A DNA stretch of 64,000 nucleotides from Sphingomonas sp. Lineage in GTDB: Bacteria > Pseudomonadota > Alphaproteobacteria > Sphingomonadales > Sphingomonadaceae. Numbering within the stretch: position 1 is the stretch's first letter; each line of letters opens with the position of its first letter. The stretch spans positions 1,054,001 through 1,118,000 of the forward strand of contig NZ_JAFKMA010000001.1 of NCBI RefSeq assembly GCF_017304635.1, written 5' to 3'. Both the position numbers and the translations under genes were made by a program. This document shows positions 1 to 64,000 of the stretch, in pieces. Below the pieces are notes generated by a model. The model was not told the origin of the DNA. It worked only from the letters and a program-made list of their open reading frames with translations, and did not search any database.

Positions 1-348
1 ATGCACCGGCCCCGCCGCCGGCTGGCCGATCGGCAGTCCGGTCAGCGGATCGGTCGCGACCGGCGACGGCGTCGCACTGGGCAGCGGCGTCGACGTGGCA
101 GCGAGCGGCGTGCCGGGCACGGTCGCCGGACTCGCGGGCGTGGCGCTCGCGGTCGCCACCGGTACGGGTCGGCTGGGCGTCGCACGCGGGCGGCTCGGCG
201 TCGGCGCGCTGGTCGGCTGGTCGAACCCGGGCGGCAGGATCGATTCGGGCTTCTGCTGGCCCAGCGCCGGCCAGCCCGCGATCAGTCCGCCGCCGCCGAG
301 CGCGACCGCCAGCGCTATGCCCGCGCGATCAGCCCTGAAGATTCGCAA
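1..348 (-). CDS. Pro/Thr/Ala-rich exported protein, N-terminal part (cut by window edge)
   Basis: Only the first 116 or so residues are inside the window; the gene runs off the left edge. I read it from a TTG start (346-348), giving MRIFRADRAGIALAVALGG, a short basic head then a hydrophobic stretch that looks like a signal peptide or membrane anchor. After it comes a Pro/Thr/Ser/Ala-rich low-complexity region with repeated ATPS and PTPSR-like units. The start lies 20 nt inside the end of the 45-aa gene upstream, so the two are probably translated together. I recall similar N-termini in sphingomonad proteins of unknown function, but no domain is visible here and I give no function. Confidence 0.55.
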   Translation of the reverse strand, partial: MRIFRADRAGIALAVALGGGGLIAGWPALGQQKPESILPPGFDQPTSAPTPSRPRATPSRPVPVATASATPASPATVPGTPLAATSTPLPSATPSPVATDPLTGLPIGQPAAGPVH

Positions 349-466
349 GCGACACCGGCTGCTCGACGCGGGTCTGCGGCTTTTCGTGCGCGCGCGACGA
401 CAGCAGGAACAACGCCCCGATCAGCACCACCACGACCACCCCTGCGACAACGACCATCCGCGACAT
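329..466 (-). CDS. 45-aa single-span membrane protein
   Basis: The small ORF starts MSRMVVVAGVVVVVLIGALF, one strongly hydrophobic helix from residue 4 to about 22, followed by a polar tail ending LANLQG. It is transcribed divergently from aroK and overlaps the start of the next minus-strand gene by 20 nt, which suggests translational coupling. The first ATG (464-466) is chosen; a second in-frame ATG lies three codons later. Function unknown. It is too short to be recognised by domain, but the start context, clean transmembrane helix and overlap with the following gene make it a credible gene. Confidence 0.6.
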   Translation of the reverse strand: MSRMVVVAGVVVVVLIGALFLLSSRAHEKPQTRVEQPVSLANLQG

Positions 467-556
467 GCACCAAACCTCTACCAAATCAGGGTCTTTTCAG
501 ACCATGCGCTCATCGCTTGTGCGCAAGCGCCGGGTGCGCTGTATAGCGCCTTCGTC

Positions 557-1096
557 ATGTTGCAAAGCGCCCTCTCTCCGCGTGCCTGGACGGGCAAGCC
601 GATCGTGCTGGTCGGGTTGATGGGCGTGGGCAAGTCCACGGTCGGCCGCCGGCTGGCGGCGCGGCTCAAGCTGCCGTTCGTCGATGCCGATACCGAGATC
701 GAGACGGCCGCCGGCATGAGCGTCAGCGAGATCTTCGAGAAATTCGGCGAGCCGTATTTCCGCGACGGTGAACGGCGGGTGATCGCGCGGCTGGTCGATG
801 GCACGCCCAAGGTCATCGCGACCGGCGGCGGCGCGTTCGTCAACGACGAGACGCGCGCGCTGATCCTGGCGCAGGCGATCGCGGTCTGGCTCGATGCCTC
901 GCCCAGGGTGCTGGCCGAGCGCGTGCGGCGGCGGGACACCCGGCCGCTGCTGCGCGGGCGCGACCCGCACGCGGTGCTCAGCGACCTCGCCGCCAAGCGC
1001 AATCCGCTCTACGCCCAGGCGCCGATCCGTATCGCCAGCGACCAGGCACCCCACGAAACCGCGGTCTCCGCCATTCTGAAAGCCATCGGACTTTGA
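557..1096 (+). CDS. aroK: Shikimate kinase
   Basis: Phosphorylates shikimate with ATP, the fifth step of the chorismate pathway in the cytoplasm. The 179-aa product has a Walker A loop GLMGVGKSTVG near residue 20, the FVDADTEIE shikimate-binding segment, FRDGERR, the glycine-rich ATGGGAF and the lid arginine region RDTRPLL. The ATG at 557 (MLQSALSPRAW) gives the usual length; the reading frame stays open upstream but that part is not kinase-like. The stop overlaps the TTG start of aroB by 4 nt, so the two act as one operon, the common arrangement for these enzymes. Confidence 0.95.
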   Translation: MLQSALSPRAWTGKPIVLVGLMGVGKSTVGRRLAARLKLPFVDADTEIETAAGMSVSEIFEKFGEPYFRDGERRVIARLVDGTPKVIATGGGAFVNDETRALILAQAIAVWLDASPRVLAERVRRRDTRPLLRGRDPHAVLSDLAAKRNPLYAQAPIRIASDQAPHETAVSAILKAIGL

Positions 1097-2187
1097 AACG
1101 TATCGACGTGTCGCTCGGTGAGCGGTCCTATCCGATCCTGATCGAACGCGAGTTGCTGGCGGATGCCGCGACCCATCTCGGTCCGCTGGCGCGCGGGCGG
1201 TCGATGGCGATCGTCGCGGACGCCAACGTGACGCCGCATCTGGAACGGTTGCAGGGCGCGCTCGGCGCCGCGGGGATCGCCAGCGAGGCGATCGTGCTGC
1301 CGTCGGGCGAATCGACCAAGAGTTGGGAGCATCTCGCGTCGCTCACCGACCGCCTGCTCGCGCACGGGGTGGAGCGCGGCGATTGCGTCGTCGCGCTGGG
1401 CGGCGGCGTGATCGGCGACCTGGTCGGGTTCGCCGCGTCGATCCTCAAGCGCGGCTGCGGGTTCGTGCAGGTGCCGACGACGTTGCTCGCGCAGGTCGAC
1501 AGTTCGGTCGGCGGCAAGACCGCGATCAACACGCCCGCCGGCAAGAATCTGGTCGGCGCGTTCCACCAGCCCAATCTGGTGCTGATCGACCCGCAGGTGC
1601 TCGACACGCTGCCGCCGCGCGAATTGCGCGCCGGTTATGCCGAGGTCGTCAAATACGGGCTGATCGACGATGTCGCCTTTTTTGAATGGTGCGAGGCGAA
1701 CGGCGCGGCACTGCTGGCGGGCGATGCCGAAGCGCGCGAATACGCCATCGCCCATTCGGTCGCCGCCAAGGCGCGGATCGTCGGCGAGGACGAGCGCGAG
1801 ACCAGCGGCCGCCGCGCCCTCCTTAACCTCGGCCATACCTTCGGCCACGCACTGGAGGCGGAGGCGGGTTTCTCGGACAAGCTGCTCCACGGCGAAGCGG
1901 TCGCCGCCGGCATGGCGCTCGCCTTCGCCTATTCGGCTCGACGCGTTCTCTGCCTAGGCCGGGACGCGGAGCGCGTCGCCGCCCACCTCCGCGCGGTCGG
2001 CCTGCCCGACAGCTTCGCCGCCGCGGGCATCACTGCTAGCGGCACGACCCTGGTCGACCATATGCGCCATGACAAGAAGATGGATGCCGGCACCCTGCCC
2101 TTCCTCCTCGCCCGCGGCATCGGCCAGACCTTCGTCGATCATTCGGTGGATCTGACGGACGTCGCGAGCTTTCTCGACGATCGCTAG
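1093..2187 (+). CDS. aroB: 3-dehydroquinate synthase
   Basis: Converts DAHP to 3-dehydroquinate, using NAD and a metal ion, early in aromatic amino acid synthesis. The 364-aa protein shows the NAD-binding GGGVIGDLVGF motif, VPTTLLAQVDSSVGGKT, NLVGAFHQP, and metal ligands in the segments GYAEVVKYG and LNLGHTFGHA, with a further histidine at LLHGEAVAAG. The start is a TTG that overlaps the aroK stop, so its translation is likely coupled. The 3' end overlaps the convergent DUF423 gene by 4 nt, sharing stop codon bases. Confidence 0.95.
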   Translation: MKRIDVSLGERSYPILIERELLADAATHLGPLARGRSMAIVADANVTPHLERLQGALGAAGIASEAIVLPSGESTKSWEHLASLTDRLLAHGVERGDCVVALGGGVIGDLVGFAASILKRGCGFVQVPTTLLAQVDSSVGGKTAINTPAGKNLVGAFHQPNLVLIDPQVLDTLPPRELRAGYAEVVKYGLIDDVAFFEWCEANGAALLAGDAEAREYAIAHSVAAKARIVGEDERETSGRRALLNLGHTFGHALEAEAGFSDKLLHGEAVAAGMALAFAYSARRVLCLGRDAERVAAHLRAVGLPDSFAAAGITASGTTLVDHMRHDKKMDAGTLPFLLARGIGQTFVDHSVDLTDVASFLDDR

Positions 2188-2513
2188 CCCCGCACGCTCC
2201 ACGCCAGCCACAACCACCCCGCGATCAGCATCGCACCGCCGATCGGCGTCACCGCGCCCAGCCAGCGTGGCGCGCCGAGCGCCATCGCGTAGAGCGTGAT
2301 CGCGAAGATCGCGCCGCCGGCGACGAACAGCCAGGCCGGCCCGCGCGTCTCCATCCGGAGCGCGATCAGCGCGGCGACGGCATGCACGAGTTGATACTGC
2401 CCGCCGGTCTTCAGCCACTCCGCCGCCTGCCCGCTCGCGCCATGCGCCCCGAACGCCCCCGCCGCGACCGCCAGTGCGCCGGACAGCCCCGCCAGAATCG
2501 CCAGAACATTCAT
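2184..2513 (-). CDS. DUF423 family small membrane protein
   Basis: A 109-aa protein with about four hydrophobic segments: an N-terminal helix (LAILAGLSGALAVAAGAFGAHG), then helices around residues 45-55, 64-82 and 92-108. The GAFGAHG motif near residue 22 and the overall length match the DUF423/YgdD inner-membrane family, whose function is not known. Its ATG overlaps the stop of dgkA by 4 nt, so it is the last gene of the run dgkA-DUF423. It ends tail to tail with aroB. Confidence 0.85.
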   Translation of the reverse strand: MNVLAILAGLSGALAVAAGAFGAHGASGQAAEWLKTGGQYQLVHAVAALIALRMETRGPAWLFVAGGAIFAITLYAMALGAPRWLGAVTPIGGAMLIAGWLWLAWSVRG

Positions 2514-2893
2514 CGGACGGCACCCCATTCGCGTAGCACGGCCGGCCCGCGATCGACCATCAGCGCGCCAGCCGTCACCACCGCCGCTGCGCTGATTGCG
2601 AGTACGGCACCGGCGACCATGTCCTTCGCCGCCTTGATCTCGTCGTGCAGGCCGGGATGCAGCAGGTCGATCACGGCTTCGATCGCGCTGTTCAGCAGTT
2701 CGAGCGCGAGCACCAGCGCCACCAGGATCGCGACGTTCGCCCACCAAGCCGGTGCCGGCCGCAATATGAGCAGCGCGACCAGCGCTCCGATGCCGGTCAG
2801 CGTCTGGGCGCGAAAGCTGCGTTCGCGCCGCCAGCCGGCTCGCCACCCGGCCAGTGCAAAGCCGAGCCGCTCACGGAATCGCCGGTTCTTCAC
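2510..2893 (-). CDS. dgkA: Diacylglycerol kinase
   Basis: Inner-membrane enzyme that phosphorylates diacylglycerol, recycling lipid released during membrane glycan synthesis. The 127-aa protein has the family's short amphipathic N-terminus (the RRERSFRAQ segment), three membrane helices, and the active-site stretch LELLNSAIEAVID with the conserved Glu and Asn, followed by DEIKAAKDMVAGAV. Length matches the family. It overlaps the upstream antiporter gene by 4 nt and the downstream DUF423 gene by 4 nt, so all three are probably one transcript. Confidence 0.93.
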   Translation of the reverse strand: MKNRRFRERLGFALAGWRAGWRRERSFRAQTLTGIGALVALLILRPAPAWWANVAILVALVLALELLNSAIEAVIDLLHPGLHDEIKAAKDMVAGAVLAISAAAVVTAGALMVDRGPAVLREWGAVR

Positions 2894-4686
2894 GGCTCCT
2901 GTCCCCGTCCGACGTCAGTGGCCGTGTCGCGGCTGGTCGCGGCGCCCAGCGCTTCGCGTTCGTCGGCGGTGATGATGCGCTCGCGGGCGGCGCGCAGATC
3001 GCCGGCTTCGTATTGCGCGCGCAGGCGTTCCTTGTCGCGGGCGCGATACATATCCTCGGCGCGGTCGATCTGTTCGTGGTCGACGTCGATCGCCTCGAGC
3101 GCCATGCGACCCATCTTGACCGCCGACTCCATGACTTCGCGGACCACGCCCGATACCGGCGAGCCCTTGAGCTTGATGAGCGCGCGACGATCATAGGTCC
3201 GCGCAAAGATCGCGGCCGCCGGGAACGCCTCGTGCACGCCCTCGATCAGATCACCGTCCAGCTGGTCGCCATCGATGCAGAAGAGGATGAGCTCGGCCTC
3301 ATGCGCGCCGGCCTGGCGGAGCAGGTCGAGCCGGGTGCCGTCGCCGTAATAGACCTTCGCGCCGAATTCGCCGGCAATGTCGATCATCTCGATATCGGTG
3401 TCGATCAGCGTCACCGGCACGCCGGCCGCGATCAGCAGCTGCGCGACCGTCTGTCCGAACCGGCCATAGCCGATGATGAGAGCGTTGGCGCCGTCGGCGC
3501 GCGGCCCCTCGCGCTCGCCGGTCACTTCGGGTGCGCGGCGGATGCGCGCGGTCGCCATCATCAGGAACGGCGTCGTCGCCATCGACAGCGTGACGATCGC
3601 GGAGAACAGGCTGACCGCCGCCGGGTCGATCAGGTAGGCGCCCCGCGCCTGGGCGAAGATGACGAACCCGAACTCGCCGCCCTGACTGAGCAACAGCCCT
3701 AGCGCGAGCGCGGCGCGCCAATTCATCCGGAACGCGAGGCCGATCACCATGACGACCGCCGCCTTCACCGCGATCAAGGTCGCCGCCATGCCGATCACGA
3801 ACACCGGCCGCTCGGCGATGACGTGGAGGTCGAGCATCATGCCGACCGCCAGGAAGAACAGCCCGAGCAGGATCGAGCGGAACGGCTCGACATCGGCCTC
3901 CAGCTCGTGGCGATAGGGCGAATCGGCCAGCATCACGCCGGCGACGAACGCGCCCAGCGCGGTCGACAGATGGAGATATTCCATCAACGCCGCCGCCGCG
4001 ATCACGGTGAACAATGCGGCGAAGATGAACATCTCGCGCTCGCCGAGATTGCCGATCACGCGGAACAGCGGGCGCAGCAGATAGCGTCCCGCCAGCACCA
4101 GCCCGACCACCGCCGCGACCGTATAGGCGAACAGCAGGAACCCCGACGGCCCCTGCTTGTCCGCCGCATTGCGCGACAGGATCGTGACGAGCGTGATGAG
4201 CGGGACGATCGACAGGTCCTGGAACAGCAGGATCGCGAACGCGCGCTCGCCGAACGGGGTGCGTAGTCGCCCGGCCGATTGCAGCATCGGCAGCACCTGC
4301 GCGGTCGACGACAGCGCGAGCGGGAAGCCGAGCACCACCGCCGCCTGCCACGAAAAACCCACCGCGACGTGCAGGATCGCCGAGATCGCCGCGCCGCACG
4401 CCATCACTTGGAGCGCGCCGAGCGCGAAGATGTCCTGCTTCATCTTCCACAGGCGCGAGGGATTGAGTTCGAGCCCGACGATGAACAACAGGAGGGTGAT
4501 GCCGAGCTCGGCGACACCGATCTTGCCCTCGGCGTCACCGATCAGGTGCAGTGCCTGCGGCCCGATCACCGCGCCGGCGACGAGATAGCCCAGCGTGGCC
4601 CCCAGCCCGAGGCGACGGAACAGGAGCACGAAGACGAGCCCGGCGCCGAGCATGACGACGCCGTCGCGAAGCATCGATTCGCCCAT
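2890..4686 (-). CDS. CPA2 family K+/H+ antiporter with TrkA-N domain (KefB/KefC type)
   Basis: A 598-aa inner-membrane antiporter. About twelve hydrophobic helices fill residues 5-385, starting MLRDGVVMLGAGLVFVLLF. A cytoplasmic RCK/TrkA-N Rossmann domain follows, with the nucleotide fold ALIIGYGRFGQTVAQ and the acidic residue at TLIDTDIEMID. A tail rich in Arg and Glu ends the protein. Such proteins exchange K+ for protons, often gated by nucleotide or glutathione adducts. The ATG at 4684-4686 shares one base with the stop of the IscU-like gene; an ATG four codons later is also possible. The open frame continues upstream but only as Arg-rich shadow sequence. Confidence 0.88.
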   Translation of the reverse strand: MGESMLRDGVVMLGAGLVFVLLFRRLGLGATLGYLVAGAVIGPQALHLIGDAEGKIGVAELGITLLLFIVGLELNPSRLWKMKQDIFALGALQVMACGAAISAILHVAVGFSWQAAVVLGFPLALSSTAQVLPMLQSAGRLRTPFGERAFAILLFQDLSIVPLITLVTILSRNAADKQGPSGFLLFAYTVAAVVGLVLAGRYLLRPLFRVIGNLGEREMFIFAALFTVIAAAALMEYLHLSTALGAFVAGVMLADSPYRHELEADVEPFRSILLGLFFLAVGMMLDLHVIAERPVFVIGMAATLIAVKAAVVMVIGLAFRMNWRAALALGLLLSQGGEFGFVIFAQARGAYLIDPAAVSLFSAIVTLSMATTPFLMMATARIRRAPEVTGEREGPRADGANALIIGYGRFGQTVAQLLIAAGVPVTLIDTDIEMIDIAGEFGAKVYYGDGTRLDLLRQAGAHEAELILFCIDGDQLDGDLIEGVHEAFPAAAIFARTYDRRALIKLKGSPVSGVVREVMESAVKMGRMALEAIDVDHEQIDRAEDMYRARDKERLRAQYEAGDLRAARERIITADEREALGAATSRDTATDVGRGQEP

Positions 4687-5117
4687 CAGGCGGCGGCTCG
4701 AGTCGATGCGGCGGCGGCGGCCTCCGCTCCCGCCTCGAACGCCAGGCGGATCGAGGGGTGGCGGGCGGTGACGGCGAGGGCGGGCGTGAACACGTCGATC
4801 CCCGGCCAGTCGGGCATCGCGCCCTCCCCGGCCAGCCACGCGGTCAGCGAGTCACGCGCCGCCGCCAGTTCCGCCGGGGTGCGCCCCACCGCATGCGCGG
4901 CGAACAGCGACGAGGATGCCTGGCCGAGCGCACAGGCGCGGACCAACATGCCGAGCGCATCGATGCGGCCATCCGCCATCGCGACATCGACCGTCACCCG
5001 GCTGCCGCAGATCGGCGAGCGCTTCTCGCTGGTCGCCATCGCCTCGGTCAATCGCTCGTGATGGGGGATCGTCGCCGCCAGCCGCAGGATGTCGGTGTTG
5101 TAGAGCGGCGCGTTCAT
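4686..5117 (-). CDS. IscU/NifU-like iron-sulfur scaffold protein lacking the third cysteine
   Basis: A 143-aa protein with an IscU/NifU N-terminal fold: MNAPLYNTDILRLAATI, then ICGSR with Cys37, and RACALGQASSS with Cys62. Canonical scaffolds carry a third cysteine around residue 106; here the corresponding tail (ARHPSIRLAFEA) has none. It may therefore be a divergent member, not the main Fe-S scaffold. The start at 5115-5117 gives the normal N-terminus; the upstream extension covers intergenic repeat sequence. It is followed directly by the antiporter gene, with a one-base overlap. Confidence 0.75.
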   Translation of the reverse strand: MNAPLYNTDILRLAATIPHHERLTEAMATSEKRSPICGSRVTVDVAMADGRIDALGMLVRACALGQASSSLFAAHAVGRTPAELAAARDSLTAWLAGEGAMPDWPGIDVFTPALAVTARHPSIRLAFEAGAEAAAAASTRAAA

Positions 5118-5173
5118 CGCTGCGGCATGTAGGGCAGGAGACGGCAAAGCGCGACCCCCTCCCATACCGCCGT

Positions 5174-5193
5174 GCTCCTGCGAACGCGGGAGC
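5174..5193. repeat. Small palindrome of the dispersed CCTGCG/CGGGAG mosaic family
   Basis: A short imperfect hairpin, GCTCC-TGCGAACGC-GGAGC, followed by CCCAGGG, in the 82-base gap between the IscU-like gene and the CvpA gene. The same pattern (hairpin plus CCCAG or CCATG) recurs near 11338 and 18183, so it belongs to a dispersed intergenic palindrome family. It may act as a transcription end or mRNA stabiliser; that is inference. Confidence 0.5.
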
Positions 5194-5199
5194 CCAGGG

Positions 5200-5844
5200 T
5201 TACTCGGCGTGACGCTTCCGGCTCTGCGCTTCTGATTTCGTAGGAGAACGGGTAGGTTTGGGCGTCGGCTCCGCGTCTGCAGCGGTCGCGGCGGTCTCGT
5301 TGCTCGTCGCATAGCTCGCATTGTCACTACCGAACATCGACCGGCCGGCCCGGCGCTTGCCGATCACGTCGGCGACATAGGCGCTGGTCGAATTAAGCAG
5401 CGGATAGGTCCGCGCATGCGTCAGCCACGCCGGGCGCTGGCGCGGGCCGCCGCCTGCCGTATCGGTCACCAGCACCAGCAGCAGGAAGGCGAGGCTCGCG
5501 AGGATCAGGCCCTTGAGCGCGCCGAACCCAAACCCCATCGCGCGGTCGAGCGGCCCCAGGATCGACGCCTTCGTCCGGCGCCCCATCGCGCGGGCGAACA
5601 GCCGCCCGCCGAACCACGCCGCCCCGGCGATCAGCGCGAACGCCAGCACCGCCGCCCCGGTCGGCGTCGCGACCATGCCGGCCAGCGCCTGCGTCAGCGG
5701 CGCGTGGAGCAGCTTGAGCGCGAACACCACCAGCACCCAGGCGAACAGCGCCAGCACCTCGTGGACGAAGCCACGCCACGCCCCTAGCACCGCCGCCGCC
5801 GCGACGCCGAGCAGGACGAGGATGTCGAGCGTGTGCAGATTCAT
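5200..5844 (-). CDS. CvpA family membrane protein
   Basis: A 214-aa protein with four hydrophobic helices in its first 140 residues, including the family signature DILVLLGVAAAAVLGAWRG at the N-terminus (Gly-x-x-Arg-Gly) and the central GPLDRAMGFGFGALKGL segment. The tail is polar, with a Thr/Ser/Lys-rich end. CvpA proteins sit in the inner membrane and are linked to envelope homeostasis and colicin V production, but their molecular role is unsettled. It lies downstream of radA with a 12-base gap and probably shares its transcript. Confidence 0.88.
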   Translation of the reverse strand: MNLHTLDILVLLGVAAAAVLGAWRGFVHEVLALFAWVLVVFALKLLHAPLTQALAGMVATPTGAAVLAFALIAGAAWFGGRLFARAMGRRTKASILGPLDRAMGFGFGALKGLILASLAFLLLVLVTDTAGGGPRQRPAWLTHARTYPLLNSTSAYVADVIGKRRAGRSMFGSDNASYATSNETAATAADAEPTPKPTRSPTKSEAQSRKRHAE

Positions 5845-5856
5845 CGATTGGAGGAG

Positions 5857-7224
5857 CTAGCCGCGCCCCAGCATGTGGTCAACGAGGCTGCCGAGCGTAC
5901 GGAAGCCGCTGACCCGCATGCCGTCGCCGGTCAGGCCCGCGGGACCCAGCGCGCGCTCGAACCCCAATTTCGCCGCTTCCTTCAGCCGCAACGCCGCGTG
6001 GGCGACCGGGCGCACTTCGCCCGACAACGCGATCTCGCCGAACGCGACGGCATCCGCCGGCACCGGCCGCTCGCTGAGCGCCGAGATCAAAGCCGCCGCC
6101 ACCGCCAGATCGGCGGCCGGATCCTGCACGCGATAGCCGCCGGCGATGTTGAGATAGACTTCGCAGGTCGAGAAGCTGAGCCCGCACCGCGCCTCCAGCA
6201 CCGCCAGGATCATCGCCAGCCGCCCGCTGTCCCAGCCGACCACCGCCCGCCGCGGGGTCGCGCCCGACGCCAGCCGCACGACCAGCGCCTGCACCTCGAC
6301 CAGCACCGGCCGCGTTCCCTCCAGCGCCGGGAACACCGTCGTGCCGGTCACGCCCTCCTCGCGATGCGTCAGGAACAGCGCCGAGGGGTTGGCGACTTCG
6401 CTCAGCCCCGCCGTCTCCATCGCGAACACGCCGATCTCGTCGGTGCCGCCGAAGCGGTTCTTGATCGCGCGCAGGATGCGATATTGGTGGCTGCGTTCGC
6501 CCTCGAAGCTCAGCACGGTGTCGACCATATGCTCCAGCACGCGCGGACCGGCGATCGTGCCGTCCTTGGTGACGTGGCCGACCAGCACCAGCGCGGTGCC
6601 GCGCTCCTTGGCGAAGCGGATCAATTCCTGCGCCGACGCGCGAACCTGGCTGACCGTGCCGGGCGCTCCCTCGATCAGGTCGGAATGCATCGTCTGGATC
6701 GAATCGATCACCAGCAGCGCGGGCGGTCGCCCCTGACCCAGCGTCGTCAGGATATCGCGCACGCTGGTCGCCGCCGCCAGCTGCACCGGCGCCTCGCCCA
6801 GCCCCAGCCGCCGCGCCCGCAACCGCACCTGATCGGCGGCTTCCTCGCCCGAGACATAGGCGACCGACTGCCCGCCCAGCGCCATCCTCGCCGCCGCCTG
6901 GAGCAACAGGGTCGACTTGCCGATCCCCGGATCGCCGCCGATCAGCGTCGCCGACCCCTCGACGAACCCGCCGCCCAGCGCGCGGTCGAGCTCGGCAATC
7001 CCGCTCGCCAGCCGCGCCGGCAGCGCGACCTCGGCATCCAGCCCGACCAGCGAGATCGCGCGCCCCCCGCCCTGCAGGTTGTGCTTGGCCTGGAACGGCG
7101 TGACCACCGCGCCGGCCTCCTCGACCAACGTATTCCATTCCGAACAATCGACGCACTGCCCCTGCCAGCGATGGCTGACCGAGCCGCACGATTGGCAGAC
7201 ATAGCGCTTCTGGGGTTTGGCCAT
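5857..7224 (-). CDS. radA: DNA repair protein RadA
   Basis: Helps branch migration and processing of recombination intermediates. The 455-aa protein has the N-terminal zinc finger (Cys10, Cys13, Cys24, Cys27 in YVCQSC and CVDC), Walker A GGDPGIGKSTLLLQ, the RadA-specific KNRFGGTDEIG motif, and a C-terminal Lon-like domain with GGYRVQDPAADLAVAAAL. The ATG at 7224 (MAKPQKRYVCQSCG) places the zinc finger at the usual position. The frame is open further upstream, but that stretch overlaps the divergent region before the PAS gene and is not RadA-like. Confidence 0.95.
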   Translation of the reverse strand: MAKPQKRYVCQSCGSVSHRWQGQCVDCSEWNTLVEEAGAVVTPFQAKHNLQGGGRAISLVGLDAEVALPARLASGIAELDRALGGGFVEGSATLIGGDPGIGKSTLLLQAAARMALGGQSVAYVSGEEAADQVRLRARRLGLGEAPVQLAAATSVRDILTTLGQGRPPALLVIDSIQTMHSDLIEGAPGTVSQVRASAQELIRFAKERGTALVLVGHVTKDGTIAGPRVLEHMVDTVLSFEGERSHQYRILRAIKNRFGGTDEIGVFAMETAGLSEVANPSALFLTHREEGVTGTTVFPALEGTRPVLVEVQALVVRLASGATPRRAVVGWDSGRLAMILAVLEARCGLSFSTCEVYLNIAGGYRVQDPAADLAVAAALISALSERPVPADAVAFGEIALSGEVRPVAHAALRLKEAAKLGFERALGPAGLTGDGMRVSGFRTLGSLVDHMLGRG

Positions 7225-7310
7225 GAGCGCGCAAATATCAGCGGAACGAGACGGGAACAAGCACTGCCGCGTCAACGCTTCGGCAACTCGCGCCGAGTTA
7301 TACGGACGAC

Positions 7311-7730
7311 ATGCTACCCACCGAGCCCCTGCCGCTTCACCATAGCTGGCCGCTCGACGCTCCGGCCGGGGGGATGGCGCAGGGGATGTCGTTCGATCCG
7401 GGTCGTCTGCCTGACGCCAGCGGTCGGTGGCAGTGCGATCTGGCGAGCGACACGCTGATCTGGGACGCGACGGTTCGGGCACTGTTCGGCCTGCCGCCCG
7501 GCACGGCACCGACACGCGACTATGCCCTGCGCTGTTACGCGGAAGACTCGCGGGCGGCGATGGAGCGCCTGCGTGCGCATGCGATCAGGCATCGTCGCGG
7601 CTTTACCCTCGACGTCGAGATCGGCCCACCCGCTTGCGCGCGACAATGGGTCCGCCTGATGGCGATGCCGATCCTGGACGGCGGCCGCGTCGTCGCGCTG
7701 GCAGGCGTGAAGCGGCGGCTGGACGCCTGA
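7311..7730 (+). CDS. Single PAS-domain protein
   Basis: A 139-aa protein that is nearly all one PAS fold. The segment GRWQCDLASDTLIWDATVRALFGL is the typical PAS_3 strand-helix start, and the end (ARQWVRLMAMPILDGGRVVALAGVKRRL) is the usual closing sheet with the final GV...R pattern. There is no kinase, cyclase or DNA-binding domain, so it could be a stand-alone sensor or partner. It is transcribed away from radA with an 86-base gap and converges on the GST gene. Ligand and partner unknown. Confidence 0.7.
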   Translation: MLPTEPLPLHHSWPLDAPAGGMAQGMSFDPGRLPDASGRWQCDLASDTLIWDATVRALFGLPPGTAPTRDYALRCYAEDSRAAMERLRAHAIRHRRGFTLDVEIGPPACARQWVRLMAMPILDGGRVVALAGVKRRLDA

Positions 7731-7734
7731 GCCC

Positions 7735-8436
7735 TCACTCGGCGCAGACGGCAAGTCCGCGCTGCACCGCCGGCCGCGCCAAGCCACGCTCCAACCAAGC
7801 CTGGACGTTCTTGAAGGCATCGAATCCCACGATGTCGCCGGCGCCGTAGAAGCCGGTCAGGTTGCGCACCATGCCGAGCATCGAGATGTCGGCGATGCTG
7901 AAGTCGTCGCCCAGAAACCACGTCCGCCCGTCGAGCTGCCGGTCCATCACGCCGAGCAGCCGCTTCGCCTCCGCAACGTAGCGGTCGCGCGATTGCGGCT
8001 CGTTCCAGTCTTTGCCTGCGAACTTCACGTAGAAGCCGACCTGGCCGAACATCGGGCCGACGCCGCCCATCTGGAACATCAGCCACTGGATCGCACGCCA
8101 CCGCCCGGCGGGATCTGACGGAATGAACCGCCCGGTCTTGTCGGCGAGATAGAGCAGGATCGCGCCGCTTTCGAAGAGCGCCAGCGGCTGGCCGCCCGGT
8201 CCGTCGGGGTCGAGGATCGCCGGGATCTTGCCGTTGGGGTTGAGGCTCAGGAATTCGGGCGACTTCTGCTCGTCCTTCGCGAAATCGACCTTGTGCGCTT
8301 CGTACGGCAACCCGGTTTCCTCGAGCATGATCGACACCTTGACGCCGTTGGGTGTCGGCAGGCCGTAATATTGCAGCCGGTCGGGATGCTGCGCGGGCCA
8401 TTTGCGGGTGATGGGAAATGTCGAGAGGTCGGTCAT
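7735..8436 (-). CDS. Glutathione S-transferase family protein (YfcG/YghU type)
   Basis: A 233-aa protein with an N-terminal thioredoxin-like domain carrying LPTPNGVKVSIMLEETGL, the NPNGKIPAI cis-proline loop and the LFESGAILLYLADKTG glutathione-binding motif, then an all-helical C-terminal domain with FLGDDFSIADISMLG, the GST N-capping box. The TPNG segment is typical of the Nu-class disulfide-bond oxidoreductases YfcG/YghU, which bind two glutathiones. Cytoplasmic. Divergent from the SDR gene; the two starts are under 50 bases apart and could share a control region. Confidence 0.88.
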   Translation of the reverse strand: MTDLSTFPITRKWPAQHPDRLQYYGLPTPNGVKVSIMLEETGLPYEAHKVDFAKDEQKSPEFLSLNPNGKIPAILDPDGPGGQPLALFESGAILLYLADKTGRFIPSDPAGRWRAIQWLMFQMGGVGPMFGQVGFYVKFAGKDWNEPQSRDRYVAEAKRLLGVMDRQLDGRTWFLGDDFSIADISMLGMVRNLTGFYGAGDIVGFDAFKNVQAWLERGLARPAVQRGLAVCAE

Positions 8437-8483
8437 CGATGGGCTCCTTTCGGATGCGGGACGCGCTCGCTATGGCGCGGGGC

Positions 8484-9194
8484 ATGGTGGACAAGCAACG
8501 ATCGGCGGTGGTGATCGGTGCCGGCGGCGCGATCGGTGCGGCGCTGGCGGAGGTGATCGCGGAGGAGGATACCTTCGCGACCGTCCACCGTTTCGCGCGC
8601 TCGGCAAGCGGGGCGGCGCACCTCGACCTCGACGACGAATCGAGTATCGCGAGTGCGGTCGCGCATGTCGCAGGCGGCCCGCCGCCGACGCTGGTGATCG
8701 TCGCGACCGGCCTGCTGCATGACGACGCGGGGAACGGTCCGGAAAAAGCGTTGCGCGACCTCGACCCGGCCTGGCTTGCCCGCACGTTCGCGGTGAACGC
8801 GATCGGGCCGGCGATCGTCGCCAAGCATTTCCTGCCGCTGATGCCGCGCGGCGAACGCACCGTGTTCGCTGCTTTGTCGGCGCGGGTCGGCAGCATCACC
8901 GACAACCGGCTGGGCGGGTGGTATGGCTATCGCGCGGCGAAGGCGGCGCTCAACCAGCTCATCCGCACGATCGCGATCGAGGATCGCCGCCGCAACGAAC
9001 GCGGGATCGTCGTCGGGCTACACCCCGGTACGGTCGACACGCCGCTGTCGCGCCCGTTCCAGGGCAATGTCGCGCCCGGCCAGCTATTCGCGCCCGATCG
9101 CGCGGCGGTACAATTGCTCGACGTGATCGACGGCCTCCGCCCGGCCGATAGCGGCAAGCTGTTCGCGTGGGACGGCGTCGAGATCGCGCCCTGA
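8484..9194 (+). CDS. SDR family NAD(P)-dependent oxidoreductase
   Basis: A short-chain dehydrogenase of 236 aa from the ATG at 8484 (MVDKQRSAVVIGAGGAIG). The Rossmann motif VIGAGGAIGAAL, the NAIGPAIVAKHFLPLM segment, a serine in ALSARVG and the catalytic YRAAK are all present, followed by GLHPGTVDTPLSRPF. This pattern resembles the CsgA/C-factor-like subgroup, substrate unknown. Starts at 8439, 8451 and 8472 are also in frame; I prefer 8484 because it keeps the Rossmann motif at the usual distance and leaves room for the divergent GST promoter. Moderately sure of the start. Confidence 0.85.
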   Translation: MVDKQRSAVVIGAGGAIGAALAEVIAEEDTFATVHRFARSASGAAHLDLDDESSIASAVAHVAGGPPPTLVIVATGLLHDDAGNGPEKALRDLDPAWLARTFAVNAIGPAIVAKHFLPLMPRGERTVFAALSARVGSITDNRLGGWYGYRAAKAALNQLIRTIAIEDRRRNERGIVVGLHPGTVDTPLSRPFQGNVAPGQLFAPDRAAVQLLDVIDGLRPADSGKLFAWDGVEIAP

Positions 9195-9247
9195 TCCCGC
9201 GCGCGTAACGATGCGATAGGCAAGCGCGACGCGGCCCGCTATGGCGC

Positions 9248-10405
9248 GTGACCATGCAACCCGGGGATCTTCGCGTCGCGCTGTTTTCGGGCAACTACAA
9301 TTACGTCCGCGACGGGGCGAACCAGGCGCTCAACAAGCTGGTCGGGCATCTGTTGTCGCGCGGGGTCACCGTCCGGGTCTATTCGCCGACGACGAACACG
9401 CCGGCTTTCCCACCGGTCGGCGATCTGGTCAGCGTCCCCGGCCTGCCGGTCCCGGGTGGGCGCGAGGAATACAAGTTCGCCATCGGCCTGCCGAGAAAGA
9501 CGCGCAAGGATCTGGAGGGGTTCGCGCCCAATATCGTGCATCTGTCCGCGCCCGAATTTCTCTGCCACGGCGCGCTGAAATGGGCGCGCCGCAACGACGT
9601 CGCGGCGTTCGCCTCCTTCCACACGCGCCTGGAAACCTATCCGGCCTATTATCATCTCGGTTTCCTGGAAAAGCCGCTGACGCGCCTGTTCGCCCGGTTC
9701 TACAACCGGACCGAGCAAGTGGTGGTGCCGGCACCGTCGTCCGAGGAATTGCTGCGGCAATGGGGCGTCACCGCGCCGATCGACATCTGGTCGCGCGGGG
9801 TCGATCATCAGCGTTTCCATCCGCGCCAGCGCAGCCTGGACTGGCGCCGGTCGCTCGGCATCGGCGACGACGAAGTGGCGATCGGCTTTCTCGGCCGGCT
9901 GGTGCTGGAAAAGGGCCTCGACATCTTCGCCGACGTGGTGACGCGATTGAGCGAGCGTGGCGTCAAGCACCGTGTGATGGTGATCGGCGAAGGACCCGCG
10001 CGCGACTGGTTCGCCGACCGCGTGCCACAGGCGGTCTTCACCGGCTTCCAGTCGGGTGACGCGCTCGGCCGCGCGGTCGCGTCGATGGACGTGTTCTTCA
10101 ACCCCAGCGTGACCGAGACGTTCGGCAACGTAACCGCGGAAGCGATGGCGGCCGGCGTACCGGTGGTCGCCGCGCGCGCGACCGGCGCGGTCGACCTGGT
10201 CAGCGACGGCGTGACCGGCTTCCTGGTGCCGCCGCGCGACGTCGACGCCTATGCCGACGCGATCGCCCGGCTGGCGCAGAACGACGAACTCCGCCGCCGG
10301 GCCGGGCTGGCCGGGCACGCCGCCGCCGAGCAGTACGAATGGGAGCCGGTCAACGAGACCGTGCTGCAGAACTATTTGTCGTTGATCGCTCGCCGCGGCG
10401 GCTGA
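9248..10405 (+). CDS. GT4 family glycosyltransferase
   Basis: A 385-aa GT-B enzyme. The N-terminal half has NYVRDGANQALNKLVGHLL and the SFHTRLETYPAYY acceptor region; the C-terminal half has the IGFLGRLVLEKGLDIFADV core and the nucleotide-sugar E-x7-E motif in PSVTETFGNVTAEAMAAGVP. It resembles the MgtA/GtfA mannosyl- and glucosyltransferases that modify glycolipids. In a sphingomonad it could act on glycosphingolipids or cell-surface glycans, but that is inference. A GTG at 9248 and an ATG at 9254 are both plausible starts. Its 3' end overlaps the convergent ferredoxin-like gene by 34 bases. Confidence 0.88.
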   Translation: MTMQPGDLRVALFSGNYNYVRDGANQALNKLVGHLLSRGVTVRVYSPTTNTPAFPPVGDLVSVPGLPVPGGREEYKFAIGLPRKTRKDLEGFAPNIVHLSAPEFLCHGALKWARRNDVAAFASFHTRLETYPAYYHLGFLEKPLTRLFARFYNRTEQVVVPAPSSEELLRQWGVTAPIDIWSRGVDHQRFHPRQRSLDWRRSLGIGDDEVAIGFLGRLVLEKGLDIFADVVTRLSERGVKHRVMVIGEGPARDWFADRVPQAVFTGFQSGDALGRAVASMDVFFNPSVTETFGNVTAEAMAAGVPVVAARATGAVDLVSDGVTGFLVPPRDVDAYADAIARLAQNDELRRRAGLAGHAAAEQYEWEPVNETVLQNYLSLIARRGG

Positions 10406-10743
10406 TCGCTCGCGCCGAGCCCGAGGTCGCGGCCGAGCGCCGCGATATCCGCACCCACCGGCACGACGCGCCACATATCGGGATGCGCGGTGTCGATCAG
10501 CGTCACGGCGTTGCGCGGGCAAATGCCGAGGCATCGCGTCTCGATCACCCCGAACGGCGCCTTGCGGCCCTTCTTGAGCCCGAATGCCTTGCGCAGCGCC
10601 TTGGCGAGCGACCAGCGCCGTTTCGGCCCGAACCCGCCGTCGAGCTTTTTCGAGCATTTGCCGCACACCAGCACCGCGCCGTTCCACCGACTGGCGACGC
10701 CGCGTCCCAGTCCGCCGATCGGCGTTACGCGGTCGGCTTCCAC
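10372..10743 (-). CDS. Thioredoxin-like [2Fe-2S] ferredoxin family protein
   Basis: A 123-aa protein with two cysteine pairs: VCGKCSKKL (Cys27, Cys30) and [11 protein letters not shown] (Cys71, Cys75). The C-x3-C followed by PRNAV is typical of thioredoxin-fold 2Fe-2S ferredoxins, where four cysteines hold the cluster. The first pair is CxxC here, not the wider spacing seen in classical members, so the cluster ligation needs proof. It overlaps the J-domain gene upstream by 19 nt and may be co-expressed with it. Confidence 0.65.
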
Positions 10744-11264
10744 GTCCGCTCTTCCTCGGCGACGCGCAGCACGTCGTAGGCAGCTTGGATCGCCTGGAAC
10801 CGTTTGGCGGCGTCGGCGTCGCCGGGGCGCACGTCAGGGTGGCATTCCTTGGCGAGCTTGCGCCACGCGCTGCGGACTTCGTCGAAGCTCGCATCGGGGT
10901 CGAGCTCGAACAGTTCGAGCGCGCGCATCTCGTCGCGCGAGCGGCTACCGTCGCCGGGGCCGGCCCACGCATTGTGCTTCGACTGGGCATAGCCGTTGGC
11001 GGTACGCGTCTCGTCCGCCTCACGCGCGGCGGCTTCCTCGGCGGTCAAGCCCTCGAAATAATTCCAGCCGCGATTGTATTCGGCGGCATGCTCCTGGCAG
11101 AAATACCAGCGGTCCGGGCTGTTGGGCGATTTCGGCGCGGGACAGTCGCCCTTTTCCTCGCAGCCGTGGCGGTCGCAGATACGCACCCGCGCCGCTTCGC
11201 GCGACGAACCGTATCCGCCCCAGCGGGGAAAGCCCCAATTGTCCGAACGGGTCGCGCGCGCCAT
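10725..11264 (-). CDS. J-domain protein with N-terminal Cys/His cluster
   Basis: A 179-aa co-chaperone-like protein. The C-terminal 65 residues form a J domain: [20 protein letters not shown], then [13 protein letters not shown] with the HPD motif that stimulates DnaK, and AIQAAYDVL. The N-terminal half carries a compact set of metal-binding residues ([24 protein letters not shown]), likely a zinc site. No G/F or substrate-binding domain is present. Start at 11264 ([13 protein letters not shown]) is preferred; the frame is open 20 codons more. Downstream gene is the 2Fe-2S-like protein. Confidence 0.85.
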
Positions 11265-11337
11265 CCGGGGGCATCTAGGCGGCAAGGCGGGGATTTGCCA
11301 CCCGTGGGAAGGTAGTCGCGGCAATTTCGAGGATCGT

Positions 11338-11413
11338 ATTCCTGCGAAGGCAGGAATCCATGGTCGCGAGCGATGCGGCCCGTGGCTCTGGGCTCCCGCC
11401 TTCGCGGGAGCAT
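11338..11413. repeat. Dispersed mosaic palindrome pair (CCTGCGAAGGCAGG family)
   Basis: Two facing hairpins, ATTCCTGCGAAGGCAGGAAT at the left and GGCTCCCGCCTTCGCGGGAG at the right, each followed or preceded by CCATGG/CCATGC-like bases. The arrangement equals the elements at 5174 and 18183. These are intergenic mosaic (REP-like) repeats, not genes. Confidence 0.6.
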
Positions 11414-11449
11414 GGTGCGCGTGGGAACCGGCGCGGCGCTGCCGCGCGA

Positions 11450-11475
11450 CCGGGATTAGCTTTCGCTAATCCCGG
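11450..11475 (-). terminator. Hairpin downstream of rnpB (possible transcription end)
   Basis: A perfect 11-bp stem (CCGGGATTAGC with GCTAATCCCGG) and a four-base loop lies about 20 bases past the 3' end of RNase P RNA. There is no clear T-run after it on the minus strand, so it could also be an RNA processing or stability hairpin. Its core resembles the ATTTAGC/GCTAAAT hairpin at 30608. Confidence 0.4.
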
Positions 11476-11493
11476 CGCACGAGCGCCACAGGA

Positions 11494-11878
11494 TCTATAA
11501 GCCGGGTTCTGTCCTCCCCCGGACCATCATCCGGGGGATGGGCGACCATTCCTCTAGGACGACGCTCGCACGCCGCCTCCAGCAACCAACCCGGGCGACG
11601 AGCTGAAACGAAGCCCATGCGCCGCCCCTATTCGGTCTTGCTCCCGGTGGGGTTTGCCGTGCCGCGACCGTTACCGGCCCCGCGGTGCGCTCTTACCGCA
11701 CCCTTTCAGCCTTACCGTGTCCGAAGACGTTGGCGGTCTACTCTCTGTGGCACTTTCCCTGGGCCAAAAATCGCTTTCTGGCCCGGCGGGCGTTACCCGC
11801 CACCGTCGTTTCGCGGAGCCCGGACTTTCCTCGCGTGCTTGCGCACCCGCGGCCGCCCGATCCTCTGGCCGTCACCTT
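11494..11878 (-). ncRNA. rnpB: RNase P RNA, class A
   Basis: The catalytic RNA that trims tRNA 5' ends. Read on the minus strand, the 3' end has the conserved GACAGAACCCGGCTTAT, whose GGU-type region binds the CCA of pre-tRNA; the core contains the P4-type motifs AGAGTAGACCGCC and GAAAGTGCCACAGAGA, both characteristic of bacterial RNase P. Length of about 385 nt suits alphaproteobacterial type A RNA. The 5' boundary (around 11878) is set by the GGTGACGGCCAGAGG start and is approximate. Confidence 0.9.
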
Positions 11879-11913
11879 GTATAGCCGTCTGCTCAATTGT
11901 CCAATATTGACAG

Positions 11914-12282
11914 CTAGATCCAATTGCCCGTCACCTGCATTGCCGCAACGAAGGTCGCGCCCATCGTCAGGCCAAGCATCGCAATCGCGATCGATGCTCC
12001 AAAAATGCGACGGTCTTTCATGAGGAGCGGCATGACCACGATCATCGCTGCACTAATCAACAGCAGAGAACACAAAAAGAAAACGACGATCGACGCGGGA
12101 TGCAGATCGCCCGGCCGCACGCGAAAAAGCCATCCCAACCCAAGGGCGACCAACGGCGGCACAATCGGTGCAGCCGCCCACGCCCGGCCTCGGCCCAATC
12201 GAAAGCTGCTCCATGGAAAGGTCGCTGACGCAGTACCCACGCCAATCACGAATAGAATCGGGATCAACAGCAGCGGGTCCAT
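11914..12282 (-). CDS. Four-helix membrane protein of unknown function
   Basis: A 122-aa hydrophobic protein with four likely membrane helices: residues 4-20, 37-52, 64-88 and 97-113. A short basic loop (FRLGRGRAW) follows helix 1. Base use is noticeably less GC-rich than the neighbours (codons such as AAT, ATT, TTT are more frequent), hinting at more recent arrival or relaxed selection. Its ATG directly follows the stop of the amidase gene, so they are probably co-transcribed. No family recognised. Confidence 0.65.
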   Translation of the reverse strand: MDPLLLIPILFVIGVGTASATFPWSSFRLGRGRAWAAAPIVPPLVALGLGWLFRVRPGDLHPASIVVFFLCSLLLISAAMIVVMPLLMKDRRIFGASIAIAMLGLTMGATFVAAMQVTGNWI

Positions 12283-12972
12283 TCACTCATCCCCCTGCGG
12301 CTTTGGCAACAGCAGCGCCAGCAGCAGGCTACGGCATTCGCCGTCGATCTCGCCGTCGATCAGTTCGGGGCGGAAGCGGCGCTGGAAGGCGACGACGGCG
12401 GCGAGCCGGTCGGTGACGTCGTAGCCGAACCGTTCGAGCGCAAGCAAGAAGCCGGCGTCGCTCCACAACGGGTCCATCAGATTGCGCGTCGGTCGCGGCA
12501 TCGCCAGCCGGAGCCGCGCGAGCTTCCCCCAGGGAAAGCGCTCGCCCGGGTCCTGCTTGCGGGTCGGCGCGATATCCGAATGGCCGACGATGTTGCCCCG
12601 GGTGATGCCGTGGCGGTCCTTGATCGCCTGCATCAGCGGGACCAGCGCGTCGATCTGCGCGTCCGGAAAGTCGCGATAGCCGTATTCGTGCCCCGGATTG
12701 ACCAGTTCGATCCCGATCGAGGCCGAGTTGACGTCGGTGATCCCCCGCCAGTGCGACGCTCCGGCGTGCCAGGCGCGCTGGTCCTCCGGCACGAGCGCGT
12801 GGACGGCGCCGTCCTCATCGATCAGGTAATGCGCGGACACTTGGGCCACCGGATCGGTCAGCCGCGCGATCGCCGCCGCGGCGCTTTCCATGCCCGTATA
12901 ATGCAGCACGATCATCGTGACCGGCAGCTGCCGCTCGTTGAAATTGGGCGACGGGGTCTCGACGATGCTCAC
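12283..12972 (-). CDS. N-acetylmuramoyl-L-alanine amidase (AmiD-like)
   Basis: Cleaves the amide bond between muramic acid and the stem peptide. The 229-aa protein has an Amidase_2 fold with zinc and catalytic residues in VLHYTGM, HAGASHW and GHSDIAPTRKQDPG, the last being the diagnostic His...Asp...Lys/Pro arrangement. The C-terminal 70 residues (LALERFGYDV...VVAFQRRFRP) are a peptidoglycan-binding repeat. No signal peptide is evident, so it may act on imported muropeptides in the cytoplasm, or be exported in another way. Close downstream is the small membrane protein gene. Confidence 0.9.
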   Translation of the reverse strand: MSIVETPSPNFNERQLPVTMIVLHYTGMESAAAAIARLTDPVAQVSAHYLIDEDGAVHALVPEDQRAWHAGASHWRGITDVNSASIGIELVNPGHEYGYRDFPDAQIDALVPLMQAIKDRHGITRGNIVGHSDIAPTRKQDPGERFPWGKLARLRLAMPRPTRNLMDPLWSDAGFLLALERFGYDVTDRLAAVVAFQRRFRPELIDGEIDGECRSLLLALLLPKPQGDE

Positions 12973-13019
12973 GAGGCCGAGGATTGCGGCGAACTGCGGC
13001 GAAAGTAAACCTGAAGCAA

Positions 13020-13835
13020 TCAGGCCGCCGCAGCGGCGCTCCAGTTGGGCTCGTACAGGCCGCGATAGCGGCTGCTCGGGCGGAACGCCTCGCTATAGCC
13101 GATCACGGTCTCGCCCGCGCCCAGCACCAGCACGCCATCGGGCCGCAACACTTGCGCCAGCCGTTCCAGCACCGCGCGGCGCAACTCCGGCGCGAAGTAG
13201 AACAGCACGTTGCGGCACAGGATGACGTCGAACCGCCCGATCGGCAGCGGATCGCCGACCAGGTTCATGCGGCGGAACGCGATATTTCGCACCAGTTCCG
13301 GATGCGCGACCCAATCATTGTCGACCTGATCGAACCAGCGCACCATCCGCCGCACCGGCAGGCCACGCTGGATCTCGAACTGGCTGTAGCGGCCGGCGCG
13401 GGCACGGCGGAGTGCCGCATCGGACACGTCGGTGGCGACGATCTCCGGTACCGGGCCCTCGCCTTCCGCGAACATCATGGCCAGGCTGAGCGGCTCCTGC
13501 CCGGTCGAACAGCCCGCCGACCAGATGCGCGGGCGGCGTTCGGCGGAGACCGTGCGGACCGCTTCGGCGACGAGGTCGAACACCGCGGCGTCACGGAAGA
13601 ACGAGCTTTCCTGGTTGAGCAGTTCGTCGATCACCCGGTCGGCGATCGCACTGTCGGGTGCGCGATGGACGGCGTCGGCCAGCGCGTCCAGGTCGCGGTG
13701 GCCGGTGTCGCGCGCAACGACCTGGAGCGCGGTCTCGATCCGCCAGGCGCGGCTGCTGCCGACCTGTTGCCCGGTGCGCGCCTCCAGCACGTTCAGCAGG
13801 CGTTCAATCGCGCCGGGCGGCAAGGCGTTCAGCAT
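13020..13835 (-). CDS. cheR: Chemotaxis protein methyltransferase CheR
   Basis: Methylates glutamates on chemoreceptors with S-adenosylmethionine. The 271-aa protein has the N-terminal helical domain with LLNQESSFFRD, the SAM-binding IWSAGCSTGQEPLSLAM, ATDVSDAALRRAR, and DVILCRNVLFYF, all CheR hallmarks. The ATG at 13833-13835 overlaps the cheB stop by 7 nt. It ends the operon cheA-cheW-cheY-cheB-cheR. No receptor genes are in the window. Confidence 0.95.
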   Translation of the reverse strand: MLNALPPGAIERLLNVLEARTGQQVGSSRAWRIETALQVVARDTGHRDLDALADAVHRAPDSAIADRVIDELLNQESSFFRDAAVFDLVAEAVRTVSAERRPRIWSAGCSTGQEPLSLAMMFAEGEGPVPEIVATDVSDAALRRARAGRYSQFEIQRGLPVRRMVRWFDQVDNDWVAHPELVRNIAFRRMNLVGDPLPIGRFDVILCRNVLFYFAPELRRAVLERLAQVLRPDGVLVLGAGETVIGYSEAFRPSSRYRGLYEPNWSAAAAA

Positions 13836-14884
13836 GACGGCCGGCGCCGGCCCGCCATCAGCGCGCCTATCCTGTCGGGGGGCAGGATCGCTGCGCCGGG
13901 ACAGGACTGGACCGCGGCGCCCGGCATGCCCCAGATCACCGACGACGCGCGATCCTGCACGACGACGCTGCCGCCCGCCGCCGCCAGCGCCGCGGCACCG
14001 ATCGCGCCGTCGCGACCCATGCCGCTCAGCACCACCGCGAGCCCGCGCGCGCCGTACACATCGGCCAGCGACTCGAGCATCGGATCGACCGACGGCAAGC
14101 ATCCGCTCGCCGCCGGCGCGGTCGACAGCCGGATCGCGGCGCCGTCGCCCATCGAGACGATCCGCATGTGCGCGCGGCCGGGCGCGACAAGGATACGGCC
14201 GGGACGGATTCGCGAATGATCTTCGGCGACTTCGCAGGGCCGCCCGGCTAGCACCGCGACCTGCGCGGCGAAATACGGCATGAACGATTCGGGCAGGTGC
14301 TGGGTGATGAGCATCGGCAAACGGAACTCGGCGGGCAGCGCGCGGAGCAACTGGCTGAGCGCGTGGATGCCGCCGGTCGAGGCACCGATCGCGACCACAT
14401 CGAAATCGTCCCCCGGCACCACCACCGTCGTCGGTGTCGGCGGCAGCGGCACCTCCTCGGCGGCGACCAGCCGGTTGAGGCGCTCATTGAGCAAGTCCGC
14501 GAACCGCCCGGCGAATGCGCCGACGGTCGGCTTGACCAAGGTATCGGCCGCCCCCAGCGCCAGCGCCTGCACGGTCGCCGCACCGCCGTCCGCCGCGCTG
14601 GACGAGACGATCAGGACGCGGGCTCCCTGCCCCGCCGCGATCAGGTCGGGCAGCGCGGTCAGCCCGTCGACGCCGGGCATCTCGATATCGAGCAGGATGA
14701 CGTCGACGCGGTGGCGCGCCAGAAACGCCAGCGCCGCGTTCGCATCGGATACGGCGCCGGCGACGACGCAGCGGTCGCCACTGTCGATCGCGCGCGCCAT
14801 CACCGCGCGCGCGACCGCCGAATCATCGACGATCAGGACCGAGCGTGGTTGGTCGGGATCCGGGGAAGGCGCCTTGCTGGCCAT
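13829..14884 (-). CDS. cheB: Chemotaxis methylesterase/glutaminase CheB
   Basis: Removes receptor methyl groups and deamidates receptors. Residues 14-130 form a receiver with Asp66 in VILLDIEMPGVDG and a Lys in LVKPT. A linker leads to the esterase domain, where the catalytic triad is visible: Ser in IGASTGG, His in ITQHLPESF, and Asp in GMGRDGAIGA. Length (351 aa) is normal. Overlaps cheR and lies 22 bases after cheY, so it is part of the same operon. Confidence 0.95.
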   Translation of the reverse strand: MASKAPSPDPDQPRSVLIVDDSAVARAVMARAIDSGDRCVVAGAVSDANAALAFLARHRVDVILLDIEMPGVDGLTALPDLIAAGQGARVLIVSSSAADGGAATVQALALGAADTLVKPTVGAFAGRFADLLNERLNRLVAAEEVPLPPTPTTVVVPGDDFDVVAIGASTGGIHALSQLLRALPAEFRLPMLITQHLPESFMPYFAAQVAVLAGRPCEVAEDHSRIRPGRILVAPGRAHMRIVSMGDGAAIRLSTAPAASGCLPSVDPMLESLADVYGARGLAVVLSGMGRDGAIGAAALAAAGGSVVVQDRASSVIWGMPGAAVQSCPGAAILPPDRIGALMAGRRRPSC

Positions 14885-14906
14885 GACGGCGCGGACCGAG
14901 TCCGGC

Positions 14907-15275
14907 TCAGGCCATGCCGACGATTTGCAGCTTCGATTCCAGCGCCTCGCGGTCGAACGGCTTCATGACATACTCGTCGGCGCCCGCCTCGATCGCGGCA
15001 CGGATATAGGCCATGCCGTTCTCGGTCGTGCAGAACACCACCTTGGGCCGGCTGGCGAGCGCGGTCTCGCGTAGCGCGCGCAGGAAATCCATGCCGCTCA
15101 TGACCGGCATGTTCCAGTCGAGCAGGATGACGTCGGGCGTGCTGGCGATGCAGGCGTCGAGCGCTTCGCGGCCGTCAGCGGCCTCGCGGACGTCGAAATC
15201 GAGCGTTTCGAGGATGTGGCGGGCGACCTTGCGGATCACCTTCGAGTCATCGACTACCAGACACGTCTTCATCAC
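14907..15275 (-). CDS. cheY: Single-domain chemotaxis response regulator CheY
   Basis: A 122-aa receiver that would be phosphorylated by CheA. The acidic pocket is in LVVDDSK (Asp9, Asp10), the phospho-acceptor is Asp53 in LLDWNMP, the switch Thr lies in FCTTEN and the conserved Lys105 in VMKPFD. A glutamate follows the switch threonine. It sits between cheW and cheB, which fits the motor-binding or phosphate-sink role of CheY in this operon. Confidence 0.93.
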   Translation of the reverse strand: MMKTCLVVDDSKVIRKVARHILETLDFDVREAADGREALDACIASTPDVILLDWNMPVMSGMDFLRALRETALASRPKVVFCTTENGMAYIRAAIEAGADEYVMKPFDREALESKLQIVGMA

Positions 15276-15334
15276 CCAACAACCCCTTTACCCGACCCGT
15301 TTTCGGGCGATCCCCGCGTGTTAACGCGAAACCG

Positions 15335-15784
15335 TTAATTGACCGTCATCGTGGCGGCACCGACACCCGGTCCGGCGACCAGCGCGGCGAGGTCGATCGC
15401 CAGGATCGGCTCGCCGTCGCGTTCCACTTCGCCGCAACCGGCGCTGCGCCAGCCGTTGTCGAGCGCGATCCCCGGGGTCAGCGGCGCGACCGCGAACGGC
15501 GCGACATCCTCCAGCGCATCGACCAACACGGCATAGTGATGCCCGTCGATCACCGTGATGACCGCGCGGTCGCCGACGATCCCCGCCGCGCGCAGCCCGA
15601 GCGCGGCATGCGCGTCGATCACCGTCACCACGCGGCTGCGCAGGGCGGCGAGCCCGCGAATGTGCGGCGCCACGCGCGGCGTCGGCGTCACCCGGCCGAT
15701 ATCGACCACCGATTCGACCTGCGCCGAATCGATCGCGACGCCACGTCCGGCAATCGTCGCGATCAGGAAAAGCCGTTCGTTCAT
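15335..15784 (-). CDS. cheW: Chemotaxis coupling protein CheW
   Basis: Adaptor linking receptors to CheA. The 149-aa protein is a single CheW beta-barrel: FLIATIAGRGVAIDSAQVESVVDI, then the HIRGLAALRSRVVTVIDAHAALGL core with the conserved R-G-L and arginine. It starts at the ATG 15782-15784, overlapping the cheA stop by 4 nt; upstream frame extension is only shadow. It completes the receptor-CheW-CheA signalling core with the adjacent cheA. Confidence 0.9.
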   Translation of the reverse strand: MNERLFLIATIAGRGVAIDSAQVESVVDIGRVTPTPRVAPHIRGLAALRSRVVTVIDAHAALGLRAAGIVGDRAVITVIDGHHYAVLVDALEDVAPFAVAPLTPGIALDNGWRSAGCGEVERDGEPILAIDLAALVAGPGVGAATMTVN

Positions 15785-18093
15785 GCCGCTGCCCCCACTC
15801 GCTCGGCGACCGCGGCGAGCAGCCCCGCGCGATCGTATCGATAGACGGATCCGCGCGCGGTGCGATCGTTGCTCAGCCGCACGACGCGGGCATCGCCGCC
15901 CTCCGCCGCCGTTGTCAGGATCACCGCGGGCTGCTCGCCGGCCGCGCTCGTCGCGACACGATACCCCGCGCTTTCGAGCACCGGAGTCAGGAACGTCGCG
16001 AGCCACGCATCCGCCGCGCAATCGAGCAGGCAGAGCGGCGCCGCGCTCGTCGCGCCATCCGCCGCCTCGATCCCGAGCAGCCATTGCGGATCGATCAGTT
16101 CGACCTGATCGTCGTCCAGCGTGATGACGCCCAGGATCGGCCCCGGCGCCGCGACGGGCGCGATGTCGGCTGGCATCGCCACGATGTCGAGCGGCTCGGC
16201 GATCGCGTAAGCGACCTCGGCCGCGCCGTCCTTGATCCGCAGCACCGCGAATTCCGCGCCGCCGGGCAGGTCGCCCAGTGCCGCAAGCGGCAGGATGCGG
16301 CCGTCCGCGAGCAGGCGCCAGCGCCCGCCGGTCAGCGCCGCGGCATCGCGCGCCACGGTCTCGACGCGATCGATGATCGCCAGCGGGATCGCGCGGCGGC
16401 GCCCGTCGAGATCGGCGAACAACAGGGCGTCGACCACCGGCATCGCGCTCGCGGCGGCCTCGTCGACGTCACGCGCCGTCTCAGTCTCGAACGCGATTCC
16501 GGCGGCTTCGGCGATTCCGCCGCAATCGAGCAGCAGCATCGGCGACCCGCTGTCAGGCAGGGTCTGCCCGGCATAGATGCCCGCCGCCATCACGGCCGGC
16601 GCCGCCGGCTTGATGACCAGTTCCTCGTGATCGAGCACCGAATCGACCGCGACGGCGAAGCTGCCCCCGCTCGCGGTGATGATCGCCAGCATGTCGACCC
16701 GCGCCGGATCGGCCACGCTCAACGCCAGCAGCGCGCCGAGATCGACCAGCGGCATGCGGCGATCGCGCACCGTCACCGCGATGCTGTCGCCGATGCGATC
16801 GAGCCGGATCGAGCCGTCGCCGCCGGTCCCGCCGACATGGACGATCTCCTCGATCGCCTGACGCGTGACGGCGAAGCGCTGGCCGCCGACGCCGATCACG
16901 ATCGCCGGGATGATCGACAGCGTCAGCGGCACGTGGATTTGGAGGCGCAAGCCCCGACCCGGATGGTTGGTGAGCTCGATCCGCCCGCCGATCTGCTCGA
17001 CGTTCGCGCGGACCACGTCCATCCCGACGCCGCGGCCGGAAATCGCGGTGACCTCGGTCTTGGTCGAAAGGCCGGGTTCGAAGATCAGGTCGAGCTTGGC
17101 GCGCTCGCTCAGGGCGGCCAGGTCGCGGCCCCGCGTCTGGCCGGCGGCGGTCAGCTTGCGGACCAGCCGGTCGGTATCGATGCCGCGCCCGTCGTCGGCG
17201 ACCTCGATGATGATCTGGTTGCCCGATTGCCGGGCGGAAACGGCGAGCCGGCCGCTCTCGCGCTTGCCGGCGGCGCGGCGTTCGTCGGGACTTTCGATGC
17301 CGTGGTCGATCGCGTTGCGGATGATGTGCACCATCGGGTCGCGCATCACCTCGATCATCTCGCGGTCGAGCTCGACATCGGCGCCATCGACGCTGAGCTG
17401 CACCGCCTTGCCGAGTTCGCCGGCGGTATCGCGCACGATCCGCGGCAGCGCCGAGAACAGGGCATCGACCTTCTGCATGCGCGTGCGGCTGACGGTGTCG
17501 CGCAGTTCGGCGACGGTCAGCGAGAGGCGATCGAGCGCCGCCTCCACCGCGGGGTCGGCGTCGCTGTCGCGCATCCGCCGCGCCAGTTCGTTGCGCGCCA
17601 GCACCATGTCGGACATGCCGCTCATCATGCGATCGAGCAGGTCGGTCGACAGGCGGACGCTGCGCTGGACGCCGCGCCCGGCGGGCGCCACGATCGCGAC
17701 GGGGCTCGCGAGTTCGACCGGATCGGCGCTGCCGTCGAGCGCGGCGATCAGCAAGTCCTCGCCGGCATCGTCCAGCGCGGCCCCGGCATCGATCGCCTCG
17801 ACCAGCGCGCCGATGCGATCGACGATCGCCAGCACCGCATTGACGAGCATCGGGTCGGGCACGCGCTCGCCCGAGCGGACCGCTGACAGCACGTCCTCAG
17901 CGGCATGGCTCAGCCGTTCGAGCCGCGGCAGATCGAGGAACCCGCAGCTGCCCTTCACCGTGTGCACGAAACGGAAGATCGCGTCCAACCGCGCGCGATC
18001 GGCCGGATCGGCTTCCCACGCGATGATTTCCCCCGCGAGCGCTTCGAGCGTCTCGCGCGTCTCGGCAATGAATTCCTGGAGCAGGTCGTCCAT
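15781..18093 (-). CDS. cheA: Chemotaxis histidine kinase CheA with degenerate C-terminal receiver-like tail
   Basis: A 770-aa kinase. The Hpt domain has the phosphorylated His44 in RFVHTVKGSCGFL; the dimerisation region follows near residue 165 (RMMSGMSDMVLARNEL). The ATPase has HIIRNAIDHGIESPDER, EVADDGRGID and GRGVGMDVVR. A CheW-like domain follows. Beyond it there is a second CheW-like segment (LLFADLDGRRRAIPLAII) and a last 85 residues (LCLLDCAADAWLATFLTPVL...) that look like a receiver without a clear phospho-aspartate. Start at 18093 (MDDLLQEFIAE) rather than 11 codons upstream. First gene of the che operon. Confidence 0.92.
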   Translation of the reverse strand: MDDLLQEFIAETRETLEALAGEIIAWEADPADRARLDAIFRFVHTVKGSCGFLDLPRLERLSHAAEDVLSAVRSGERVPDPMLVNAVLAIVDRIGALVEAIDAGAALDDAGEDLLIAALDGSADPVELASPVAIVAPAGRGVQRSVRLSTDLLDRMMSGMSDMVLARNELARRMRDSDADPAVEAALDRLSLTVAELRDTVSRTRMQKVDALFSALPRIVRDTAGELGKAVQLSVDGADVELDREMIEVMRDPMVHIIRNAIDHGIESPDERRAAGKRESGRLAVSARQSGNQIIIEVADDGRGIDTDRLVRKLTAAGQTRGRDLAALSERAKLDLIFEPGLSTKTEVTAISGRGVGMDVVRANVEQIGGRIELTNHPGRGLRLQIHVPLTLSIIPAIVIGVGGQRFAVTRQAIEEIVHVGGTGGDGSIRLDRIGDSIAVTVRDRRMPLVDLGALLALSVADPARVDMLAIITASGGSFAVAVDSVLDHEELVIKPAAPAVMAAGIYAGQTLPDSGSPMLLLDCGGIAEAAGIAFETETARDVDEAAASAMPVVDALLFADLDGRRRAIPLAIIDRVETVARDAAALTGGRWRLLADGRILPLAALGDLPGGAEFAVLRIKDGAAEVAYAIAEPLDIVAMPADIAPVAAPGPILGVITLDDDQVELIDPQWLLGIEAADGATSAAPLCLLDCAADAWLATFLTPVLESAGYRVATSAAGEQPAVILTTAAEGGDARVVRLSNDRTARGSVYRYDRAGLLAAVAERVGAAA

Positions 18094-18139
18094 GGGTCCC
18101 CGGGGCGTTGGCGCGCGGCGATCCATGGACCAGCACTGG

Positions 18140-18154
18140 TTAAATACTGCTTTA
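18140..18154. promoter_or_regulatory. CtrA-like box upstream of cheA
   Basis: The bases read TTAA, seven other bases, then TTTA, one mismatch from the alphaproteobacterial CtrA consensus TTAA-N7-TTAA. It lies 47 bases before the cheA start, between cheA and chpT. CtrA is the target of the CckA-ChpT phosphorelay and controls motility and chemotaxis genes in several alphaproteobacteria. Binding here is an inference from sequence. Confidence 0.4.
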
Positions 18155-18182
18155 CCGGGGGGTTACAGAGAACCCAATCCTG

Positions 18183-18262
18183 CCGTGCTCCTGCGCAAGC
18201 AGAAGCCCAGAGCCACCAACGATACCGCCTGAAATCCTGGACTCCTGCTTCCGCAGGAGTAC
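18183..18262. repeat. Dispersed mosaic palindrome pair
   Basis: Contains GTGCTCCTGCGCAAGCAGAA at the left and the hairpin ACTCCTGC-TTCC-GCAGGAGT at the right with a CCCAGAGCCACC spacer. It is the same class as the repeats at 5174 and 11338. It fills most of the 180-base gap between chpT and cheA and may separate the two transcripts. Confidence 0.55.
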
Positions 18263-18273
18263 GGAAGCGTTCG

Positions 18274-18918
18274 TTAACCCACCAGGATCGTCGCGCCGAA
18301 CAGCAGCACCGGCGCGTCGGGCGGGGAGATCTGGATGCTGCCGCCGCCTTCGGTCACCAGCGAGTGGACGAGGTAGGCGGCCGCGCCGCGCGGGGTCACC
18401 ACGTCGTCGTCGAGCTGGCCCATCAGCGTCGTGCGCAGTTCCTGGTCGAGCACCAGCCGCGATCCCTCGGCACGGACGACGATCTCGACGCGGCCCTCGG
18501 CCTGTTCCGCGCCGATGTCGAGCTGGCCGCCGCGAACCAGCGCATCGGCGGCGATCAGCGACAGGTTGAGCAGTACCTTCACCGCCGACTTGGGCAGCGC
18601 GCCGTCATCGACCATCCAGCCGATCGTCACCTTGCCGCCCTCACCGAACAGCCCCTCGATCGCCGCCTTCGCCTCGCGCGTGTCGACCGTCTCGCCGAAG
18701 CCGCCGGCCGCGCCGAACGCCAGGCGGAAGAATTTCAGCTTGTTGGCCGACGCTCGCGCGCTTTCGTTGAGCAGGTCGAGGCAGCGCTGGCGCATGTCCG
18801 GATCGTTCTCGTCCGCCAGCAGCTCGAGCCCGTTGTTGAGCGCGCCGACCGGCGACAGCAGGTCATGACACAGCCGCGAGCACAACAGGCTGGCGAAATC
18901 GACCGGGGAAATGGACAT
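18274..18918 (-). CDS. chpT: Histidine phosphotransferase ChpT
   Basis: Carries phosphate from the kinase CckA to CtrA and CpdR in the alphaproteobacterial cell-cycle and motility pathway. The 214-aa protein has a DHp-like helix with the phosphorylated His18 in SRLCHDLLSPVGALNNGLELL, a helical partner (NESARASANKLKFFRLAFGA), and a degenerate GHKL-like domain without ATP-binding boxes, as in ChpT. The ATG at 18916-18918 is used; the longer frame covers the region before rluD. Its placement next to the che operon agrees with CtrA-type control of chemotaxis. Confidence 0.88.
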   Translation of the reverse strand: MSISPVDFASLLCSRLCHDLLSPVGALNNGLELLADENDPDMRQRCLDLLNESARASANKLKFFRLAFGAAGGFGETVDTREAKAAIEGLFGEGGKVTIGWMVDDGALPKSAVKVLLNLSLIAADALVRGGQLDIGAEQAEGRVEIVVRAEGSRLVLDQELRTTLMGQLDDDVVTPRGAAAYLVHSLVTEGGGSIQISPPDAPVLLFGATILVG

Positions 18919-19031
18919 GGAGCGCGTTCCTTTGTTGCCCGCCTTCTGGCCAAGCCGCGACCAAGGTTCAAGCCGCGATTGCCGGGTGCACCACCTTGAA
19001 ATCCAACGCCGCGACCCCATTTCAGACCTGA

Positions 19032-19982
19032 ATGGGATCGGGGGTTTCCATCTTGCAGGCAGAGATCGCGGCGACCGCCGATGGCTGGCGCGTGGACCGC
19101 GCGCTGGCCGACGCGCTGCCCACCCTGTCGCGCGAGCGGCTGAAGGTGCTGATCGCCGGCGGGCAGGTTTCACGCCCCGACGGCGCACTGATGCGCGACC
19201 CTGCCAGGAAGGCGGTGGCGGGCGAGACCTACGCGGTCGCGGTGCCCGATCCGACTCCGGCGCATAACGAAGCGCAGGACATCCCGCTCGTCGTCGCGTT
19301 CGAGGACGAACATCTGATCGTGATCGACAAGCCCGCTGGCCTCGTCGTGCATCCGGCCGCGGGCAATCTCGACGGGACCTTGGTCAATGCCCTGCTCCAC
19401 CATTGCGGCGGTTCCCTGAGCGGGATCGGCGGGGTGGCGCGGCCCGGCATCGTCCATCGCATCGACAAGGACACGTCGGGACTGATGGTCGCGGCCAAGA
19501 CCGACCGCGCGCATGAGGGGCTGGCGAAGCAGTTCGCCGATCACTCGATCGACCGCCGCTACAAGGCGATCGTCGGCGGCCGCCCGATCCCGCCAACGGG
19601 CAGCGTCGATGCGCCGCTCGCGCGGAGCCCGCACGACCGCAAGAAGGTCGCGATCGTCAGGACCGGCAAGCGCGCCGTGACACATTACCGGATGCTGGAA
19701 CCGCTCGCCGACGCCGCCTTGCTCGAATGCCGGCTCGAGACCGGGCGCACGCATCAGGTTCGCGTGCACATGGCATCGATCGGCCACGCCTTGCTGGGCG
19801 ACCCCGTTTATGGTAGAACAAAACCGGCCCACAGGAAGGTTCTGGAAACCCTGAATTTCCGCCGTCAAGCCTTGCATGCCGCCCGGCTCGGGTTCATCCA
19901 CCCGATATCCAAGCACGCTTTGTCGTTCGACAGCGACATGCCTGCCGACATGCAGGAACTCTTCGTACACCTCGCTCATTGA
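19032..19982 (+). CDS. rluD: Ribosomal large subunit pseudouridine synthase RluD-like
   Basis: Isomerises specific uridines of 23S rRNA helix 69. The 316-aa protein has an N-terminal S4 RNA-binding domain (GWRVDRALADALPTLSRERLKVLI) and the RluA-family catalytic domain with HRIDKDTSGLMV, where the Asp is the nucleophile, plus LETGRTHQVRVHMASIGHALLGDPVYG. The ATG at 19032 is the first good start; ATC/TTG codons soon after are alternatives. It is followed by rpoH 65 bases later. Confidence 0.92.
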   Translation: MGSGVSILQAEIAATADGWRVDRALADALPTLSRERLKVLIAGGQVSRPDGALMRDPARKAVAGETYAVAVPDPTPAHNEAQDIPLVVAFEDEHLIVIDKPAGLVVHPAAGNLDGTLVNALLHHCGGSLSGIGGVARPGIVHRIDKDTSGLMVAAKTDRAHEGLAKQFADHSIDRRYKAIVGGRPIPPTGSVDAPLARSPHDRKKVAIVRTGKRAVTHYRMLEPLADAALLECRLETGRTHQVRVHMASIGHALLGDPVYGRTKPAHRKVLETLNFRRQALHAARLGFIHPISKHALSFDSDMPADMQELFVHLAH

Positions 19983-19991
19983 TTTTTTTGC

Positions 19992-20027
19992 AGCGCGGCA
20001 TGTCGCCTCTTCTGGGGCATGCCGGCT
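19992..20027 (+). promoter_or_regulatory. Hairpin in the rpoH leader
   Basis: A 10-bp stem with one bulge (AGCGCGGCATG pairing with CATGCCGGCT) and a 15-base loop sits between a T-run at 19983-19989 and the rpoH ribosome site GGGAG. It might end rluD transcription, stabilise rpoH mRNA or respond to temperature; it does not itself include the ribosome site. Function is inference. Confidence 0.3.
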
Positions 20028-20047
20028 GGACTAAGGGAGACACGATC

Positions 20048-20950
20048 ATGGCAAACCGCAGCAACGTCCCGGCGACGATACCTGCCCTCGGCGGCGAGGC
20101 GAGCCTCAACCGCTACCTGGCCGAGATCAAGAAATTCCCGATCCTGACGCCCGAGCAGGAATATATGCTCGCCAAACGGTTCGAGGAGCATGGCGACACC
20201 GACGCCGCGCACCAGCTGGTGACGTCGCACCTGCGCCTCGTCGCCAAGATCGCGATGGGCTATCGCGGCTATGGCCTGCCCGTCAGCGAGCTTATCAGCG
20301 AGGGCAATATCGGCCTGATGCAGGGCGTGAAGAAGTTCGAGGCCGATCGCGGCTTCCGCCTCGCGACCTATGCGATGTGGTGGATCCGCGCGTCGATCCA
20401 GGAATTCATCCTGCGTTCGTGGAGCCTGGTGAAGATGGGCACCACCGCCGCGCAGAAGAAACTGTTCTTCAACCTGCGCCGGATGAAGTCGAAGCTCGAC
20501 GCGTTCGAGGACGGCGACCTTTCTCCGGAGAACCTCGCCAAGATCGCCAAGGACCTGGGCGTGACCCAGGACGAGGTCACCAGCATGAACCGCCGCATGG
20601 CGATGGGCGGCGACACGTCGCTCAACGTCTCGATGCGCGAGGACGGCGAGGGCCAGTGGCAGGACTGGCTGGTCGACGATGCGCCGTTGCAGGACAAGGT
20701 CGTCGCCGACACGCAGGAGGCGGACGTCCGCCACAGCCTGTTGATGGAGGCGATGGACGACCTCAACGACCGCGAGAAGCATATCCTGACCGAGCGTCGC
20801 CTGACCGACGATCCCAAGACGCTCGAGGAACTGAGCCAGGTCTATGGCGTGTCGCGTGAGCGCGTCCGCCAGATCGAGGTGCGCGCGTTCGAGAAACTGC
20901 AGAAGGTGATGATGCGGCTGGCCGGCGAAAAGCGCCTGATCGCCGCATGA
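20048..20950 (+). CDS. rpoH: RNA polymerase sigma-32 factor
   Basis: Directs transcription of heat-shock genes. The 300-aa protein begins MANRSNVPATIPALGGEASL and has region 2 with NIGLMQGVKKFEADRGFRLATYAMWWIRASI, the RpoH-specific box QKKLFFNLRRMK, and region 4 with the helix-turn-helix LEELSQVYGVSRERVRQIE. The ATG at 20048 follows an AAGGGAGA ribosome site. Alphaproteobacteria often carry more than one rpoH, so this may be one of several. Confidence 0.95.
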   Translation: MANRSNVPATIPALGGEASLNRYLAEIKKFPILTPEQEYMLAKRFEEHGDTDAAHQLVTSHLRLVAKIAMGYRGYGLPVSELISEGNIGLMQGVKKFEADRGFRLATYAMWWIRASIQEFILRSWSLVKMGTTAAQKKLFFNLRRMKSKLDAFEDGDLSPENLAKIAKDLGVTQDEVTSMNRRMAMGGDTSLNVSMREDGEGQWQDWLVDDAPLQDKVVADTQEADVRHSLLMEAMDDLNDREKHILTERRLTDDPKTLEELSQVYGVSRERVRQIEVRAFEKLQKVMMRLAGEKRLIAA

Positions 20951-21026
20951 TAGGATGCGCGGCGGCGGTGGACATGCCCCGCCGCGCTGGCTAGCCTTCG
21001 CGACGGGGCGAGCCGAGGAAACGACC

Positions 21027-21506
21027 ATGTGGCGCTATGTGAAGATTCCGCTGGTGGTCGCCTTGCTGGCGTTCGTGCTGCCGTGGCTGTCGATCTCGCT
21101 GTTCGGGCAGCATCTCCTGTCGGCGACCGGCTGGCAGTTGGCGAGCGGGCATGCGCAGGCGCAAGTCGGCGATCTCACCGTCCGGAGCAGCGGCGATCAG
21201 ATCAATTATTACATGACGGTCGCTCTCGCCTTGACCGCCGCCGCGCTGATCGCGTCGTTTCTCCGCCGAAGCGTCGCGGTCGTCGTGGCGATCCTGTCGG
21301 TGCTGGCGATGGCGCTGATCTGGGCGGGATCGAACCAGTATAACCAGTCGCGGATCGATGCGGCGGCGGCAAAGGCCGGCGGCATCTTCGGGTCGCTTGC
21401 CGCAACCGGCGTGCAGGTCGAATGGCAGATCGGTTACTGGGTGGCGCTGATCGCGCTCGCCATCGCCGCGGTCGTAGCATTCCTGGCGATCCGCGACCCT
21501 TCGTGA
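21027..21506 (+). CDS. Membrane protein of unknown function, 159 aa
   Basis: Starts at an ATG with a GAGGAA ribosome site (MWRYVKIPLVVALLAFVLPW). Hydrophobic segments lie near residues 6-24, 63-76, 82-98 and 138-155; a polar loop of about 35 residues (ATGWQLASGHAQAQVGDLTV) follows helix 1 and probably faces the periplasm. No family recognised. The next gene, encoding the amine oxidase-transglycosylase fusion, begins 4 bases later, so the two are likely one operon. Confidence 0.75.
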   Translation: MWRYVKIPLVVALLAFVLPWLSISLFGQHLLSATGWQLASGHAQAQVGDLTVRSSGDQINYYMTVALALTAAALIASFLRRSVAVVVAILSVLAMALIWAGSNQYNQSRIDAAAAKAGGIFGSLAATGVQVEWQIGYWVALIALAIAAVVAFLAIRDPS

Positions 21507-21510
21507 TCGC

Positions 21511-23529
21511 GTGAGCTACGACGTCGTCGTGGTCGGAGCCGGTGCAGCCGGCATCGCCGCCGCGCGCCGGCTCCACGACGCCGGCTGCAACGTCCTGCTG
21601 GTCGAGGCGAGCGAGCGGATCGGCGGGCGCGCCCACACGATCCGCGTGCGTGGCGAGACGCTCGATCTCGGTTGTGCTTGGCTCCACTCGGCCAATCGCA
21701 ACCCGTGGACGCGGATCGCGCTCGCCGAGGAATTCGCGATCGACCGCGGCGACGCGCACTGGCGCGAGCAATGGCGCGACCTCGGCTTCCCGCCCGAGGA
21801 ACGCCGCGCGTTCGAGGCCGCCTATGCCGAATGGCACGATCGCGCCGAAGCCTATGTTGCCGGACTCGACCGCCCGCTGAGCGATTTCATTGCCGCCGAT
21901 GCGCCGTGGCGACCGCTGATCGACGCGATCTCCGGCTATGCCAACGGTGCGAACCTGCGCGACGTGTCGCTGCACGACTGGGCGGCGTACGAGAATGCGG
22001 CGGGCGAGGACAATTGGCGGCTGCGCGACGGCTATGGCGCGCTGGTCGCGCGGCATGCGAAGGGTGTGCCGCTCCGGCTCGCGACCCCGGTCACGCGGAT
22101 CGATCATCGCGGCGCGACGATCCGCCTGACGACGCCGAGCGGCACGATCGAGACCGATCGCGTGATCGTCGCCGTGCCGACCCCGGTGCTAGCCGACGGC
22201 GACATCATCTTCGACCCGCCGCTCCCCGACAAGCGTGACGCGGCAGCCGCCCTGCCGCTCGGCCTCGCCGACAAGATCTTCCTCGGCATCGCCGGTAGCG
22301 ACTATCCGCACAACGCGCACCTGATCGGCAACCCGCATTCGGCGCACACCGCGAGCTATCAGGTCGGCTGGCTCGGCGCACCGGTGGTCGAGGCGTTCTT
22401 CGGCGGCGACTGCGCGGAGGCGATCGAGCGCGCCGACGATCGCGCCGCCGCCGACTTCGCGATCGGCGAACTAGCCGCATTGCTCGGCAACGACTGGCGG
22501 TTGCGGTTGCAGCCGATGGCGCGAACGCGGTGGCGCGCGGAACGCTTCATCCGCGGCAGCTATTCGCATGCGCGCGTCGGCCAGGCCGGGCAGCGCGGCG
22601 TTCTCGCCCGGCCGCACGACGATCGCCTGTTCTTCGCCGGCGAAGCCTGCCACGCCAGCGACTTCTCGACCGCGCATGGCGCCTACGAGACCGGCATCGC
22701 CGCTGCCGACGCCGTACTTGCGGCCAGGCCCCGTCCGCGCGTATCGGCGGCACCGCCGCTCGCCGCGGCATCCGCCCCTGACCCGACCCCAGCCCCCACC
22801 GAGCCCTCGCCCGATCCAATGCCCGCCCGCCCGACCAAGCCACGCCGTTCCTGGGGCCGCCGCCTGTTCAGCTGGCTGTGGAAAACATTGCTCGGGTTCG
22901 TCGTGCTCAGCGTGCTGTGGGTGCTCGCGCTCAAGGTCGTAAACCCGCCGATCACCTTCACGATGATCGGCGACCAGTTACGCGGCAACGGCGTGGTCAA
23001 GCAGTGGATGGGGCTCGACCGGATGGACCCCGACATGCCGCGCGCCGCGATCGCCGGCGAGGATGCACGCTTCTGCCTGCACAACGGCTTCGACCTGCGC
23101 GCGATCGAGCAGGCGTACGATCGCAACCAGAAGGGCGGCCGCATCCGCGGCGGCTCGACGATCAGCCAGCAGACCGCGAAGAACGTCTTCCTGATCCAGG
23201 GCGGTGGCTATGTCCGTAAAGGCTTCGAAGCGTACTTCACCTTCCTGATCGAGCACCTCTGGGGGAAGCGGCGAATCATGGAGGTGTACCTGAACGTGGC
23301 GGAGACGGGGATCGGCACCTATGGCGCGAATGCCGGCGCGATCCGCTATTTCGGGCACGACGCGTCGCACCTGACCCCGGTCGAGGCCGGCCGCATCGCG
23401 GCGGTGCTGCCCCAGCCGAAGCGGCGCGATGCCGTCGACCCGACCGGGTTCGTGCGGCGGCACGGGAATGCGATCGCCCGCTATGTCGGCGTGGTGCGGA
23501 CGAGCGGGTTAGATGGATGCTTGCGGTAA
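21511..23529 (+). CDS. FAD-dependent amine oxidase fused to monofunctional transglycosylase MtgA
   Basis: One 672-aa ORF joins two complete proteins. Residues 1-411 are a flavin amine oxidase: the dinucleotide motif VVVVGAGAAGIAAARRL, EASERIGGRAHT, and the closing FAD motif RLFFAGEACHASDFSTAHGA. Residues 412-436 are a Pro/Ala-rich linker. From residue 437 (MPARPTKPRRSWG) there is a membrane helix and a full MtgA glycosyltransferase-51 domain with IAGEDARFCLHNGFD, GGSTISQQTAKNVFL and RIMEVYLNVAETG. Topology works: oxidase inside, glycosyltransferase in the periplasm. An in-frame ATG at 22819 could also start MtgA alone. The gene starts with GTG. Confidence 0.85.
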   Translation: MSYDVVVVGAGAAGIAAARRLHDAGCNVLLVEASERIGGRAHTIRVRGETLDLGCAWLHSANRNPWTRIALAEEFAIDRGDAHWREQWRDLGFPPEERRAFEAAYAEWHDRAEAYVAGLDRPLSDFIAADAPWRPLIDAISGYANGANLRDVSLHDWAAYENAAGEDNWRLRDGYGALVARHAKGVPLRLATPVTRIDHRGATIRLTTPSGTIETDRVIVAVPTPVLADGDIIFDPPLPDKRDAAAALPLGLADKIFLGIAGSDYPHNAHLIGNPHSAHTASYQVGWLGAPVVEAFFGGDCAEAIERADDRAAADFAIGELAALLGNDWRLRLQPMARTRWRAERFIRGSYSHARVGQAGQRGVLARPHDDRLFFAGEACHASDFSTAHGAYETGIAAADAVLAARPRPRVSAAPPLAAASAPDPTPAPTEPSPDPMPARPTKPRRSWGRRLFSWLWKTLLGFVVLSVLWVLALKVVNPPITFTMIGDQLRGNGVVKQWMGLDRMDPDMPRAAIAGEDARFCLHNGFDLRAIEQAYDRNQKGGRIRGGSTISQQTAKNVFLIQGGGYVRKGFEAYFTFLIEHLWGKRRIMEVYLNVAETGIGTYGANAGAIRYFGHDASHLTPVEAGRIAAVLPQPKRRDAVDPTGFVRRHGNAIARYVGVVRTSGLDGCLR

Positions 23530-23532
23530 AAT

Positions 23533-23660
23533 CCCTCTCCCACCGGGAGAGGGAGGATGCGCCGAAGGCGCGGAAGGGTGAGGGATAGGTCGAAAGCGTT
23601 TCGACCTATCCCTCACCCCGCGGCGCTGCGCGCCTTGCCCCTCTCCCCGAGGGAGAGGGG
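23533..23660. repeat. Array of three strong hairpins in the gap after mtgA fusion gene
   Basis: First hairpin CCCTCTCCC-ACC-GGGAGAGGG at 23533-23553; second a perfect 19-bp stem with a GCG loop at 23577-23617 (GGTGAGGGATAGGTCGAAA arm); third CCCCTCTCC-CCGAG-GGAGAGGGG at 23638-23660. The outer two share the CCCTCTCC/GGAGAGGG core found as a dispersed repeat in many proteobacteria. The rest of the gap (to 23814) is GC-rich with short palindromes and no gene. Confidence 0.65.
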
Positions 23661-23814
23661 GATAAGAGACAGTTCAAACTTCGACGGCAGCGGCGAGCCC
23701 TCGCGTGTCTCGGCAACATGGCGACGGCGAAGCCGCCGCCGTCGGCCGGGCGCGAGCGCCCGCCGGCCGGCCTGGCGCGAGGTGGCCGGGCGTAGCCGGC
23801 CCCCGCGCTTCGGC

Positions 23815-24138
23815 TCAGAACGGCAGTTTGAAACCCGGCGGCAAAGGCAGGCCCTGAGTCATCTTCGCCATTTCCGTGTTCGAGGCGGCGTCCGCCTTCG
23901 CCCGCGCATCGTTGAACGCCGCGACGACGAGATCCTCGAGCATTTCCTTGCCCGACGGCACGATCAGCGAATCGTCGATCGAGATGCCGATGATCCGACC
24001 CTTGGCCGACGCCGTCACCTTGACCAGCCCGCCGCCCGCGACGCCCTGGACTTCGATCTTGTCGAGCCCGTCCTGCGCCTTCGCTAGCTCGGCCTGGACG
24101 TTCTGCGCCATGGCCATGATGTCTTCGAGATTGTTCAC
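23815..24138 (-). CDS. YbaB/EbfC family nucleoid-associated protein
   Basis: A 107-aa DNA-binding protein that forms dimers and coats the nucleoid. It has the family start NNLEDIMAMAQNVQAELAKAQ, the VQGVAGGGLVKVTASAKGRI core and the LEDLVVAAFNDARAKAD helix. Its ATG overlaps the dnaX stop by 4 nt; the dnaX-ybaB pair is widely conserved in bacteria. Cytoplasmic. Confidence 0.95.
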   Translation of the reverse strand: MNNLEDIMAMAQNVQAELAKAQDGLDKIEVQGVAGGGLVKVTASAKGRIIGISIDDSLIVPSGKEMLEDLVVAAFNDARAKADAASNTEMAKMTQGLPLPPGFKLPF

Positions 24139-25772
24139 GCGTTCGCTTCCTTCGGTTCCTTGGTCCAGTTTTCCAGCACGGCGTCCGGGAATGCCTCGAA
24201 CGCCGCCTGGACGACCGGGGTTGCGAGGATCGCGGCGCGATCCGCTTCCTCGGCGGCCTTGCGGCGTTCGGCGATCGTCGCCTCGCCCTCGGCATCCTGC
24301 GTCGTGACTTTCCAGCGAGTCGCGGTCAACTCGCTCAACCGCGCGGCGAGTTGCGCCGGCAGGTCGGCCGGCAGCGGCCGTTGCGTGCTCAGCACGAGTT
24401 CGGGCGGGTCGTAGCGGACCGGCCGCGCATTTGCGTTGAGGTGCGACAGCAGCGAGCCGCCACCGTTCCGCTCGATCAACGCGACCATCGCCTCGAACGA
24501 AGCCGGCAATGTCGGAGCGGCAGGCGCCGCCGGAGCAAGCGAAGGTGCAGCCGACGGCGCCGCGATCGGCGCACCGCTCGCGATCTGCCGCGCCAGTTCA
24601 CCCGGATCGGGCAGACTGGAAGCATGGACGACACGCAGCAGCGCCATCTCCCCCGCCTCGATCGGCAGCGTCGCCTTCGCGACCTCGTCATGCCCCTTCA
24701 GCATCAACTGCCACAGCCGATGCAGCGCCGCGAACGACAGCGCCGTCGCCCAGCCGGCATAGGCGGCGCGCTCGTCGGCGGATTGCGACGGATCGGCCTC
24801 CCCGCCCAGCTTGGCGAGCGTCACCGCATGGACCGTCTCCAGCAGCCCGCGCAGCACCGCCTGCGGATCGACGCCGAGATCATATTGCCCGCGCAATGCC
24901 GCCAGCGCAGCGGGCGCATCGCCGTCGAGCAACAGCCCGAACAAATCGCGGATCGCGGCGCGGTCGCTCAAGCCGAGCATCGCGCGGACCGCCGGCGCCG
25001 TGACGCCACCGCCCTCCATCCCGGCATGCGCGATCGCCTGGTCGAGGATCGAGAGGCCGTCGCGCGCCGACCCGTCCGCCGCCCGCGCGATCAGCGCCAG
25101 CGCCTCCGGCTCGGCCTCAGCCCCTTCGAGGGCCGCCACCTTCGCGAAATGCGCGGCCAGCTTGTCGGCGGGGATGCGTCGCAGGTCGAACCGCTGGCAC
25201 CGCGAGAGCACCGTCACCGGCACCTTCTGCACCTCGGTCGTGGCGAGCAGGAACTTCACATGCTCGGGCGGTTCCTCCAGCGTCTTCAGGAGCGCGTTGA
25301 ACGCGTTCTTCGACAGCATGTGGACTTCGTCGATGATGTAGATCTTGAACCGCGCGCCGAACGCCGCCAGCCGCGCCGCATCGATCACCGCGCGCATGTC
25401 GTCGACGCCGGTATGCGACGCGGCGTCCATCTCGATCACGTCGATGTTGCGCCCTTCCGCGATCGACACGCACGGCTCGCACACGCCGCAGGGGTCGATC
25501 GTCGGACCGCCCTGCCCGTCCGGGCCGATGCAGTTGAGCGCCTTAGCGATCAGCCGCGCGGTGCTGGTCTTGCCGACGCCGCGCACTCCGGTCAGCAGGA
25601 AGGCATGCGCCAGCCGCCCGCGCCGGATCGCGTTGGCCAGCGTCTGCACCATCGCATCCTGACCGATCAGCTGGTCGAAATTCTGCGGCCGGTACTTGCG
25701 CGCCAGGACGCGGTACGCGGTGTCCTTGGGCTGCGGCGGCTCACCGAGATCGAGGAAGGAGTCGTCGGACAT
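24135..25772 (-). CDS. dnaX: DNA polymerase III subunit gamma/tau
   Basis: Clamp-loader motor and replisome organiser. The 545-aa protein has YRVLARKYRPQNFDQLIGQ, Walker A GVRGVGKTSTARLIAKAL, the zinc cysteines in DPCGVCEPC with an earlier Cys in KALNC, Walker B IIDEVHMLS, and sensor 1 TTEVQKVPVTVLSRCQRF. The C-terminal third is Ala/Pro-rich, as in tau proteins. A possible gamma frameshift site was not found by eye. It is followed by the ybaB-like gene; 12 bases before its start lies the structured repeat at 25784. Confidence 0.95.
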   Translation of the reverse strand: MSDDSFLDLGEPPQPKDTAYRVLARKYRPQNFDQLIGQDAMVQTLANAIRRGRLAHAFLLTGVRGVGKTSTARLIAKALNCIGPDGQGGPTIDPCGVCEPCVSIAEGRNIDVIEMDAASHTGVDDMRAVIDAARLAAFGARFKIYIIDEVHMLSKNAFNALLKTLEEPPEHVKFLLATTEVQKVPVTVLSRCQRFDLRRIPADKLAAHFAKVAALEGAEAEPEALALIARAADGSARDGLSILDQAIAHAGMEGGGVTAPAVRAMLGLSDRAAIRDLFGLLLDGDAPAALAALRGQYDLGVDPQAVLRGLLETVHAVTLAKLGGEADPSQSADERAAYAGWATALSFAALHRLWQLMLKGHDEVAKATLPIEAGEMALLRVVHASSLPDPGELARQIASGAPIAAPSAAPSLAPAAPAAPTLPASFEAMVALIERNGGGSLLSHLNANARPVRYDPPELVLSTQRPLPADLPAQLAARLSELTATRWKVTTQDAEGEATIAERRKAAEEADRAAILATPVVQAAFEAFPDAVLENWTKEPKEANA

Positions 25773-25783
25773 CCCGCCTATCT

Positions 25784-26050
25784 AGGGCCCGGACCAAGGA
25801 CCGGCAACGGTCGTGACGGAGCGGATTTTGGTGCCCAGGCAGGAGCAAGGAGGGAGCGATCTGAAAGCATCGTGACCGACGCACGACGCACATGGGTGCC
25901 AAAATCCGCCCGCGCAGCGGTCGCCGTGAGAAGCCCGCCGAGCGGCGTCGCTCGTTTGCGCGTAGCTTCAGCTACGCGTCTGCACCACGCCCCTTGTCAG
26001 CGGGCTTCTCACGGCGATCACGGCCATTGCCGGCCATTGGTCCGGGCCCT
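25784..26050 (+). repeat. Structured dispersed element, copy 1 (three-way-junction fold)
   Basis: Fills the 310-base gap before dnaX. Three nested stems are visible. P1: 25784-25816 with 26018-26050, 29 of 33 positions complementary. P2: 25821-25837 with 25893-25909, 15 of 17. P3: 25921-25938 with 26000-26017, perfect over 18, enclosing an 8-bp hairpin at 25959-25978 with a TTCA loop. P3 abuts P1 with no spacer. The segment GGTCGTGACGGAGC and the AGCAAGGA stretch recur in copy 2 at 27071-27340 on the other strand. Could be a non-coding RNA or a mobile intergenic element. Confidence 0.75.
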
Positions 26051-26082
26051 CGGCACGGCGCGCCGCGACGTCGAAGCCTCTG

Positions 26083-26391
26083 TCAGCGCCAGCGGCGGTA
26101 ATAGGGCCGCCGGTAATAGCGCGAGCGATAGTATGGGCGATGGCGCCAGGACCGGTACGGCCGGTACGTATAGCGCGGACCCCAGCGGCGGAAGCCGTAG
26201 CGACGATAGCCGTAGCGCGGACCGTACCGATATCGGTCGCGGTAACGATATTGCTCGGCCTTGACCGGCGTGATCGCCGCCGGCGTGGCGGGCAGGACGC
26301 GGACGGTGGTGGTCTCCGCAGCGGCGGGGTTCGCGGCGAGCGACAGGCCGGTGAAGGTCAGCGCGGCGGCCAGGATCGTGAGCAGGCGCAT
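26083..26391 (-). CDS. Small secreted Arg/Tyr-rich protein
   Basis: A 102-aa protein with a signal peptide (MRLLTILAAALTFTGLSLAA, cleavage likely after ANPAAA). The mature part becomes a run of Arg-Tyr repeats (YRYRDRYRYGPRYGYRRYGF and similar) with Pro and Trp, giving a very high positive charge. A GAGAGGA ribosome site precedes the ATG. Such RY-rich exported proteins occur in alphaproteobacteria without known function; binding to anionic envelope polymers is a guess. Neighbour of another basic secreted protein. Confidence 0.7.
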   Translation of the reverse strand: MRLLTILAAALTFTGLSLAANPAAAETTTVRVLPATPAAITPVKAEQYRYRDRYRYGPRYGYRRYGFRRWGPRYTYRPYRSWRHRPYYRSRYYRRPYYRRWR

Positions 26392-26725
26392 GGTTCATCC
26401 TCTCGACGTTGGGCCGGGATGGTATCAGCTTGGCGGGCGGATGGAAGGGCGATCCGGTGGGCGGGTCGGCGTTCGGGATGGGTCGGGACTGGTTGTGGCG
26501 TCGCGGCGGAGCCGCGTCGTCGGACGGGCCGCTGGCTCGCCGGCCGCGCTTGCGCGACTTGGCATCAGCTTCGCTGCTGCCATGCGCGCTGCGCGGTGGG
26601 AGCCGGAACGACCCGCGGCGAAATCGTTGTGGCTGCTTCCGTCAGGATCTGACCAGGTTGGCGACGACCACGTCCGCCCGACTCCCGCGGCGCATATGGC
26701 GGGGTCGGGCGGTGGTTTCAAGCGC
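26392..26725. other. Intergenic stretch without a supported gene
   Basis: 334 bases between the two small secreted-protein genes. Apart from the ribosome site of the downstream gene and short GC palindromes (for example CGCGGC-GGA-GCCGCG near 26503), I see no coding signal, RNA gene or repeat that matches other parts of the window. Confidence 0.5.
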
Positions 26726-26983
26726 TTACCAGCGCACGCGCACCTTCTTGCAGGTGCGGTACTTGTGACCGTGCTTCCACCAGGTCCGGCACTGCGTCTT
26801 CCAGCGGGTGCGGCCATGCCAGCCGTTATGGTGATCGCGCACCGTGGTGCGGCTCGTGACCTGACCATGGTCGCTGGTCGTGACGGTCCGCGTCGTCGTG
26901 GTCTGCGGCGCGGCCGTCGCGGCGCCCGGCACCATCATGGCGCCGGCGACGAACGCGGCGCTCAGACAAGCTGCTATTTTCAT
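26726..26983 (-). CDS. Small secreted basic protein rich in Thr, His, Trp and Arg
   Basis: An 85-aa protein. Signal peptide MKIAACLSAAFVAGAMMVPG with cleavage near ATAA. The mature chain has a Thr-rich start (PQTTTTRTVTTSDHGQVTS) and a basic, aromatic end with WKTQCRTWWKHGHKYRTCKK containing two cysteines that could form a disulfide. The ATG at 26983 follows a GGAGT-like ribosome site. The end of this gene and of the RY-rich gene downstream share a KxRxRW/YRRWR-like basic aromatic character. Function unknown; possibly cell-surface binding. Confidence 0.7.
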   Translation of the reverse strand: MKIAACLSAAFVAGAMMVPGAATAAPQTTTTRTVTTSDHGQVTSRTTVRDHHNGWHGRTRWKTQCRTWWKHGHKYRTCKKVRVRW

Positions 26984-27070
26984 TGTCACTCCTTTCACTC
27001 TCCCCTGATCCAGGGCAAACGACTTGGCGGCGAGGTCGTTCCATGAGCGCAATGGCCGGAGCGGGCGTTG

Positions 27071-27340
27071 TCGGGTCCGTAGTCGTCTGGCACGAGGATC
27101 GTGATTGTCAGCAGAAGGCCGCCGACGAGGAGTGCCGCGCCGTCGCGCAGCCGAAGCTGCGCGCAAGCAAGCGACGACGCTCGGCGGCCTTCTGCGGAAA
27201 ACCGCATGGCGGCGGCCCGATTTGGCGCCCGGCGGCGGCGCTACGTCAGTTTCGATGCCTTCAGCATCGCGCCTTCCTTGCTTCTTGCCCGACACCAAAA
27301 TCAGCTCCGTCACGACCTCGTGCCAGATGAGTACAGACCC
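27071..27340 (-). repeat. Structured dispersed element, copy 2 (three-way-junction fold)
   Basis: Second copy, in opposite orientation, between the ferredoxin stop codon and the basic secreted protein gene. P1: 27310-27340 with 27071-27104 (three mismatches, one gap). P2: around 27289-27305 with about 27214-27230, including wobble pairs, with an inner 6-bp hairpin CGATGC/GCATCG. P3: 27181-27195 with 27111-27125, perfect over 15, enclosing an 8-bp hairpin at 27144-27163 closed by a UUCG loop. Stem sequences differ from copy 1 yet stay paired. The rest of this 356-base gap (26984-27070) shows nothing clear. Confidence 0.75.
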
Positions 27341-27672
27341 TAGCGCCCCTGCATGTTGCGCGCCTCGGGCGGAATGCGGACGGTGAGGCCGTCGAGCGTG
27401 TCGTCGAGCACGATCTGGCAGGCCAGCCGGCTGTGTCGCGTCGCGCTCGCCGCGAGGTCGAGCATGTCCTCCTCCTCCTCGACCGCCGGCGGCAATCGCG
27501 CGAAGTCGGTGGCGTCGACGATCACATGGCAGGTCGAGCAGGCCATCTGTCCCTCGCACGTTCCTTCCAGCGGTTCGCCGGCGTTCTGCGCGACCGACAG
27601 CAAGGTGTCGCCCAGCGCCGCCATCACGTCACGCACCCCGCCGTTGCGTTCGATGAAACGGATGCGGATCAT
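27340..27672 (-). CDS. [2Fe-2S] ferredoxin, adrenodoxin type
   Basis: A 110-aa electron carrier. The cluster ligands are in GTCEGQMACSTCHV (Cys39, Cys45, Cys48) and RLACQIVL (Cys85), the C-x5-C-x2-C...C pattern of Isc/adrenodoxin ferredoxins. It starts at the ATG 27670-27672, overlapping the stop of the cysteine desulfurase gene by 4 nt, so it probably supplies electrons to Fe-S cluster assembly. Its stop codon TAG forms the edge of repeat copy 2. Confidence 0.92.
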   Translation of the reverse strand: MIRIRFIERNGGVRDVMAALGDTLLSVAQNAGEPLEGTCEGQMACSTCHVIVDATDFARLPPAVEEEEDMLDLAASATRHSRLACQIVLDDTLDGLTVRIPPEARNMQGR

Positions 27673-28769
27673 GCCGCCGCTCGCTGCGCGCGTGCCGCCG
27701 CGTCGATCCGCGTCAGCGCCTCGCACAGCTCGTCCTCGCGCGTGTAGCGACCGAACCCGATCCGGATGCTGGAGCGCGCCTCCGCCTCGCTCAGCCCGAT
27801 CGCGCGGAGCACATGGCTCGATCGACCCGACCCGCTTGCGCAGGCCGACCCGGCGGAAAAGGCGATGTCGCGCAGGTCGGACATCAGCCGCGCCACGTCG
27901 AGCCCCGGAAAGCGCACGTTGAGATTGCCGCGATAACGATGCTCGGTCGATCCGTTGACGATCCACCCGTCGCCCAGCGTAGCGATCGCCGCATCCCACA
28001 AGCGATCGACATGCGCCGCGTCCTGCCCGGCGCGATCCTGCATCAGTTGGGCAGCAACACCGAACCCGGCGCACAAGGCTGGCGACAGCGTGCCCGATCG
28101 TCCCGCCGCCTCCTGCCCGCCGCCATGCAGCAGCGGCGCCAGCGCCGCCTTCTCGCCGATCCACAACGCGCCGATCCCCTTGGGGCCGTAAATCTTGTGT
28201 GCCGAGACGGCCACCATGTGGTCGGTCATCCCGACCGGCAGCGGCACGCGCCCATAGCCCTGCACCGCGTCGCATAGGAGCGCCGAGCCGACCTGCCGTG
28301 CAAGGCCGAGCAGTTCGGCCAGCGGCTGGATCACCCCGATCTCGTTATTGACCAGCATCGCCGCGACCAGTCCGACCCCCGGCCGGATCGCTGCGCGCGC
28401 CGCGTCGAGATCGACCAGGCCGTCGCGCCCGACCGGCAGGATCGTGATCGCCCGCCCGCGCCGCGCCTCCGCCGCGACCGTATCGAGGACGGCGGCATGC
28501 TCGGTCGCGATCGTGACGATCGGGCCGTCGGTGCCCTGGATCGCCCAGTTGATCGCCTCCGTCGCGCCCGAGGTGAAAGATAGCGCGCCGTCGCCCGCTC
28601 CGAACCCGCGCGCCACACGTTCGCGCGCCACCTCGACCGCCGCCTTCGCCGCGCGCCCCGGCCCGTGCGCCGAATGCGGATTGGCGTGTTGGTCGCGCAG
28701 CCAGGGCAGCATCGCGTCCAGCGCCTCTGGCGCGAGCGGCGTCGTCGCCTGATAGTCGAGATAGGTCAC
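27669..28769 (-). CDS. Cysteine desulfurase family protein (second of two)
   Basis: A 366-aa PLP enzyme of the NifS/IscS class. It has YLDYQATTPLAPEALDAML, the PLP-binding VSAHKIYGPKGIGAL lysine, and the reactive cysteine in SAGSACASGSGRSSHVL. It would take sulfur from cysteine for Fe-S clusters or thio-modification. The start is a GTG at 28767-28769 that overlaps the stop of the first desulfurase; the frame remains open upstream but is a shadow of that gene. Followed by the ferredoxin gene. Confidence 0.88.
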   Translation of the reverse strand: MTYLDYQATTPLAPEALDAMLPWLRDQHANPHSAHGPGRAAKAAVEVARERVARGFGAGDGALSFTSGATEAINWAIQGTDGPIVTIATEHAAVLDTVAAEARRGRAITILPVGRDGLVDLDAARAAIRPGVGLVAAMLVNNEIGVIQPLAELLGLARQVGSALLCDAVQGYGRVPLPVGMTDHMVAVSAHKIYGPKGIGALWIGEKAALAPLLHGGGQEAAGRSGTLSPALCAGFGVAAQLMQDRAGQDAAHVDRLWDAAIATLGDGWIVNGSTEHRYRGNLNVRFPGLDVARLMSDLRDIAFSAGSACASGSGRSSHVLRAIGLSEAEARSSIRIGFGRYTREDELCEALTRIDAAARAQRAAA

Positions 28770-29839
28770 GCCGCGCGCGCTCGTCCGGCAGCGATCGCGC
28801 GCCACTCGGCCAGGAACGCGTCGAGATCGGCCCGCGTCGTCGATCGCCCGAAACTTACCCGCACCACTTCCTGCGACGCCGTGCGATCCCAGCCCATCGC
28901 GGTCAGCACATGGCTCGGCTTCATGCTCCCGCTCGCGCAGGCACTCCCCGCCGATACCGCGATCCCGGCCATGTCGAAGCGGATCAGCTGCGTGGTCGCG
29001 GCCGTGCCCGGCATGCGATACGCGCCGATCGCCGGATACCGGCTCGCGTCGGCCAGGACCGGCTCGCCCCCCGCCGCCATGACGCCGGCGTCGAAATAGT
29101 CGCGTAACTCCTGATACTTGGCGATATCCTCGGGCTCGGCCAGCGCGGCGGCATAGCCGAGGATCGCGGGCATGTTCTCGGTCCCCGGGCGATAGCCGCG
29201 CTCCTGCCCGCCGGTCGGATCGAGCGTCGCGAGATTGCGGACCAGCAGCGCCCCCACCCCGATCGGCCCGCCGCGCTTGTGCGCCGACAGCGCGACGAAA
29301 TCGGCGTGCCGCGCAACCTCGCGATCGGCACCCGCCGGCATCTGCGCGGCATCGACCAGCAGCAGGTGGCCCGCCGCATGGATGCGCTCGGCCAGTGCGG
29401 CGATCGGCTGGCGCACCCCGGTCTCGGAATTGCACCATTGGATCGCGACGATCGCCTGCCCATCTCCTATCAGCATCGCATCGAGCGCCGCCATGTCGAC
29501 CAGCCCGTCCGCGCCGACCGGCACCAAGGCGATATCGTAGGCCGCGCGCAGCACCGCATCGTGTTCGACCGCACTCGCCAGCCGCCGCGCGACCGCGCTC
29601 CGTGTCAATGCGATCCGCAGCGACTCGCTCGCCCCGCTCGTGAACAGCACCTCGCCCGCCCAGCCATAGGCCGCCGCGACGCTCGCCCGCGCCTGCTCCA
29701 GCGCCGCCTTCGCCGCGCGCCCCTCCGCATGCGGCGACGACGGATTGGCCCAACGCGCGAACCCTTCCGCCATCGCCTCGCGCGCGGCGGGCAGCAGCGG
29801 GGTCGTCGCGGCATGGTCCAGATAGATACGGTCGGCCAT
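28766..29839 (-). CDS. Cysteine desulfurase family protein (first of two)
   Basis: A 357-aa NifS/IscS-type enzyme: MADRIYLDHAATTPLLPAA, PLP lysine in ALSAHKRGGPIGVG, and reactive cysteine in SAGSACASGSMKPSHVL. The lysine motif (HKRGGP) differs from its neighbour (HKIYGP), so the two are old duplicates with separate roles, not a recent copy. ATG at 29839; the longer frame reaches into the region before the hydrolase gene. First gene of the operon with the second desulfurase and ferredoxin, divergent from the hydrolase. Confidence 0.88.
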   Translation of the reverse strand: MADRIYLDHAATTPLLPAAREAMAEGFARWANPSSPHAEGRAAKAALEQARASVAAAYGWAGEVLFTSGASESLRIALTRSAVARRLASAVEHDAVLRAAYDIALVPVGADGLVDMAALDAMLIGDGQAIVAIQWCNSETGVRQPIAALAERIHAAGHLLLVDAAQMPAGADREVARHADFVALSAHKRGGPIGVGALLVRNLATLDPTGGQERGYRPGTENMPAILGYAAALAEPEDIAKYQELRDYFDAGVMAAGGEPVLADASRYPAIGAYRMPGTAATTQLIRFDMAGIAVSAGSACASGSMKPSHVLTAMGWDRTASQEVVRVSFGRSTTRADLDAFLAEWRAIAAGRARAA

Positions 29840-29940
29840 GATGCGGCGATTCGTTCCAATTGCGTGGGCGGGCGTCCTGCCTATATAGCGCGCAACCTTT
29901 CGCGCCACATCGGCGCGCGCACCAGTTTCGTCAGGATACC

Positions 29941-30597
29941 ATGCCCGAAGTCATCTTTCCAGGCCCCGAAGGCCGCCTCGAAGGGCGTTTCGCCCCCGCT
30001 CCCAAGCCCCGCGCGCCGGTCGCCATGATCCTGCATCCGCACCCGCAGGCGATGGGCACGATGAACAACCGCATCGTGATGGAGCTCTACAAGACGTTCC
30101 AGCGGCGCGGTTTCGCGACCTTGCGTTTCAATTTCCGCGGCGTCGGCAAGAGCCAGGGGACGTTCGACAACGGCATCGGCGAGCTGAGCGATGCGGCCTC
30201 GGCGCTCGACTGGGTGCAGAGCTTCCATCCGGAAGCGTCGACCACATGGATCGCCGGAGTCAGCTTCGGGGCGTGGATCGGCATGCAGTTGTTGATGCGC
30301 CGGCCGGAGATTCGCGGCTTCATCTCGGTCGCGCCGCCGGCCAACCTCTACGACTTCACCTTCCTCGCCCCCTGCCCGGCGAGCGGCATCCTGATCGCCG
30401 GCGAGAATGACGAGGTCGCGACTCCGCCCGCGATCCAGAAGCTGGTCGACAAGCTTCGGACGCAACGCCACATCACGATCCACCACGACACGATCCCGAA
30501 GGCGAACCACTTCTTTGAACACGAAATGCCCGAGCTGATGGGCAGCGTGGACAAGTATCTGGATATGCGCCTCGACCCCAATTCACCGATCCGGTGA
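29941..30597 (+). CDS. Alpha/beta hydrolase (YcjY/serine aminopeptidase-like)
   Basis: A 218-aa hydrolase starting MPEVIFPGPEGRLEGRFAP. It shows ILHPHPQAMGTMNN, a segment with an HPHP oxyanion region, FNFRGVGKSQG, the nucleophile elbow GVSFGAW, the acidic segment AGENDEVATP and the final histidine in IPKANHFF. This matches a small esterase/hydrolase family common in alphaproteobacteria, substrate unknown. Start is at 29941; upstream frame is shadow of the divergent desulfurase leader. Confidence 0.85.
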   Translation: MPEVIFPGPEGRLEGRFAPAPKPRAPVAMILHPHPQAMGTMNNRIVMELYKTFQRRGFATLRFNFRGVGKSQGTFDNGIGELSDAASALDWVQSFHPEASTTWIAGVSFGAWIGMQLLMRRPEIRGFISVAPPANLYDFTFLAPCPASGILIAGENDEVATPPAIQKLVDKLRTQRHITIHHDTIPKANHFFEHEMPELMGSVDKYLDMRLDPNSPIR

Positions 30598-30607
30598 GCC
30601 GGTCGCC

Positions 30608-30694
30608 GATTTAGCGTCAGCTAAATCGCGACTTCAGGCTCACCCGGCCGACGGCGCTCAAGCGCCGGCCGACGGCAGCGGCTTTGCCGCTGCC
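30608..30694. repeat. Three short perfect hairpins
   Basis: GATTTAGC-GTCA-GCTAAATC at 30608-30627, GGCGCT-CA-AGCGCC at 30653-30666 and GGCAGCGGC-TTT-GCCGCTGCC at 30674-30694 lie between two convergent genes. They may act as a two-way transcription end; the pattern of ATTTAGC hairpin plus GC hairpins also looks like the mosaic repeats seen elsewhere. Confidence 0.5.
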
Positions 30695-30706
30695 CGCCCT
30701 AATGCT

Positions 30707-30832
30707 TTACCCGCGCCGCAAGATCTTCCGCGCCTCCCGCGGCCCCGCCATCGCGCAGGCGACGAGGAAGAACGCGACCGCCAGCGGCGCGATGGCGATG
30801 CTCAGCAGGATGCGTTCGATCGGGTTCTTCAT
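30707..30832 (-). CDS. 41-aa single-span membrane protein
   Basis: MKNPIERILLSIAIAPLAVA followed by FFLVACAMAG and a basic tail (REARKILRRG). One long hydrophobic helix with an internal cysteine. The ATG has GGGGCAG upstream and lies 10 bases after the 55-aa gene. Too short for family assignment, but start, helix and tight spacing in an operon support a real gene. Confidence 0.6.
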   Translation of the reverse strand: MKNPIERILLSIAIAPLAVAFFLVACAMAGPREARKILRRG

Positions 30833-30842
30833 CGCCTGCCCC

Positions 30843-31010
30843 TCATAGCGTCCAGATCACCACGTTCGCGATCAGCACGATGGCCATCACCACCATCAAT
30901 ACGCCCTTGGTCCGCGTGTCCGGGCGAAGCGCCAGGCGGATGCCGAACCAGGTCAGGATGAACGCCGCGATCATCGCGATCGCGGGAGCGGCTTGTTCGA
31001 GGCCGGTCAT
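30843..31010 (-). CDS. 55-aa two-span membrane protein
   Basis: Two hydrophobic helices (AIAMIAAFILTWFGIRLAL and VLMVVMAIVLIANVVIWTL) joined by a basic loop RPDTRTKG, a helical hairpin. Its ATG overlaps the stop of the threonine dehydratase-like gene by 4 nt, strong evidence of translation. Function unknown. Confidence 0.65.
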   Translation of the reverse strand: MTGLEQAAPAIAMIAAFILTWFGIRLALRPDTRTKGVLMVVMAIVLIANVVIWTL

Positions 31011-32014
31011 GCGGTCTCGCTGAGCGCGGCGATGGCGGGGATGTCCACGGTGTCGGGCGCGATCACACTTGCATAAGCGTCGACGTCGACGTTGCCGCCC
31101 GACAGGATCACGAGCAGCCCCGGCTCGGCCGCGACCTTGCCGGCGAGCAACGCGGCGAGTGCGACCGCGCCGCCCGGCTCGATCACTAGATGCAGCTTCG
31201 CCGCCGCCCAGCGTTGCGCGGCGCGGACTTCCGCCTCGCTCACCGCCACGCCGGTCGCATCCCGCCGGGCGAGCACGTCGAACGTCAGCGGTGATACCTC
31301 AGGAGTCTGCAACGCGTCGCAGGCAGTCGGCGGCGGATTGGGACCGACCGGCTCGATCCAGCTCGCGTCGAGACTGCGGCGCATGTCGTCCCAGCCCTCG
31401 GGCTCGACCACGGTGATTCGCGCCTCGCCCAGACCCAGCGCGATCCCGGCCGCCAGACCACCGCCGCCGCACGGTACGACGACGTGAGTCGGCTCGCCCA
31501 GCCCCGCCGCCTCCATCTGCCGCCGCGCTTCGATCCCGACGCTGCCCTGTCCCTCGATCACCCATGGATCGTCGAAGCTCGGCACCAACGTCGCGCCGCG
31601 CGCCTCGGCCAGTTCGGCGGCGATGCGGATGCGATCCTCGGTCATGCGATCGTAGGGCACGACCTCCGCCCCCAGCGCCAACGTCCCGTCGCGCTTCGCC
31701 CGCGGTGCGTCGGCGGGCATCACGATCGTCGCGGGAATGCCGAGCCGCTTCGCCGCCCAGGCGACGCCCTGCGCGTGGTTGCCGGACGAGAAGGCGACGA
31801 CGCCCCGCGCCCGCTGATGCTCGTCCAGCGCGGTCAGCCGATGCCACGCCCCACGCAGCTTGAACGCGCCCATCGGCTGGAGCGACTCGGCCTTGAACGC
31901 GACCGCCACCCCGTTGATTTCGTGGCTGAAAAGCGGGGTCGGTGGCAGGATCGCCGCGATCTTCGCGGCGGCATCGCGCACCCCGGCGCGGGTCGGCTGT
32001 CGCACTATCGTCAC
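31007..32014 (-). CDS. PLP-dependent threonine/serine dehydratase family enzyme
   Basis: A fold-type II PLP enzyme of 335 aa from a GTG at 32014. The PLP lysine is in GAFKLRGAW, substrate loop SSGNHAQG, the phosphate-binding glycine loop CGGGGLAAG, and the C-terminal ILSGGNVD. It lacks the ACT-like regulatory domain of biosynthetic IlvA, so it resembles the catabolic threonine dehydratase or serine racemase group. An ATG 11 codons upstream (32047) is also open. Divergent from the decarboxylase gene; overlaps the 55-aa gene. Confidence 0.82.
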   Translation of the reverse strand: MTIVRQPTRAGVRDAAAKIAAILPPTPLFSHEINGVAVAFKAESLQPMGAFKLRGAWHRLTALDEHQRARGVVAFSSGNHAQGVAWAAKRLGIPATIVMPADAPRAKRDGTLALGAEVVPYDRMTEDRIRIAAELAEARGATLVPSFDDPWVIEGQGSVGIEARRQMEAAGLGEPTHVVVPCGGGGLAAGIALGLGEARITVVEPEGWDDMRRSLDASWIEPVGPNPPPTACDALQTPEVSPLTFDVLARRDATGVAVSEAEVRAAQRWAAAKLHLVIEPGGAVALAALLAGKVAAEPGLLVILSGGNVDVDAYASVIAPDTVDIPAIAALSETA

Positions 32015-32099
32015 TATTCGTCTCCGTCCCGCAATGACGCGGATCAAAACGCTTTACTTGGCCGTTTCGCGTCCCTAAGTCCGCCCTCCGCTGCCCCAT

Positions 32100-32159
32100 G
32101 GGACTTCCAACCGCAAGGCAGCTTTTTGTCACCGTCGGCGAAAGCCACTTGGAGGTCCC
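32100..32159 (+). promoter_or_regulatory. RBS-sequestering leader of the decarboxylase (speF-like RNA motif candidate)
   Basis: GGGACTTCCA at 32100-32109 pairs over ten positions (one wobble) with TGGAGGTCCC at 32150-32159, which contains the GGAGG ribosome site of the downstream gene. Alphaproteobacterial ornithine decarboxylase genes are known to carry the conserved speF RNA motif close to the start codon, so this leader (from about 32070) is a candidate member. When folded it would block translation. I judged this by eye; a covariance model search would decide. Confidence 0.5.
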
Positions 32160-32164
32160 TTGAA

Positions 32165-33346
32165 TTGCACAAGCATCATAGCGCGCTGGGGCTAGTTGCC
32201 TCCCGACCGGTTCAGCCGGTCACGCTCATTCGTCCGCACGCCGCTGCGCGCGCCGCTCGTTACTTCGTGGAGAAGTTTCCGGGCCGGTCGCTCTATGCGG
32301 TAAAGGCGAACCCCTCGCCGGCGCTGATCCGGACGCTGTGGGAGAGCGGAATCACGCATTACGACGTCGCGTCGATCGCCGAGGTGCGGCTGGTCCGGCG
32401 CACGCTGCCCCAGGCGACCCTGTGCTTCATGCACCCGGTCAAGGCCGAAGAAGCGATCGCCGAGGCGTATTTCAAGCATGGCGTGAAGACGTTCAGTCTC
32501 GATTCGATCGAGGAACTGGACAAGATCGTCCGCGCGACTCGCAGTGCCAGCGACCTGACCTTGTGCGTGCGGCTGCGCGTGTCGTCGGAGCATTCCAAGC
32601 TCAGCCTGGCGTCGAAGTTCGGCGTCGCGCCCGGCGAATCGAAGGAATTGCTGTTCCGCGCCCGCCAGGTCGCCGACGCGCTCGGCATCTGCTTCCATGT
32701 CGGCAGCCAGGCGATGACGCCCGAAGCCTATGGCAACGCCATGGAGCGCGTGCGCCAGGCGATCGTCGAGGCGGCGGTGACGGTCGACGTCGTCGATGTC
32801 GGCGGCGGTTTCCCCTCGACCTATCCGGGCATGGAGCCGCCCCCGCTGGAGGCGTATTTCGAGACGATCCACCGCGCGTTCGAATCGCTGCCGATCAGCT
32901 ATTCGGCGGAACTGTGGGCCGAACCGGGCCGGGCTTTGTGCGCCGAATACAGCTCGATCATCGTCCGCGTCGAACGCCGCCGCGGCGACGAGCTGTACAT
33001 CAATGACGGCGCGTACGGCGCGCTGTTCGACGCCGCGCATATCGGCTGGCGCTTCCCGGTCACGCTGCTGCGCGAACCGGAGTCGAACGCGCGTGAGATG
33101 GCGTTCTCCTTCTACGGCCCGACCTGCGACGATCTCGACCATATGACGGGGCCGTTCCTGCTGCCGGCCGACGTGCAGGTGGGCGACTATCTCGAGATCG
33201 GGATGCTCGGTGCTTACGGTTCGGCGATGCGAACCGCGTTCAACGGCTTCGGATCGGACGAGACGGTGACCGTCGACGACGAACCGATGGCGTCGCTCTA
33301 CACGCACGTGGAGCGCGAGGTCGCGTCGAACGTCGTCAAGCTGTAA
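32165..33346 (+). CDS. Type III PLP-dependent ornithine/lysine decarboxylase
   Basis: Makes putrescine (or cadaverine). The 393-aa alanine-racemase-fold protein has the PLP lysine in YAVKANPSP, SSEHSKLSL, HVGSQAMTPEAY, DVGGGFPSTYPGM, the phosphate-binding EPGRALCAE and the catalytic cysteine in YGPTCDDLD. I start it at a TTG (32165) because a perfect GGAGG lies nine bases before it and it gives the normal N-terminus (HKHHSALG). The frame is open for 227 codons upstream, but only as shadow of the divergent dehydratase. Followed by a deoxyhypusine-synthase-like gene. Confidence 0.88.
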   Translation: MHKHHSALGLVASRPVQPVTLIRPHAAARAARYFVEKFPGRSLYAVKANPSPALIRTLWESGITHYDVASIAEVRLVRRTLPQATLCFMHPVKAEEAIAEAYFKHGVKTFSLDSIEELDKIVRATRSASDLTLCVRLRVSSEHSKLSLASKFGVAPGESKELLFRARQVADALGICFHVGSQAMTPEAYGNAMERVRQAIVEAAVTVDVVDVGGGFPSTYPGMEPPPLEAYFETIHRAFESLPISYSAELWAEPGRALCAEYSSIIVRVERRRGDELYINDGAYGALFDAAHIGWRFPVTLLREPESNAREMAFSFYGPTCDDLDHMTGPFLLPADVQVGDYLEIGMLGAYGSAMRTAFNGFGSDETVTVDDEPMASLYTHVEREVASNVVKL

Positions 33347-33369
33347 CAGCGCAATCCTAGCGAATTGGC

Positions 33370-33393
33370 GGCGGCGCGCTTCGGTGCGCCGCC
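33370..33393 (+). terminator. GC-rich hairpin after the decarboxylase gene
   Basis: GGCGGCGC and GCGCCGCC form an 8-bp stem, extended by two more pairs to a TTCG loop, ending with CCTTA. It lies 24 bases after the decarboxylase stop. The T-run is weak, so termination may be partial, allowing reading into the next gene. Confidence 0.45.
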
Positions 33394-33447
33394 CCTTACG
33401 GGTTTCCGCGTCCCCATAACGACGGCGGCATGAGAGAAAGACGACCC

Positions 33448-34530
33448 ATGACCGACACCCTGACCAAGACCGCCGCGGCCAACGCGCCGATCAACGACAC
33501 GCGCAAGGCCGAATTGCTGGCGAAGACGGTCAAGCATATCGACATCACCAGCTTCGACGCGCGCCCGATCGTCGATGCGATGGCCGACATGAGCTTCACC
33601 AGCCGCGACCTCGGCCGCGCGACCAAGATCTACAACCAGATGCTCGCCGACAAGGATTGCACGGTGGTGCTGGTCATCGCCGGCTCGACCTCGGCCGGCG
33701 GGTGCATGGACCTCTATGCCGAGCTGATCCGCAACAACATGGTCGATTGCGTCGTCGCGACCGGTGCCACCATCGTGGATATGGATTTCTTCGAAGGTCT
33801 TGGCCACAAGCATTACCAAGCGCTTGAAATCCCTGACGACGACACGCTGCGCTCGCTCTACATCGACCGTATCTACGACACCTATATCGACGAGGAGCAG
33901 CTCCAGGACTGCGACTTCACGATCAACAAGATCGCGAACGAGCTGGAGCCCAAGGCGTACAGCAGCCGCGCCTTCATACGCGCGATGGGCAAGTATCTGT
34001 CGGAGCACGGCAAGAAGGACAACAGCCTGGTCAAGCTCGCCTACGAGCATGACGTGCCGATCTTCTGCCCGGCGTTCGTCGACTCGTCGGCCGGCTTCGG
34101 CCTGGTCAAGCACCAGGTCGACCAGATGAAGGCGGGCAAGCCCTACCTGATGATCGACGCGGTCGCCGATTTCCGCGAACTGACCGAGATCAAGATCAAG
34201 GCGGGCACCACCGGGCTCCTGATGATCGGCGGCGGCGTGCCGAAGAACTTCGTCCAGGACACGGTCGTCTGCGCCGAGATCCTGGGCCACGAGGACGTCG
34301 AGGTGCACAAGTACGCGGTGCAGATCACCGTCGCCGATGTCCGCGACGGCGCCTGCTCGTCCTCGACGCTGCAGGAGGCGGCGAGCTGGGGCAAGGTCAA
34401 CACCGGCATCGAACAGATGGTGTTCGCCGAGGCCGGCAGCGTGATGCCGCTGCTCGCCAGCGACGCCTATCATCGTGGCCACTGGAAGGATCGCGCCAAG
34501 CGCGCCTGGGCCACGCTGTTCGCCGACTGA
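33448..34530 (+). CDS. Deoxyhypusine synthase-like enzyme (probable polyamine aminobutyltransferase)
   Basis: A 360-aa protein with the deoxyhypusine synthase fold: VVLVIAGSTSAGG, MVDCVVATGATIVDMD, FVDSSAGFG, and the catalytic lysine in EAASWGKVNTG. Bacteria lack eIF5A, and bacterial relatives are reported or proposed to move the aminobutyl group of spermidine or related amines to putrescine (homospermidine) or other amines. Placement just after an ornithine decarboxylase supports that. The ATG at 33448 (MTDTLTKTA) has a GAGAAAG ribosome site; an ATG six codons upstream is possible. Confidence 0.82.
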   Translation: MTDTLTKTAAANAPINDTRKAELLAKTVKHIDITSFDARPIVDAMADMSFTSRDLGRATKIYNQMLADKDCTVVLVIAGSTSAGGCMDLYAELIRNNMVDCVVATGATIVDMDFFEGLGHKHYQALEIPDDDTLRSLYIDRIYDTYIDEEQLQDCDFTINKIANELEPKAYSSRAFIRAMGKYLSEHGKKDNSLVKLAYEHDVPIFCPAFVDSSAGFGLVKHQVDQMKAGKPYLMIDAVADFRELTEIKIKAGTTGLLMIGGGVPKNFVQDTVVCAEILGHEDVEVHKYAVQITVADVRDGACSSSTLQEAASWGKVNTGIEQMVFAEAGSVMPLLASDAYHRGHWKDRAKRAWATLFAD

Positions 34531-34662
34531 CCGCACGCCGATCAACATCCGCTGATCGCGAGACGGTCGAGGCCGGGCGGCGCGGTGTAACTGCGTCCGA
34601 CGTCGCGGGATTTATTCCCGTGACGGCACTCAGCCGATTGCGCCCGCGACCCGATTGATGCA

Positions 34663-34695
34663 GCCTCCCCCGATCAAATTCGGGGGAGGCTTTTT
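34663..34695 (+). terminator. Perfect terminator hairpin that also contains the MAPEG ribosome site
   Basis: GCCTCCCCCGA at 34663-34673 pairs perfectly with TCGGGGGAGGC at 34680-34690, followed by TTTTT. This is a classic intrinsic terminator. The right arm contains GGGGGAGG, the apparent ribosome site of the gene starting 7 bases later at 34697. So it may end the upstream transcript or control MAPEG translation, or both. Confidence 0.75.
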
Positions 34696-34696
34696 C

Positions 34697-35137
34697 ATGC
34701 ACAGCGAAATCCTGAAGCCCGTCGTCGTGCTGATCGCGTGGACGCTCGTGATGCTGGTCTGGCTGGTCGCGACGCGGTTGCCGGCGATGAAGTCGGCCGG
34801 GGTCGACATCAACAAGCTGGTCGGCGGCAAGGGCGGCGATGCGGACGGGGTGCTGCCCGCCAAGGCGCAGTGGAAAGCGCACAATTACAATCACCTGCTG
34901 GAGCAACCGACGTTGTTCTATGCGGTCGCTTTGGTGATCGCGTTTACCGGCACAGGGGACGGCCTCAACGCGACGATCGCCTGGGCCTATGTCGCGTTGC
35001 GCATCGCCCACAGCCTGTGGCAGGCGACCGTCAACAAGGTGAACGTCCGCTTCCTGTTGTTTGCGCTCGCAACGCTCTGCCTCGTCGCGCTGACGTTGCA
35101 CGCCGCGATGGCGGTGTTCGGCTGGCACCATGGCTAA
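34697..35137 (+). CDS. MAPEG family membrane protein
   Basis: A 146-aa protein with four hydrophobic helices (8-24, 72-88, 93-106, 114-138). Features of the MAPEG superfamily include the segment HNYNHLLEQPTLFYAVALV (the N-x-x-E-x-P motif near residue 70) and RIAHSLWQ. Such proteins include glutathione-dependent transferases and eicosanoid enzymes; the bacterial ones are mostly uncharacterised. Its ribosome site lies in the terminator hairpin. Overlaps the next gene by 8 bases. Confidence 0.85.
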   Translation: MHSEILKPVVVLIAWTLVMLVWLVATRLPAMKSAGVDINKLVGGKGGDADGVLPAKAQWKAHNYNHLLEQPTLFYAVALVIAFTGTGDGLNATIAWAYVALRIAHSLWQATVNKVNVRFLLFALATLCLVALTLHAAMAVFGWHHG

Positions 35138-35315
35138 GGGCGAAGGGTTCGAGCGCCACAAGCAACCGTGGCGACAAGACGAGGTGCAGAAGCTGCACAC
35201 GCTGGCGAAGAAAGGCATGGCGCTGAAGGCGATCGCCAAGGCGCTGACCCGCAGCGAGGAATCGGTGAAGGCACGGGCGAAGGAAGACGGGCTGAGTATC
35301 GCGAAATTGCGGTAA
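35130..35315 (+). CDS. 61-aa basic protein with helix-turn-helix-like segment
   Basis: MAKGEGFERHKQPWRQDEVQ then LHTLAKKGMALKAIAKALTRSEESVKARA, which has the spacing of a SANT/Myb or Sigma-70 region 4-like helix-turn-helix with the AIAKAL and ESVKARA helices. Very basic overall. It starts inside the last codons of the MAPEG gene, so is probably co-translated. May bind DNA; regulator role is inference. Confidence 0.7.
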   Translation: MAKGEGFERHKQPWRQDEVQKLHTLAKKGMALKAIAKALTRSEESVKARAKEDGLSIAKLR

Positions 35316-35321
35316 CCGGTC

Positions 35322-35397
35322 CGTCATTGCGAGCGTAGCGAAGCAATCCAGCGCGTCGCGCGGAACACTGGATTGCTTCGCTACGCTCGCAATGACG
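35322..35397. repeat. Perfect 30-bp inverted repeat (GTCATTGCGAGCG family)
   Basis: Arms 35322-35351 and 35368-35397 are perfectly complementary over 30 bases, with a 16-base loop. The motif beginning CGTCATTGCGAGCGTAGCGA occurs as an intergenic palindrome in many unrelated bacteria. It lies between the convergent small-protein gene and the asparagine synthase gene, so it could terminate both. Confidence 0.75.
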
Positions 35398-35400
35398 ACG

Positions 35401-37281
35401 TTATCCGAACAACCGAGCGAGACTGCGGTCGAGCGTCACGAGCTGCCACAATGTCCGGCCATGTTCCGCCCGTCCCGACCGATGCTCGGTCGCCAGCCGC
35501 TCGATCGCCGGCCCGTCGAACCATTCGAGCAACCGCGGCGACCGCGCCAGCGCCGCCGCCTCCCCGGCCAGTTCGCCGCGGAACCACGCGCTGACCGGCG
35601 TCACGAACCCCATTTTCGGCCGGTACAGGATGTCGCGCGGCAGATAGCGCTCCATCGCTTTCTTCATCAGCCATTTGCCCTGCCCGCCGCGCAGCCGCAT
35701 CGACACCGGCAGCGACGCCGCGAACTCCATCAGGCGATAGTCGAGCAACGGCTCGCGCGCTTCCAGGCTGACCGCCATGCTGGTGCGATCGACTTTGGTC
35801 AGGATGTCGCCGGGCAGATAATGGCGAATGTCGGCATATTGCGCGCGGTCGAGCGCGTCGCGCGCCGGGGCCTCGCGCATCGTCGCGACATAACGGTCCT
35901 CGGCCCGATGGCCGCCGAGTTGCCGCCATGCCGCCGGCGTGAACAGCCGTTCGCGCACCGCCGATGTCGTCACGCCGACCGATCTCGCATAGGCGGTCGC
36001 GCCATCGTCGGCGAGCGCGAGCAGGGTCGTCTTCGCGCGCAACGGCCGCGGCGCCCAGTCGGCCTTCGGATACCACCGCCCCAGCGTCCCGAACACGCGC
36101 GACGACAGCGTGCCGGGCAGTAGCGCCCGCACCCGCTCCTCCGCCGCCTGGAACTTGTAGCGGCGATACCCCGCCAACGCCTCGTCCGCGCCATCCCCCG
36201 ACAGCGCCACCGTCACCTGCTCGCGCGCCAACTCGCACACGCGATAGGTGGCGAGCGCCGAAGCGTCGGCGAACGGCTCGTCGAACGCCGTCGTCAGCCG
36301 GTCGAGCAACGCGAAATCGTCCGCCGCGATCAGCCGCTGGCGGTGGTCGGTATGGTAACGCTCGGCGATCGCGTCGGCGTAGCGGCGTTCGTCGTGGCTC
36401 GCCTCGCCGAAGCCGATCGTGCAGGTCTTGATCGCGCCGGCCGACGCTTCCGCCATCAGCGCGACGACCGCCGAACTGTCGACTCCACCCGACAGGAACG
36501 CCCCGAGCGGCACGTCCGACACCATCCGCAAGCGCACCGCCGCGCGCATCCGCTCGACCAGTTCGGCCTTGAGGTCGCGGACCGATCCGCTGGCGCGCGC
36601 GGTGAAGTCGAGGTCCCACCAGCGCCGTGGCGGCGGCACCGGCCGCCCGCGCTCGATCAGCAGGGAATGGGCGGCGGGCAGCTTCCTGACGCCAGCGACG
36701 ATGCACGCGTCATCGGGGACGTAGCCGAGCCCCATGAAGTCCTCGATCGCGCGCGGATCGGGCGCGCGGCGGAGCAACGGGTGCGCGAGCAGGCCCTTCA
36801 GTTCCGATGCGAACGCCAGCGACCCGTCGCTCAATTCGACATAATGGAGCGGCTTCACCCCCAGCCGGTCGCGCGCCAGGAACAGGTTCTGCCGCCCGGC
36901 ATCGTGCAGCGCGAAGGCAAACATGCCGTTCAGCCGGTCGAGCATCGCCGGCCCCCAGGCGCGCCAGCCGTGGAGCAGCACCTCGGTATCGCCCTCGGTC
37001 TGGAAGCGGGCGCCCATCGCCTGCAACTCGCGGCGGACCTCGGCGAAGTTGTAGATTTCGCCATTGTACGTGACGGTCAGGTCGCCGTCCTGCATCGGCT
37101 GCGGACTGCCGGCAACGTCGATGATCGCGAGCCGGCGATGCGCCAGGCCCACGCCGGGCGCCGTCCACACCCCTGCCCCGTCGGGTCCGCGATGCGCCTG
37201 CGCGTCGGCCATCGCCAGCACGCGGGCACGCTCGACAGGCTTGGGCGTTCCGGGGTGGAAGACCCCGGCGATCCCGCACAT
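35401..37281 (-). CDS. XrtA-associated asparagine synthase-like amidotransferase
   Basis: A 626-aa glutamine amidotransferase. The N-terminal Ntn domain starts MCGIAGVFHPG with Cys2 as glutaminase nucleophile, and RGPDGAG, NGEIYNF and GDTEVLLHGW follow. The C-terminal synthase domain has the ATP pyrophosphatase loop AFLSGGVDSSAVVALM. In exosortase A loci this family (amidotransferase 1) probably amidates a sugar acid of the polysaccharide. It is the first gene on the right edge of the locus as read on minus and lies 1 base after the XrtA fusion gene. Confidence 0.88.
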   Translation of the reverse strand: MCGIAGVFHPGTPKPVERARVLAMADAQAHRGPDGAGVWTAPGVGLAHRRLAIIDVAGSPQPMQDGDLTVTYNGEIYNFAEVRRELQAMGARFQTEGDTEVLLHGWRAWGPAMLDRLNGMFAFALHDAGRQNLFLARDRLGVKPLHYVELSDGSLAFASELKGLLAHPLLRRAPDPRAIEDFMGLGYVPDDACIVAGVRKLPAAHSLLIERGRPVPPPRRWWDLDFTARASGSVRDLKAELVERMRAAVRLRMVSDVPLGAFLSGGVDSSAVVALMAEASAGAIKTCTIGFGEASHDERRYADAIAERYHTDHRQRLIAADDFALLDRLTTAFDEPFADASALATYRVCELAREQVTVALSGDGADEALAGYRRYKFQAAEERVRALLPGTLSSRVFGTLGRWYPKADWAPRPLRAKTTLLALADDGATAYARSVGVTTSAVRERLFTPAAWRQLGGHRAEDRYVATMREAPARDALDRAQYADIRHYLPGDILTKVDRTSMAVSLEAREPLLDYRLMEFAASLPVSMRLRGGQGKWLMKKAMERYLPRDILYRPKMGFVTPVSAWFRGELAGEAAALARSPRLLEWFDGPAIERLATEHRSGRAEHGRTLWQLVTLDRSLARLFG

Positions 37282-37282
37282 C

Positions 37283-40006
37283 CTAGCGCACCATCCCGGC
37301 GCTGCGGTCGGCCAGGGCGTCGATCGGTCCCAGCGCGGCGAGGAACCGCGTCATGACGGCATGCGGGTCGCGCCCGGGCAGGACTTCGGCGGATACGTGG
37401 ATCGCGACGGCGCGCTGCGGCCCGCCGAACAGCTTCGCCTTCAGGGTCTGGAGCTTCACGATCTTCCCGCTTGCCGTGGTCACGTCGCCGACGCGGTACC
37501 ACGTCGCGACCAGCCGCTCCACCGGTCCGGCGGCAGTGATCTCCATCAGCGACCCGCCGTCGAGCGGGGCCAGGTCCTTCACGCGCACCCAGCGATCATC
37601 CTGCTGCAACACGCCGATGCCGAAGCCGACCAGCTCGCGGCCCTCGCTCTGACTGCCATAGACGGTGATCGACAGGTCGACCGCATCGCCCTGCGCGTCG
37701 ACATAGCGGCCGAACAGTTGATGGTCGGGATTCGTATAGTGCGGCTGCCACGGCGCGCGCGTGCTGAGCGGCGCGCGAGTCCAGCCCACCACCTCGGGCA
37801 GGTCGATATGCGCGGGCAGCGGCTGGGTGCGGCCGGCGATCGCCTGGCTCCATGCCGGAAAGACGGCCGCGCTCGCCAGCACCAGCAGCGCCGCCGCCAG
37901 CGGATCGAGCCGCCAGCGGATCGGCGCGCGCAGCGTCGCGGGGTCGAACGCCGGTGCGTCGGGCGCGCGATCGAACCACCTCCACCCGATCGCCAGCACT
38001 GCCGCCATGACAACGCCGAAGAACACCCAGCCGAACACGATATGGTCGTATCCCGTCGCAGCCTCGACGCTGGTCAGCACCGCGGCATAGATCGTCCCGA
38101 ACGCGCGCAGACCGTTCGCGAGCACCGGCACTACCAACGCGACGCCCAGGAACGCCGCGCGCCGCCGCCACGTCCGGTAGCAGAGGTTGGCCACCAGCAC
38201 GCCGTACGCCACCATCGCGATGACGAACTTGGAGCCAGAGCACGCCTCCGCCACTTCGAAATATTTCTCGCCGGCGGTGATGAGCACGCCGTTCACGGTC
38301 GCGGTCACCCCGACGAGGTGGAGCAGGTGCATCGTGATCCAGACCGTGACCGTCTGCAACGGTGGCTCGAGGAAATCGCCGAACGGCACCAGGAACCACG
38401 CATAGGCAATCGGAAACGCCAGACCGCGCGCGACGTTCGGGCCGAGCAGCGTCAGCACGCTCCCCTGGAGCATCGTCACCAGTCCCAGATGCCGTGCGAA
38501 CGACACCCCCGCCGCCTCGCCGACCAGCCAGCAGAGTCCGCCCCCCGCCACGACCGCAACGCCCGGCGCCCAGCCCTGCGGCGTCAACTGGGCAAGCTCG
38601 TGCCGCCGGATCCACACCAGCCAGGCGATCACCGGCGCGATGAACAGGCAATGTCCGAACGTGGTGTTGGTCCAGTAGAGCGTCGCCAGCGCCGCGGCGT
38701 CATGGCGGAACATCGCCAGCAGCAGCGCCGCCGTCACGGCGAGCGCGGCCAGCGGACGACGCCATGCCGGCGCAATCGGCCAATCGCGCGGCGATGCCTT
38801 CGCGACGCTGGTCATGCCGCGTCCCGCGTGGCCGACGCCGAGCAACGGATCGAGCGGCGCCAGCCTCGCGTCCCAGCCATAGCGGCGGATCACCTGCGCG
38901 CGGGCACGCTTCCCCCTCGTTTCCGCCTCGGCCGTGTCGCGCAGAACTGCACCCACCGCGTCGGCGATACCGGCAGCGTTGCCGGCCGCGACGATCGTAC
39001 CGGCATGGTCGATCCCCTCGGCCGCCGCGCCGCTCGTCACCACCGGGCGCGCCATCGCCATGGCTTCGAGCACCTTGTTCTGCACCCCGCGCGCGATCCG
39101 GAGCGGGGCGACGACGCACGCCGCCGCCGCGAGCCAGCCGCGCACGTCGGCGACCTCGCCGGTGACGATGACATGTTCGCCGGCCAGCGCCTGCACCGCC
39201 GTGGTCGGATTGCGCCCGACGATCGCGAAGCGCGCATCGGGATGGCGGGCGCGGATCGCCGGCAGGATATCCCGCGCGAACCACGTCACCGCCTCGACAT
39301 TGGGGCGATAGTCCATCTGGCCGGTGAAGACGATCAGCCGGCCGGGCTCATCGACCCGCACGAACGTCGCGGCCGGGTCGAAGAACGTCGTGTCGATGCC
39401 GTTCTCGACCACGTGGATGCCGTCGGCGGCGCTCGCCTGCCGGAACAGCCCTGCCTCCGCCTCGCTCACGAACAGGCTCGCATCGACGCGCCGCGCCACG
39501 TCGCACTCGAACTGCCCCAACAACCGCGCCTCGCGTCGCATCAGCCAGGACATCGGCCAGCGCGCAGCGGCGGCGTAATCGGCGAACTTCAGCGAATCCA
39601 CGTCGCAGAAGTCCATCACCACGCGCGCTGGCGTGTCGGCCGGAAGATACTGCGCCATCTGGCCGGAAAAGACGTAGATCGCGTCGATCGATCGCGTCGC
39701 CAGCACGTCGGCAATCGCGCGCGCCATCCGCCGATCGGCAAAGGCGGTGAGCGATGCCGGCTTGCCCCGCGCCAGCGCCGCCAGCGTCGCCACCACCCGC
39801 CCCTTGCCGCGCCAGATCAGCGACCGGCTCGCCGTCAGCCTATCGAGCCCTTCCGCCGCCGCCAGATCGCGCGGATCGTCGACGAAGGCGAGCAGGTGAA
39901 CCGGCCGCCGCACCGCGATATGCTTCAGGACGTGGTACGCGCGGATCTTGTCGCCGCGATCGGGCGGGAACGGCGAGCGATGCGCCAGGAACAGGACGTC
40001 GCCCAT
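37283..40006 (-). CDS. xrtA: Glycosyltransferase-exosortase A-EpsI triple fusion
   Basis: A single 907-aa ORF. Residues 1-397 are the XrtA-locus GT4 glycosyltransferase (start MGDVLFLAHRSPFPPDRGDK; GIDTTFFDP; IARGVQNKVLEAMAMARPV). From residue 398 (MTSVAKASPRDW) comes exosortase A, about eight membrane helices with the catalytic Cys in VAEACSGSKFVIAM, the Arg in ANGLRAFG and the His in GYDHIVFGW. The last 200 residues form an EpsI domain (DUF3485) with LPEVVGWTRAP. XrtA cleaves PEP-CTERM tails. Fusion of XrtA with EpsI is common; a joined glycosyltransferase is less so. An ATG at 38815 could restart xrtA. Confidence 0.85.
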   Translation of the reverse strand: MGDVLFLAHRSPFPPDRGDKIRAYHVLKHIAVRRPVHLLAFVDDPRDLAAAEGLDRLTASRSLIWRGKGRVVATLAALARGKPASLTAFADRRMARAIADVLATRSIDAIYVFSGQMAQYLPADTPARVVMDFCDVDSLKFADYAAAARWPMSWLMRREARLLGQFECDVARRVDASLFVSEAEAGLFRQASAADGIHVVENGIDTTFFDPAATFVRVDEPGRLIVFTGQMDYRPNVEAVTWFARDILPAIRARHPDARFAIVGRNPTTAVQALAGEHVIVTGEVADVRGWLAAAACVVAPLRIARGVQNKVLEAMAMARPVVTSGAAAEGIDHAGTIVAAGNAAGIADAVGAVLRDTAEAETRGKRARAQVIRRYGWDARLAPLDPLLGVGHAGRGMTSVAKASPRDWPIAPAWRRPLAALAVTAALLLAMFRHDAAALATLYWTNTTFGHCLFIAPVIAWLVWIRRHELAQLTPQGWAPGVAVVAGGGLCWLVGEAAGVSFARHLGLVTMLQGSVLTLLGPNVARGLAFPIAYAWFLVPFGDFLEPPLQTVTVWITMHLLHLVGVTATVNGVLITAGEKYFEVAEACSGSKFVIAMVAYGVLVANLCYRTWRRRAAFLGVALVVPVLANGLRAFGTIYAAVLTSVEAATGYDHIVFGWVFFGVVMAAVLAIGWRWFDRAPDAPAFDPATLRAPIRWRLDPLAAALLVLASAAVFPAWSQAIAGRTQPLPAHIDLPEVVGWTRAPLSTRAPWQPHYTNPDHQLFGRYVDAQGDAVDLSITVYGSQSEGRELVGFGIGVLQQDDRWVRVKDLAPLDGGSLMEITAAGPVERLVATWYRVGDVTTASGKIVKLQTLKAKLFGGPQRAVAIHVSAEVLPGRDPHAVMTRFLAALGPIDALADRSAGMVR

Positions 40007-40013
40007 CCGCCGC

Positions 40014-41084
40014 TCAACCCAGGCCCTTGGCGATCGCCGGCCCCATCGTGTTGGCGAGCCACAGCGGCAGCTTCTTCCACACCGCGACCTGGAGCCGGTA
40101 TTTCGGGCTCATCGGGTTCATCTCGCGCGGCGCCGCGCCGTCGGCGACGCGCTTGGCATAACGCAGCGGCACTGGATCGAACCCCCAATTCTTCTTGAAC
40201 GCGGCAACGCCGGTCCCAACCTTCGACCGCCCGAAATCGAACCGCGTGCAGCCACGCCGCCGCGCATGGAGCATCAGTTCATAATAAAGCCGGTCGTTCG
40301 CCTTCAGCGCGCGCGCCGCCCGCGTGCCGCCGCCCCAGAACGGATAGACGGTGCCATTGAGGTAGAGGCTGAACACGCTCGCATGCGGCGTGTCGTCGTA
40401 CCGCACGGTCATGACGTCGCACGCGTCGCCGAGCTCGGCGGCGACTTCGCGGAACAGAGCGGCGGGAAACACCGGCGTGCCGAGGTTGCGGACGCTTTCG
40501 GAGAAGACGGCGTAGTGCTCGGCGAGATCGCGCGGGGTGGTGCCGACCGTCACTTCGAGGTCGGCGTCGAGCGACTTGCGCACCTCGGCGCGCTGCTTGC
40601 GGGGAATCGCGCGCAACTGCGCCTCGTCGTCCGCCGCGAGATCGCGCGCGAAACCGAGATAGGTGGTCTCGTCGACGATCCAGCCGTCCCCCGGTGCCGG
40701 CCCGCCGCGCAGTTCGAGGCCGGGACACCGCAACTCGCGCGCGAGCGCCCAGCCCGCCGCCGCCAGCGCCTCGGCCACGGCATCGCGCCGGGTCAGGATA
40801 CCGCCATCGACCGCGAACCCGCTCGACACCAGCGCCTTGCCGAACAGCGGCGAGCGGATTTCGGTCAGCGGCAGGATGCCAACGATCGCGCCGTCGGCCT
40901 GTTCGGCGACCAGGCAATGCGCGCGTTGCCCGCACGCCCGCGCCACCGCGACGTTCCAGCCGGTCAGGTGAAACGGCGTCGCATCCGGCTGCGCGCGCAC
41001 GAACGCATCGATCCGCACGCGCGCCGCGCGATCGCGCAAGTCGGCGCGGCCGACCGCGAACAGGGTCGGGAGCTGGACCGTCAT
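40014..41084 (-). CDS. FemAB family XrtA/PEP-CTERM-associated protein
   Basis: A 356-aa GNAT-fold protein related to FemA/B peptidyltransferases. It contains PFHLTGWNVAVARACG, AIPRKQRAEVRKSL, FPFWGG-like VYPFWGGGTRAARAL and the closing FDFGRSKVGTGVAAFKKNWGF. Proteins of this group sit in exosortase A loci and are thought to add an amino acid or acyl group to a cell-surface molecule; exact substrate unknown. Starts at ATG 41084, overlapping the deacetylase stop by 4 nt. Confidence 0.88.
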   Translation of the reverse strand: MTVQLPTLFAVGRADLRDRAARVRIDAFVRAQPDATPFHLTGWNVAVARACGQRAHCLVAEQADGAIVGILPLTEIRSPLFGKALVSSGFAVDGGILTRRDAVAEALAAAGWALARELRCPGLELRGGPAPGDGWIVDETTYLGFARDLAADDEAQLRAIPRKQRAEVRKSLDADLEVTVGTTPRDLAEHYAVFSESVRNLGTPVFPAALFREVAAELGDACDVMTVRYDDTPHASVFSLYLNGTVYPFWGGGTRAARALKANDRLYYELMLHARRRGCTRFDFGRSKVGTGVAAFKKNWGFDPVPLRYAKRVADGAAPREMNPMSPKYRLQVAVWKKLPLWLANTMGPAIAKGLG

Positions 41085-41923
41085 TGCAACCGCTCCGCCT
41101 CGCGCGCGACGACGGCGTCGACGCGGCCCCACTCGTGCCGCGCGACGAGCCCACGCAGCTTGCCCGCCATCGCGCCCAGCCGGCTATAGTGCCGCAGCTT
41201 CGACTTGAGCGGCGCGTCGGCCACGTGCGGCTGGCCCGGGTCGATCTCCCACGGATGGAAATAGAAGACCGCCGGGCGGCCGTCGGCGTCGTTCGCGCGT
41301 GCGACGGCGCGGTGCGTGATCGCCGCCGGGAACAGCCGGAAGAACCCGCCCCCTGTCGCGATCGGCCGTCCCGCGACGTCGGCGAGCGTGATCGGCAGCT
41401 CGATCAGGTCCGACCCGGCGACAGGCCGCCAGGCGTGGCGCGGCGAGCCGGCCCAGCCGTAATGGTCGTGCTTCAGCGGCGCAACGCTCGACGAATAGAG
41501 ATAGCCTTCCTCGGCCAGTACCTGATGCGCCCATGGCGTGCGCTGGTCGATCGAGAAGCTCGGCGCGCGATAGCCGGTGATGCGCTGGCCCGACGCATCC
41601 TCCAGCGCAGCGCGCGCGCGGGCGAGATCGGCGCGGAAGCCGGCGGCGTCCATCGTGAACACACGATCATGGTCCCAGCCGTGACTGGCGACCTCGTGCC
41701 CCGCGTCGGCGATCCGCTGCACCAGCTTCGGGTAGCGCGCCGCGACCCAGCCCAATGTGAAGAAGGTCGCCTTGACGCCGCTTTCCGCGAACAGGTCGAG
41801 CACCGCGCCGGTATTCGCCTCGACCCGGCTGTCGAGCGAATCCCAGTCGGACTTGGCGATCACGCGTTCGAACGCGCCGACCTGGAACCATTCCTCGACA
41901 TCGACCGACAGGCCGTTGAGCAT
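41081..41923 (-). CDS. XrtA-system polysaccharide deacetylase
   Basis: A 280-aa NodB-type deacetylase. LSVDVEEWFQV carries the catalytic and metal aspartates, ATFFTLGWVA follows, and VASHGWDHDRV gives the metal histidines (H-x3-H). GYRAPSFSI and FYFHPWEIDPGQP are the remaining motifs, the last being the DUF3473 tail typical for exosortase A loci. It would remove acetyl groups from the exopolysaccharide. It precedes the FemAB gene with a 4-base overlap and follows the ATPase gene by 13 bases. Confidence 0.92.
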   Translation of the reverse strand: MLNGLSVDVEEWFQVGAFERVIAKSDWDSLDSRVEANTGAVLDLFAESGVKATFFTLGWVAARYPKLVQRIADAGHEVASHGWDHDRVFTMDAAGFRADLARARAALEDASGQRITGYRAPSFSIDQRTPWAHQVLAEEGYLYSSSVAPLKHDHYGWAGSPRHAWRPVAGSDLIELPITLADVAGRPIATGGGFFRLFPAAITHRAVARANDADGRPAVFYFHPWEIDPGQPHVADAPLKSKLRHYSRLGAMAGKLRGLVARHEWGRVDAVVAREAERLQ

Positions 41924-41936
41924 GATCCTGCCTCCG

Positions 41937-43142
41937 TCAGGCGGCGCGGCCGCCGCGCGACGCGGCTTCGTTACCCTCGACCCAATCGACCAGCAAGGCG
42001 AGCACGCGGCGCAGCGCGGCGTCCTGCTCCTCCAGCCTCGCCTCGATCGCGGCGAAGCGATCGACCGGGGTCGGCTCGACGATCACGGCTTCGGGAACGG
42101 GCGCCGGCTCTGGCTCCGGTTCGAGTTCTGGCGCCGCATCGTTGGCGGGGGTCGACATCGGCAGCGGCGCGAAGTCCGGCTCCCATAACGGTGGCGCCGG
42201 CGGTGCGAGCGCGACTGGCGCTTCGATCGGCGCGGCGGGCGGTTCGACGGGAGCTGGCGCGGGCGTCGGCTGGGGTTCCGCTTCGAACGGGACTTTGGTG
42301 GCGGCCGGGGCAATGGCCGGCGCGTCCGGCGCGTCGCCGTTGATGTCCGCCGCGACCAGATCGACGGTTTCGGCATCGATCACGTCGAGCCCTTCGATCG
42401 CGCCCTGCAACATAACGCGCCCGGCGAGCTGGTTGAGCCGGCGCGGAATGCCGTCCGACCCGCGATACAGAGCGGCGATCGCCGCCGGGGTGAAATCGGG
42501 CGTGCCGGTCCAGCCGACCAGCGCGAGCCGATGCGAGATATAGCCCGCGACCTCATCCTCGCCCATCGGATCGAGGTGATGGAGCGCGATGACGCGCTGG
42601 CGCAGTTGCTCCAGCCGCTCCGATCCGTTGAGCGCGGCGCGGAACTCGGGCTGGCCGAGCAGGAAGATCTGCAACAGCGCATGCCCGCCCGCCTGGAAGT
42701 TGGACAGCATGCGGAGCTCTTCGAGCGCGCCGGTGTGCAGCGCCTGCGCCTCGTCGACGATCAGCAGGGTCCGCCGTCCGCCGCGTGCGACCGCATGCAG
42801 CCCGCGCTCGATCGCGACGAGCAGTTGCGCCTTCATCATCCCGGCCGTGTCGACGTCGAGCCCCTGCGCGACCAGCCGCAACAGGTCGTCGGCCTCGATC
42901 TGGGTCGAGACCAGCTTGACGACGTGCAGCCGCTCGCGATCGATCGTCGCCATCAAATGGCCGACGAGCGTGGTCTTGCCCGCGCCGACCTCGCCGGTGA
43001 TGACAATGAACCCCTCGCTCTGGCTCAGGCCATAGCCGAGATACGCCATCGCCTTGCGGTGGGTGGCGGTATCGAACCAGAATTTCGGATCGGGCGTCAG
43101 CGCGAAGGGGCGGCCGCTCAGTCCGTAATGGTCGTCGTACAT
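41937..43142 (-). CDS. XrtA/PEP-CTERM-associated ATPase (ExeA/GspA-like)
   Basis: A 401-aa AAA ATPase. It starts MYDDHYGLSGRPFALTPDP, then Walker A ITGEVGAGKTTLVGHL, Walker B TLLIVDEAQAL, and LGQPEFRAAL, the ExeA/GspA pattern. The C-terminal 120 residues are Pro/Ala/Glu-rich low complexity ending in a short coiled segment (FAAIEARLEEQDAALRRVLALL). I chose the ATG at 43142 because GGAG lies nine bases before it; an ATG two codons earlier is possible. Role probably in export or assembly of the polysaccharide machinery. Confidence 0.9.
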   Translation of the reverse strand: MYDDHYGLSGRPFALTPDPKFWFDTATHRKAMAYLGYGLSQSEGFIVITGEVGAGKTTLVGHLMATIDRERLHVVKLVSTQIEADDLLRLVAQGLDVDTAGMMKAQLLVAIERGLHAVARGGRRTLLIVDEAQALHTGALEELRMLSNFQAGGHALLQIFLLGQPEFRAALNGSERLEQLRQRVIALHHLDPMGEDEVAGYISHRLALVGWTGTPDFTPAAIAALYRGSDGIPRRLNQLAGRVMLQGAIEGLDVIDAETVDLVAADINGDAPDAPAIAPAATKVPFEAEPQPTPAPAPVEPPAAPIEAPVALAPPAPPLWEPDFAPLPMSTPANDAAPELEPEPEPAPVPEAVIVEPTPVDRFAAIEARLEEQDAALRRVLALLVDWVEGNEAASRGGRAA

Positions 43143-43183
43143 CGTCATCGTCTCCACGGCGGATGGACCGCCGGCGTTGATCG

Positions 43184-44797
43184 TCAGAACCGGTATTGCG
43201 CGCTCACCTGCGCTTGGGCCGAGGTCTCGTCCTGCTGGCCCTTGGCGCTGATGTTGTAGATGCCGAGCGACGCGGTCGTGCCGAGCCGCCCGAAGCTGCG
43301 CGACAGCGATCCGGTCGCGCCCAGGCTGTAGACACCCGACACGGTGCCGAAGCCCGGGTCGTAATAATTGGCGAAGACGTCGGCGTTGAACGTCGTGCGG
43401 CCGCCGATCGGCGCCGAATAGAACAGCTGCGCGTAATAGCTCTCGTCGGTCACGCCATAGACCGTGATGCCCGGCGTGTTGGCGGCATAGGTCCGCCGCG
43501 TCGAATAGCCCGCGCCGAAGCCGATCGTCGACGCGCCGCGTGATGCGGTGATCGTCCCGTCGACGCCGCGCGCGCGATAGGTCGCCGACGACACCGCCTG
43601 GAACACCGAATTGAGGCATGCGCCCGATGCTCCGCCCCCGGTCGTGCCGAAGGTGCAGCCGCTGAACTGCTGCGCGAGCAGGTCGCGCGTCGTGGTGAAT
43701 TCGGTCGGCAGGCCGCGCAGGCCGCGCTGCAACTGGCCGCCGAACGTCTCGACCGTGTCGTACACGCTCACCTGCACCCCGACGCTGCGCGACGGCGCGT
43801 AGCTGAGCGCGCCGGTATAGCTCCACGAGCCGTAGCGTCGCCCGACATGCGCCCATAGCGACGTGCGCGGGCTCGGCCGCCAGGCGACGCCGGCATCCCA
43901 ATAGATACCGTCGGTGCGATAGGCGATGCGCCGCGGCGACGCCGGGTCGGTGACGTAGCGGCCATGGCTGTCGACCACGGCATTGCCGTTCGCGTCGAGC
44001 AGCGGGTCCTTCGAACTCGAGGTGATCTTCTCGTATCCTGCGCCGCCTTCGACCGCGAAGGTGCCGCTCAGCGGCAGCACGAGGTCGCCGCGGCCGTACA
44101 GCCCGTCGAAGCGACTGCTCAACTGGCTCTGGTCGTCACGCGTCCAGCCGGCGCTCAGCGTCGCGCCGAACGGCGCGATCACGCCCGACTTGAACCCGGT
44201 CGAGACGGTCGCCGTCTGGTATTTCGAATCGTCGAAATAATCCTGCCGCGCCGGGCCGACCGCGGTGAAGCCGTAATTCGGCAAGGTCAGCTTGGTATAG
44301 GCGAAGCGATAGCCGGCGTTGAGGAAGATCGGCCCGCTGCCGGTGTTCAGCGTCGGCCCGACATAGGCCGAATAGAGGTTGCTGACGTCGCGGCGCTCGT
44401 AATCGTTGAACAACGGCCCGCCGAGCCCGCTGCGCGTCCGCGTCGCGATGCCGCCGCCGTCGAGCGTCAGCCCGCGGGCGACGCGGACCTGCGCATTGGC
44501 CAGGCCCGACACGACATCGGCGTCGCCAGTGCGCTTGTCCCAGGCGAACTGATGCTCGTAACGGACGTTGGCGTTGACCTTGACGCGGCGAGTCTGGATC
44601 GACGCATCGACCCCCGCCGCCGCCGACGTGTAGGTCAGCACGTCGTCGTTCTGCAGGTCGGCCACCGCGACCTGGCTCAGTTCGATATAGGGCGAGATCG
44701 ACACTTGCCGTCGCCCGTCCCCGTCGCGCGCCATCGCCGGCGTCGCCGCCAGCAGCGCGCCGAGCGCCACAGCGCCCAGCCCGAAATATCGCATCAC
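43184..44797 (-). CDS. XrtA-associated outer-membrane beta-barrel protein
   Basis: A 537-aa protein with signal peptide (MMRYFGLGAVALGALLAATP, cleavage after AMA) and many alternating amphipathic strands, ending in QYRF, the terminal phenylalanine used for outer-membrane insertion. Two cysteines (CTFGTTGGGASGAC) sit in one loop. This matches the outer-membrane PEP-CTERM-locus protein family, presumably the secretion pore or its partner. The start overlaps the autokinase stop by 4 nt. Confidence 0.85.
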   Translation of the reverse strand: MMRYFGLGAVALGALLAATPAMARDGDGRRQVSISPYIELSQVAVADLQNDDVLTYTSAAAGVDASIQTRRVKVNANVRYEHQFAWDKRTGDADVVSGLANAQVRVARGLTLDGGGIATRTRSGLGGPLFNDYERRDVSNLYSAYVGPTLNTGSGPIFLNAGYRFAYTKLTLPNYGFTAVGPARQDYFDDSKYQTATVSTGFKSGVIAPFGATLSAGWTRDDQSQLSSRFDGLYGRGDLVLPLSGTFAVEGGAGYEKITSSSKDPLLDANGNAVVDSHGRYVTDPASPRRIAYRTDGIYWDAGVAWRPSPRTSLWAHVGRRYGSWSYTGALSYAPSRSVGVQVSVYDTVETFGGQLQRGLRGLPTEFTTTRDLLAQQFSGCTFGTTGGGASGACLNSVFQAVSSATYRARGVDGTITASRGASTIGFGAGYSTRRTYAANTPGITVYGVTDESYYAQLFYSAPIGGRTTFNADVFANYYDPGFGTVSGVYSLGATGSLSRSFGRLGTTASLGIYNISAKGQQDETSAQAQVSAQYRF

Positions 44798-45732
44798 TGG
44801 CCCCCCTCCTGGCCGTAATAGCTGCCGAACCGCGCACCGCCCGGGGCGAACGCGACCTGGTTAAGCAGCAACTGGATATGCTCGCAGCCTTCGAGCCGCT
44901 GTACCGACTCGCGAATCTCGTTCTCCGACGTGCGATCGGCGCGGACCACCAGCATGACTTGCCCGACATGCAGCGCGAGCACTGCCGCCGGCGATGCGGC
45001 GAGTGCGGGCGGCGAATCGAACACGATCACGCGCTCCGGGTCGGCGGCGAGCAGTTGCGCGATCAGCGCCGACGTGCGGTCGCTCGCGACCAGTTCGGTA
45101 TCCTCGATCGACCCGGTGCCGGCGGGCAGCAGGCTGAGGTTCGGGATGTCGGTCGCCACCACGCAGCGTTCGACGTCGAGGCTCGGATCGCCCAGCGCAT
45201 CGAGCAACCCCGGGCCATCCTCGACCCCCAGCCGCGCCACGACGTCGGGCTTGGCGAAATCGGCATCGACCAGCAGCACGCGCAAGTCGCGCTCGGCGGC
45301 CAGGCTGATCGCCAGGTTGACCGCGCAATAGGTCTTGCCCTCGTCCGGCTTGGCCGAACAGACCAGGATCGTCCGCGCCTTGGCGTCGTGGCCCAACTGA
45401 CGCGCGGTCAGCAGCAGATGGCGCTTCGCGAGCCGGAACTCCTCCGCCAGGACGCCGATCGGCGCGCCGGGGACGAGCAGCCCGTTCTCGGCCAGCATCG
45501 CACGGTCGATGGCGGCATGGCGGCCGGCGACCGGCGGCGCGACGACGACGGGCGCCGTCGCCTGCGGCGCTGCCGGAGCAGGTGCGGCGGGCGCGGGCGT
45601 TGGCGCCGGCGCGGCGGCCGGCTGCAACGCCTCGACCGGGATCTGGCTCGCACGCAAATGCGCCGAGAAATCATACACCTCGGCGGCGCGCTCGAGCAGC
45701 GAGTCACCGCGCCGGATCAATGGCTTGTTCAT
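44794..45732 (-). CDS. XrtA-associated tyrosine autokinase (BY-kinase)
   Basis: A 312-aa cytoplasmic kinase partner of the chain-length protein. After an Ala/Pro-rich linker (residues 39-66), it has a deviant Walker A (SAKPDEGKTYCAVNLA), Walker A' VLLVDADFAKPD and the Walker B VIVFDSPPAL. The C-terminus ends GSYYGQEGGQ with only two tyrosines, fewer than in classical BY-kinases. Overlaps both neighbours by 4 nt, so it is co-expressed with the chain-length determinant and the barrel. Confidence 0.9.
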   Translation of the reverse strand: MNKPLIRRGDSLLERAAEVYDFSAHLRASQIPVEALQPAAAPAPTPAPAAPAPAAPQATAPVVVAPPVAGRHAAIDRAMLAENGLLVPGAPIGVLAEEFRLAKRHLLLTARQLGHDAKARTILVCSAKPDEGKTYCAVNLAISLAAERDLRVLLVDADFAKPDVVARLGVEDGPGLLDALGDPSLDVERCVVATDIPNLSLLPAGTGSIEDTELVASDRTSALIAQLLAADPERVIVFDSPPALAASPAAVLALHVGQVMLVVRADRTSENEIRESVQRLEGCEHIQLLLNQVAFAPGGARFGSYYGQEGGQ

Positions 45733-47237
45733 GCCGCCAGCCCCCGCATCAGCATCTCGACCCCCAGCAGCCCGACAAAGGCAATTGCGAGCCCGCCCCC
45801 CGCGCCTGCGAAGATCATCAACTTGCGCCGACGCAGTGCGGCATCGGCGCGCGACACGCGCTCGCTGATCGACCCGATCACCGGCAGGCCGCTGGCACGT
45901 TCGAGCCGCGCCGCGGTCGCGAAGGTCGCCTTAAGTTGCGACAACGCGAACGCCGCCCCGACCCCTGCGAGTACCGCGAAGATCAGCACCCCGGTCAGCA
46001 ACAGCGGCCGGTTCGGCGCGGTCGGCGCGCGCGGCGCGACCGGCGGGTCGATCGTGCGGAACTTGATCGCGTCGGTCTGCGCCTGCGCCTGCGCACGCAC
46101 GCGGACCTCCTCGCGGCTGGCGAGCAGCTGGTCGTATTGCGTCTTGAGCACGAGATAGTCGCGCTCGATCTGGCTCTGCTCGTTGGCGACCGCCGGGTCG
46201 CCGTTCAGCTTGGCCATGATCGCGTCCATGTCGTGCTGGAGCTGTTGCTTGCGCGCGGCGAGCGAGGCGGCCTGCGCCTGCTTGTCCGCCTGCATCGACT
46301 TGAGCGACAGATAGACCGGGTTGGCCGCGCCGCCGCCCGCACCCAGCGGCTCGCGCGCCGCCGCCGCGCGCGCCGCCGCGAGCTGGCCGTTCAGCGCAAT
46401 CACGTCCGGATGGCTGTCGGTATAGCCCCGCGCCCGCGCATCGGCGAGCTGGCCCTCGATCGCCGCGAGCCGCGCCCGCGCCGGACCCGGCGCCACCGCG
46501 ACGCCGCCGCCGGAGGTGGCCGATTGCCCCGCCATCTGGCCGTTGATCGCCGCCAGGCTGGTCTGCGCCGCCGCCAGGTCGCTGTCGATCGCCTGCATCT
46601 GCGTGCGCGCCGCCGACATGCGATCCTGGAGCGAGCCGGTCCCGGGCAGCGCGCCGAGATACTGCGTCTGGAACTGCGTCCGCTTGGCATCCGCATCGGC
46701 CAGCCGGTTCTGCAACTGCTCGACCTGGTTATCGAGGAAGCGCAGCGTCTGCGTCGTGTCGTTGCGATCGTCCGACAGGTTCTGGTCGACGAAGATCGAG
46801 ATCAGCTTCGCCACGATCTGCTGCGCCAGCTTTGGGCTCGACGCCGAGGCGGTGATCTCGAACAGGTTGTTCTGCTGCGCGATGACCTTGATCCCGGCCT
46901 GCAATCCGGCGATGCGGTCGGTCAGGTCCTGCGGCGTCGCGACCGTGTTGGCCAGGTCGGTGCCACGCACCACCTTCTCCAGGTTCACCGAGCTGGTCAG
47001 CGTCTGGCGGATGGTATCGACGTCGTTCTGCTGGTCGGCGGCGGTGATGCCGATCTTGGCCGGCAGCACGCTACTCATCTGGACGAAGACGCGTGCCTTC
47101 GCCTCGTAGCGGTTGGGCATCTGGCTGACCACCAGCCAGCCGAGGAGCGCCACGCCCCACGCCACGCCAAGCGCCAGCCAGCGCCGTGTCCACACCGCGT
47201 GGGCCGCCAGCCGCAATTCGTCGTACAGACCGTTCAC
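45729..47237 (-). CDS. XrtA-system polysaccharide chain-length determinant (Wzz family)
   Basis: A 502-aa inner-membrane protein. Helix 1 is near residues 20-38 (WLALGVAWGVALLGWLVV), then the conserved QMPNRYEAKARVFVQ segment, a long coiled-coil periplasmic region (residues 170-400) and a second helix LLLTGVLIFAVLAGVGAAF near residue 415. It ends with another hydrophobic stretch (LMIFAGAGGGLAIAFVGLLG). Works with the autokinase to set chain length. Stop overlaps the autokinase start. Confidence 0.92.
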   Translation of the reverse strand: MNGLYDELRLAAHAVWTRRWLALGVAWGVALLGWLVVSQMPNRYEAKARVFVQMSSVLPAKIGITAADQQNDVDTIRQTLTSSVNLEKVVRGTDLANTVATPQDLTDRIAGLQAGIKVIAQQNNLFEITASASSPKLAQQIVAKLISIFVDQNLSDDRNDTTQTLRFLDNQVEQLQNRLADADAKRTQFQTQYLGALPGTGSLQDRMSAARTQMQAIDSDLAAAQTSLAAINGQMAGQSATSGGGVAVAPGPARARLAAIEGQLADARARGYTDSHPDVIALNGQLAAARAAAAREPLGAGGGAANPVYLSLKSMQADKQAQAASLAARKQQLQHDMDAIMAKLNGDPAVANEQSQIERDYLVLKTQYDQLLASREEVRVRAQAQAQTDAIKFRTIDPPVAPRAPTAPNRPLLLTGVLIFAVLAGVGAAFALSQLKATFATAARLERASGLPVIGSISERVSRADAALRRRKLMIFAGAGGGLAIAFVGLLGVEMLMRGLAA

Positions 47238-47251
47238 GAGTGCATCGCCCC

Positions 47252-47896
47252 TTAGAACATTGATTCGGGGATGATGATGACGTCGCCCGGTTCCAGCCGG
47301 ACGTTCGCCGACGGGTCGCCGTTCTTCAGCAGGCGCCCGATCTTGATGTTGTAGTCGGTCTGCTTGCCCGTCGCGCGGTCGTAACGGATCAGGCGCGCGC
47401 GGTTGCCCGCGGCATATTGGTTCAGCCCGCCGACCGCGATCATCGCGTCGAGCAGGGTCATGTTGGCGCGGTACGGGATCGACGCCGGCTTCTCGGTCGC
47501 GCCGACGACGCGGATTTGCTGGCTGAACGTACTCTGCGCCGACTTGACGATGACCGAGACGATCGGATCCTTGATGTAGGTCGACAGCGCGATCTTCATG
47601 TCGTCGGCCAGCATCGCCGGGGTCTTGCCGACCGCGGGCATGTCGCTGACCAGCGGCGTCGTGATGCGCCCGTCCGGCCGCACCGACACGTCGGCCGACA
47701 GTTCGGGATTGCGCCAGACGAAGATGCTCAGCTGGTCGCTCGGCCCGATGACATATTCCTCGCCCGCCTGCTCGCGCTGGCCGACGAACGGCGCGGGCGA
47801 CAGCTGCTGGCCGCCGCCGCCACCGACGCAGCCGCCGAGCGCGCTCGCCGCCGCGCCCGTCAGGACGAATGCCCGGGAAAGTTTCAGGAATCGCAT
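47252..47896 (-). CDS. XrtA-system polysaccharide export lipoprotein (Wza/EpsA family)
   Basis: A 214-aa protein. Signal peptide MRFLKLSRAFVLTGAAASAL with lipobox LGGC. It contains the PES domain (YVIGPSDQLSIFVWRNPELS, VRPDGRITTPLVSDMPA) and the SLBB domain (IRVVGATEKPASIPY). This is the outer-membrane export channel component. I begin at 47896, where GGGAGG lies seven bases upstream, instead of the ATG six codons earlier. Confidence 0.92.
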   Translation of the reverse strand: MRFLKLSRAFVLTGAAASALGGCVGGGGGQQLSPAPFVGQREQAGEEYVIGPSDQLSIFVWRNPELSADVSVRPDGRITTPLVSDMPAVGKTPAMLADDMKIALSTYIKDPIVSVIVKSAQSTFSQQIRVVGATEKPASIPYRANMTLLDAMIAVGGLNQYAAGNRARLIRYDRATGKQTDYNIKIGRLLKNGDPSANVRLEPGDVIIIPESMF

Positions 47897-48002
47897 CGAC
47901 CGGCCTCCCGTCATGCGCGGGTTGATGCCGGTGACGTCAAACCGGCGCGCGCAGACTTTCGAGCGCCGCTATGGGCGAAGGGAGGTAAAGATCGGGTTAG
48001 TG

Positions 48003-49205
48003 CTATGCGCCGACCAGGATCTCAGCCGGTGCGGGATGGCCCAGGAACGCCTGCGGGCTGGCGGTCAGACCGTAGGCGCCGGCCATGAACACGGCGATGA
48101 CGTCGCCGGGATGCGCGACCGGCAACTCGACCTGATCGCCGAGCCGGTCGAGCGGCGTGCACAGCGGGCCGACCACGCTAACGACCTCGCGCGGAGCATC
48201 GGGCGCGGCGGTGGCGATCGCGATCGGATAGTTGCGGCGGACGACGGTCCCGAGGTTGCCGGACGCCGCCAGTTGATGGTTCATGCCCCCGTCACAGACC
48301 AGGAAGGTCTCGCCCTTGCTCTCCTTGCGATCGATCACGCGGGTCAGGTACACGCCCGCCTCGCCGACCAGCCAGCGACCGAGTTCGATCGCGAAACGAG
48401 TGCCCACGAGGCTGGCGGGCAATGCCGCCAGCCGCTCGCGCAAAGCTTGGCCGATCGCGGCAATATCGATCAGCAACTCGTTGGGAAAATACGGAATCCC
48501 GAACCCGCCGCCGAGGTTGACGAGCGGCGGCGTCCCGACGTCGTCCGCCAGCCGCGCGGCGAGGTCGAGGGTCCGCGCCTGGCTATCGATGATCGCCGCG
48601 GCATCGAGCGCCTGCGATCCCGCGAAGATGTGGAAACCGCGCCAGTCGGCCCCGGCGGCGACGATCCGCCGGACCAAAGCCGCCGCGCGATCGGCATCGA
48701 CCCCGAACGGCGACGCGCGCCCGCCCATCCGCATCCCCGATCCGCGCAACTCGAAGTCGGGGTTTACCCGCACCGCCAGCCGTGGCCTGACGCCGGCCCG
48801 ATCGGCAATCGCAAGGGCGCGGTCGGCCTCACTTTCGCTTTCGAGATTGATCGTCACCGCGGCCCGGATGGCGGCGTCGAGTTCCGCATCGGTCTTGCCC
48901 GGCCCGGCGAAACTCACCGCCCGTCGCAAGCCCGCCACCATCGCCAATTCACCCGCCGAAGCGATGTCGAACCCGTCGACCAGCGGCGCCATCGCCGCGA
49001 GCAACGGACCATATGGATTGGCCTTCACGGCATAATGCAGATCGACGCCCGTAAACGCTCCCCGAAACCGTGCGATGCGGTCGGCGACAATACCGAAATC
49101 GTAGACGAAGACCGGGGTATGCTCGGTCAGTTCCGCAATCGACCGTCCGCCGATCGTCAGCGGCAAGCCACGAAAATCGCTGGGGATCGCGCCCATCGGC
49201 TTCAT
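48003..49205 (-). CDS. PLP-dependent decarboxylase, exosortase A-associated
   Basis: A 400-aa alanine-racemase-fold enzyme, of the diaminopimelate/ornithine decarboxylase class. PLP lysine in LHYAVKANPYG, the phosphate-binding glycines VNLGGGFGIPYF, EPGR-like IELGRWLVGEAG, and the catalytic cysteine in VVGPLCTPLD. In exosortase A loci this gene sits with an acyl-CoA ligase and ACP; substrate unknown. Start at ATG 49205 overlaps the ligase stop by 4 nt. Confidence 0.88.
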   Translation of the reverse strand: MKPMGAIPSDFRGLPLTIGGRSIAELTEHTPVFVYDFGIVADRIARFRGAFTGVDLHYAVKANPYGPLLAAMAPLVDGFDIASAGELAMVAGLRRAVSFAGPGKTDAELDAAIRAAVTINLESESEADRALAIADRAGVRPRLAVRVNPDFELRGSGMRMGGRASPFGVDADRAAALVRRIVAAGADWRGFHIFAGSQALDAAAIIDSQARTLDLAARLADDVGTPPLVNLGGGFGIPYFPNELLIDIAAIGQALRERLAALPASLVGTRFAIELGRWLVGEAGVYLTRVIDRKESKGETFLVCDGGMNHQLAASGNLGTVVRRNYPIAIATAAPDAPREVVSVVGPLCTPLDRLGDQVELPVAHPGDVIAVFMAGAYGLTASPQAFLGHPAPAEILVGA

Positions 49206-50686
49206 GATGTCATCCCCCTCATCCCGGCACGGTCGAGCTTGCCGTTGGCATTGCGCGGCAGTGACGTCAGCCACACGTAGCGCACCGGTTGCATGAAGCC
49301 GGGTAGATCGCGCCGCAGCCGCTCGCGCAAGCCCGCTTCCACCGAGCCGTCGCCCGCCGCGACCACCACGATCGCCTGGCCCAGCCGCTCGTCGGGCACG
49401 CCGAACGCGGCTGCCTCGCGCACCTCGCCGTCCGCCGTCACCGCGTCCTCGATCTCGGTCGGGCTGATGCGGTTGCCGGCCGATTTTATCATCTCGTCAT
49501 CGCGCGCGACGAAGCGGAGCAGTCCGTCCGCGCCGATCGTGCCCAGATCGCCCGAATAGACCGCCGTCCCGCGATCGTCGAACCAGTCGGGCGCGGGGTG
49601 ATAGCGTTCCGGCATCCGTGCCGCGTCGTGCCAATAGCCGAGCGACACGAGCGGCCCGGCATGGACGATCTCCCCCGTTTCGCCCGGCGCGGCCCGGCTA
49701 CCATCGGGGCGCACCACCGCGACCTCGGCGAAGGGGATCGCGGTGCCCACCGCATCGGGGTGCGCGTCGATCAACGCCGGGTCGAGATAGGTCGAGCGGA
49801 ACGCTTCGGTGATGCCGTACATCGCGTAGATATCGGCGGACGCGAACCGCGACCGCAGCCCGTCGATCAGCCGTCGAGTCAGTGCACCGCCTGAGTTCGT
49901 CAACCGTTTCAGACTACTTATGTCACTTTCCTGATCCACGACGTCAAGCAATTGCGCCCATAACGGCGGCACACCGGCCAGCGTCGTGATCCGCTCGCGC
50001 GCGATCGCGCGATAGACGTCGCGGGGCAGCAGATAGTCGAACGGCACCACGCACCCGCCCGCCGCCCAGGTCGAGAACAACTGGTTCTGCCCGTAATCAA
50101 AACTGAGCGGCAGCACGCCGAGCACGCGGTCCGCCGGCGCGAGCTTCAGGTAATGCGCCACGCTGATCGCGCCCAGCCACAGGTTCGCATGGCTGAGCAT
50201 CACGCCCTTCGGCTGCCCGGTCGATCCCGACGTATACAGCAACGCGGCCAGCGCCTGCGGATCGGCCGCGGACGGCGGCAAACGGTCACCGTCGAGCGGC
50301 GGCTCGGCGGTTGCCACCGCGCAATCCGCCAGCGTCAAGGTTGCGGCGCGCTCGGGCTGGGTCAGCAGCAGCCGCGCGCCGCTGTCGCGCAGAATATGCT
50401 CGACTTGCAGGTGCTTGAGCAACGGATTGACCGGCACATGGACGAAGCCGGCGCGCGCCGCCGCCAGCGGCATCAGGCACGCAACGCGAGTCTTCGGCAA
50501 CCACGTCGCCAGGCGATCACCCGGCGCCAGCCCCCGCTCCGCCAGCCATGCCGCCAGCGCGCCGACCGCCGCCTCCAGCCCGGCATAATCGAGCATACCC
50601 TCGCGTGTCTGCAACGCCGCGTCGCCGAACCGCCCGCGTGACGTCAGGTGGTCGATCGGGTGCGGCACGGGATCGAGCGGGATCAT
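49202..50686 (-). CDS. Acyl-CoA ligase (AMP-forming), exosortase A-associated
   Basis: A 494-aa ANL-family adenylating enzyme. The phosphate loop LLYTSGSTGQPKGVMLSH, the YGITEAFRSTYLDP core, the YSGDLGTIGADG hinge and the closing NANGKLDR lysine are complete. It would activate a carboxylic acid and load it on the ACP encoded divergently 80 bases away. Substrate is unknown. ATG at 50686 chosen (MIPLDPVPHPIDHL). Confidence 0.9.
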   Translation of the reverse strand: MIPLDPVPHPIDHLTSRGRFGDAALQTREGMLDYAGLEAAVGALAAWLAERGLAPGDRLATWLPKTRVACLMPLAAARAGFVHVPVNPLLKHLQVEHILRDSGARLLLTQPERAATLTLADCAVATAEPPLDGDRLPPSAADPQALAALLYTSGSTGQPKGVMLSHANLWLGAISVAHYLKLAPADRVLGVLPLSFDYGQNQLFSTWAAGGCVVPFDYLLPRDVYRAIARERITTLAGVPPLWAQLLDVVDQESDISSLKRLTNSGGALTRRLIDGLRSRFASADIYAMYGITEAFRSTYLDPALIDAHPDAVGTAIPFAEVAVVRPDGSRAAPGETGEIVHAGPLVSLGYWHDAARMPERYHPAPDWFDDRGTAVYSGDLGTIGADGLLRFVARDDEMIKSAGNRISPTEIEDAVTADGEVREAAAFGVPDERLGQAIVVVAAGDGSVEAGLRERLRRDLPGFMQPVRYVWLTSLPRNANGKLDRAGMRGMTS

Positions 50687-50766
50687 GCCGCCGCTGATAG
50701 CGCCGCCGTGCGCTTCCCCCAAGCACCCTTCCCAACACCGCGCCCGGACGGTAACGCGCGAGGCGC

Positions 50767-51072
50767 ATGACCCAGCCGATCCAGCATACCTCCCGCCCCC
50801 AGATCGCCGACACCGATCGCATCGTCCGCGCGGTGCTGCGCGACGTGCTGGCGCTCGACCAGGCGCGGGTCGATGGCTTCGACAGCGCGACGCCGCTGTT
50901 CGGTGCGCTGCCCGAGCTCGATTCGATGGCGGTGGCCGGCGTGCTGACCGAGATCGAGGATCGGCTCGGCATCCTGATCGAGGATGACGAGGTCGACGGC
51001 GCCATGCTGGAGACGTTCGGCGCGCTGACCGCGTTCGCGCAGGCCAAGGTCGCCGCCAGGACGCGCGATTGA
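50767..51072 (+). CDS. Acyl carrier protein, exosortase A-associated
   Basis: A 101-aa carrier protein. The phosphopantetheine serine is Ser53 in PELDSMAVAGVLTEIEDRL, the family DS[ML] motif. Strongly acidic helix II and III follow (EIEDRLGILIEDDEVDG). It is divergent from the ligase and overlaps the hydrolase gene downstream, forming a small operon on the plus strand (ACP, hydrolase 2, hydrolase 1). Confidence 0.9.
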   Translation: MTQPIQHTSRPQIADTDRIVRAVLRDVLALDQARVDGFDSATPLFGALPELDSMAVAGVLTEIEDRLGILIEDDEVDGAMLETFGALTAFAQAKVAARTRD

Positions 51073-51767
51073 CCGAATATTACGACTGGGCCGGCGGGCG
51101 CGAGGCGCTGCTGCGCTGCGGTCCGGCGCAAGGCCCGGTCGCCGTGCTCGCCTTGCCGCTGTTCGAGGAAGCCAATCGCACGCGCACCTTCGCGGTCGGA
51201 CTGATGCGGCGGCTGGTCGATCGCGGCGTCGCGAGCGCGCTGCCCGATCTGCCGGGCCAGAACGAGAGCGTCGTGCCGACCGAGCAGGCGATGCTGGCGG
51301 GGTGGCGCGCCGCCTTCGCCGCAGCCGCCATGGCGGCGGGACGCGGACGCACGGTGCATGGCGTGGCGTTCCGCGGCGGCGCACTGGTCGATCATGACGC
51401 CGCGCTCGCCAGCCGCTGGCAACTGGCGCCGGCCAATGGCGACGCGCTGGTCCGCGAGCTGTTCCGCATCGCGCAGGCGGCGGGAGAGCCGCTCGGCATC
51501 GATCTCGACGCCTATAGCGACGAGGGCGGCCCGGTGACGATCGCCGGCAACCGCATCGCGCGCCCTTTGCTCCGCGACCTCGCCGCCGCCGATTGCGTGC
51601 GCGACGGTGCCGTCCGCGTCGTCCGGCTGGAGACCGACCCGGCGGTCGCCGACCGCAAGCTGTCCGGCACGCCGTTGTGGCGGCAGAGCGAGCCGGGCGA
51701 CGACCCCGCGCTCGCCGACGCGCTGGCCGACGACATCGCCGGATGGATTGCCCGATGCGCGAGTTGA
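51069..51767 (+). CDS. XrtA-associated hydrolase 2, lacking a canonical nucleophile
   Basis: A 232-aa alpha/beta-hydrolase-like protein starting at a TTG that overlaps the ACP stop. It has LALPLFEEANRTRTFAVGLM and LPDLPGQNES, typical for exosortase A hydrolase 2. The nucleophile position reads GVAFRGG in place of G-x-S-x-G, and no serine is at the elbow. So it may be non-catalytic or use another residue. Co-translated with ACP, so a role in handling the ACP-bound intermediate is plausible. Confidence 0.8.
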   Translation: MTEYYDWAGGREALLRCGPAQGPVAVLALPLFEEANRTRTFAVGLMRRLVDRGVASALPDLPGQNESVVPTEQAMLAGWRAAFAAAAMAAGRGRTVHGVAFRGGALVDHDAALASRWQLAPANGDALVRELFRIAQAAGEPLGIDLDAYSDEGGPVTIAGNRIARPLLRDLAAADCVRDGAVRVVRLETDPAVADRKLSGTPLWRQSEPGDDPALADALADDIAGWIARCAS

Positions 51768-52519
51768 TCGCGTTTCCCTGCGACGGCGACACGCTGGCCG
51801 GCACGCTCGACGATGCCGGTGGCGCGACCGGGCTGCTGATCGTGTCGGGCGGCAACGAGATTCGCTGCGGTGCGCATCGCGGGATGGCGTTGCTGGCGGC
51901 GGAGCTCGCGGCGCGGGGGGCGCCCGTGTTCCGGTTCGATCGCCGCGGGATCGGCGATTCGGAGGGCGCCAATCATGGCTGGGCCGATAGTGGCCCCGAC
52001 ATCGCCGCCGCCACGCAGGCGTTCCGCGCCGTCGCGCCGGGTGTGCGGCGGATCGTCGGGTTCGGCAATTGCGACGCCGCGACCGCGCTGGCGCTGTTCC
52101 ATGCTGAGGCCGGGATCGACGCGCTGGCGCTCGCCAATCCCTGGGTCGGCGACGAGGACGACGACCTGCCCCCCGCCGAGGCGATCCGCGCGCATTATGC
52201 CGATCGCGTGCGAGACCCTCGCCAATGGCTGCGCGTGCTGCGCGGCGGCGTCGATATCGGCAAGGCGATCAAGGGGTTACGAAAGGCTTCCGACACGTCG
52301 TCGCAAACGGTCAACCCTATCGTCGAACGGATGGCGACGGCGCTTGCCGGCACCCCGCACCGCTTCCTGCTGGCGGGCGGGGACAACACCGCGATCCGCT
52401 TCGCGTCGGCCTGGAGCGGCGGCGGCGACATCCGCCGACTCGACAGCAACAGCCATAGCTTCGCCAAGCCCGGCGACGGCGCGTGGCTGCGCGACCAGTT
52501 GGTCGACGCGCTGCGCTGA
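51755..52519 (+). CDS. XrtA-associated hydrolase 1 with Cys in the nucleophile elbow
   Basis: A 254-aa alpha/beta-hydrolase: MRELIAFPCDGDTLAGTLDD, VSGGNEIRCGAHRG, FRFDRRGIGDSEGANHGW and the elbow GFGNCDAATALAL, where a cysteine sits in place of the usual serine. Asp and His candidates are in AGGDNTAIRF and NSHSFAKPGDG. The family name is XrtA hydrolase 1. It overlaps hydrolase 2 by 13 bases and lies 3 bases from the convergent trxB gene. Confidence 0.85.
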   Translation: MRELIAFPCDGDTLAGTLDDAGGATGLLIVSGGNEIRCGAHRGMALLAAELAARGAPVFRFDRRGIGDSEGANHGWADSGPDIAAATQAFRAVAPGVRRIVGFGNCDAATALALFHAEAGIDALALANPWVGDEDDDLPPAEAIRAHYADRVRDPRQWLRVLRGGVDIGKAIKGLRKASDTSSQTVNPIVERMATALAGTPHRFLLAGGDNTAIRFASAWSGGGDIRRLDSNSHSFAKPGDGAWLRDQLVDALR

Positions 52520-52522
52520 CGA

Positions 52523-53491
52523 TCACTCCGCCGCTTCGGCGACCTGTTCGAAATCGGCCTCGGCCAGGAAGCGCTCGGCATCCAGCGCGGCCATGCATCC
52601 CGTCCCCGCCGCCGTCACCGCCTGGCGATAGACCTTGTCCATCACGTCGCCGCACGCGAAAACGCCGGGCACGCTGGTCCGGGTCGAGCCGACCTCGACC
52701 TGGATGTAATGATCCGCATCCAACGCCAAGTGACCGCGGAACAATTCGGTCGCCGGATGGTGCCCGATCGCGACGAACCCGCCCTCGACGTCGAGCCGCG
52801 ACAGTTCGCCCGTCACCGTATCCCGCAGTTCGAGCGCGACCAGCCCGGCGGTGCCGCCGCCGTCGACGAAGGTCTCGACCTCCTTGTTCCACAGCACGTT
52901 GATCTTGTCGCTCGCGTGGAGCCGTTCCTGCAGGATCTTCTCCGCCCGCAGCGAGTCGCGGCGGTGGATCAGCGTGACGTCGGGCGAATGGTTGGTGAGG
53001 TACAGCGCTTCCTCGACCGCGGTGTTGCCGCCGCCGATCACCGCCACCCTCTTGCCGCGATAGAAGAAGCCGTCGCACGTCGCGCAGGCGCTGACGCCCT
53101 TCCCCTTCAACGCTTCCTCGCTGTCGAGCCCCAGCCATTTGGCCTGCGCGCCGGTCGCGATCACCAGCACGTCGCCCTCGTACACGTCGCCGCCATCGCC
53201 GATCAGGCGGAACGGGCGGCGGGTCAGGTCGACCTCGACGATCGAATCCCACATCATCCGCGTGCCGACATGCTCGGCCTGCGCCTGCATTTCCTGCATC
53301 AGCCACGGCCCCTGGATGACGTCGCGGAAGCCGGGATAATTCTCGACATCGGTGGTCGTCGTGAGCTGGCCGCCGGGCTGGATGCCCTGCACCACGATCG
53401 GCGCGAGTCCGGCGCGCGCGCCGTAGATCGCGGCGCTGAGCCCCGCCGGGCCGGAACCGAGGATGAGCATGCGAGTGGTATGCGTGGTCAT
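52523..53491 (-). CDS. trxB: Thioredoxin-disulfide reductase
   Basis: NADPH-dependent flavoprotein that reduces thioredoxin. The 322-aa protein shows the FAD motif LILGSGPAGLSAAIYGAR, the redox-active CATC in VSACATCDGFFY, the NADPH motif VIGGGNTAVEEALYL and the closing VFACGDVMDKVYRQ. Start at ATG 53491 (MTTHTTRMLILGSG). Transcribed divergently from the esterase gene. Confidence 0.95.
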   Translation of the reverse strand: MTTHTTRMLILGSGPAGLSAAIYGARAGLAPIVVQGIQPGGQLTTTTDVENYPGFRDVIQGPWLMQEMQAQAEHVGTRMMWDSIVEVDLTRRPFRLIGDGGDVYEGDVLVIATGAQAKWLGLDSEEALKGKGVSACATCDGFFYRGKRVAVIGGGNTAVEEALYLTNHSPDVTLIHRRDSLRAEKILQERLHASDKINVLWNKEVETFVDGGGTAGLVALELRDTVTGELSRLDVEGGFVAIGHHPATELFRGHLALDADHYIQVEVGSTRTSVPGVFACGDVMDKVYRQAVTAAGTGCMAALDAERFLAEADFEQVAEAAE

Positions 53492-53636
53492 GCGCAAAGT
53501 CCTAGGGGCGAAGCGCCCGTCCACGCAAATGTGGGGTGCCGCTTATCCACAACAAGCTGTGGCGGCGAGCGGAAACGCTTGCGCGACCCCGAGGCGCGCC
53601 GGATGCTCCGACGATCGGATCGAACGGAGAATCGCT

Positions 53637-54644
53637 ATGCGCCAGTTGCGGTGGGTTCTGCTTGGCGCGCTGGCGCTGACCGGCATGGCGTGCCGCGCGG
53701 CGCCAGCGCCCCAACCGCAAGACAAGCCGTCGCCGGTGCCGGCCAAGAAACCCGACGTGTTCACGGTCGGTGTCTGGCAACCAGCGGCCGGACTGCGGCA
53801 GGCTCCGATCTGGCCCGGCCCCGCGCCCGACGGAACGCTCCGACCGCAGGGACCCGAAACGATCCAGACCTACGATGATCCGCCTGCGACCGGCGGCACG
53901 TCGCAGGCGGTGCTCAACGTCGCGATCCCGACGATGACGATCATTCCTGCGAAGGGCCGCACTACCGGTACCGCGGTCATCGTCTTCCCGGGTGGCGGGT
54001 TCCAGAAGGTGTTCATGGGGCTGGAAGGTACCGAAATCTGTGACTGGCTGGTCGCGAAGGGCATCACCTGCATCGTCTCCAAATATCGCGCGCCGGGCGG
54101 CAACGATTACTGGGACGACAACCTAAAGCGCCACATCACGCCCAAGATCATGCGCGCGCTCCAGGATGCGCAGCGGACGATCCGGCTGGTCCGCTCGAAG
54201 GCCGGTGAACTCGGGATCGATCCGCACAAGATCGGCGTCATCGGCTTTTCGGCCGGCGGCTATCTGGTCGCGCAGACCAGCAATATCCTGACTCCCGCGT
54301 ACAAGCCGGTCGACGCGATCGACCAGGTGAGCAGCCGCCCGGACTTCGCCGTAGCGCTCTATCCGGGCCATATCTGCCGCGACGACGGCAAGACCTTCGA
54401 CCCGACGCTCCCCATCAGCAAGACCGCCCCGCCGACCTTTATCGCGCAGTCGTGGGATGATCCGGTCGATCCGATCTGCAACAGCCTGATGTATGCCGCT
54501 GCGCTCGACAAGGCCGGCGTCTCGACCGAAATCCACCTGTTCGCGCATGGCGGCCACGCCTTCGGCCTGCGCAAGAAGGATCAGCCGGTCGGCGTCTGGC
54601 CGACGCTGGTCGAGGCGTGGTTGAAGCAGCTCGGCATGTTATAG
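53637..54644 (+). CDS. Exported alpha/beta hydrolase (BD-FAE/esterase type)
   Basis: A 335-aa protein with a signal sequence MRQLRWVLLGALALTGMACRA; the cysteine may be a lipid anchor though the lipobox (TGMAC) is imperfect. It contains VIVFPGGGFQKVF, the nucleophile GFSAGGYLVAQ, PTFIAQSWDDPVDP and the histidine in FAHGGHAFGL. This matches acetyl-xylan/steryl esterase-like BD-FAE proteins of the periplasm. Start at 53637 has GGAGA upstream; an earlier ATG in frame overlaps trxB. Confidence 0.85.
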   Translation: MRQLRWVLLGALALTGMACRAAPAPQPQDKPSPVPAKKPDVFTVGVWQPAAGLRQAPIWPGPAPDGTLRPQGPETIQTYDDPPATGGTSQAVLNVAIPTMTIIPAKGRTTGTAVIVFPGGGFQKVFMGLEGTEICDWLVAKGITCIVSKYRAPGGNDYWDDNLKRHITPKIMRALQDAQRTIRLVRSKAGELGIDPHKIGVIGFSAGGYLVAQTSNILTPAYKPVDAIDQVSSRPDFAVALYPGHICRDDGKTFDPTLPISKTAPPTFIAQSWDDPVDPICNSLMYAAALDKAGVSTEIHLFAHGGHAFGLRKKDQPVGVWPTLVEAWLKQLGML

Positions 54645-54645
54645 C

Positions 54646-55842
54646 TCACGGAATCTCGAACAACCCTGCCGCGCCCATCCCGCCGGCGGTGCACATCGAA
54701 ACGACGACATACCTCACCCCACGCTTGCGCCCCTCGATCAGCGCGTGTCCGACCAGCCGGCTGCCGGTCATGCCGAACGGATGACCGACCGCGATCGCGC
54801 CGCCATTGACGTTAAACCTGGCCGGATCGATGCCGAGCGCGTCGCGACAATAGAGGCATTGCGACGCGAACGCTTCGTTGATCTCCCACAGGCCGATATC
54901 GCCGACCGAGAGCCCGGCGCGATTGAGCAGCTTGGGGATCGCGAAGACCGGACCGATCCCCATCTCGTCCGGCTCGCAGCCCGCGACCTGAAACCCGCGA
55001 TAGATGCCGAGGATGTCCTTGCCCTCCGCCTCCGCCGCCCTGCGCTCCATCAGCACCTGCGCCGCCGCGCCGTCCGACAGTTGCGACGCGTTGCCGGCGG
55101 TGACGTTCCGGCCCTCGCGAATCACCAGCCCGTCCTTCAACACGGTGCGTAGGCCCGACAGGATCTCGGCGGTGGTGCCGCCGCGAATGCCCTCGTCCTG
55201 AGTCACGGTGATTTGCTCGGTGCCGGTCGCGTTGCCTTCCTTGTCGAACGTCGCCTTCTCGACCGTGATCGGCGCGATCTCCTCGGCGAAGGCGCCGTTC
55301 CGGAGGCCGTCGAACGCGTGCTGCTGGCTCATCGCGGCGAACTCGTCCTGCGCCGCGCGCGAAATACCGTAGCGGTCGGCGACCACCTCCGCGGTCTCGA
55401 TCATCGACATATAGGCGAGCGGTTTGCGCGCCAGCACCGACTGGTTCTGGACCGGCCCGGGCGCCTGTTTCGCGGTCAGCGTGATCGACTCCATCCCGCC
55501 GGCCAGCGCCACGTCGAGCTCGTCGCACATGATCCCGCGCGCGGCATGCGCGATCGCGGTCAGGCCGGAGCCGCATTTGCGGTCGAGCGTGAACGCCGGC
55601 ACCGTGATCGGCAGGCCGGCGGCGAACACGCACATCCGCGCGAGGTTGCCCCCTTGCGTCCCCCATTCGTTGCCCGCGCCGTAGAAGACGTCGTCGATCC
55701 GCGCCGGGTCGATCCCGGCCCGCTCGACCGCGGCGTTCATCACGTGCGCACCGAGCACGGGTGCTTCGGTCGCGTTGAAATAGCCGCGATTGGCCTTGCC
55801 GATGCCGGTGCGGGCGGTGGAGACGATGACGGCTTCGCGCAT
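54646..55842 (-). CDS. Acetyl-CoA C-acyltransferase (thiolase)
   Basis: A 398-aa thiolase: STARTGIGKANRGYFN, nucleophile Cys in LDRKCGSGLTAIA, NEAFASQ, the GHPFGMTG histidine and the final cysteine in SMCTAGGMGAAG. It could work in beta-oxidation or in acetoacetyl-CoA synthesis. The substrate loop was not diagnostic. Divergent from the CoA-ester lyase gene and convergent with the esterase gene (2 bases). Confidence 0.92.
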   Translation of the reverse strand: MREAVIVSTARTGIGKANRGYFNATEAPVLGAHVMNAAVERAGIDPARIDDVFYGAGNEWGTQGGNLARMCVFAAGLPITVPAFTLDRKCGSGLTAIAHAARGIMCDELDVALAGGMESITLTAKQAPGPVQNQSVLARKPLAYMSMIETAEVVADRYGISRAAQDEFAAMSQQHAFDGLRNGAFAEEIAPITVEKATFDKEGNATGTEQITVTQDEGIRGGTTAEILSGLRTVLKDGLVIREGRNVTAGNASQLSDGAAAQVLMERRAAEAEGKDILGIYRGFQVAGCEPDEMGIGPVFAIPKLLNRAGLSVGDIGLWEINEAFASQCLYCRDALGIDPARFNVNGGAIAVGHPFGMTGSRLVGHALIEGRKRGVRYVVVSMCTAGGMGAAGLFEIP

Positions 55843-55924
55843 GACAATCCTCTCGATTTATCGAATATCGGGTACGGCCTGTATCGGCAAGCCGCCGCGA
55901 AATCGAGAGGGACTGGCGCAGGTC

Positions 55925-56821
55925 ATGGCGGCAGGGCTAGATGCCGCGATGACGACCAGCCCCCTCGCCGCCCGCTCGCTCCTGTTCGCGCCGGGCGATT
56001 CGCCGCGCAAGCTCGAGAAGGCGGGGCTGAGCGCGGCCGATCTCGTCATCGTCGACCTGGAAGATGCCGTCGCCGAGGGCGCCAAGCCGGACGCGCGCCA
56101 CGCCGTAGCCGCGCACCTGACGGCGACGCATCGCCGCCAGCCGCATTGGGTGCGGATCAACCCGCTCGACACGCCGCACGCATTGCCCGACCTCGCCGCG
56201 ATCGTCCCGGCACGGCCCGACGGCATCGTCCTGCCGAAAGCGACGCGGGCCGATGCGGAGACGCTGCACCGCTATCTGGAGGCGCTGGAGGCGGCGGCGG
56301 GGTTGCCGGTCGGCGGCATCCCGATGTTCGTGCTGGCGACCGAGACCGCCGCCGGCGTGTTCGACGTCGGCAATTATGCCGGCTGCCCCCGCCTCGCGGC
56401 GCTGAGCTGGGGGGCGGAGGACAGCGCGACCGCGCTCGGCGCGACCAGCAATCGCGACGACGACGGCGAGTACGACTTCCCCTATCAGATGTTTCGCGCA
56501 CTCTGCCTGACCGGTGCCGCCGCCGCCGGGGTCAGCGCGATCGAGACGATCCATGGCGATTTCCGCGACGCCGCCGGGCTGGATCGGATGGCGCGCCGGG
56601 CGCGGCGGGCAGGCTTCCGCGGGATGCTCGCGATCCACCCCGACCAGGTGCCGGTCATCAACGCCGCTTTCTCCCCGAGCGCGGACGAAGTCGCGCACGC
56701 CGAAGCCGTCGTCGCCGCCTTCGCCGCCCATCCGAGCGCGGGCACGGTCGGCCTGAACGGCGCGATGCTCGATCTGCCGCACCTGAAGCGCGCGCAGGCG
56801 TTGCTGGCGATGAAACGGTAA
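55925..56821 (+). CDS. HpcH/HpaI aldolase/citrate lyase family CoA-ester lyase
   Basis: A 298-aa TIM-barrel enzyme of the CitE type. It has RSLLFAPGDSPRKLEKA, IVDLEDAVAEG with the metal Glu/Asp, HWVRINPLDTP, DGIVLPKA, LATETAAGVF and LSWGAEDSATALGA, then GMLAIHPDQVPVINAAF. Such enzymes split citramalyl-CoA, malyl-CoA or related CoA esters. ATG at 55925 chosen; 55949 is also possible. Divergent from the thiolase by 82 bases. Confidence 0.88.
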   Translation: MAAGLDAAMTTSPLAARSLLFAPGDSPRKLEKAGLSAADLVIVDLEDAVAEGAKPDARHAVAAHLTATHRRQPHWVRINPLDTPHALPDLAAIVPARPDGIVLPKATRADAETLHRYLEALEAAAGLPVGGIPMFVLATETAAGVFDVGNYAGCPRLAALSWGAEDSATALGATSNRDDDGEYDFPYQMFRALCLTGAAAAGVSAIETIHGDFRDAAGLDRMARRARRAGFRGMLAIHPDQVPVINAAFSPSADEVAHAEAVVAAFAAHPSAGTVGLNGAMLDLPHLKRAQALLAMKR

Positions 56822-56846
56822 GCCCAAACGGTCGCTGCTACCCGAA

Positions 56847-56923
56847 TGGTAGCGGAGGAGGGACTTGAACCCCCGACCCCAGGATTATGATTCCCGTGCT
56901 CTAACCAGCTGAGCTACTCCGCC
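56847..56923 (-). tRNA. tRNA-Met (anticodon CAT)
   Basis: 77 nt including an encoded CCA. Read on minus: acceptor stem GGCGGAG pairing with CTCCGCT (first pair G-U), D-loop with GCTCAGCTGGTTAGAGC, anticodon loop ATCATAA with CAT, and T-loop with GGTTCAAGTCC. The anticodon stem is CGGGA/TCCTG. The pattern matches elongator methionine tRNA of alphaproteobacteria; the lysidine-modified tRNA-Ile2 also has CAT but its usual arms differ. Confidence 0.9.
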
Positions 56924-56968
56924 CAACCGTTTGGAAGGCGCGCCTATAGGTGCGGGCGCGGCGCTCGG

Positions 56969-57472
56969 TCAAGCGCACATGTGGCGCGACAGCAATTCCC
57001 ACGGGCCGCCGCGATACCACCACGCGGCATAGCCGGCGATCGCGAGCGGACGCGGCCGGAAATCGGGGGTGAGGTCGGCGAGCAGGGCGCGGGCGGTCGT
57101 GGGGTCGACCTTGTTCTGGATCGTGACGTGCGGGCGCCAGCCGCTCGCGTCCTGCGGCGTCAGCAGCGACGCCCAGCGCTCGGCGAGGTGCGCGCGAACG
57201 GCGGCGAGGTCAGGGCTGTCGATCCGATACGCGACACCGCGGCCGAGCGAGATCAGGCCGGCCAGCCGCGTCGCCGGCCGCCCCTCGCGCGCCGCGGCGG
57301 CCAGTTGCTCGCGCACTTCGTCGGCGATCGACGGCGGCAGATGGTGGAACATCGTCAGATGCGCGGCCAGGAAATTGCGCTCGGGCGGGAAATGCGCCTG
57401 CCGCTGGCGGTCGAACCACGCCTGGTCTTCGCGGCCGAACAGTGCGGTTACGATGATCGGCGCCGGCGTCAT
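56969..57472 (-). CDS. 2'-5' RNA ligase / 2H phosphoesterase family protein
   Basis: A 167-aa protein with the two H-x-T-x motifs of this fold: AAHLTMFHHL near residue 38 and RPHVTIQNKV near 114. The start IIVTALFGREDQAWFDRQRQ matches the family's N-terminal strand. Such enzymes cut or join 2'-phosphate bonds in RNA or cyclic nucleotides. Exact substrate unknown. It is followed by the mosaic repeat at 57486 and lies 45 bases from the tRNA. Confidence 0.88.
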   Translation of the reverse strand: MTPAPIIVTALFGREDQAWFDRQRQAHFPPERNFLAAHLTMFHHLPPSIADEVREQLAAAAREGRPATRLAGLISLGRGVAYRIDSPDLAAVRAHLAERWASLLTPQDASGWRPHVTIQNKVDPTTARALLADLTPDFRPRPLAIAGYAAWWYRGGPWELLSRHMCA

Positions 57473-57485
57473 CCCGCCCCTCTAC

Positions 57486-57590
57486 GTCATCCCCGCGAAA
57501 GCGGGGACCCATCTCGAGGACTTTCAGCAGACACGACCGCAGTGATCGAGGCTATCGCGGGAGATGGGTCCCCGCTGTCGCGGGGATGAC
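57486..57590. repeat. Inverted repeat element (GTCATCCCCGCGAAAGCGGG family)
   Basis: Arms 57486-57515 and 57561-57590 are complementary over 29 of 30 bases; each arm itself holds a small hairpin CCCCGC-GAAA-GCGGGG. The 45-base centre is different. A related element of about the same size lies at 62637-62746. These are dispersed palindromic elements. Confidence 0.75.
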
Positions 57591-57599
57591 GGCGGAGGT

Positions 57600-59543
57600 T
57601 CAAATCTCCACCTGGCTCCCCAGTTCGACCACGCGATTGGTCGGCAGGCGGAAGAATTCCATCGCGCTTTCGGCGTTGCGCAGCATCCACGCGAACAGCT
57701 TCTCGCGCCAGATCGCCATCCCCGGCTTGGCCGACGGCAACAGCGTCTGCCGCGCGAGGAAGAAGCTGGTGTCCATCATCTTGAACTTCTCACCGCAATT
57801 GCCGACCAGCTTCAGCGCGGCGGGCACGTCCGGCTCCTCCATGAAGCCGTAGCGCAGCACCAGCCGATGGAAGCCGTGGCCGAGATGATCGAGCGCGAAG
57901 CGGTCACCCGGCGGCACGTATGGCACGTCGGCGATCTTTACCGTCAGCAGCATGATCCGCTCGTGCAGCACCTTGTTGTGCTTGAGGTTGTGGAGCAGCG
58001 CGTGCGGCACGCCGTCGGCCGACGATGTCATGAACACGGCGGTCCCCGGCACGCGGCTGGCGTGAGTCGCGGCGGACTGGATGAAGACCTTGATCGGCAT
58101 CGCCCCCTCGCGCATCCGCGCCATCATCAGCTGCCGCCCCTTCGACCAGGTCGTGAGGATGGTGAAGACGACGAACCCGACCAGCAGCGGGAACCAGCCG
58201 CCATCGGGGATTTTGGTCAGGTTGGCGGTCAGGTAGGCGCCGTCGACCAGGAAGAACAGGCCGAGCAGCGGCGCCGCCGCCCATTTCGGCCAGTGCCACA
58301 GCCGGAACAGCACTACGCCGAGCAGGCAGGTGTCGATCGTCATCGCGCCCGTCACCGCGATCCCGTACGCGCTGGTCAGGTTCGACGAGGTGCGGAAGAA
58401 CGCGACCAGGATCAGCACCATCGCCAGCAGCATCCAGTTGATGAGCGGGATGTAGATCTGCCCGGCGGTGGACGCGCTGGTATGCTCGATGCGGAGCCGC
58501 GGCACGAAGCCGAGCTGGATCGCCTGTTGCGTGACCGAGAACGCGCCCGAGATCACCGCCTGCGACGCGATCACCGCCGCCGCCGTCGCCAGGAACACCA
58601 ACGGCAATTGCAGCATGTCCGGCGCGAGCAGGTAGAACGGGCTGCGCAGCGCCGCCGCCCCGTCGCGGGTCAGCAACGCCGCCTGCCCCATATAATTGAG
58701 GATCAGCGCCGGCAGGACGAAGAACAGCCACGAAATCCCGATCGGCCGCCGCCCGAAATGGCCCATGTCGGCATAGAGCGCCTCCGCCCCCGTCACCGCC
58801 AGCACCACCGAACCCAGCGCCAGGAACGCGCGGTGCGGCCCGGCGATGAAGAACTCGATCGCATGGTGCGGCGACAGCGCGCCGAGCACGCCGGGCGTCT
58901 TGACGATGCTCAGGATGCCGAGCGTCGCGATCGTCGCGAAGTAGAACAGCATCACCGGTCCGAAGAACAACCCGACCTTCGCCGTCCCCTGCTTCTGGAT
59001 CGTGAACAGGAAGATCAGGATCGCGAACACGATCGGCAGCACCCAATGGCCCAGGCTCGGCTGCGCGACCGCCAGGCCCTCGACCGCCGACAGCACCGAC
59101 ACCGCTGGGGTAATCATGCTGTCGCCGTAGAACAGCGACGTCGCGAACACGCCGAGCAGGATGATCCCCGCGGTCCAGCGCTTGGTCTTGGTCCGCCCCG
59201 ACACGAGCGCGAGCAGCGCGAGGCTGCCCCCCTCGCCCCTGTTGTCGGCGCGCATGATGATCGCGACGTACTTGATCGTCACCACGATCATCATCGACCA
59301 GAACATCAGGCTGGTGACACCGAGGATATGGGTCTGGTCGAGCGGCAGTTGGTGGTGCTCGTTCGCGAACGTCTCGCGGAACGCGTAGAGCGGGCTGGTG
59401 CCGATATCGCCGAACACGATGCCGACCGCGCCGATCGCCAGCTTGACCAGACCGTCATTGCCGTGGCCGTGCGGATGCCCGGCGGGAATCGCATCCTCCC
59501 GCCCCGCCGGCAACGCATTGTCTGGGTGAGTCGCCGCGCTCAT
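57600..59543 (-). CDS. kup: Potassium transporter Kup
   Basis: A 647-aa K+ uptake protein of the inner membrane (KUP/HAK/KT). About twelve hydrophobic helices fill residues 30-450, with the family start [20 protein letters not shown], and [21 protein letters not shown] and GDGGW-like [11 protein letters not shown] cytoplasmic tail of about 190 residues follows. A histidine-rich N-terminus (HPHGHGNDG) is present. The gene sits alone, between the repeat and the Lrp gene. Confidence 0.93.
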
Positions 59544-59660
59544 CGCACGGCCGCAAGGAAGGTCATGACGACCGTATTAAGCCCCTGTTCAAATTGGCGG
59601 CGCGGTAGCACTCCGCACGAACGCCCGCAACGACCATTGGATGCATCGGTACGCTCTCGA

Positions 59661-60104
59661 TCACGGCCGCCTAATCACCTCGCGGATGACGAAATGCGAC
59701 GCCAGCCGCGTGACGCCGGGCAGCCGCGACAGCGTTTCGCGGTGGATGCGTTCGAAACTGTCGTCGCGCGTCACCTCGACGTGGAGCATGTAGTCCGCCT
59801 CCCCGCTCATCAGGAAACAGTCGCGAATCTCCGGCACGTCGAGAATCTCGCGCTCGAATGCGGCCATCGTCTCCTGCCGCTGATCCTTCAGCGTCACGTT
59901 GACCATCACCACGGTGGGGCTTCCGCGCGCCTCGCGCGACAGCACGGCGCGGAACCCGGCGATCAGCCCGCGTTCGCGCAGGGAACCGACCCGGCGATGC
60001 GCGGCGCTGGCGGACAGGCCGACCTTCTCACCCAGTTCGGCGCTGGTCAGGTCCGAATTGGCGATCAGCTGGCCGAGGATCCTGCGGTCGAGCGCGTCGA
60101 GCAT
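59661..60104 (-). CDS. Lrp/AsnC family regulator
   Basis: A 147-aa protein with an N-terminal helix-turn-helix (LDRRILGQLIANSDLTSAELGEKVGLSASAAHRRVGSL) and a C-terminal RAM ligand-binding domain (CFLMSGEADYMLHVEVTRDD). It is divergent from ald with 125 bases between, so it probably controls ald in response to alanine or another amino acid, as Lrp-type AldR regulators do. This is inferred from context. Confidence 0.9.
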   Translation of the reverse strand: MLDALDRRILGQLIANSDLTSAELGEKVGLSASAAHRRVGSLRERGLIAGFRAVLSREARGSPTVVMVNVTLKDQRQETMAAFEREILDVPEIRDCFLMSGEADYMLHVEVTRDDSFERIHRETLSRLPGVTRLASHFVIREVIRRP

Positions 60105-60229
60105 CGCATCGCGTTAGCAGAGCAACCGACGCGATAAAATCCCGATCGAGCGCCGCCAGGCGGATATTTTCGCACACCTCTCCCGCCCGATCGGCGGTAT
60201 TTGCTCGGACAATTCACAGGAGAGCGAAA

Positions 60230-61336
60230 ATGCGAGTCGGTGTCCCCAAGGAAATCAAGAACCACGAATATCGCGTCGGGCTGACCCCCGCCTCGGTCGC
60301 CGAGCTGGTCCATGCCGGCCATGAAGTAATCGTCGAGACCAACGCCGGCACCGGCATCGACTTCGACGACAGCGCCTATACCGACGTCGGCGCGCGCATC
60401 GTCGCGACCGCCGCCGACGTGTTCGACCAGGCCGAGATGATCGTGAAGGTGAAGGAGCCGCAGGCGAGCGAGATCGCGATGCTCAAAGGCCACCACCTGC
60501 TGTTCACCTACCTCCACCTCGCCGCCGACAAGCCGCAGGCGGAGGGCCTCATGAAGTCGGGCGCGACCTGCATCGCGTACGAGACGGTGACGGATCGAAA
60601 GGGCGGCCTCCCGCTGCTCAAACCGATGAGCGAAGTCGCCGGCCGCATGTCGGTCCAGGTTGGCGCGCATTATCTGGAAAAGGAACAGGGCGGCCGCGGC
60701 GTCCTGCTCGGCGGCGTGCCGGGCGTGGCCCCGGCCAAGGTCGCGATCCTGGGCGGCGGCATTTCCGGCGTGAACGCCGCGCAGATGGCGGTCGGCATGC
60801 GCGCCGACGTCACGATCTACGACATCTCGAACGATCGCCTGGCCGAGCTCGACATGTTCTTTTCGAGCCAGATCAAGACCGAATATGCGTCGAAGGCGGC
60901 GATCGCGGCGGCGGTCAAGGACGCCAGCCTGGTGATCGGCGCGGTGCTGGTGCCGGGAGCGGCGGCACCGAAGCTCGTCACGCGCGAGATGGTCAAGACG
61001 ATGAAGCGCGGATCGGTGCTGGTCGATATCGCGATCGACCAGGGCGGCTGTTTCGAGACCAGCCACGCGACGACGCACGAGGACCCGGTGTTCCTGGTCG
61101 ACGACGTGATCCACTATTGCGTCGCCAACATGCCGGGCGCGGTCGCGCGCACCTCGGCGTTTGCGCTCAACAACGCGACGCTGCCGTTCGCGTTGCAACT
61201 CGCCAATCTGGGTGCGGAAGCGGCGATGAAGGCGAACCCGCACCTCGCGGCGGGGCTCAACGTCTACAAGGGCAAGATCGCGTACAAGGCGGTCGCCGAC
61301 GATCTCGACCTGCCCTACCAAGCCTGGAACGGATAA
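60230..61336 (+). CDS. ald: Alanine dehydrogenase
   Basis: NAD-dependent conversion of L-alanine to pyruvate and ammonia. The 368-aa protein starts MRVGVPKEIKNHEYRVGLTP, with the catalytic Lys in IVKVKEPQ and His in FTYLHLAAD; NAD fold ILGGGISGVNAAQMAVGM and the DIAIDQGGCFETSHATTHEDP motif are present. An AGGAG ribosome site precedes the ATG. Divergent regulator on the other side. Confidence 0.95.
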   Translation: MRVGVPKEIKNHEYRVGLTPASVAELVHAGHEVIVETNAGTGIDFDDSAYTDVGARIVATAADVFDQAEMIVKVKEPQASEIAMLKGHHLLFTYLHLAADKPQAEGLMKSGATCIAYETVTDRKGGLPLLKPMSEVAGRMSVQVGAHYLEKEQGGRGVLLGGVPGVAPAKVAILGGGISGVNAAQMAVGMRADVTIYDISNDRLAELDMFFSSQIKTEYASKAAIAAAVKDASLVIGAVLVPGAAAPKLVTREMVKTMKRGSVLVDIAIDQGGCFETSHATTHEDPVFLVDDVIHYCVANMPGAVARTSAFALNNATLPFALQLANLGAEAAMKANPHLAAGLNVYKGKIAYKAVADDLDLPYQAWNG

Positions 61337-61372
61337 GGAACAAAGGCGTTGGTCGCCGGAAAGGAATGTCCC

Positions 61373-61591
61373 GTGACCGACGTCAATCCGAAAGACCATC
61401 CGACCGGCAATGCCGAGAAGGATCCTGACGACTGGACCACCGGCGATGAGCCGATGACCGGCGCGCAGGCGAGCTATCTCAAGACGCTGAGCGAGGAAGC
61501 CGGCGAGGATTTCGACGAGTCTCTGACCAAGGCCGATGCGTCGAAACGGATCGACGCCTTGCAGGTGAAGACCGGGCGCGGGGTGGATTGA
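61373..61591 (+). CDS. DUF3072 family small protein
   Basis: A 72-aa acidic protein (VTDVNPKDHPTGNAEKDPDD), with the family core WTTGDEPMTGAQASYLKTLSEEAGEDF and KADASKRIDALQ. Function unknown in bacteria. A GTG at 61373 with AAGGA upstream is preferred over an upstream TTG at 61349. It follows ald by 36 bases and may be in the same transcript. Confidence 0.8.
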   Translation: MTDVNPKDHPTGNAEKDPDDWTTGDEPMTGAQASYLKTLSEEAGEDFDESLTKADASKRIDALQVKTGRGVD

Positions 61592-61618
61592 GGCGCCCTC
61601 GGGTTCGATCGGCCCGGA

Positions 61619-62254
61619 TTATTGCTGGCTGAAGCGCGGGTCGGCCAGGATGCGGTCGAGCAGCGCCAGCCGCGCCGCGATCGCGATGCGATAGCTCGCC
61701 TTGGCCGGTGTCAACGCCAGCGCCCGCGCCCAATACGGCCGCGCCTTCGCGAACTCCCCGGCGCGCAGATAGGCGTTGCCGAGGAAATAGGGCGGCCCGG
61801 GATGCTGCGGCGCGATCGTCATCGCACGCTGGAACGCGAACAGCGCCGCCGGCGACACCATCGCGTGGTCGTGCAGCGCGATGACGTTGCCGAGCTCGCT
61901 CCACAGCCCGAAATCGTTCGGCAACGCGCGCAACGCGCCCGCCAACACGCCGGCCGCGAAGGTCGTGTCGCCCTCGCTCAACTGCGCGTCGGCGATCGCG
62001 AAATAGGCCGATTCGGTGCTGAAGCGGCCGTACAGATCGTCGCGCATCTGCGTGTAGGCGGGCGGCGGCGGCAGCTTGACCGCGTCCGCCTCCGCCGGAT
62101 GCGCGGCGAGGTCCGGCTCGCCCTGCCACGCATAGCCCGCCGCCCCCAGCATCAGGAACGTCGCCACCAGCGTCCACAACGTCCGCGGCACGCGCAACAC
62201 CAGCAACAGCGCCGCGACCGTCGCGATCAGCAGCACCAGCGTCAGCCAGCCCAT
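61619..62254 (-). CDS. CcmI-like TPR protein of cytochrome c maturation
   Basis: A 211-aa protein. Two N-terminal membrane helices (LTLVLLIATVAALLLVL and WTLVATFLMLGAAGYAW), then TPR helices with ADAQLSEGDTTFAAGVLAGAL, LWSELGNVIALHD and YFLGNAYLRAGEFAKARPYWARAL. CcmI-type TPR proteins deliver apocytochrome c to CcmF/H. It starts at ATG 62254, sharing one base with the ccmH stop, and ends the ccm cluster. Confidence 0.82.
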   Translation of the reverse strand: MGWLTLVLLIATVAALLLVLRVPRTLWTLVATFLMLGAAGYAWQGEPDLAAHPAEADAVKLPPPPAYTQMRDDLYGRFSTESAYFAIADAQLSEGDTTFAAGVLAGALRALPNDFGLWSELGNVIALHDHAMVSPAALFAFQRAMTIAPQHPGPPYFLGNAYLRAGEFAKARPYWARALALTPAKASYRIAIAARLALLDRILADPRFSQQ

Positions 62255-62763
62255 CACCGCACCCTCCGCCGAAAGCTCGACCGTGCAATCCACGCTCCCA
62301 CGACCAGCAGCGCGATCGGCGCGAGCCACAGCGGCCAGGTCGCGCCGTCGAGCGGCGGGTCGTAGCTGATATAATCGCCGTAGCGGCCGATCAGCCAGTG
62401 ACGCACCTGCCCCGGCGTCTCGCCCCCGGCGATCCGTTCGCGGATCAGGCTGCGCATCGTCCCGGCGATCGGCGCCTGGCTATCGGCGATCGACTGGCCC
62501 TGGCACTCGACGCAGCGGATCGTCGTCATCAGCGCTCGCGCCTGCGCTTCCTGCGCGCGGTCGGGAAGCTGGGTATCGGCGAGCGAAGTTTGCGCCAGCG
62601 CCGGCGTCGCGAACGCCATCAGCGCCCCAACCCAAACCGTCACCCCGGCCTTGTGCCGGGGTCCACTACGCCGCACGCTCTTCGCTGGAGCTTCTTGCCA
62701 CGTCTCTTGCCGCTTGGTGGATGCCGGGACGAGCCCGGCATGACGGAGCAGGAAACCCGTCAC
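62254..62763 (-). CDS. ccmH: Cytochrome c maturation protein CcmH with repeat-derived N-terminus
   Basis: Holds the thioredox site IRCVECQGQSIADSQ (Cys-x2-Cys) used to reduce apocytochrome c. The catalytic part has MTTIRCVECQGQSIADSQAP, GRYGDYISYDP and a C-terminal helix WPLWLAPIALLVVGAWIA. I start at a GTG (62763) overlapping the ccmG stop as GTGA, with GGAAGG upstream; this gives 169 aa. The first 40 codons lie in the mosaic repeat at 62637-62746 and place basic residues (RRSGPRHKAG) just before the signal helix. A GTG at 62643 would give 129 aa without the repeat part. Confidence 0.8.
   Translation of the reverse strand: MTGFLLRHAGLVPASTKRQETWQEAPAKSVRRSGPRHKAGVTVWVGALMAFATPALAQTSLADTQLPDRAQEAQARALMTTIRCVECQGQSIADSQAPIAGTMRSLIRERIAGGETPGQVRHWLIGRYGDYISYDPPLDGATWPLWLAPIALLVVGAWIARSSFRRRVR
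62637..62746. repeat. Mosaic inverted repeat inside the 5' end of ccmH
   Basis: Arms 62637-62666 and 62717-62746 are inverted versions of the same unit (CCGTCA...CCGG...CCGG...CCAC), imperfect. The element is like the one at 57486-57590. It falls within the ccmH reading frame and does not break it. Confidence 0.65.
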
Positions 62764-63287
62764 TTCGCCGCCTTCCATGCGCGGAGGATGTCGGCGACCT
62801 GATCGTCCTGCAGGTTGCTGACATACTGGCGCACGATCCGGCCCTTGCCGTCGACCAGGAACGTCTCGGGCACCCCGGCCGAGCCCAGCGTGACCTGAAC
62901 CCGGCCGCCGGCATCGTTGCCGATCCGCTGGAACGGATCGCCGTAGCGCGCCAGGAAATCGCGCACACCGTCGGGCGTGTCGTTGATCGCGATTCCATCG
63001 ATCGGCACGCCGGCGGCGGCCAGCTTCGCCAGCGCCGGCGCTTCCGCCCGGCACGGCACGCACCAGCTGCCGAACACGTTGATGAGCCGCGGTTGCCCCC
63101 CGCCATAGGCCGTCCGCGCGACGCCGGGCTTGGTCGGCAACATCGCGGGCAACGCGAAATCGGGCAGCGGCTTGTCGGTCAGCGCCGAATGCACCGTGCG
63201 GCTCGCTGGCCGCAGCAGCCCGAACCCGACCAGCGCGAACAGCCCGGCGAACAGCACCAGCGGAAGCCACAGCAACGCGCGCCTCAT
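62760..63287 (-). CDS. ccmG: Thiol:disulfide interchange protein CcmG (DsbE)
   Basis: A 175-aa membrane-anchored periplasmic thioredoxin. It has an N-terminal helix (LLWLPLVLFAGLFALVGFGL), then the DsbE fold with NVFGSWCVPCRAEAP, where WCVPC is the active site, and GVPETFLVDGKGRIV. It reduces CcmH/apocytochrome. ATG 63287 overlaps the ccmF stop by 4 nt; its stop overlaps the proposed GTG of ccmH. Confidence 0.93.
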   Translation of the reverse strand: MRRALLWLPLVLFAGLFALVGFGLLRPASRTVHSALTDKPLPDFALPAMLPTKPGVARTAYGGGQPRLINVFGSWCVPCRAEAPALAKLAAAGVPIDGIAINDTPDGVRDFLARYGDPFQRIGNDAGGRVQVTLGSAGVPETFLVDGKGRIVRQYVSNLQDDQVADILRAWKAAK

Positions 63288-64000
63288 GCATAGCCCTCCT
63301 CGTCCGCCAGCCGCCGCCGCGTCCGCCGCGCGCGCCACCACCGCCCGAGGATCGACAGCGCCCCGCCCAGCGCGACCAGCCCGCCGCCGGCCCAGATCAA
63401 CGTCACGAACGGCTTCCACCACAATCGCAACTGGTATCCGCCTTGCCCGTCCGCCTGGCCGAGCACGGTGTAGAGCTGGCCGTCGAGCATCGTGCGGATC
63501 GCCGATTCGTTGGTGGTGGTCGGCGGGTTGGCGAAGAAGTGCTGTTCGGGCGACAGCGTGAACGCGTCACCCTCGCCCCGCGTCACCGTCAGGTCGGCGG
63601 CCAACCCGGAGAAGTTCTGCGCCACCACCGGGCGCAGTCCGGCCAGCCGGACGCGGAACGGCCCGACCGCGACGGGATCGCCCGGCCGCACGACCACCAG
63701 CCGCTCCTCCGTGAACGCGCTGTCGCAGGCGATCCCGGCCAGGCTGACCGCAATGCCGACATGCGCCACGACCATGCCCCAGATCGTCAGCGGGGTGCGA
63801 CGCCAACTGCGCCCCCACAACGGCGCGACGCTCGCCACCGCCAGCCCCGCCGCCAGCGCCAGCCCGAGCAGCGGCAGCACGCCCGCGCCCCAGGCGAACG
63901 GCACCAACACGATCAGCGCGATCCCGAACGCCGCGACCGGCGGCGTCATCCGCCTGAGCAGCGCGCTCGCCTCGTCGCGCCGCCACCGCAGCAGCGGCCC
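63284..64000 (-). CDS. ccmF: Cytochrome c maturation haem lyase CcmF, C-terminal part (cut by window edge)
   Basis: The gene runs off the right edge; 238 codons are visible. The start of the visible part (GPLLRWRRDEASALL) matches the CcmF segment after the central helices. Following are membrane helices, WGMVVAHVGIAVSLAGIA with a conserved His, the periplasmic part ending LSPEQHFFANPPTTTNESAI, and a last helix WAGGGLVALGGALSIL. CcmF ligates haem to apocytochrome c. It overlaps ccmG by 4 nt. Confidence 0.9.
   Translation of the reverse strand, partial: GPLLRWRRDEASALLRRMTPPVAAFGIALIVLVPFAWGAGVLPLLGLALAAGLAVASVAPLWGRSWRRTPLTIWGMVVAHVGIAVSLAGIACDSAFTEERLVVVRPGDPVAVGPFRVRLAGLRPVVAQNFSGLAADLTVTRGEGDAFTLSPEQHFFANPPTTTNESAIRTMLDGQLYTVLGQADGQGGYQLRLWWKPFVTLIWAGGGLVALGGALSILGRWWRARRTRRRLADEEGYA

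Follow-up and report, generated by a model that had tools for sequence, protein, structure and literature searches.

A dispersed repeat with a folded hairpin core in Sphingomonas and its hairpin module in other Proteobacteria

In the genome of Sphingomonas sp., two similar palindromic stretches lie close together within a stretch of 64,000 nucleotides (here called the window), and the question is whether they represent a structured RNA, a mobile repeat or something of both. According to the original prediction, several stems differ in sequence between the copies and remain paired, which was taken as a sign of selection on RNA or DNA structure and not just of repeat copying. On the basis of end motifs, both predicted places were confirmed. 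Copy 1 (265 bp; 25785-26049, + strand) has the ends GGGCCCGGACC...GGTCCGGGCCC and blastn relatives and sits between dnaX and a small gene, and copy 2 (268 bp; 27073-27340, - strand, with GGGTCTG...GGACCC on that strand) lies directly behind the ferredoxin gene. The genes around both copies (dnaX, two small ORFs, SRP RNA and ferredoxin) were placed on the - strand; the names dnaX and ferredoxin are presumptive, being taken from the original prediction and from reading of the ORFs. As predicted, 12 bases separate dnaX (ORF start 25772) from the element end at 25785, and copy 2 touches the ferredoxin stop codon, the TAG at 27340-27342 consisting of the flanking TA and the first G of the copy. A TA adjoins the 5' end of each copy (25783-25784 for copy 1; 27341-27342, inside the stop codon, for copy 2), and the 3' ends lack it. 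A small bacterial SRP RNA (26592-26689, -) was found between the two copies, and an RNase P RNA elsewhere in the window (11482-11868, -).

The architecture is the same in each copy: a long outer stem (P1) closes the hairpin P2, the small hairpin P4 and the hairpin P3. The three-way junction described before needs correction in this respect: with P4 (CCGC-NNN-GCGG) between P2 and P3, three hairpins and not two are enclosed by P1. In copy 1, folding and arm complementarity placed the P1 arms at 25785-25816 and 26018-26049, and P2, with the motif AGGAGC/CGACG, occupies 25816-25911 (+; match to covariance model R2, E 1.4e-22). It is followed by P4 (CCGC-GCA-GCGG, 25910-25920, +), which is based on the sequence and the alignment structure and where the RNA fold centroid differs, and by P3 (25922-26016), which resembles P2 when read on the - strand (R2 match at 25923-26015, -, E 3.9e-7). 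In copy 2, the 5' and 3' arms of P1 were likewise placed at 27310-27340 and 27073-27104 (-), P2 at 27213-27310 (-; R2, E 1.1e-21), P4 (CCGC-CAT-GCGG, from sequence and alignment structure) at 27202-27212 (-) and P3, by folding, at 27111-27195 (+), in the orientation opposite to its own P2 and with a weak R2 match at 27098-27200 (+, E 0.0024). When stretches slightly longer than the element were folded as RNA, minimum free energies of -182.7 kcal/mol (copy 1) and -160.4 kcal/mol (copy 2) were obtained, with z-scores of -12.5 and -7.4; 0 of 200 shuffles folded equally well, and both copies thus fold far better than shuffled sequences. The window contains the shared block GTCGTGACGGAGCNGATTTTGGTG at two places and no more, against a mean of 0.00 in 100 shuffles, and the hairpins at the tip of P3 read as originally described, CGCGTAGC-TTCA-GCTACGCG and CGCGCAGC-TTCG-GCTGCGCG. 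Chance similarity was rejected on the basis of the shuffled folds, the block count and the covariation reported below. A protein-coding core was not supported because loop and core lengths varied by single bases and no frame was kept. A Shine-Dalgarno-like AAGGAGG...ATG in P2 was set aside as a start site since the loops behind it vary, and this reading was further weakened by the reversed P3, in which AAGGAGC was seen by eye without the ATG arrangement.

The view of a two-copy element had to be given up, as seven full copies were found in the same genome (DNA search, E < 1e-27; the others of the 42 places at E up to 10 were short or weak), the other six being 74-82% identical to copy 2. Matches were present in 22 out of 61 genomes of the genus at E <= 1e-6 (own genome counted), with up to 14 in one genome, part of them pieces of one copy, and in 14 out of 199 genomes of the family, with three candidates scored per genome. 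A pattern scan of named genomes revealed at least 119 stretches, nearly all from records titled Sphingomonadales; among the stretches listed were Sphingomonas, Sphingosinicella, Croceibacterium, Qipengyuania and other genera, two records titled only Alphaproteobacteria and one Arthrobacter. A full copy (L177) is present in record QDFQ01000001.1, titled Arthrobacter sp. TPD3018, which is perhaps a mislabelled sphingomonad. A profile search of the collected loci gave 231 matches, of which 156 were full and 118 unique with flanks. The element is 265-275 bp long, occurs in multiple copies and contains no transposase gene.

An empty site could be read clearly in one comparison, where the flanks of L068 were contiguous in L154 (CCGACCCTAGCCCCAGCC, empty; CCGACACTA[GGGTCC...GGACCC]TTACCCCAGCC, occupied), the other compared pair (L166/L132) being unreadable. 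The site reads CTAG and is not palindromic. A clear element end was found by automatic reading in 70 of the 118 copies, with TA on the left in 39, on the right in 38 and on both sides in 21; in both window copies TA is on one side only (5'). Genes were called roughly from codon-position GC, and 76 of the 86 copies with enough flank lay between two genes, whose orientations covered all four possible arrangements (22, 21, 19 and 14), at a median distance of 21 bases from gene 3' ends and 36 bases from 5' ends. In 31 of these 86 copies, more than 60 bases of the element were covered by an ORF, according to a rough and unchecked ORF caller. The element is a dispersed repeat rather than a lone RNA gene.

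The outer arms were examined with regard to a possible transposon origin. The terminal inverted repeats (P1) are 30-35 bp long and often adjoin TA. Within a copy the two arms were 91% complementary (1300 of 1423 positions, 42 copies), whereas left arms compared between these copies had a mean identity of 74%, and column identity in the P1 arms was 0.457 (110 copies). In both window copies complementarity was 85%. Of the previous description of the arms as nearly unrelated yet complementary, the complementarity stands, and the arms themselves are better read as what look like transposon terminal repeats, which in some copies match, over their outer 16 bp, the ends of IS5-family insertion sequences from Sphingomonas genomes. 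A search of eight genomes with arm sequences led to an insertion sequence with such an end (L247), whose pieces match DUF4096 (PF13340) and DDE_Tnp_1_2 (PF13586) and whose ends, GGGTCCGGACTCATAACG and GGGTCCGGACCTATAAACG, adjoin TA; the matching IS5-family members presumably belong to the group called IS427-type. DUF4096 was present in 11 of 20 genomes searched, and a readable end repeat was found in 11 of 30 IS loci, the other 19 giving none. Over 16 positions, IS ends and element arms agreed completely for L291 (the same IS as L247), at 15 positions for seven loci with similar ends, all to the L066 arm and one of them in our genome, and at 13 for one locus in our genome; two other, unrelated IS reached 11 and 10. 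Among 500 shuffled 16-mers the best agreement was at 13 or 14 positions, found for four of them, and 15 was never attained. Random TA-G 16-mers from the loci reached 15 or 16 in 31 of 500 cases, a control made unusable by the element ends that the sampled loci contain. The genome carrying the L066 element (G005) also has an IS beginning with TTAGGGTCAGGACTCG. IS were sought for some arm types, and most arm types had no partner. The hairpin core gave one weak match only (E 0.058) in the 30 IS loci, and its carriage by the IS was rejected; thus, the core is not simply a deleted IS.

Several further observations concern the arms. A 55-bp remnant (L258, G040:C30:30043) consists of two P1 arms without core, and a single arm lies just past an apparent stop codon in our genome (L228, G000:C1:199325). 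At an AAYGG position in the arms of Sphingomonadales copies, T in one arm was combined with C in its partner in 34 of 37 cases, and the direction of this mismatch flips (T/C 9, C/T 25, T/T 3).

Covariation was analyzed in 60 diverse copies (at most 81% identical) with a consensus structure of 88 pairs, which was derived from the same alignment and is favoured by it. Pairing was observed in 95.3% of 5252 cells, as compared with 74.2% in shuffled and 31-40% in slid versions; changes on both sides occurred in 78 of the 88 pairs, and the covariation score was 0.561 versus 0.155 after shuffling. The claim that pairing is kept through two-sided changes is therefore well founded for these 60 copies, beyond both kinds of control. 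An internal motif (AGGAGC/GCGACG) is conserved while the stems change freely but stay paired. Within this motif, AGG[x]G and C[y]ACG covary without Watson-Crick pairing: the 60 copies contained the states (A,G) 52 times, (C,A) 5 times and (A,A) 3 times, and a set of 41 modules, 15 of which are common to both sets, contained (A,G) 30, (C,A) 9, (A,A) 1 and (G,G) 1. It should be noted that these counts ignore kinship and that two columns were candidates for the 3' position; the column closer to the stem base was used, the other showing no covariation.

A selected RNA strand should show G-U wobbles above A-C, although such counts ignore the kinship of copies. In P1 the two classes were equal (GU 93, AC 87), giving no sign of selection on a single RNA strand. 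The ratio of G-U to A-C on the + strand was 90:22 in P2 and 18:62 in P3, that is, 62:18 for P3 on the - strand; such opposite biases make selection on a folded single strand plausible for both hairpins, and strand-specific folding of P2 (+) and P3 (-) is plausible from these alignments. In P4 the ratio was 114:2, for which a single invariant G-T column is almost wholly responsible (110 copies). The bare upper part of P2 folded as DNA gave z-scores of 0.22 and -0.45 in the two window copies, values which neither favour a single-stranded DNA model nor firmly oppose it because the lower stem was cut off. Thus, 'selection on structure, not just repeat copying' was half right: pairing is kept and P2 and P3 have a wobble bias, but P1 is unbiased, and the second half falls as stated in view of the dispersed element, the empty site, the TA-flanked ends and the transposon-like P1 arms.

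The opposite biases correspond to an inverted arrangement. P3 on the opposite strand matched the P2 model, the best match elsewhere in the window having E 0.021. In the whole genome, seven P2 matches were followed by six opposite-strand P3 places (E 2e-5 to 0.009), which included that of copy 1, and the P3 of copy 2 was absent from the genome-wide matches. The P2 model also gave two antisense matches on P2s, and matches outside the elements began at E 1.5, with six between 1 and 10; the E-values come from a shortened calibration, and this search suggests that they are about right. Each half of the element holds the same kind of hairpin, the wobble bias lying on the strand that is entered at the end of that half, and the hairpin module is about 96 bases long.

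Further investigation revealed this module far outside the family. The P2 covariance model (60 copies) matched 24 out of 385 alphaproteobacterial genomes at E <= 1e-3, 22 of these genomes being outside the family of the window (22 of 276 genera). Of 25 such loci checked, three others cut by contig ends (L302, L313 and L314) having been left out, 21 loci from 13 genomes proved to be elements of 264-297 bp bounded by complementary arms, whose stems mostly differ from the Sphingomonas ones; this arrangement was not seen in L312, L318 and L323, nor in L322, which a contig end interrupts. In L303, L308, L316 and L321 the best single-sequence fold was a different, long one. A second model based on the 41 modules matched 77 out of 398 Pseudomonadota genomes (42 of 212 genera) at E <= 1e-4. 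Of 20 loci read, seven had the double-hairpin form (L337, L338, L339, L344, L348, L352 and L354), three a shortened form (L340, L342 and L351) and five, by eye, arms around a single hairpin (L343, L345, L347, L353 and L356), the remaining five being cut or unclear (L341, L346, L349, L350 and L355). A gammaproteobacterial relative had matches in four plasmid records, two of Azotobacter and one each of Halomonas and Pseudomonas (77-78% identity, 35-39% of the query covered), and these records list no feature at the matched place. A search of plasmids with the window copy gave nothing, and a search of phages with one relative was likewise negative. One genus outside the alphaproteobacterial draw contained 82 modules in 10 of 13 genomes, with 28 in one genome. 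Of the 70 loci read there (L357-L426; genome G953 and its genus), 44 had clear single-hairpin arms and 37 close genes on both sides, and they belong to a single-hairpin family, about 167 bp long and with the ends CTAGTGTGGTGTTTCAG, that was amplified recently.

Taken together, the element is likely a non-autonomous transposable element (MITE) of about 265-275 bp that would be moved in trans by resident IS5-type transposases and whose hairpins may be selected as folds. The features observed were small size, multiple copies, no transposase gene, terminal inverted repeats, one empty site and IS-like ends, and the element probably depends on a borrowed transposase. The outer arms of one copy would stay alike since a single enzyme must recognise both ends, which would also explain why both ends change together. 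Each hairpin would most likely act as a folded single strand, either transcript or single-stranded DNA, read 5' to 3' from the nearer end, and would most likely be kept because it helps the element to spread or makes insertions tolerable. Counting against this reading, TA flanked both ends of no more than 21 of the 70 readable copies and a single end of each window copy, and the IS match covers some arm types, with a readable end in 11 of the 30 IS loci. A broader proposal, which we offer tentatively, is that a mobile hairpin module is inherited by shape throughout the phylum: its stems would be rewritten freely while pairing and one non-canonical motif are kept, and it would sit inside terminal repeats belonging to many different transposon ends, either alone or as an inverted pair presenting the same fold at each end, as a transposon passenger with a common folded signal read by a host or transposon factor.

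Two other readings place the cause of covariation elsewhere. If the host made use of a structured RNA, non-coding or acting in cis, wherever the element sits, the copies being spread by transposition and kept for their RNA, the covariation over 60 copies, the strand-specific wobble in P2 and P3 and the covarying non-canonical motif would be expected. Constraint at the same site also fits: copies in two species were 94.8, 94.4 and 97.9% identical with a nested insert set aside (a fourth pair was nearly identical throughout), as compared with 77-79% at third codon positions of the same stretches. However, other noncoding positions there reached 84-95%, and another alignment of the first pair, nested insert included, gave 90.1%, which made the excess constraint moderate. 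Presence is patchy in both the genus (22/61) and the family (14/199), and P1 has no wobble bias. In addition, 81-85% of the double changes in P2 and 34-48% of those in P3 cannot pass through G-U, which is not expected this often in ordinary RNA helices. In the single-hairpin genus, hairpins were sense to co-directional genes in 8 cases and antisense in 12 (p 0.50; 20 cases, low power), which lends no support to a role in host mRNA, set aside on this ground, and leaves a role at the level of the element or in its own RNA. We consider the host RNA unlikely. The frequent transversion-type double changes would be easier to understand if one arm were copied from the other by template switching or conversion in a selfish palindrome without function of its own and without selection on the fold. 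The equal wobble classes of P1, the almost strictly Watson-Crick cells at the base of P3 (1287 of 1319) and one both-arm change between the same-site copies L187 and L218 agree with this, as does the upper part of P3 in L094 and L220, which is inverted relative to other copies and may be a sign of recombination between arms. Such copying would not explain why the P2 loops (column conservation 0.838) and the motif are more conserved than the stems (P2 stem, 0.656; P3 base, 0.596), why the motif covaries without Watson-Crick pairing or why P2 and P3 have opposite wobble biases. Moreover, in 115 copies (outer P1 left out of the structure) the double share of changed pairs was 0.20 below 5% divergence (six pairs of copies), 0.39 at 5-10%, 0.61 at 10-15% and about 0.70 beyond, a rise which fits change followed by compensation; since one-sided changes dominate the few close pairs, simultaneous copying of both arms as the only cause is not favoured. 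A purely selfish palindrome thus seems distinctly improbable.

Inverted hairpin pairs and strand-specific folding also recall REP elements, and the element might be a long relative of REP/BIME or CGTC repeats; the mobilising enzyme would then be of the TnpA-REP (RAYT) type and act on hairpins in single-stranded form, and the outer arms would be captured target palindromes. According to PMC3733652, REP dimers occur within palindromes, and there are CGTC repeats, found mostly in alphaproteobacteria, that have no transposase dedicated to them. The arms, however, match DDE IS5-type ends with TA preferred, the readable empty site (CTAG) is not a palindrome, and the module of about 96 bases compares with 20-40 bp given for REPs in PMC3733652; such an origin has very little probability. 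Some copies deserve separate mention. In the shortened copy L257 (G030:C5:40307), P2 and the P3 half are joined at GCGTCGC, a motif common to both, in the way that recombination between the two hairpins would leave them. Another palindrome, about 60 bp long (AGGTCGCC..GTCCCCCGGAC..), is nested in P2 or P3 of L091, L092, L249 and L253 (three Sphingomonas loci regions) and also in L055, L089 and L090 at contig ends; L082 is a copy at the same site as L091 without the nested insert, and L093 contains a different nested palindrome.

Bacterial MITEs are generally regarded as insertion sequences that have shrunk and carry nothing of their own. Here, by contrast, elements from many genera differ in their ends and yet share one folded core with RNA-like covariation. 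If selection acts on this core, a binding partner would be expected, together with a role in mobility or in the tolerance of insertions, and screens for structured RNAs that are based on covariation could mistake such elements for RNA genes.

With respect to known families, neither the window copies of the element nor any of 17 related loci reached the gathering score of an Rfam family, which bears out the expectation that no named family fits; a loose cut-off gave only miRNA models at P3, at a fraction of their cut-offs, and a known Rfam RNA was rejected. The element was not described in the titles or abstract openings of the open-licence literature searched. ERIC, Correia/NEMIS, YPAL and RIME are palindromic intergenic repeats of about 100-200 bp able to fold as RNA; the likeness rests on their general description, and the element differs in having no Rfam match. 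With IS5-family MITEs it shares short size, dispersal, IS-like terminal inverted repeats, a preference for TA and the lack of a transposase gene, but its core consists of two inverted hairpins that are absent from the 30 IS loci and recur behind different ends in many genera. Like REP/BIME and CGTC-tagged repeats, which are palindromic, intergenic, often inverted dimers and common in alphaproteobacteria (PMC3733652), it is built of hairpins, whereas it is about 265 bp long with IS-like ends and a module of about 96 bases whose stem sequence is free. The nearest kinds are therefore IS5-type MITEs and REP/CGTC repeats, and the element differs from both by its shared structured core. What appears to be new relative to these known kinds is a folded core that has the same shape but a different sequence in distantly related proteobacteria.
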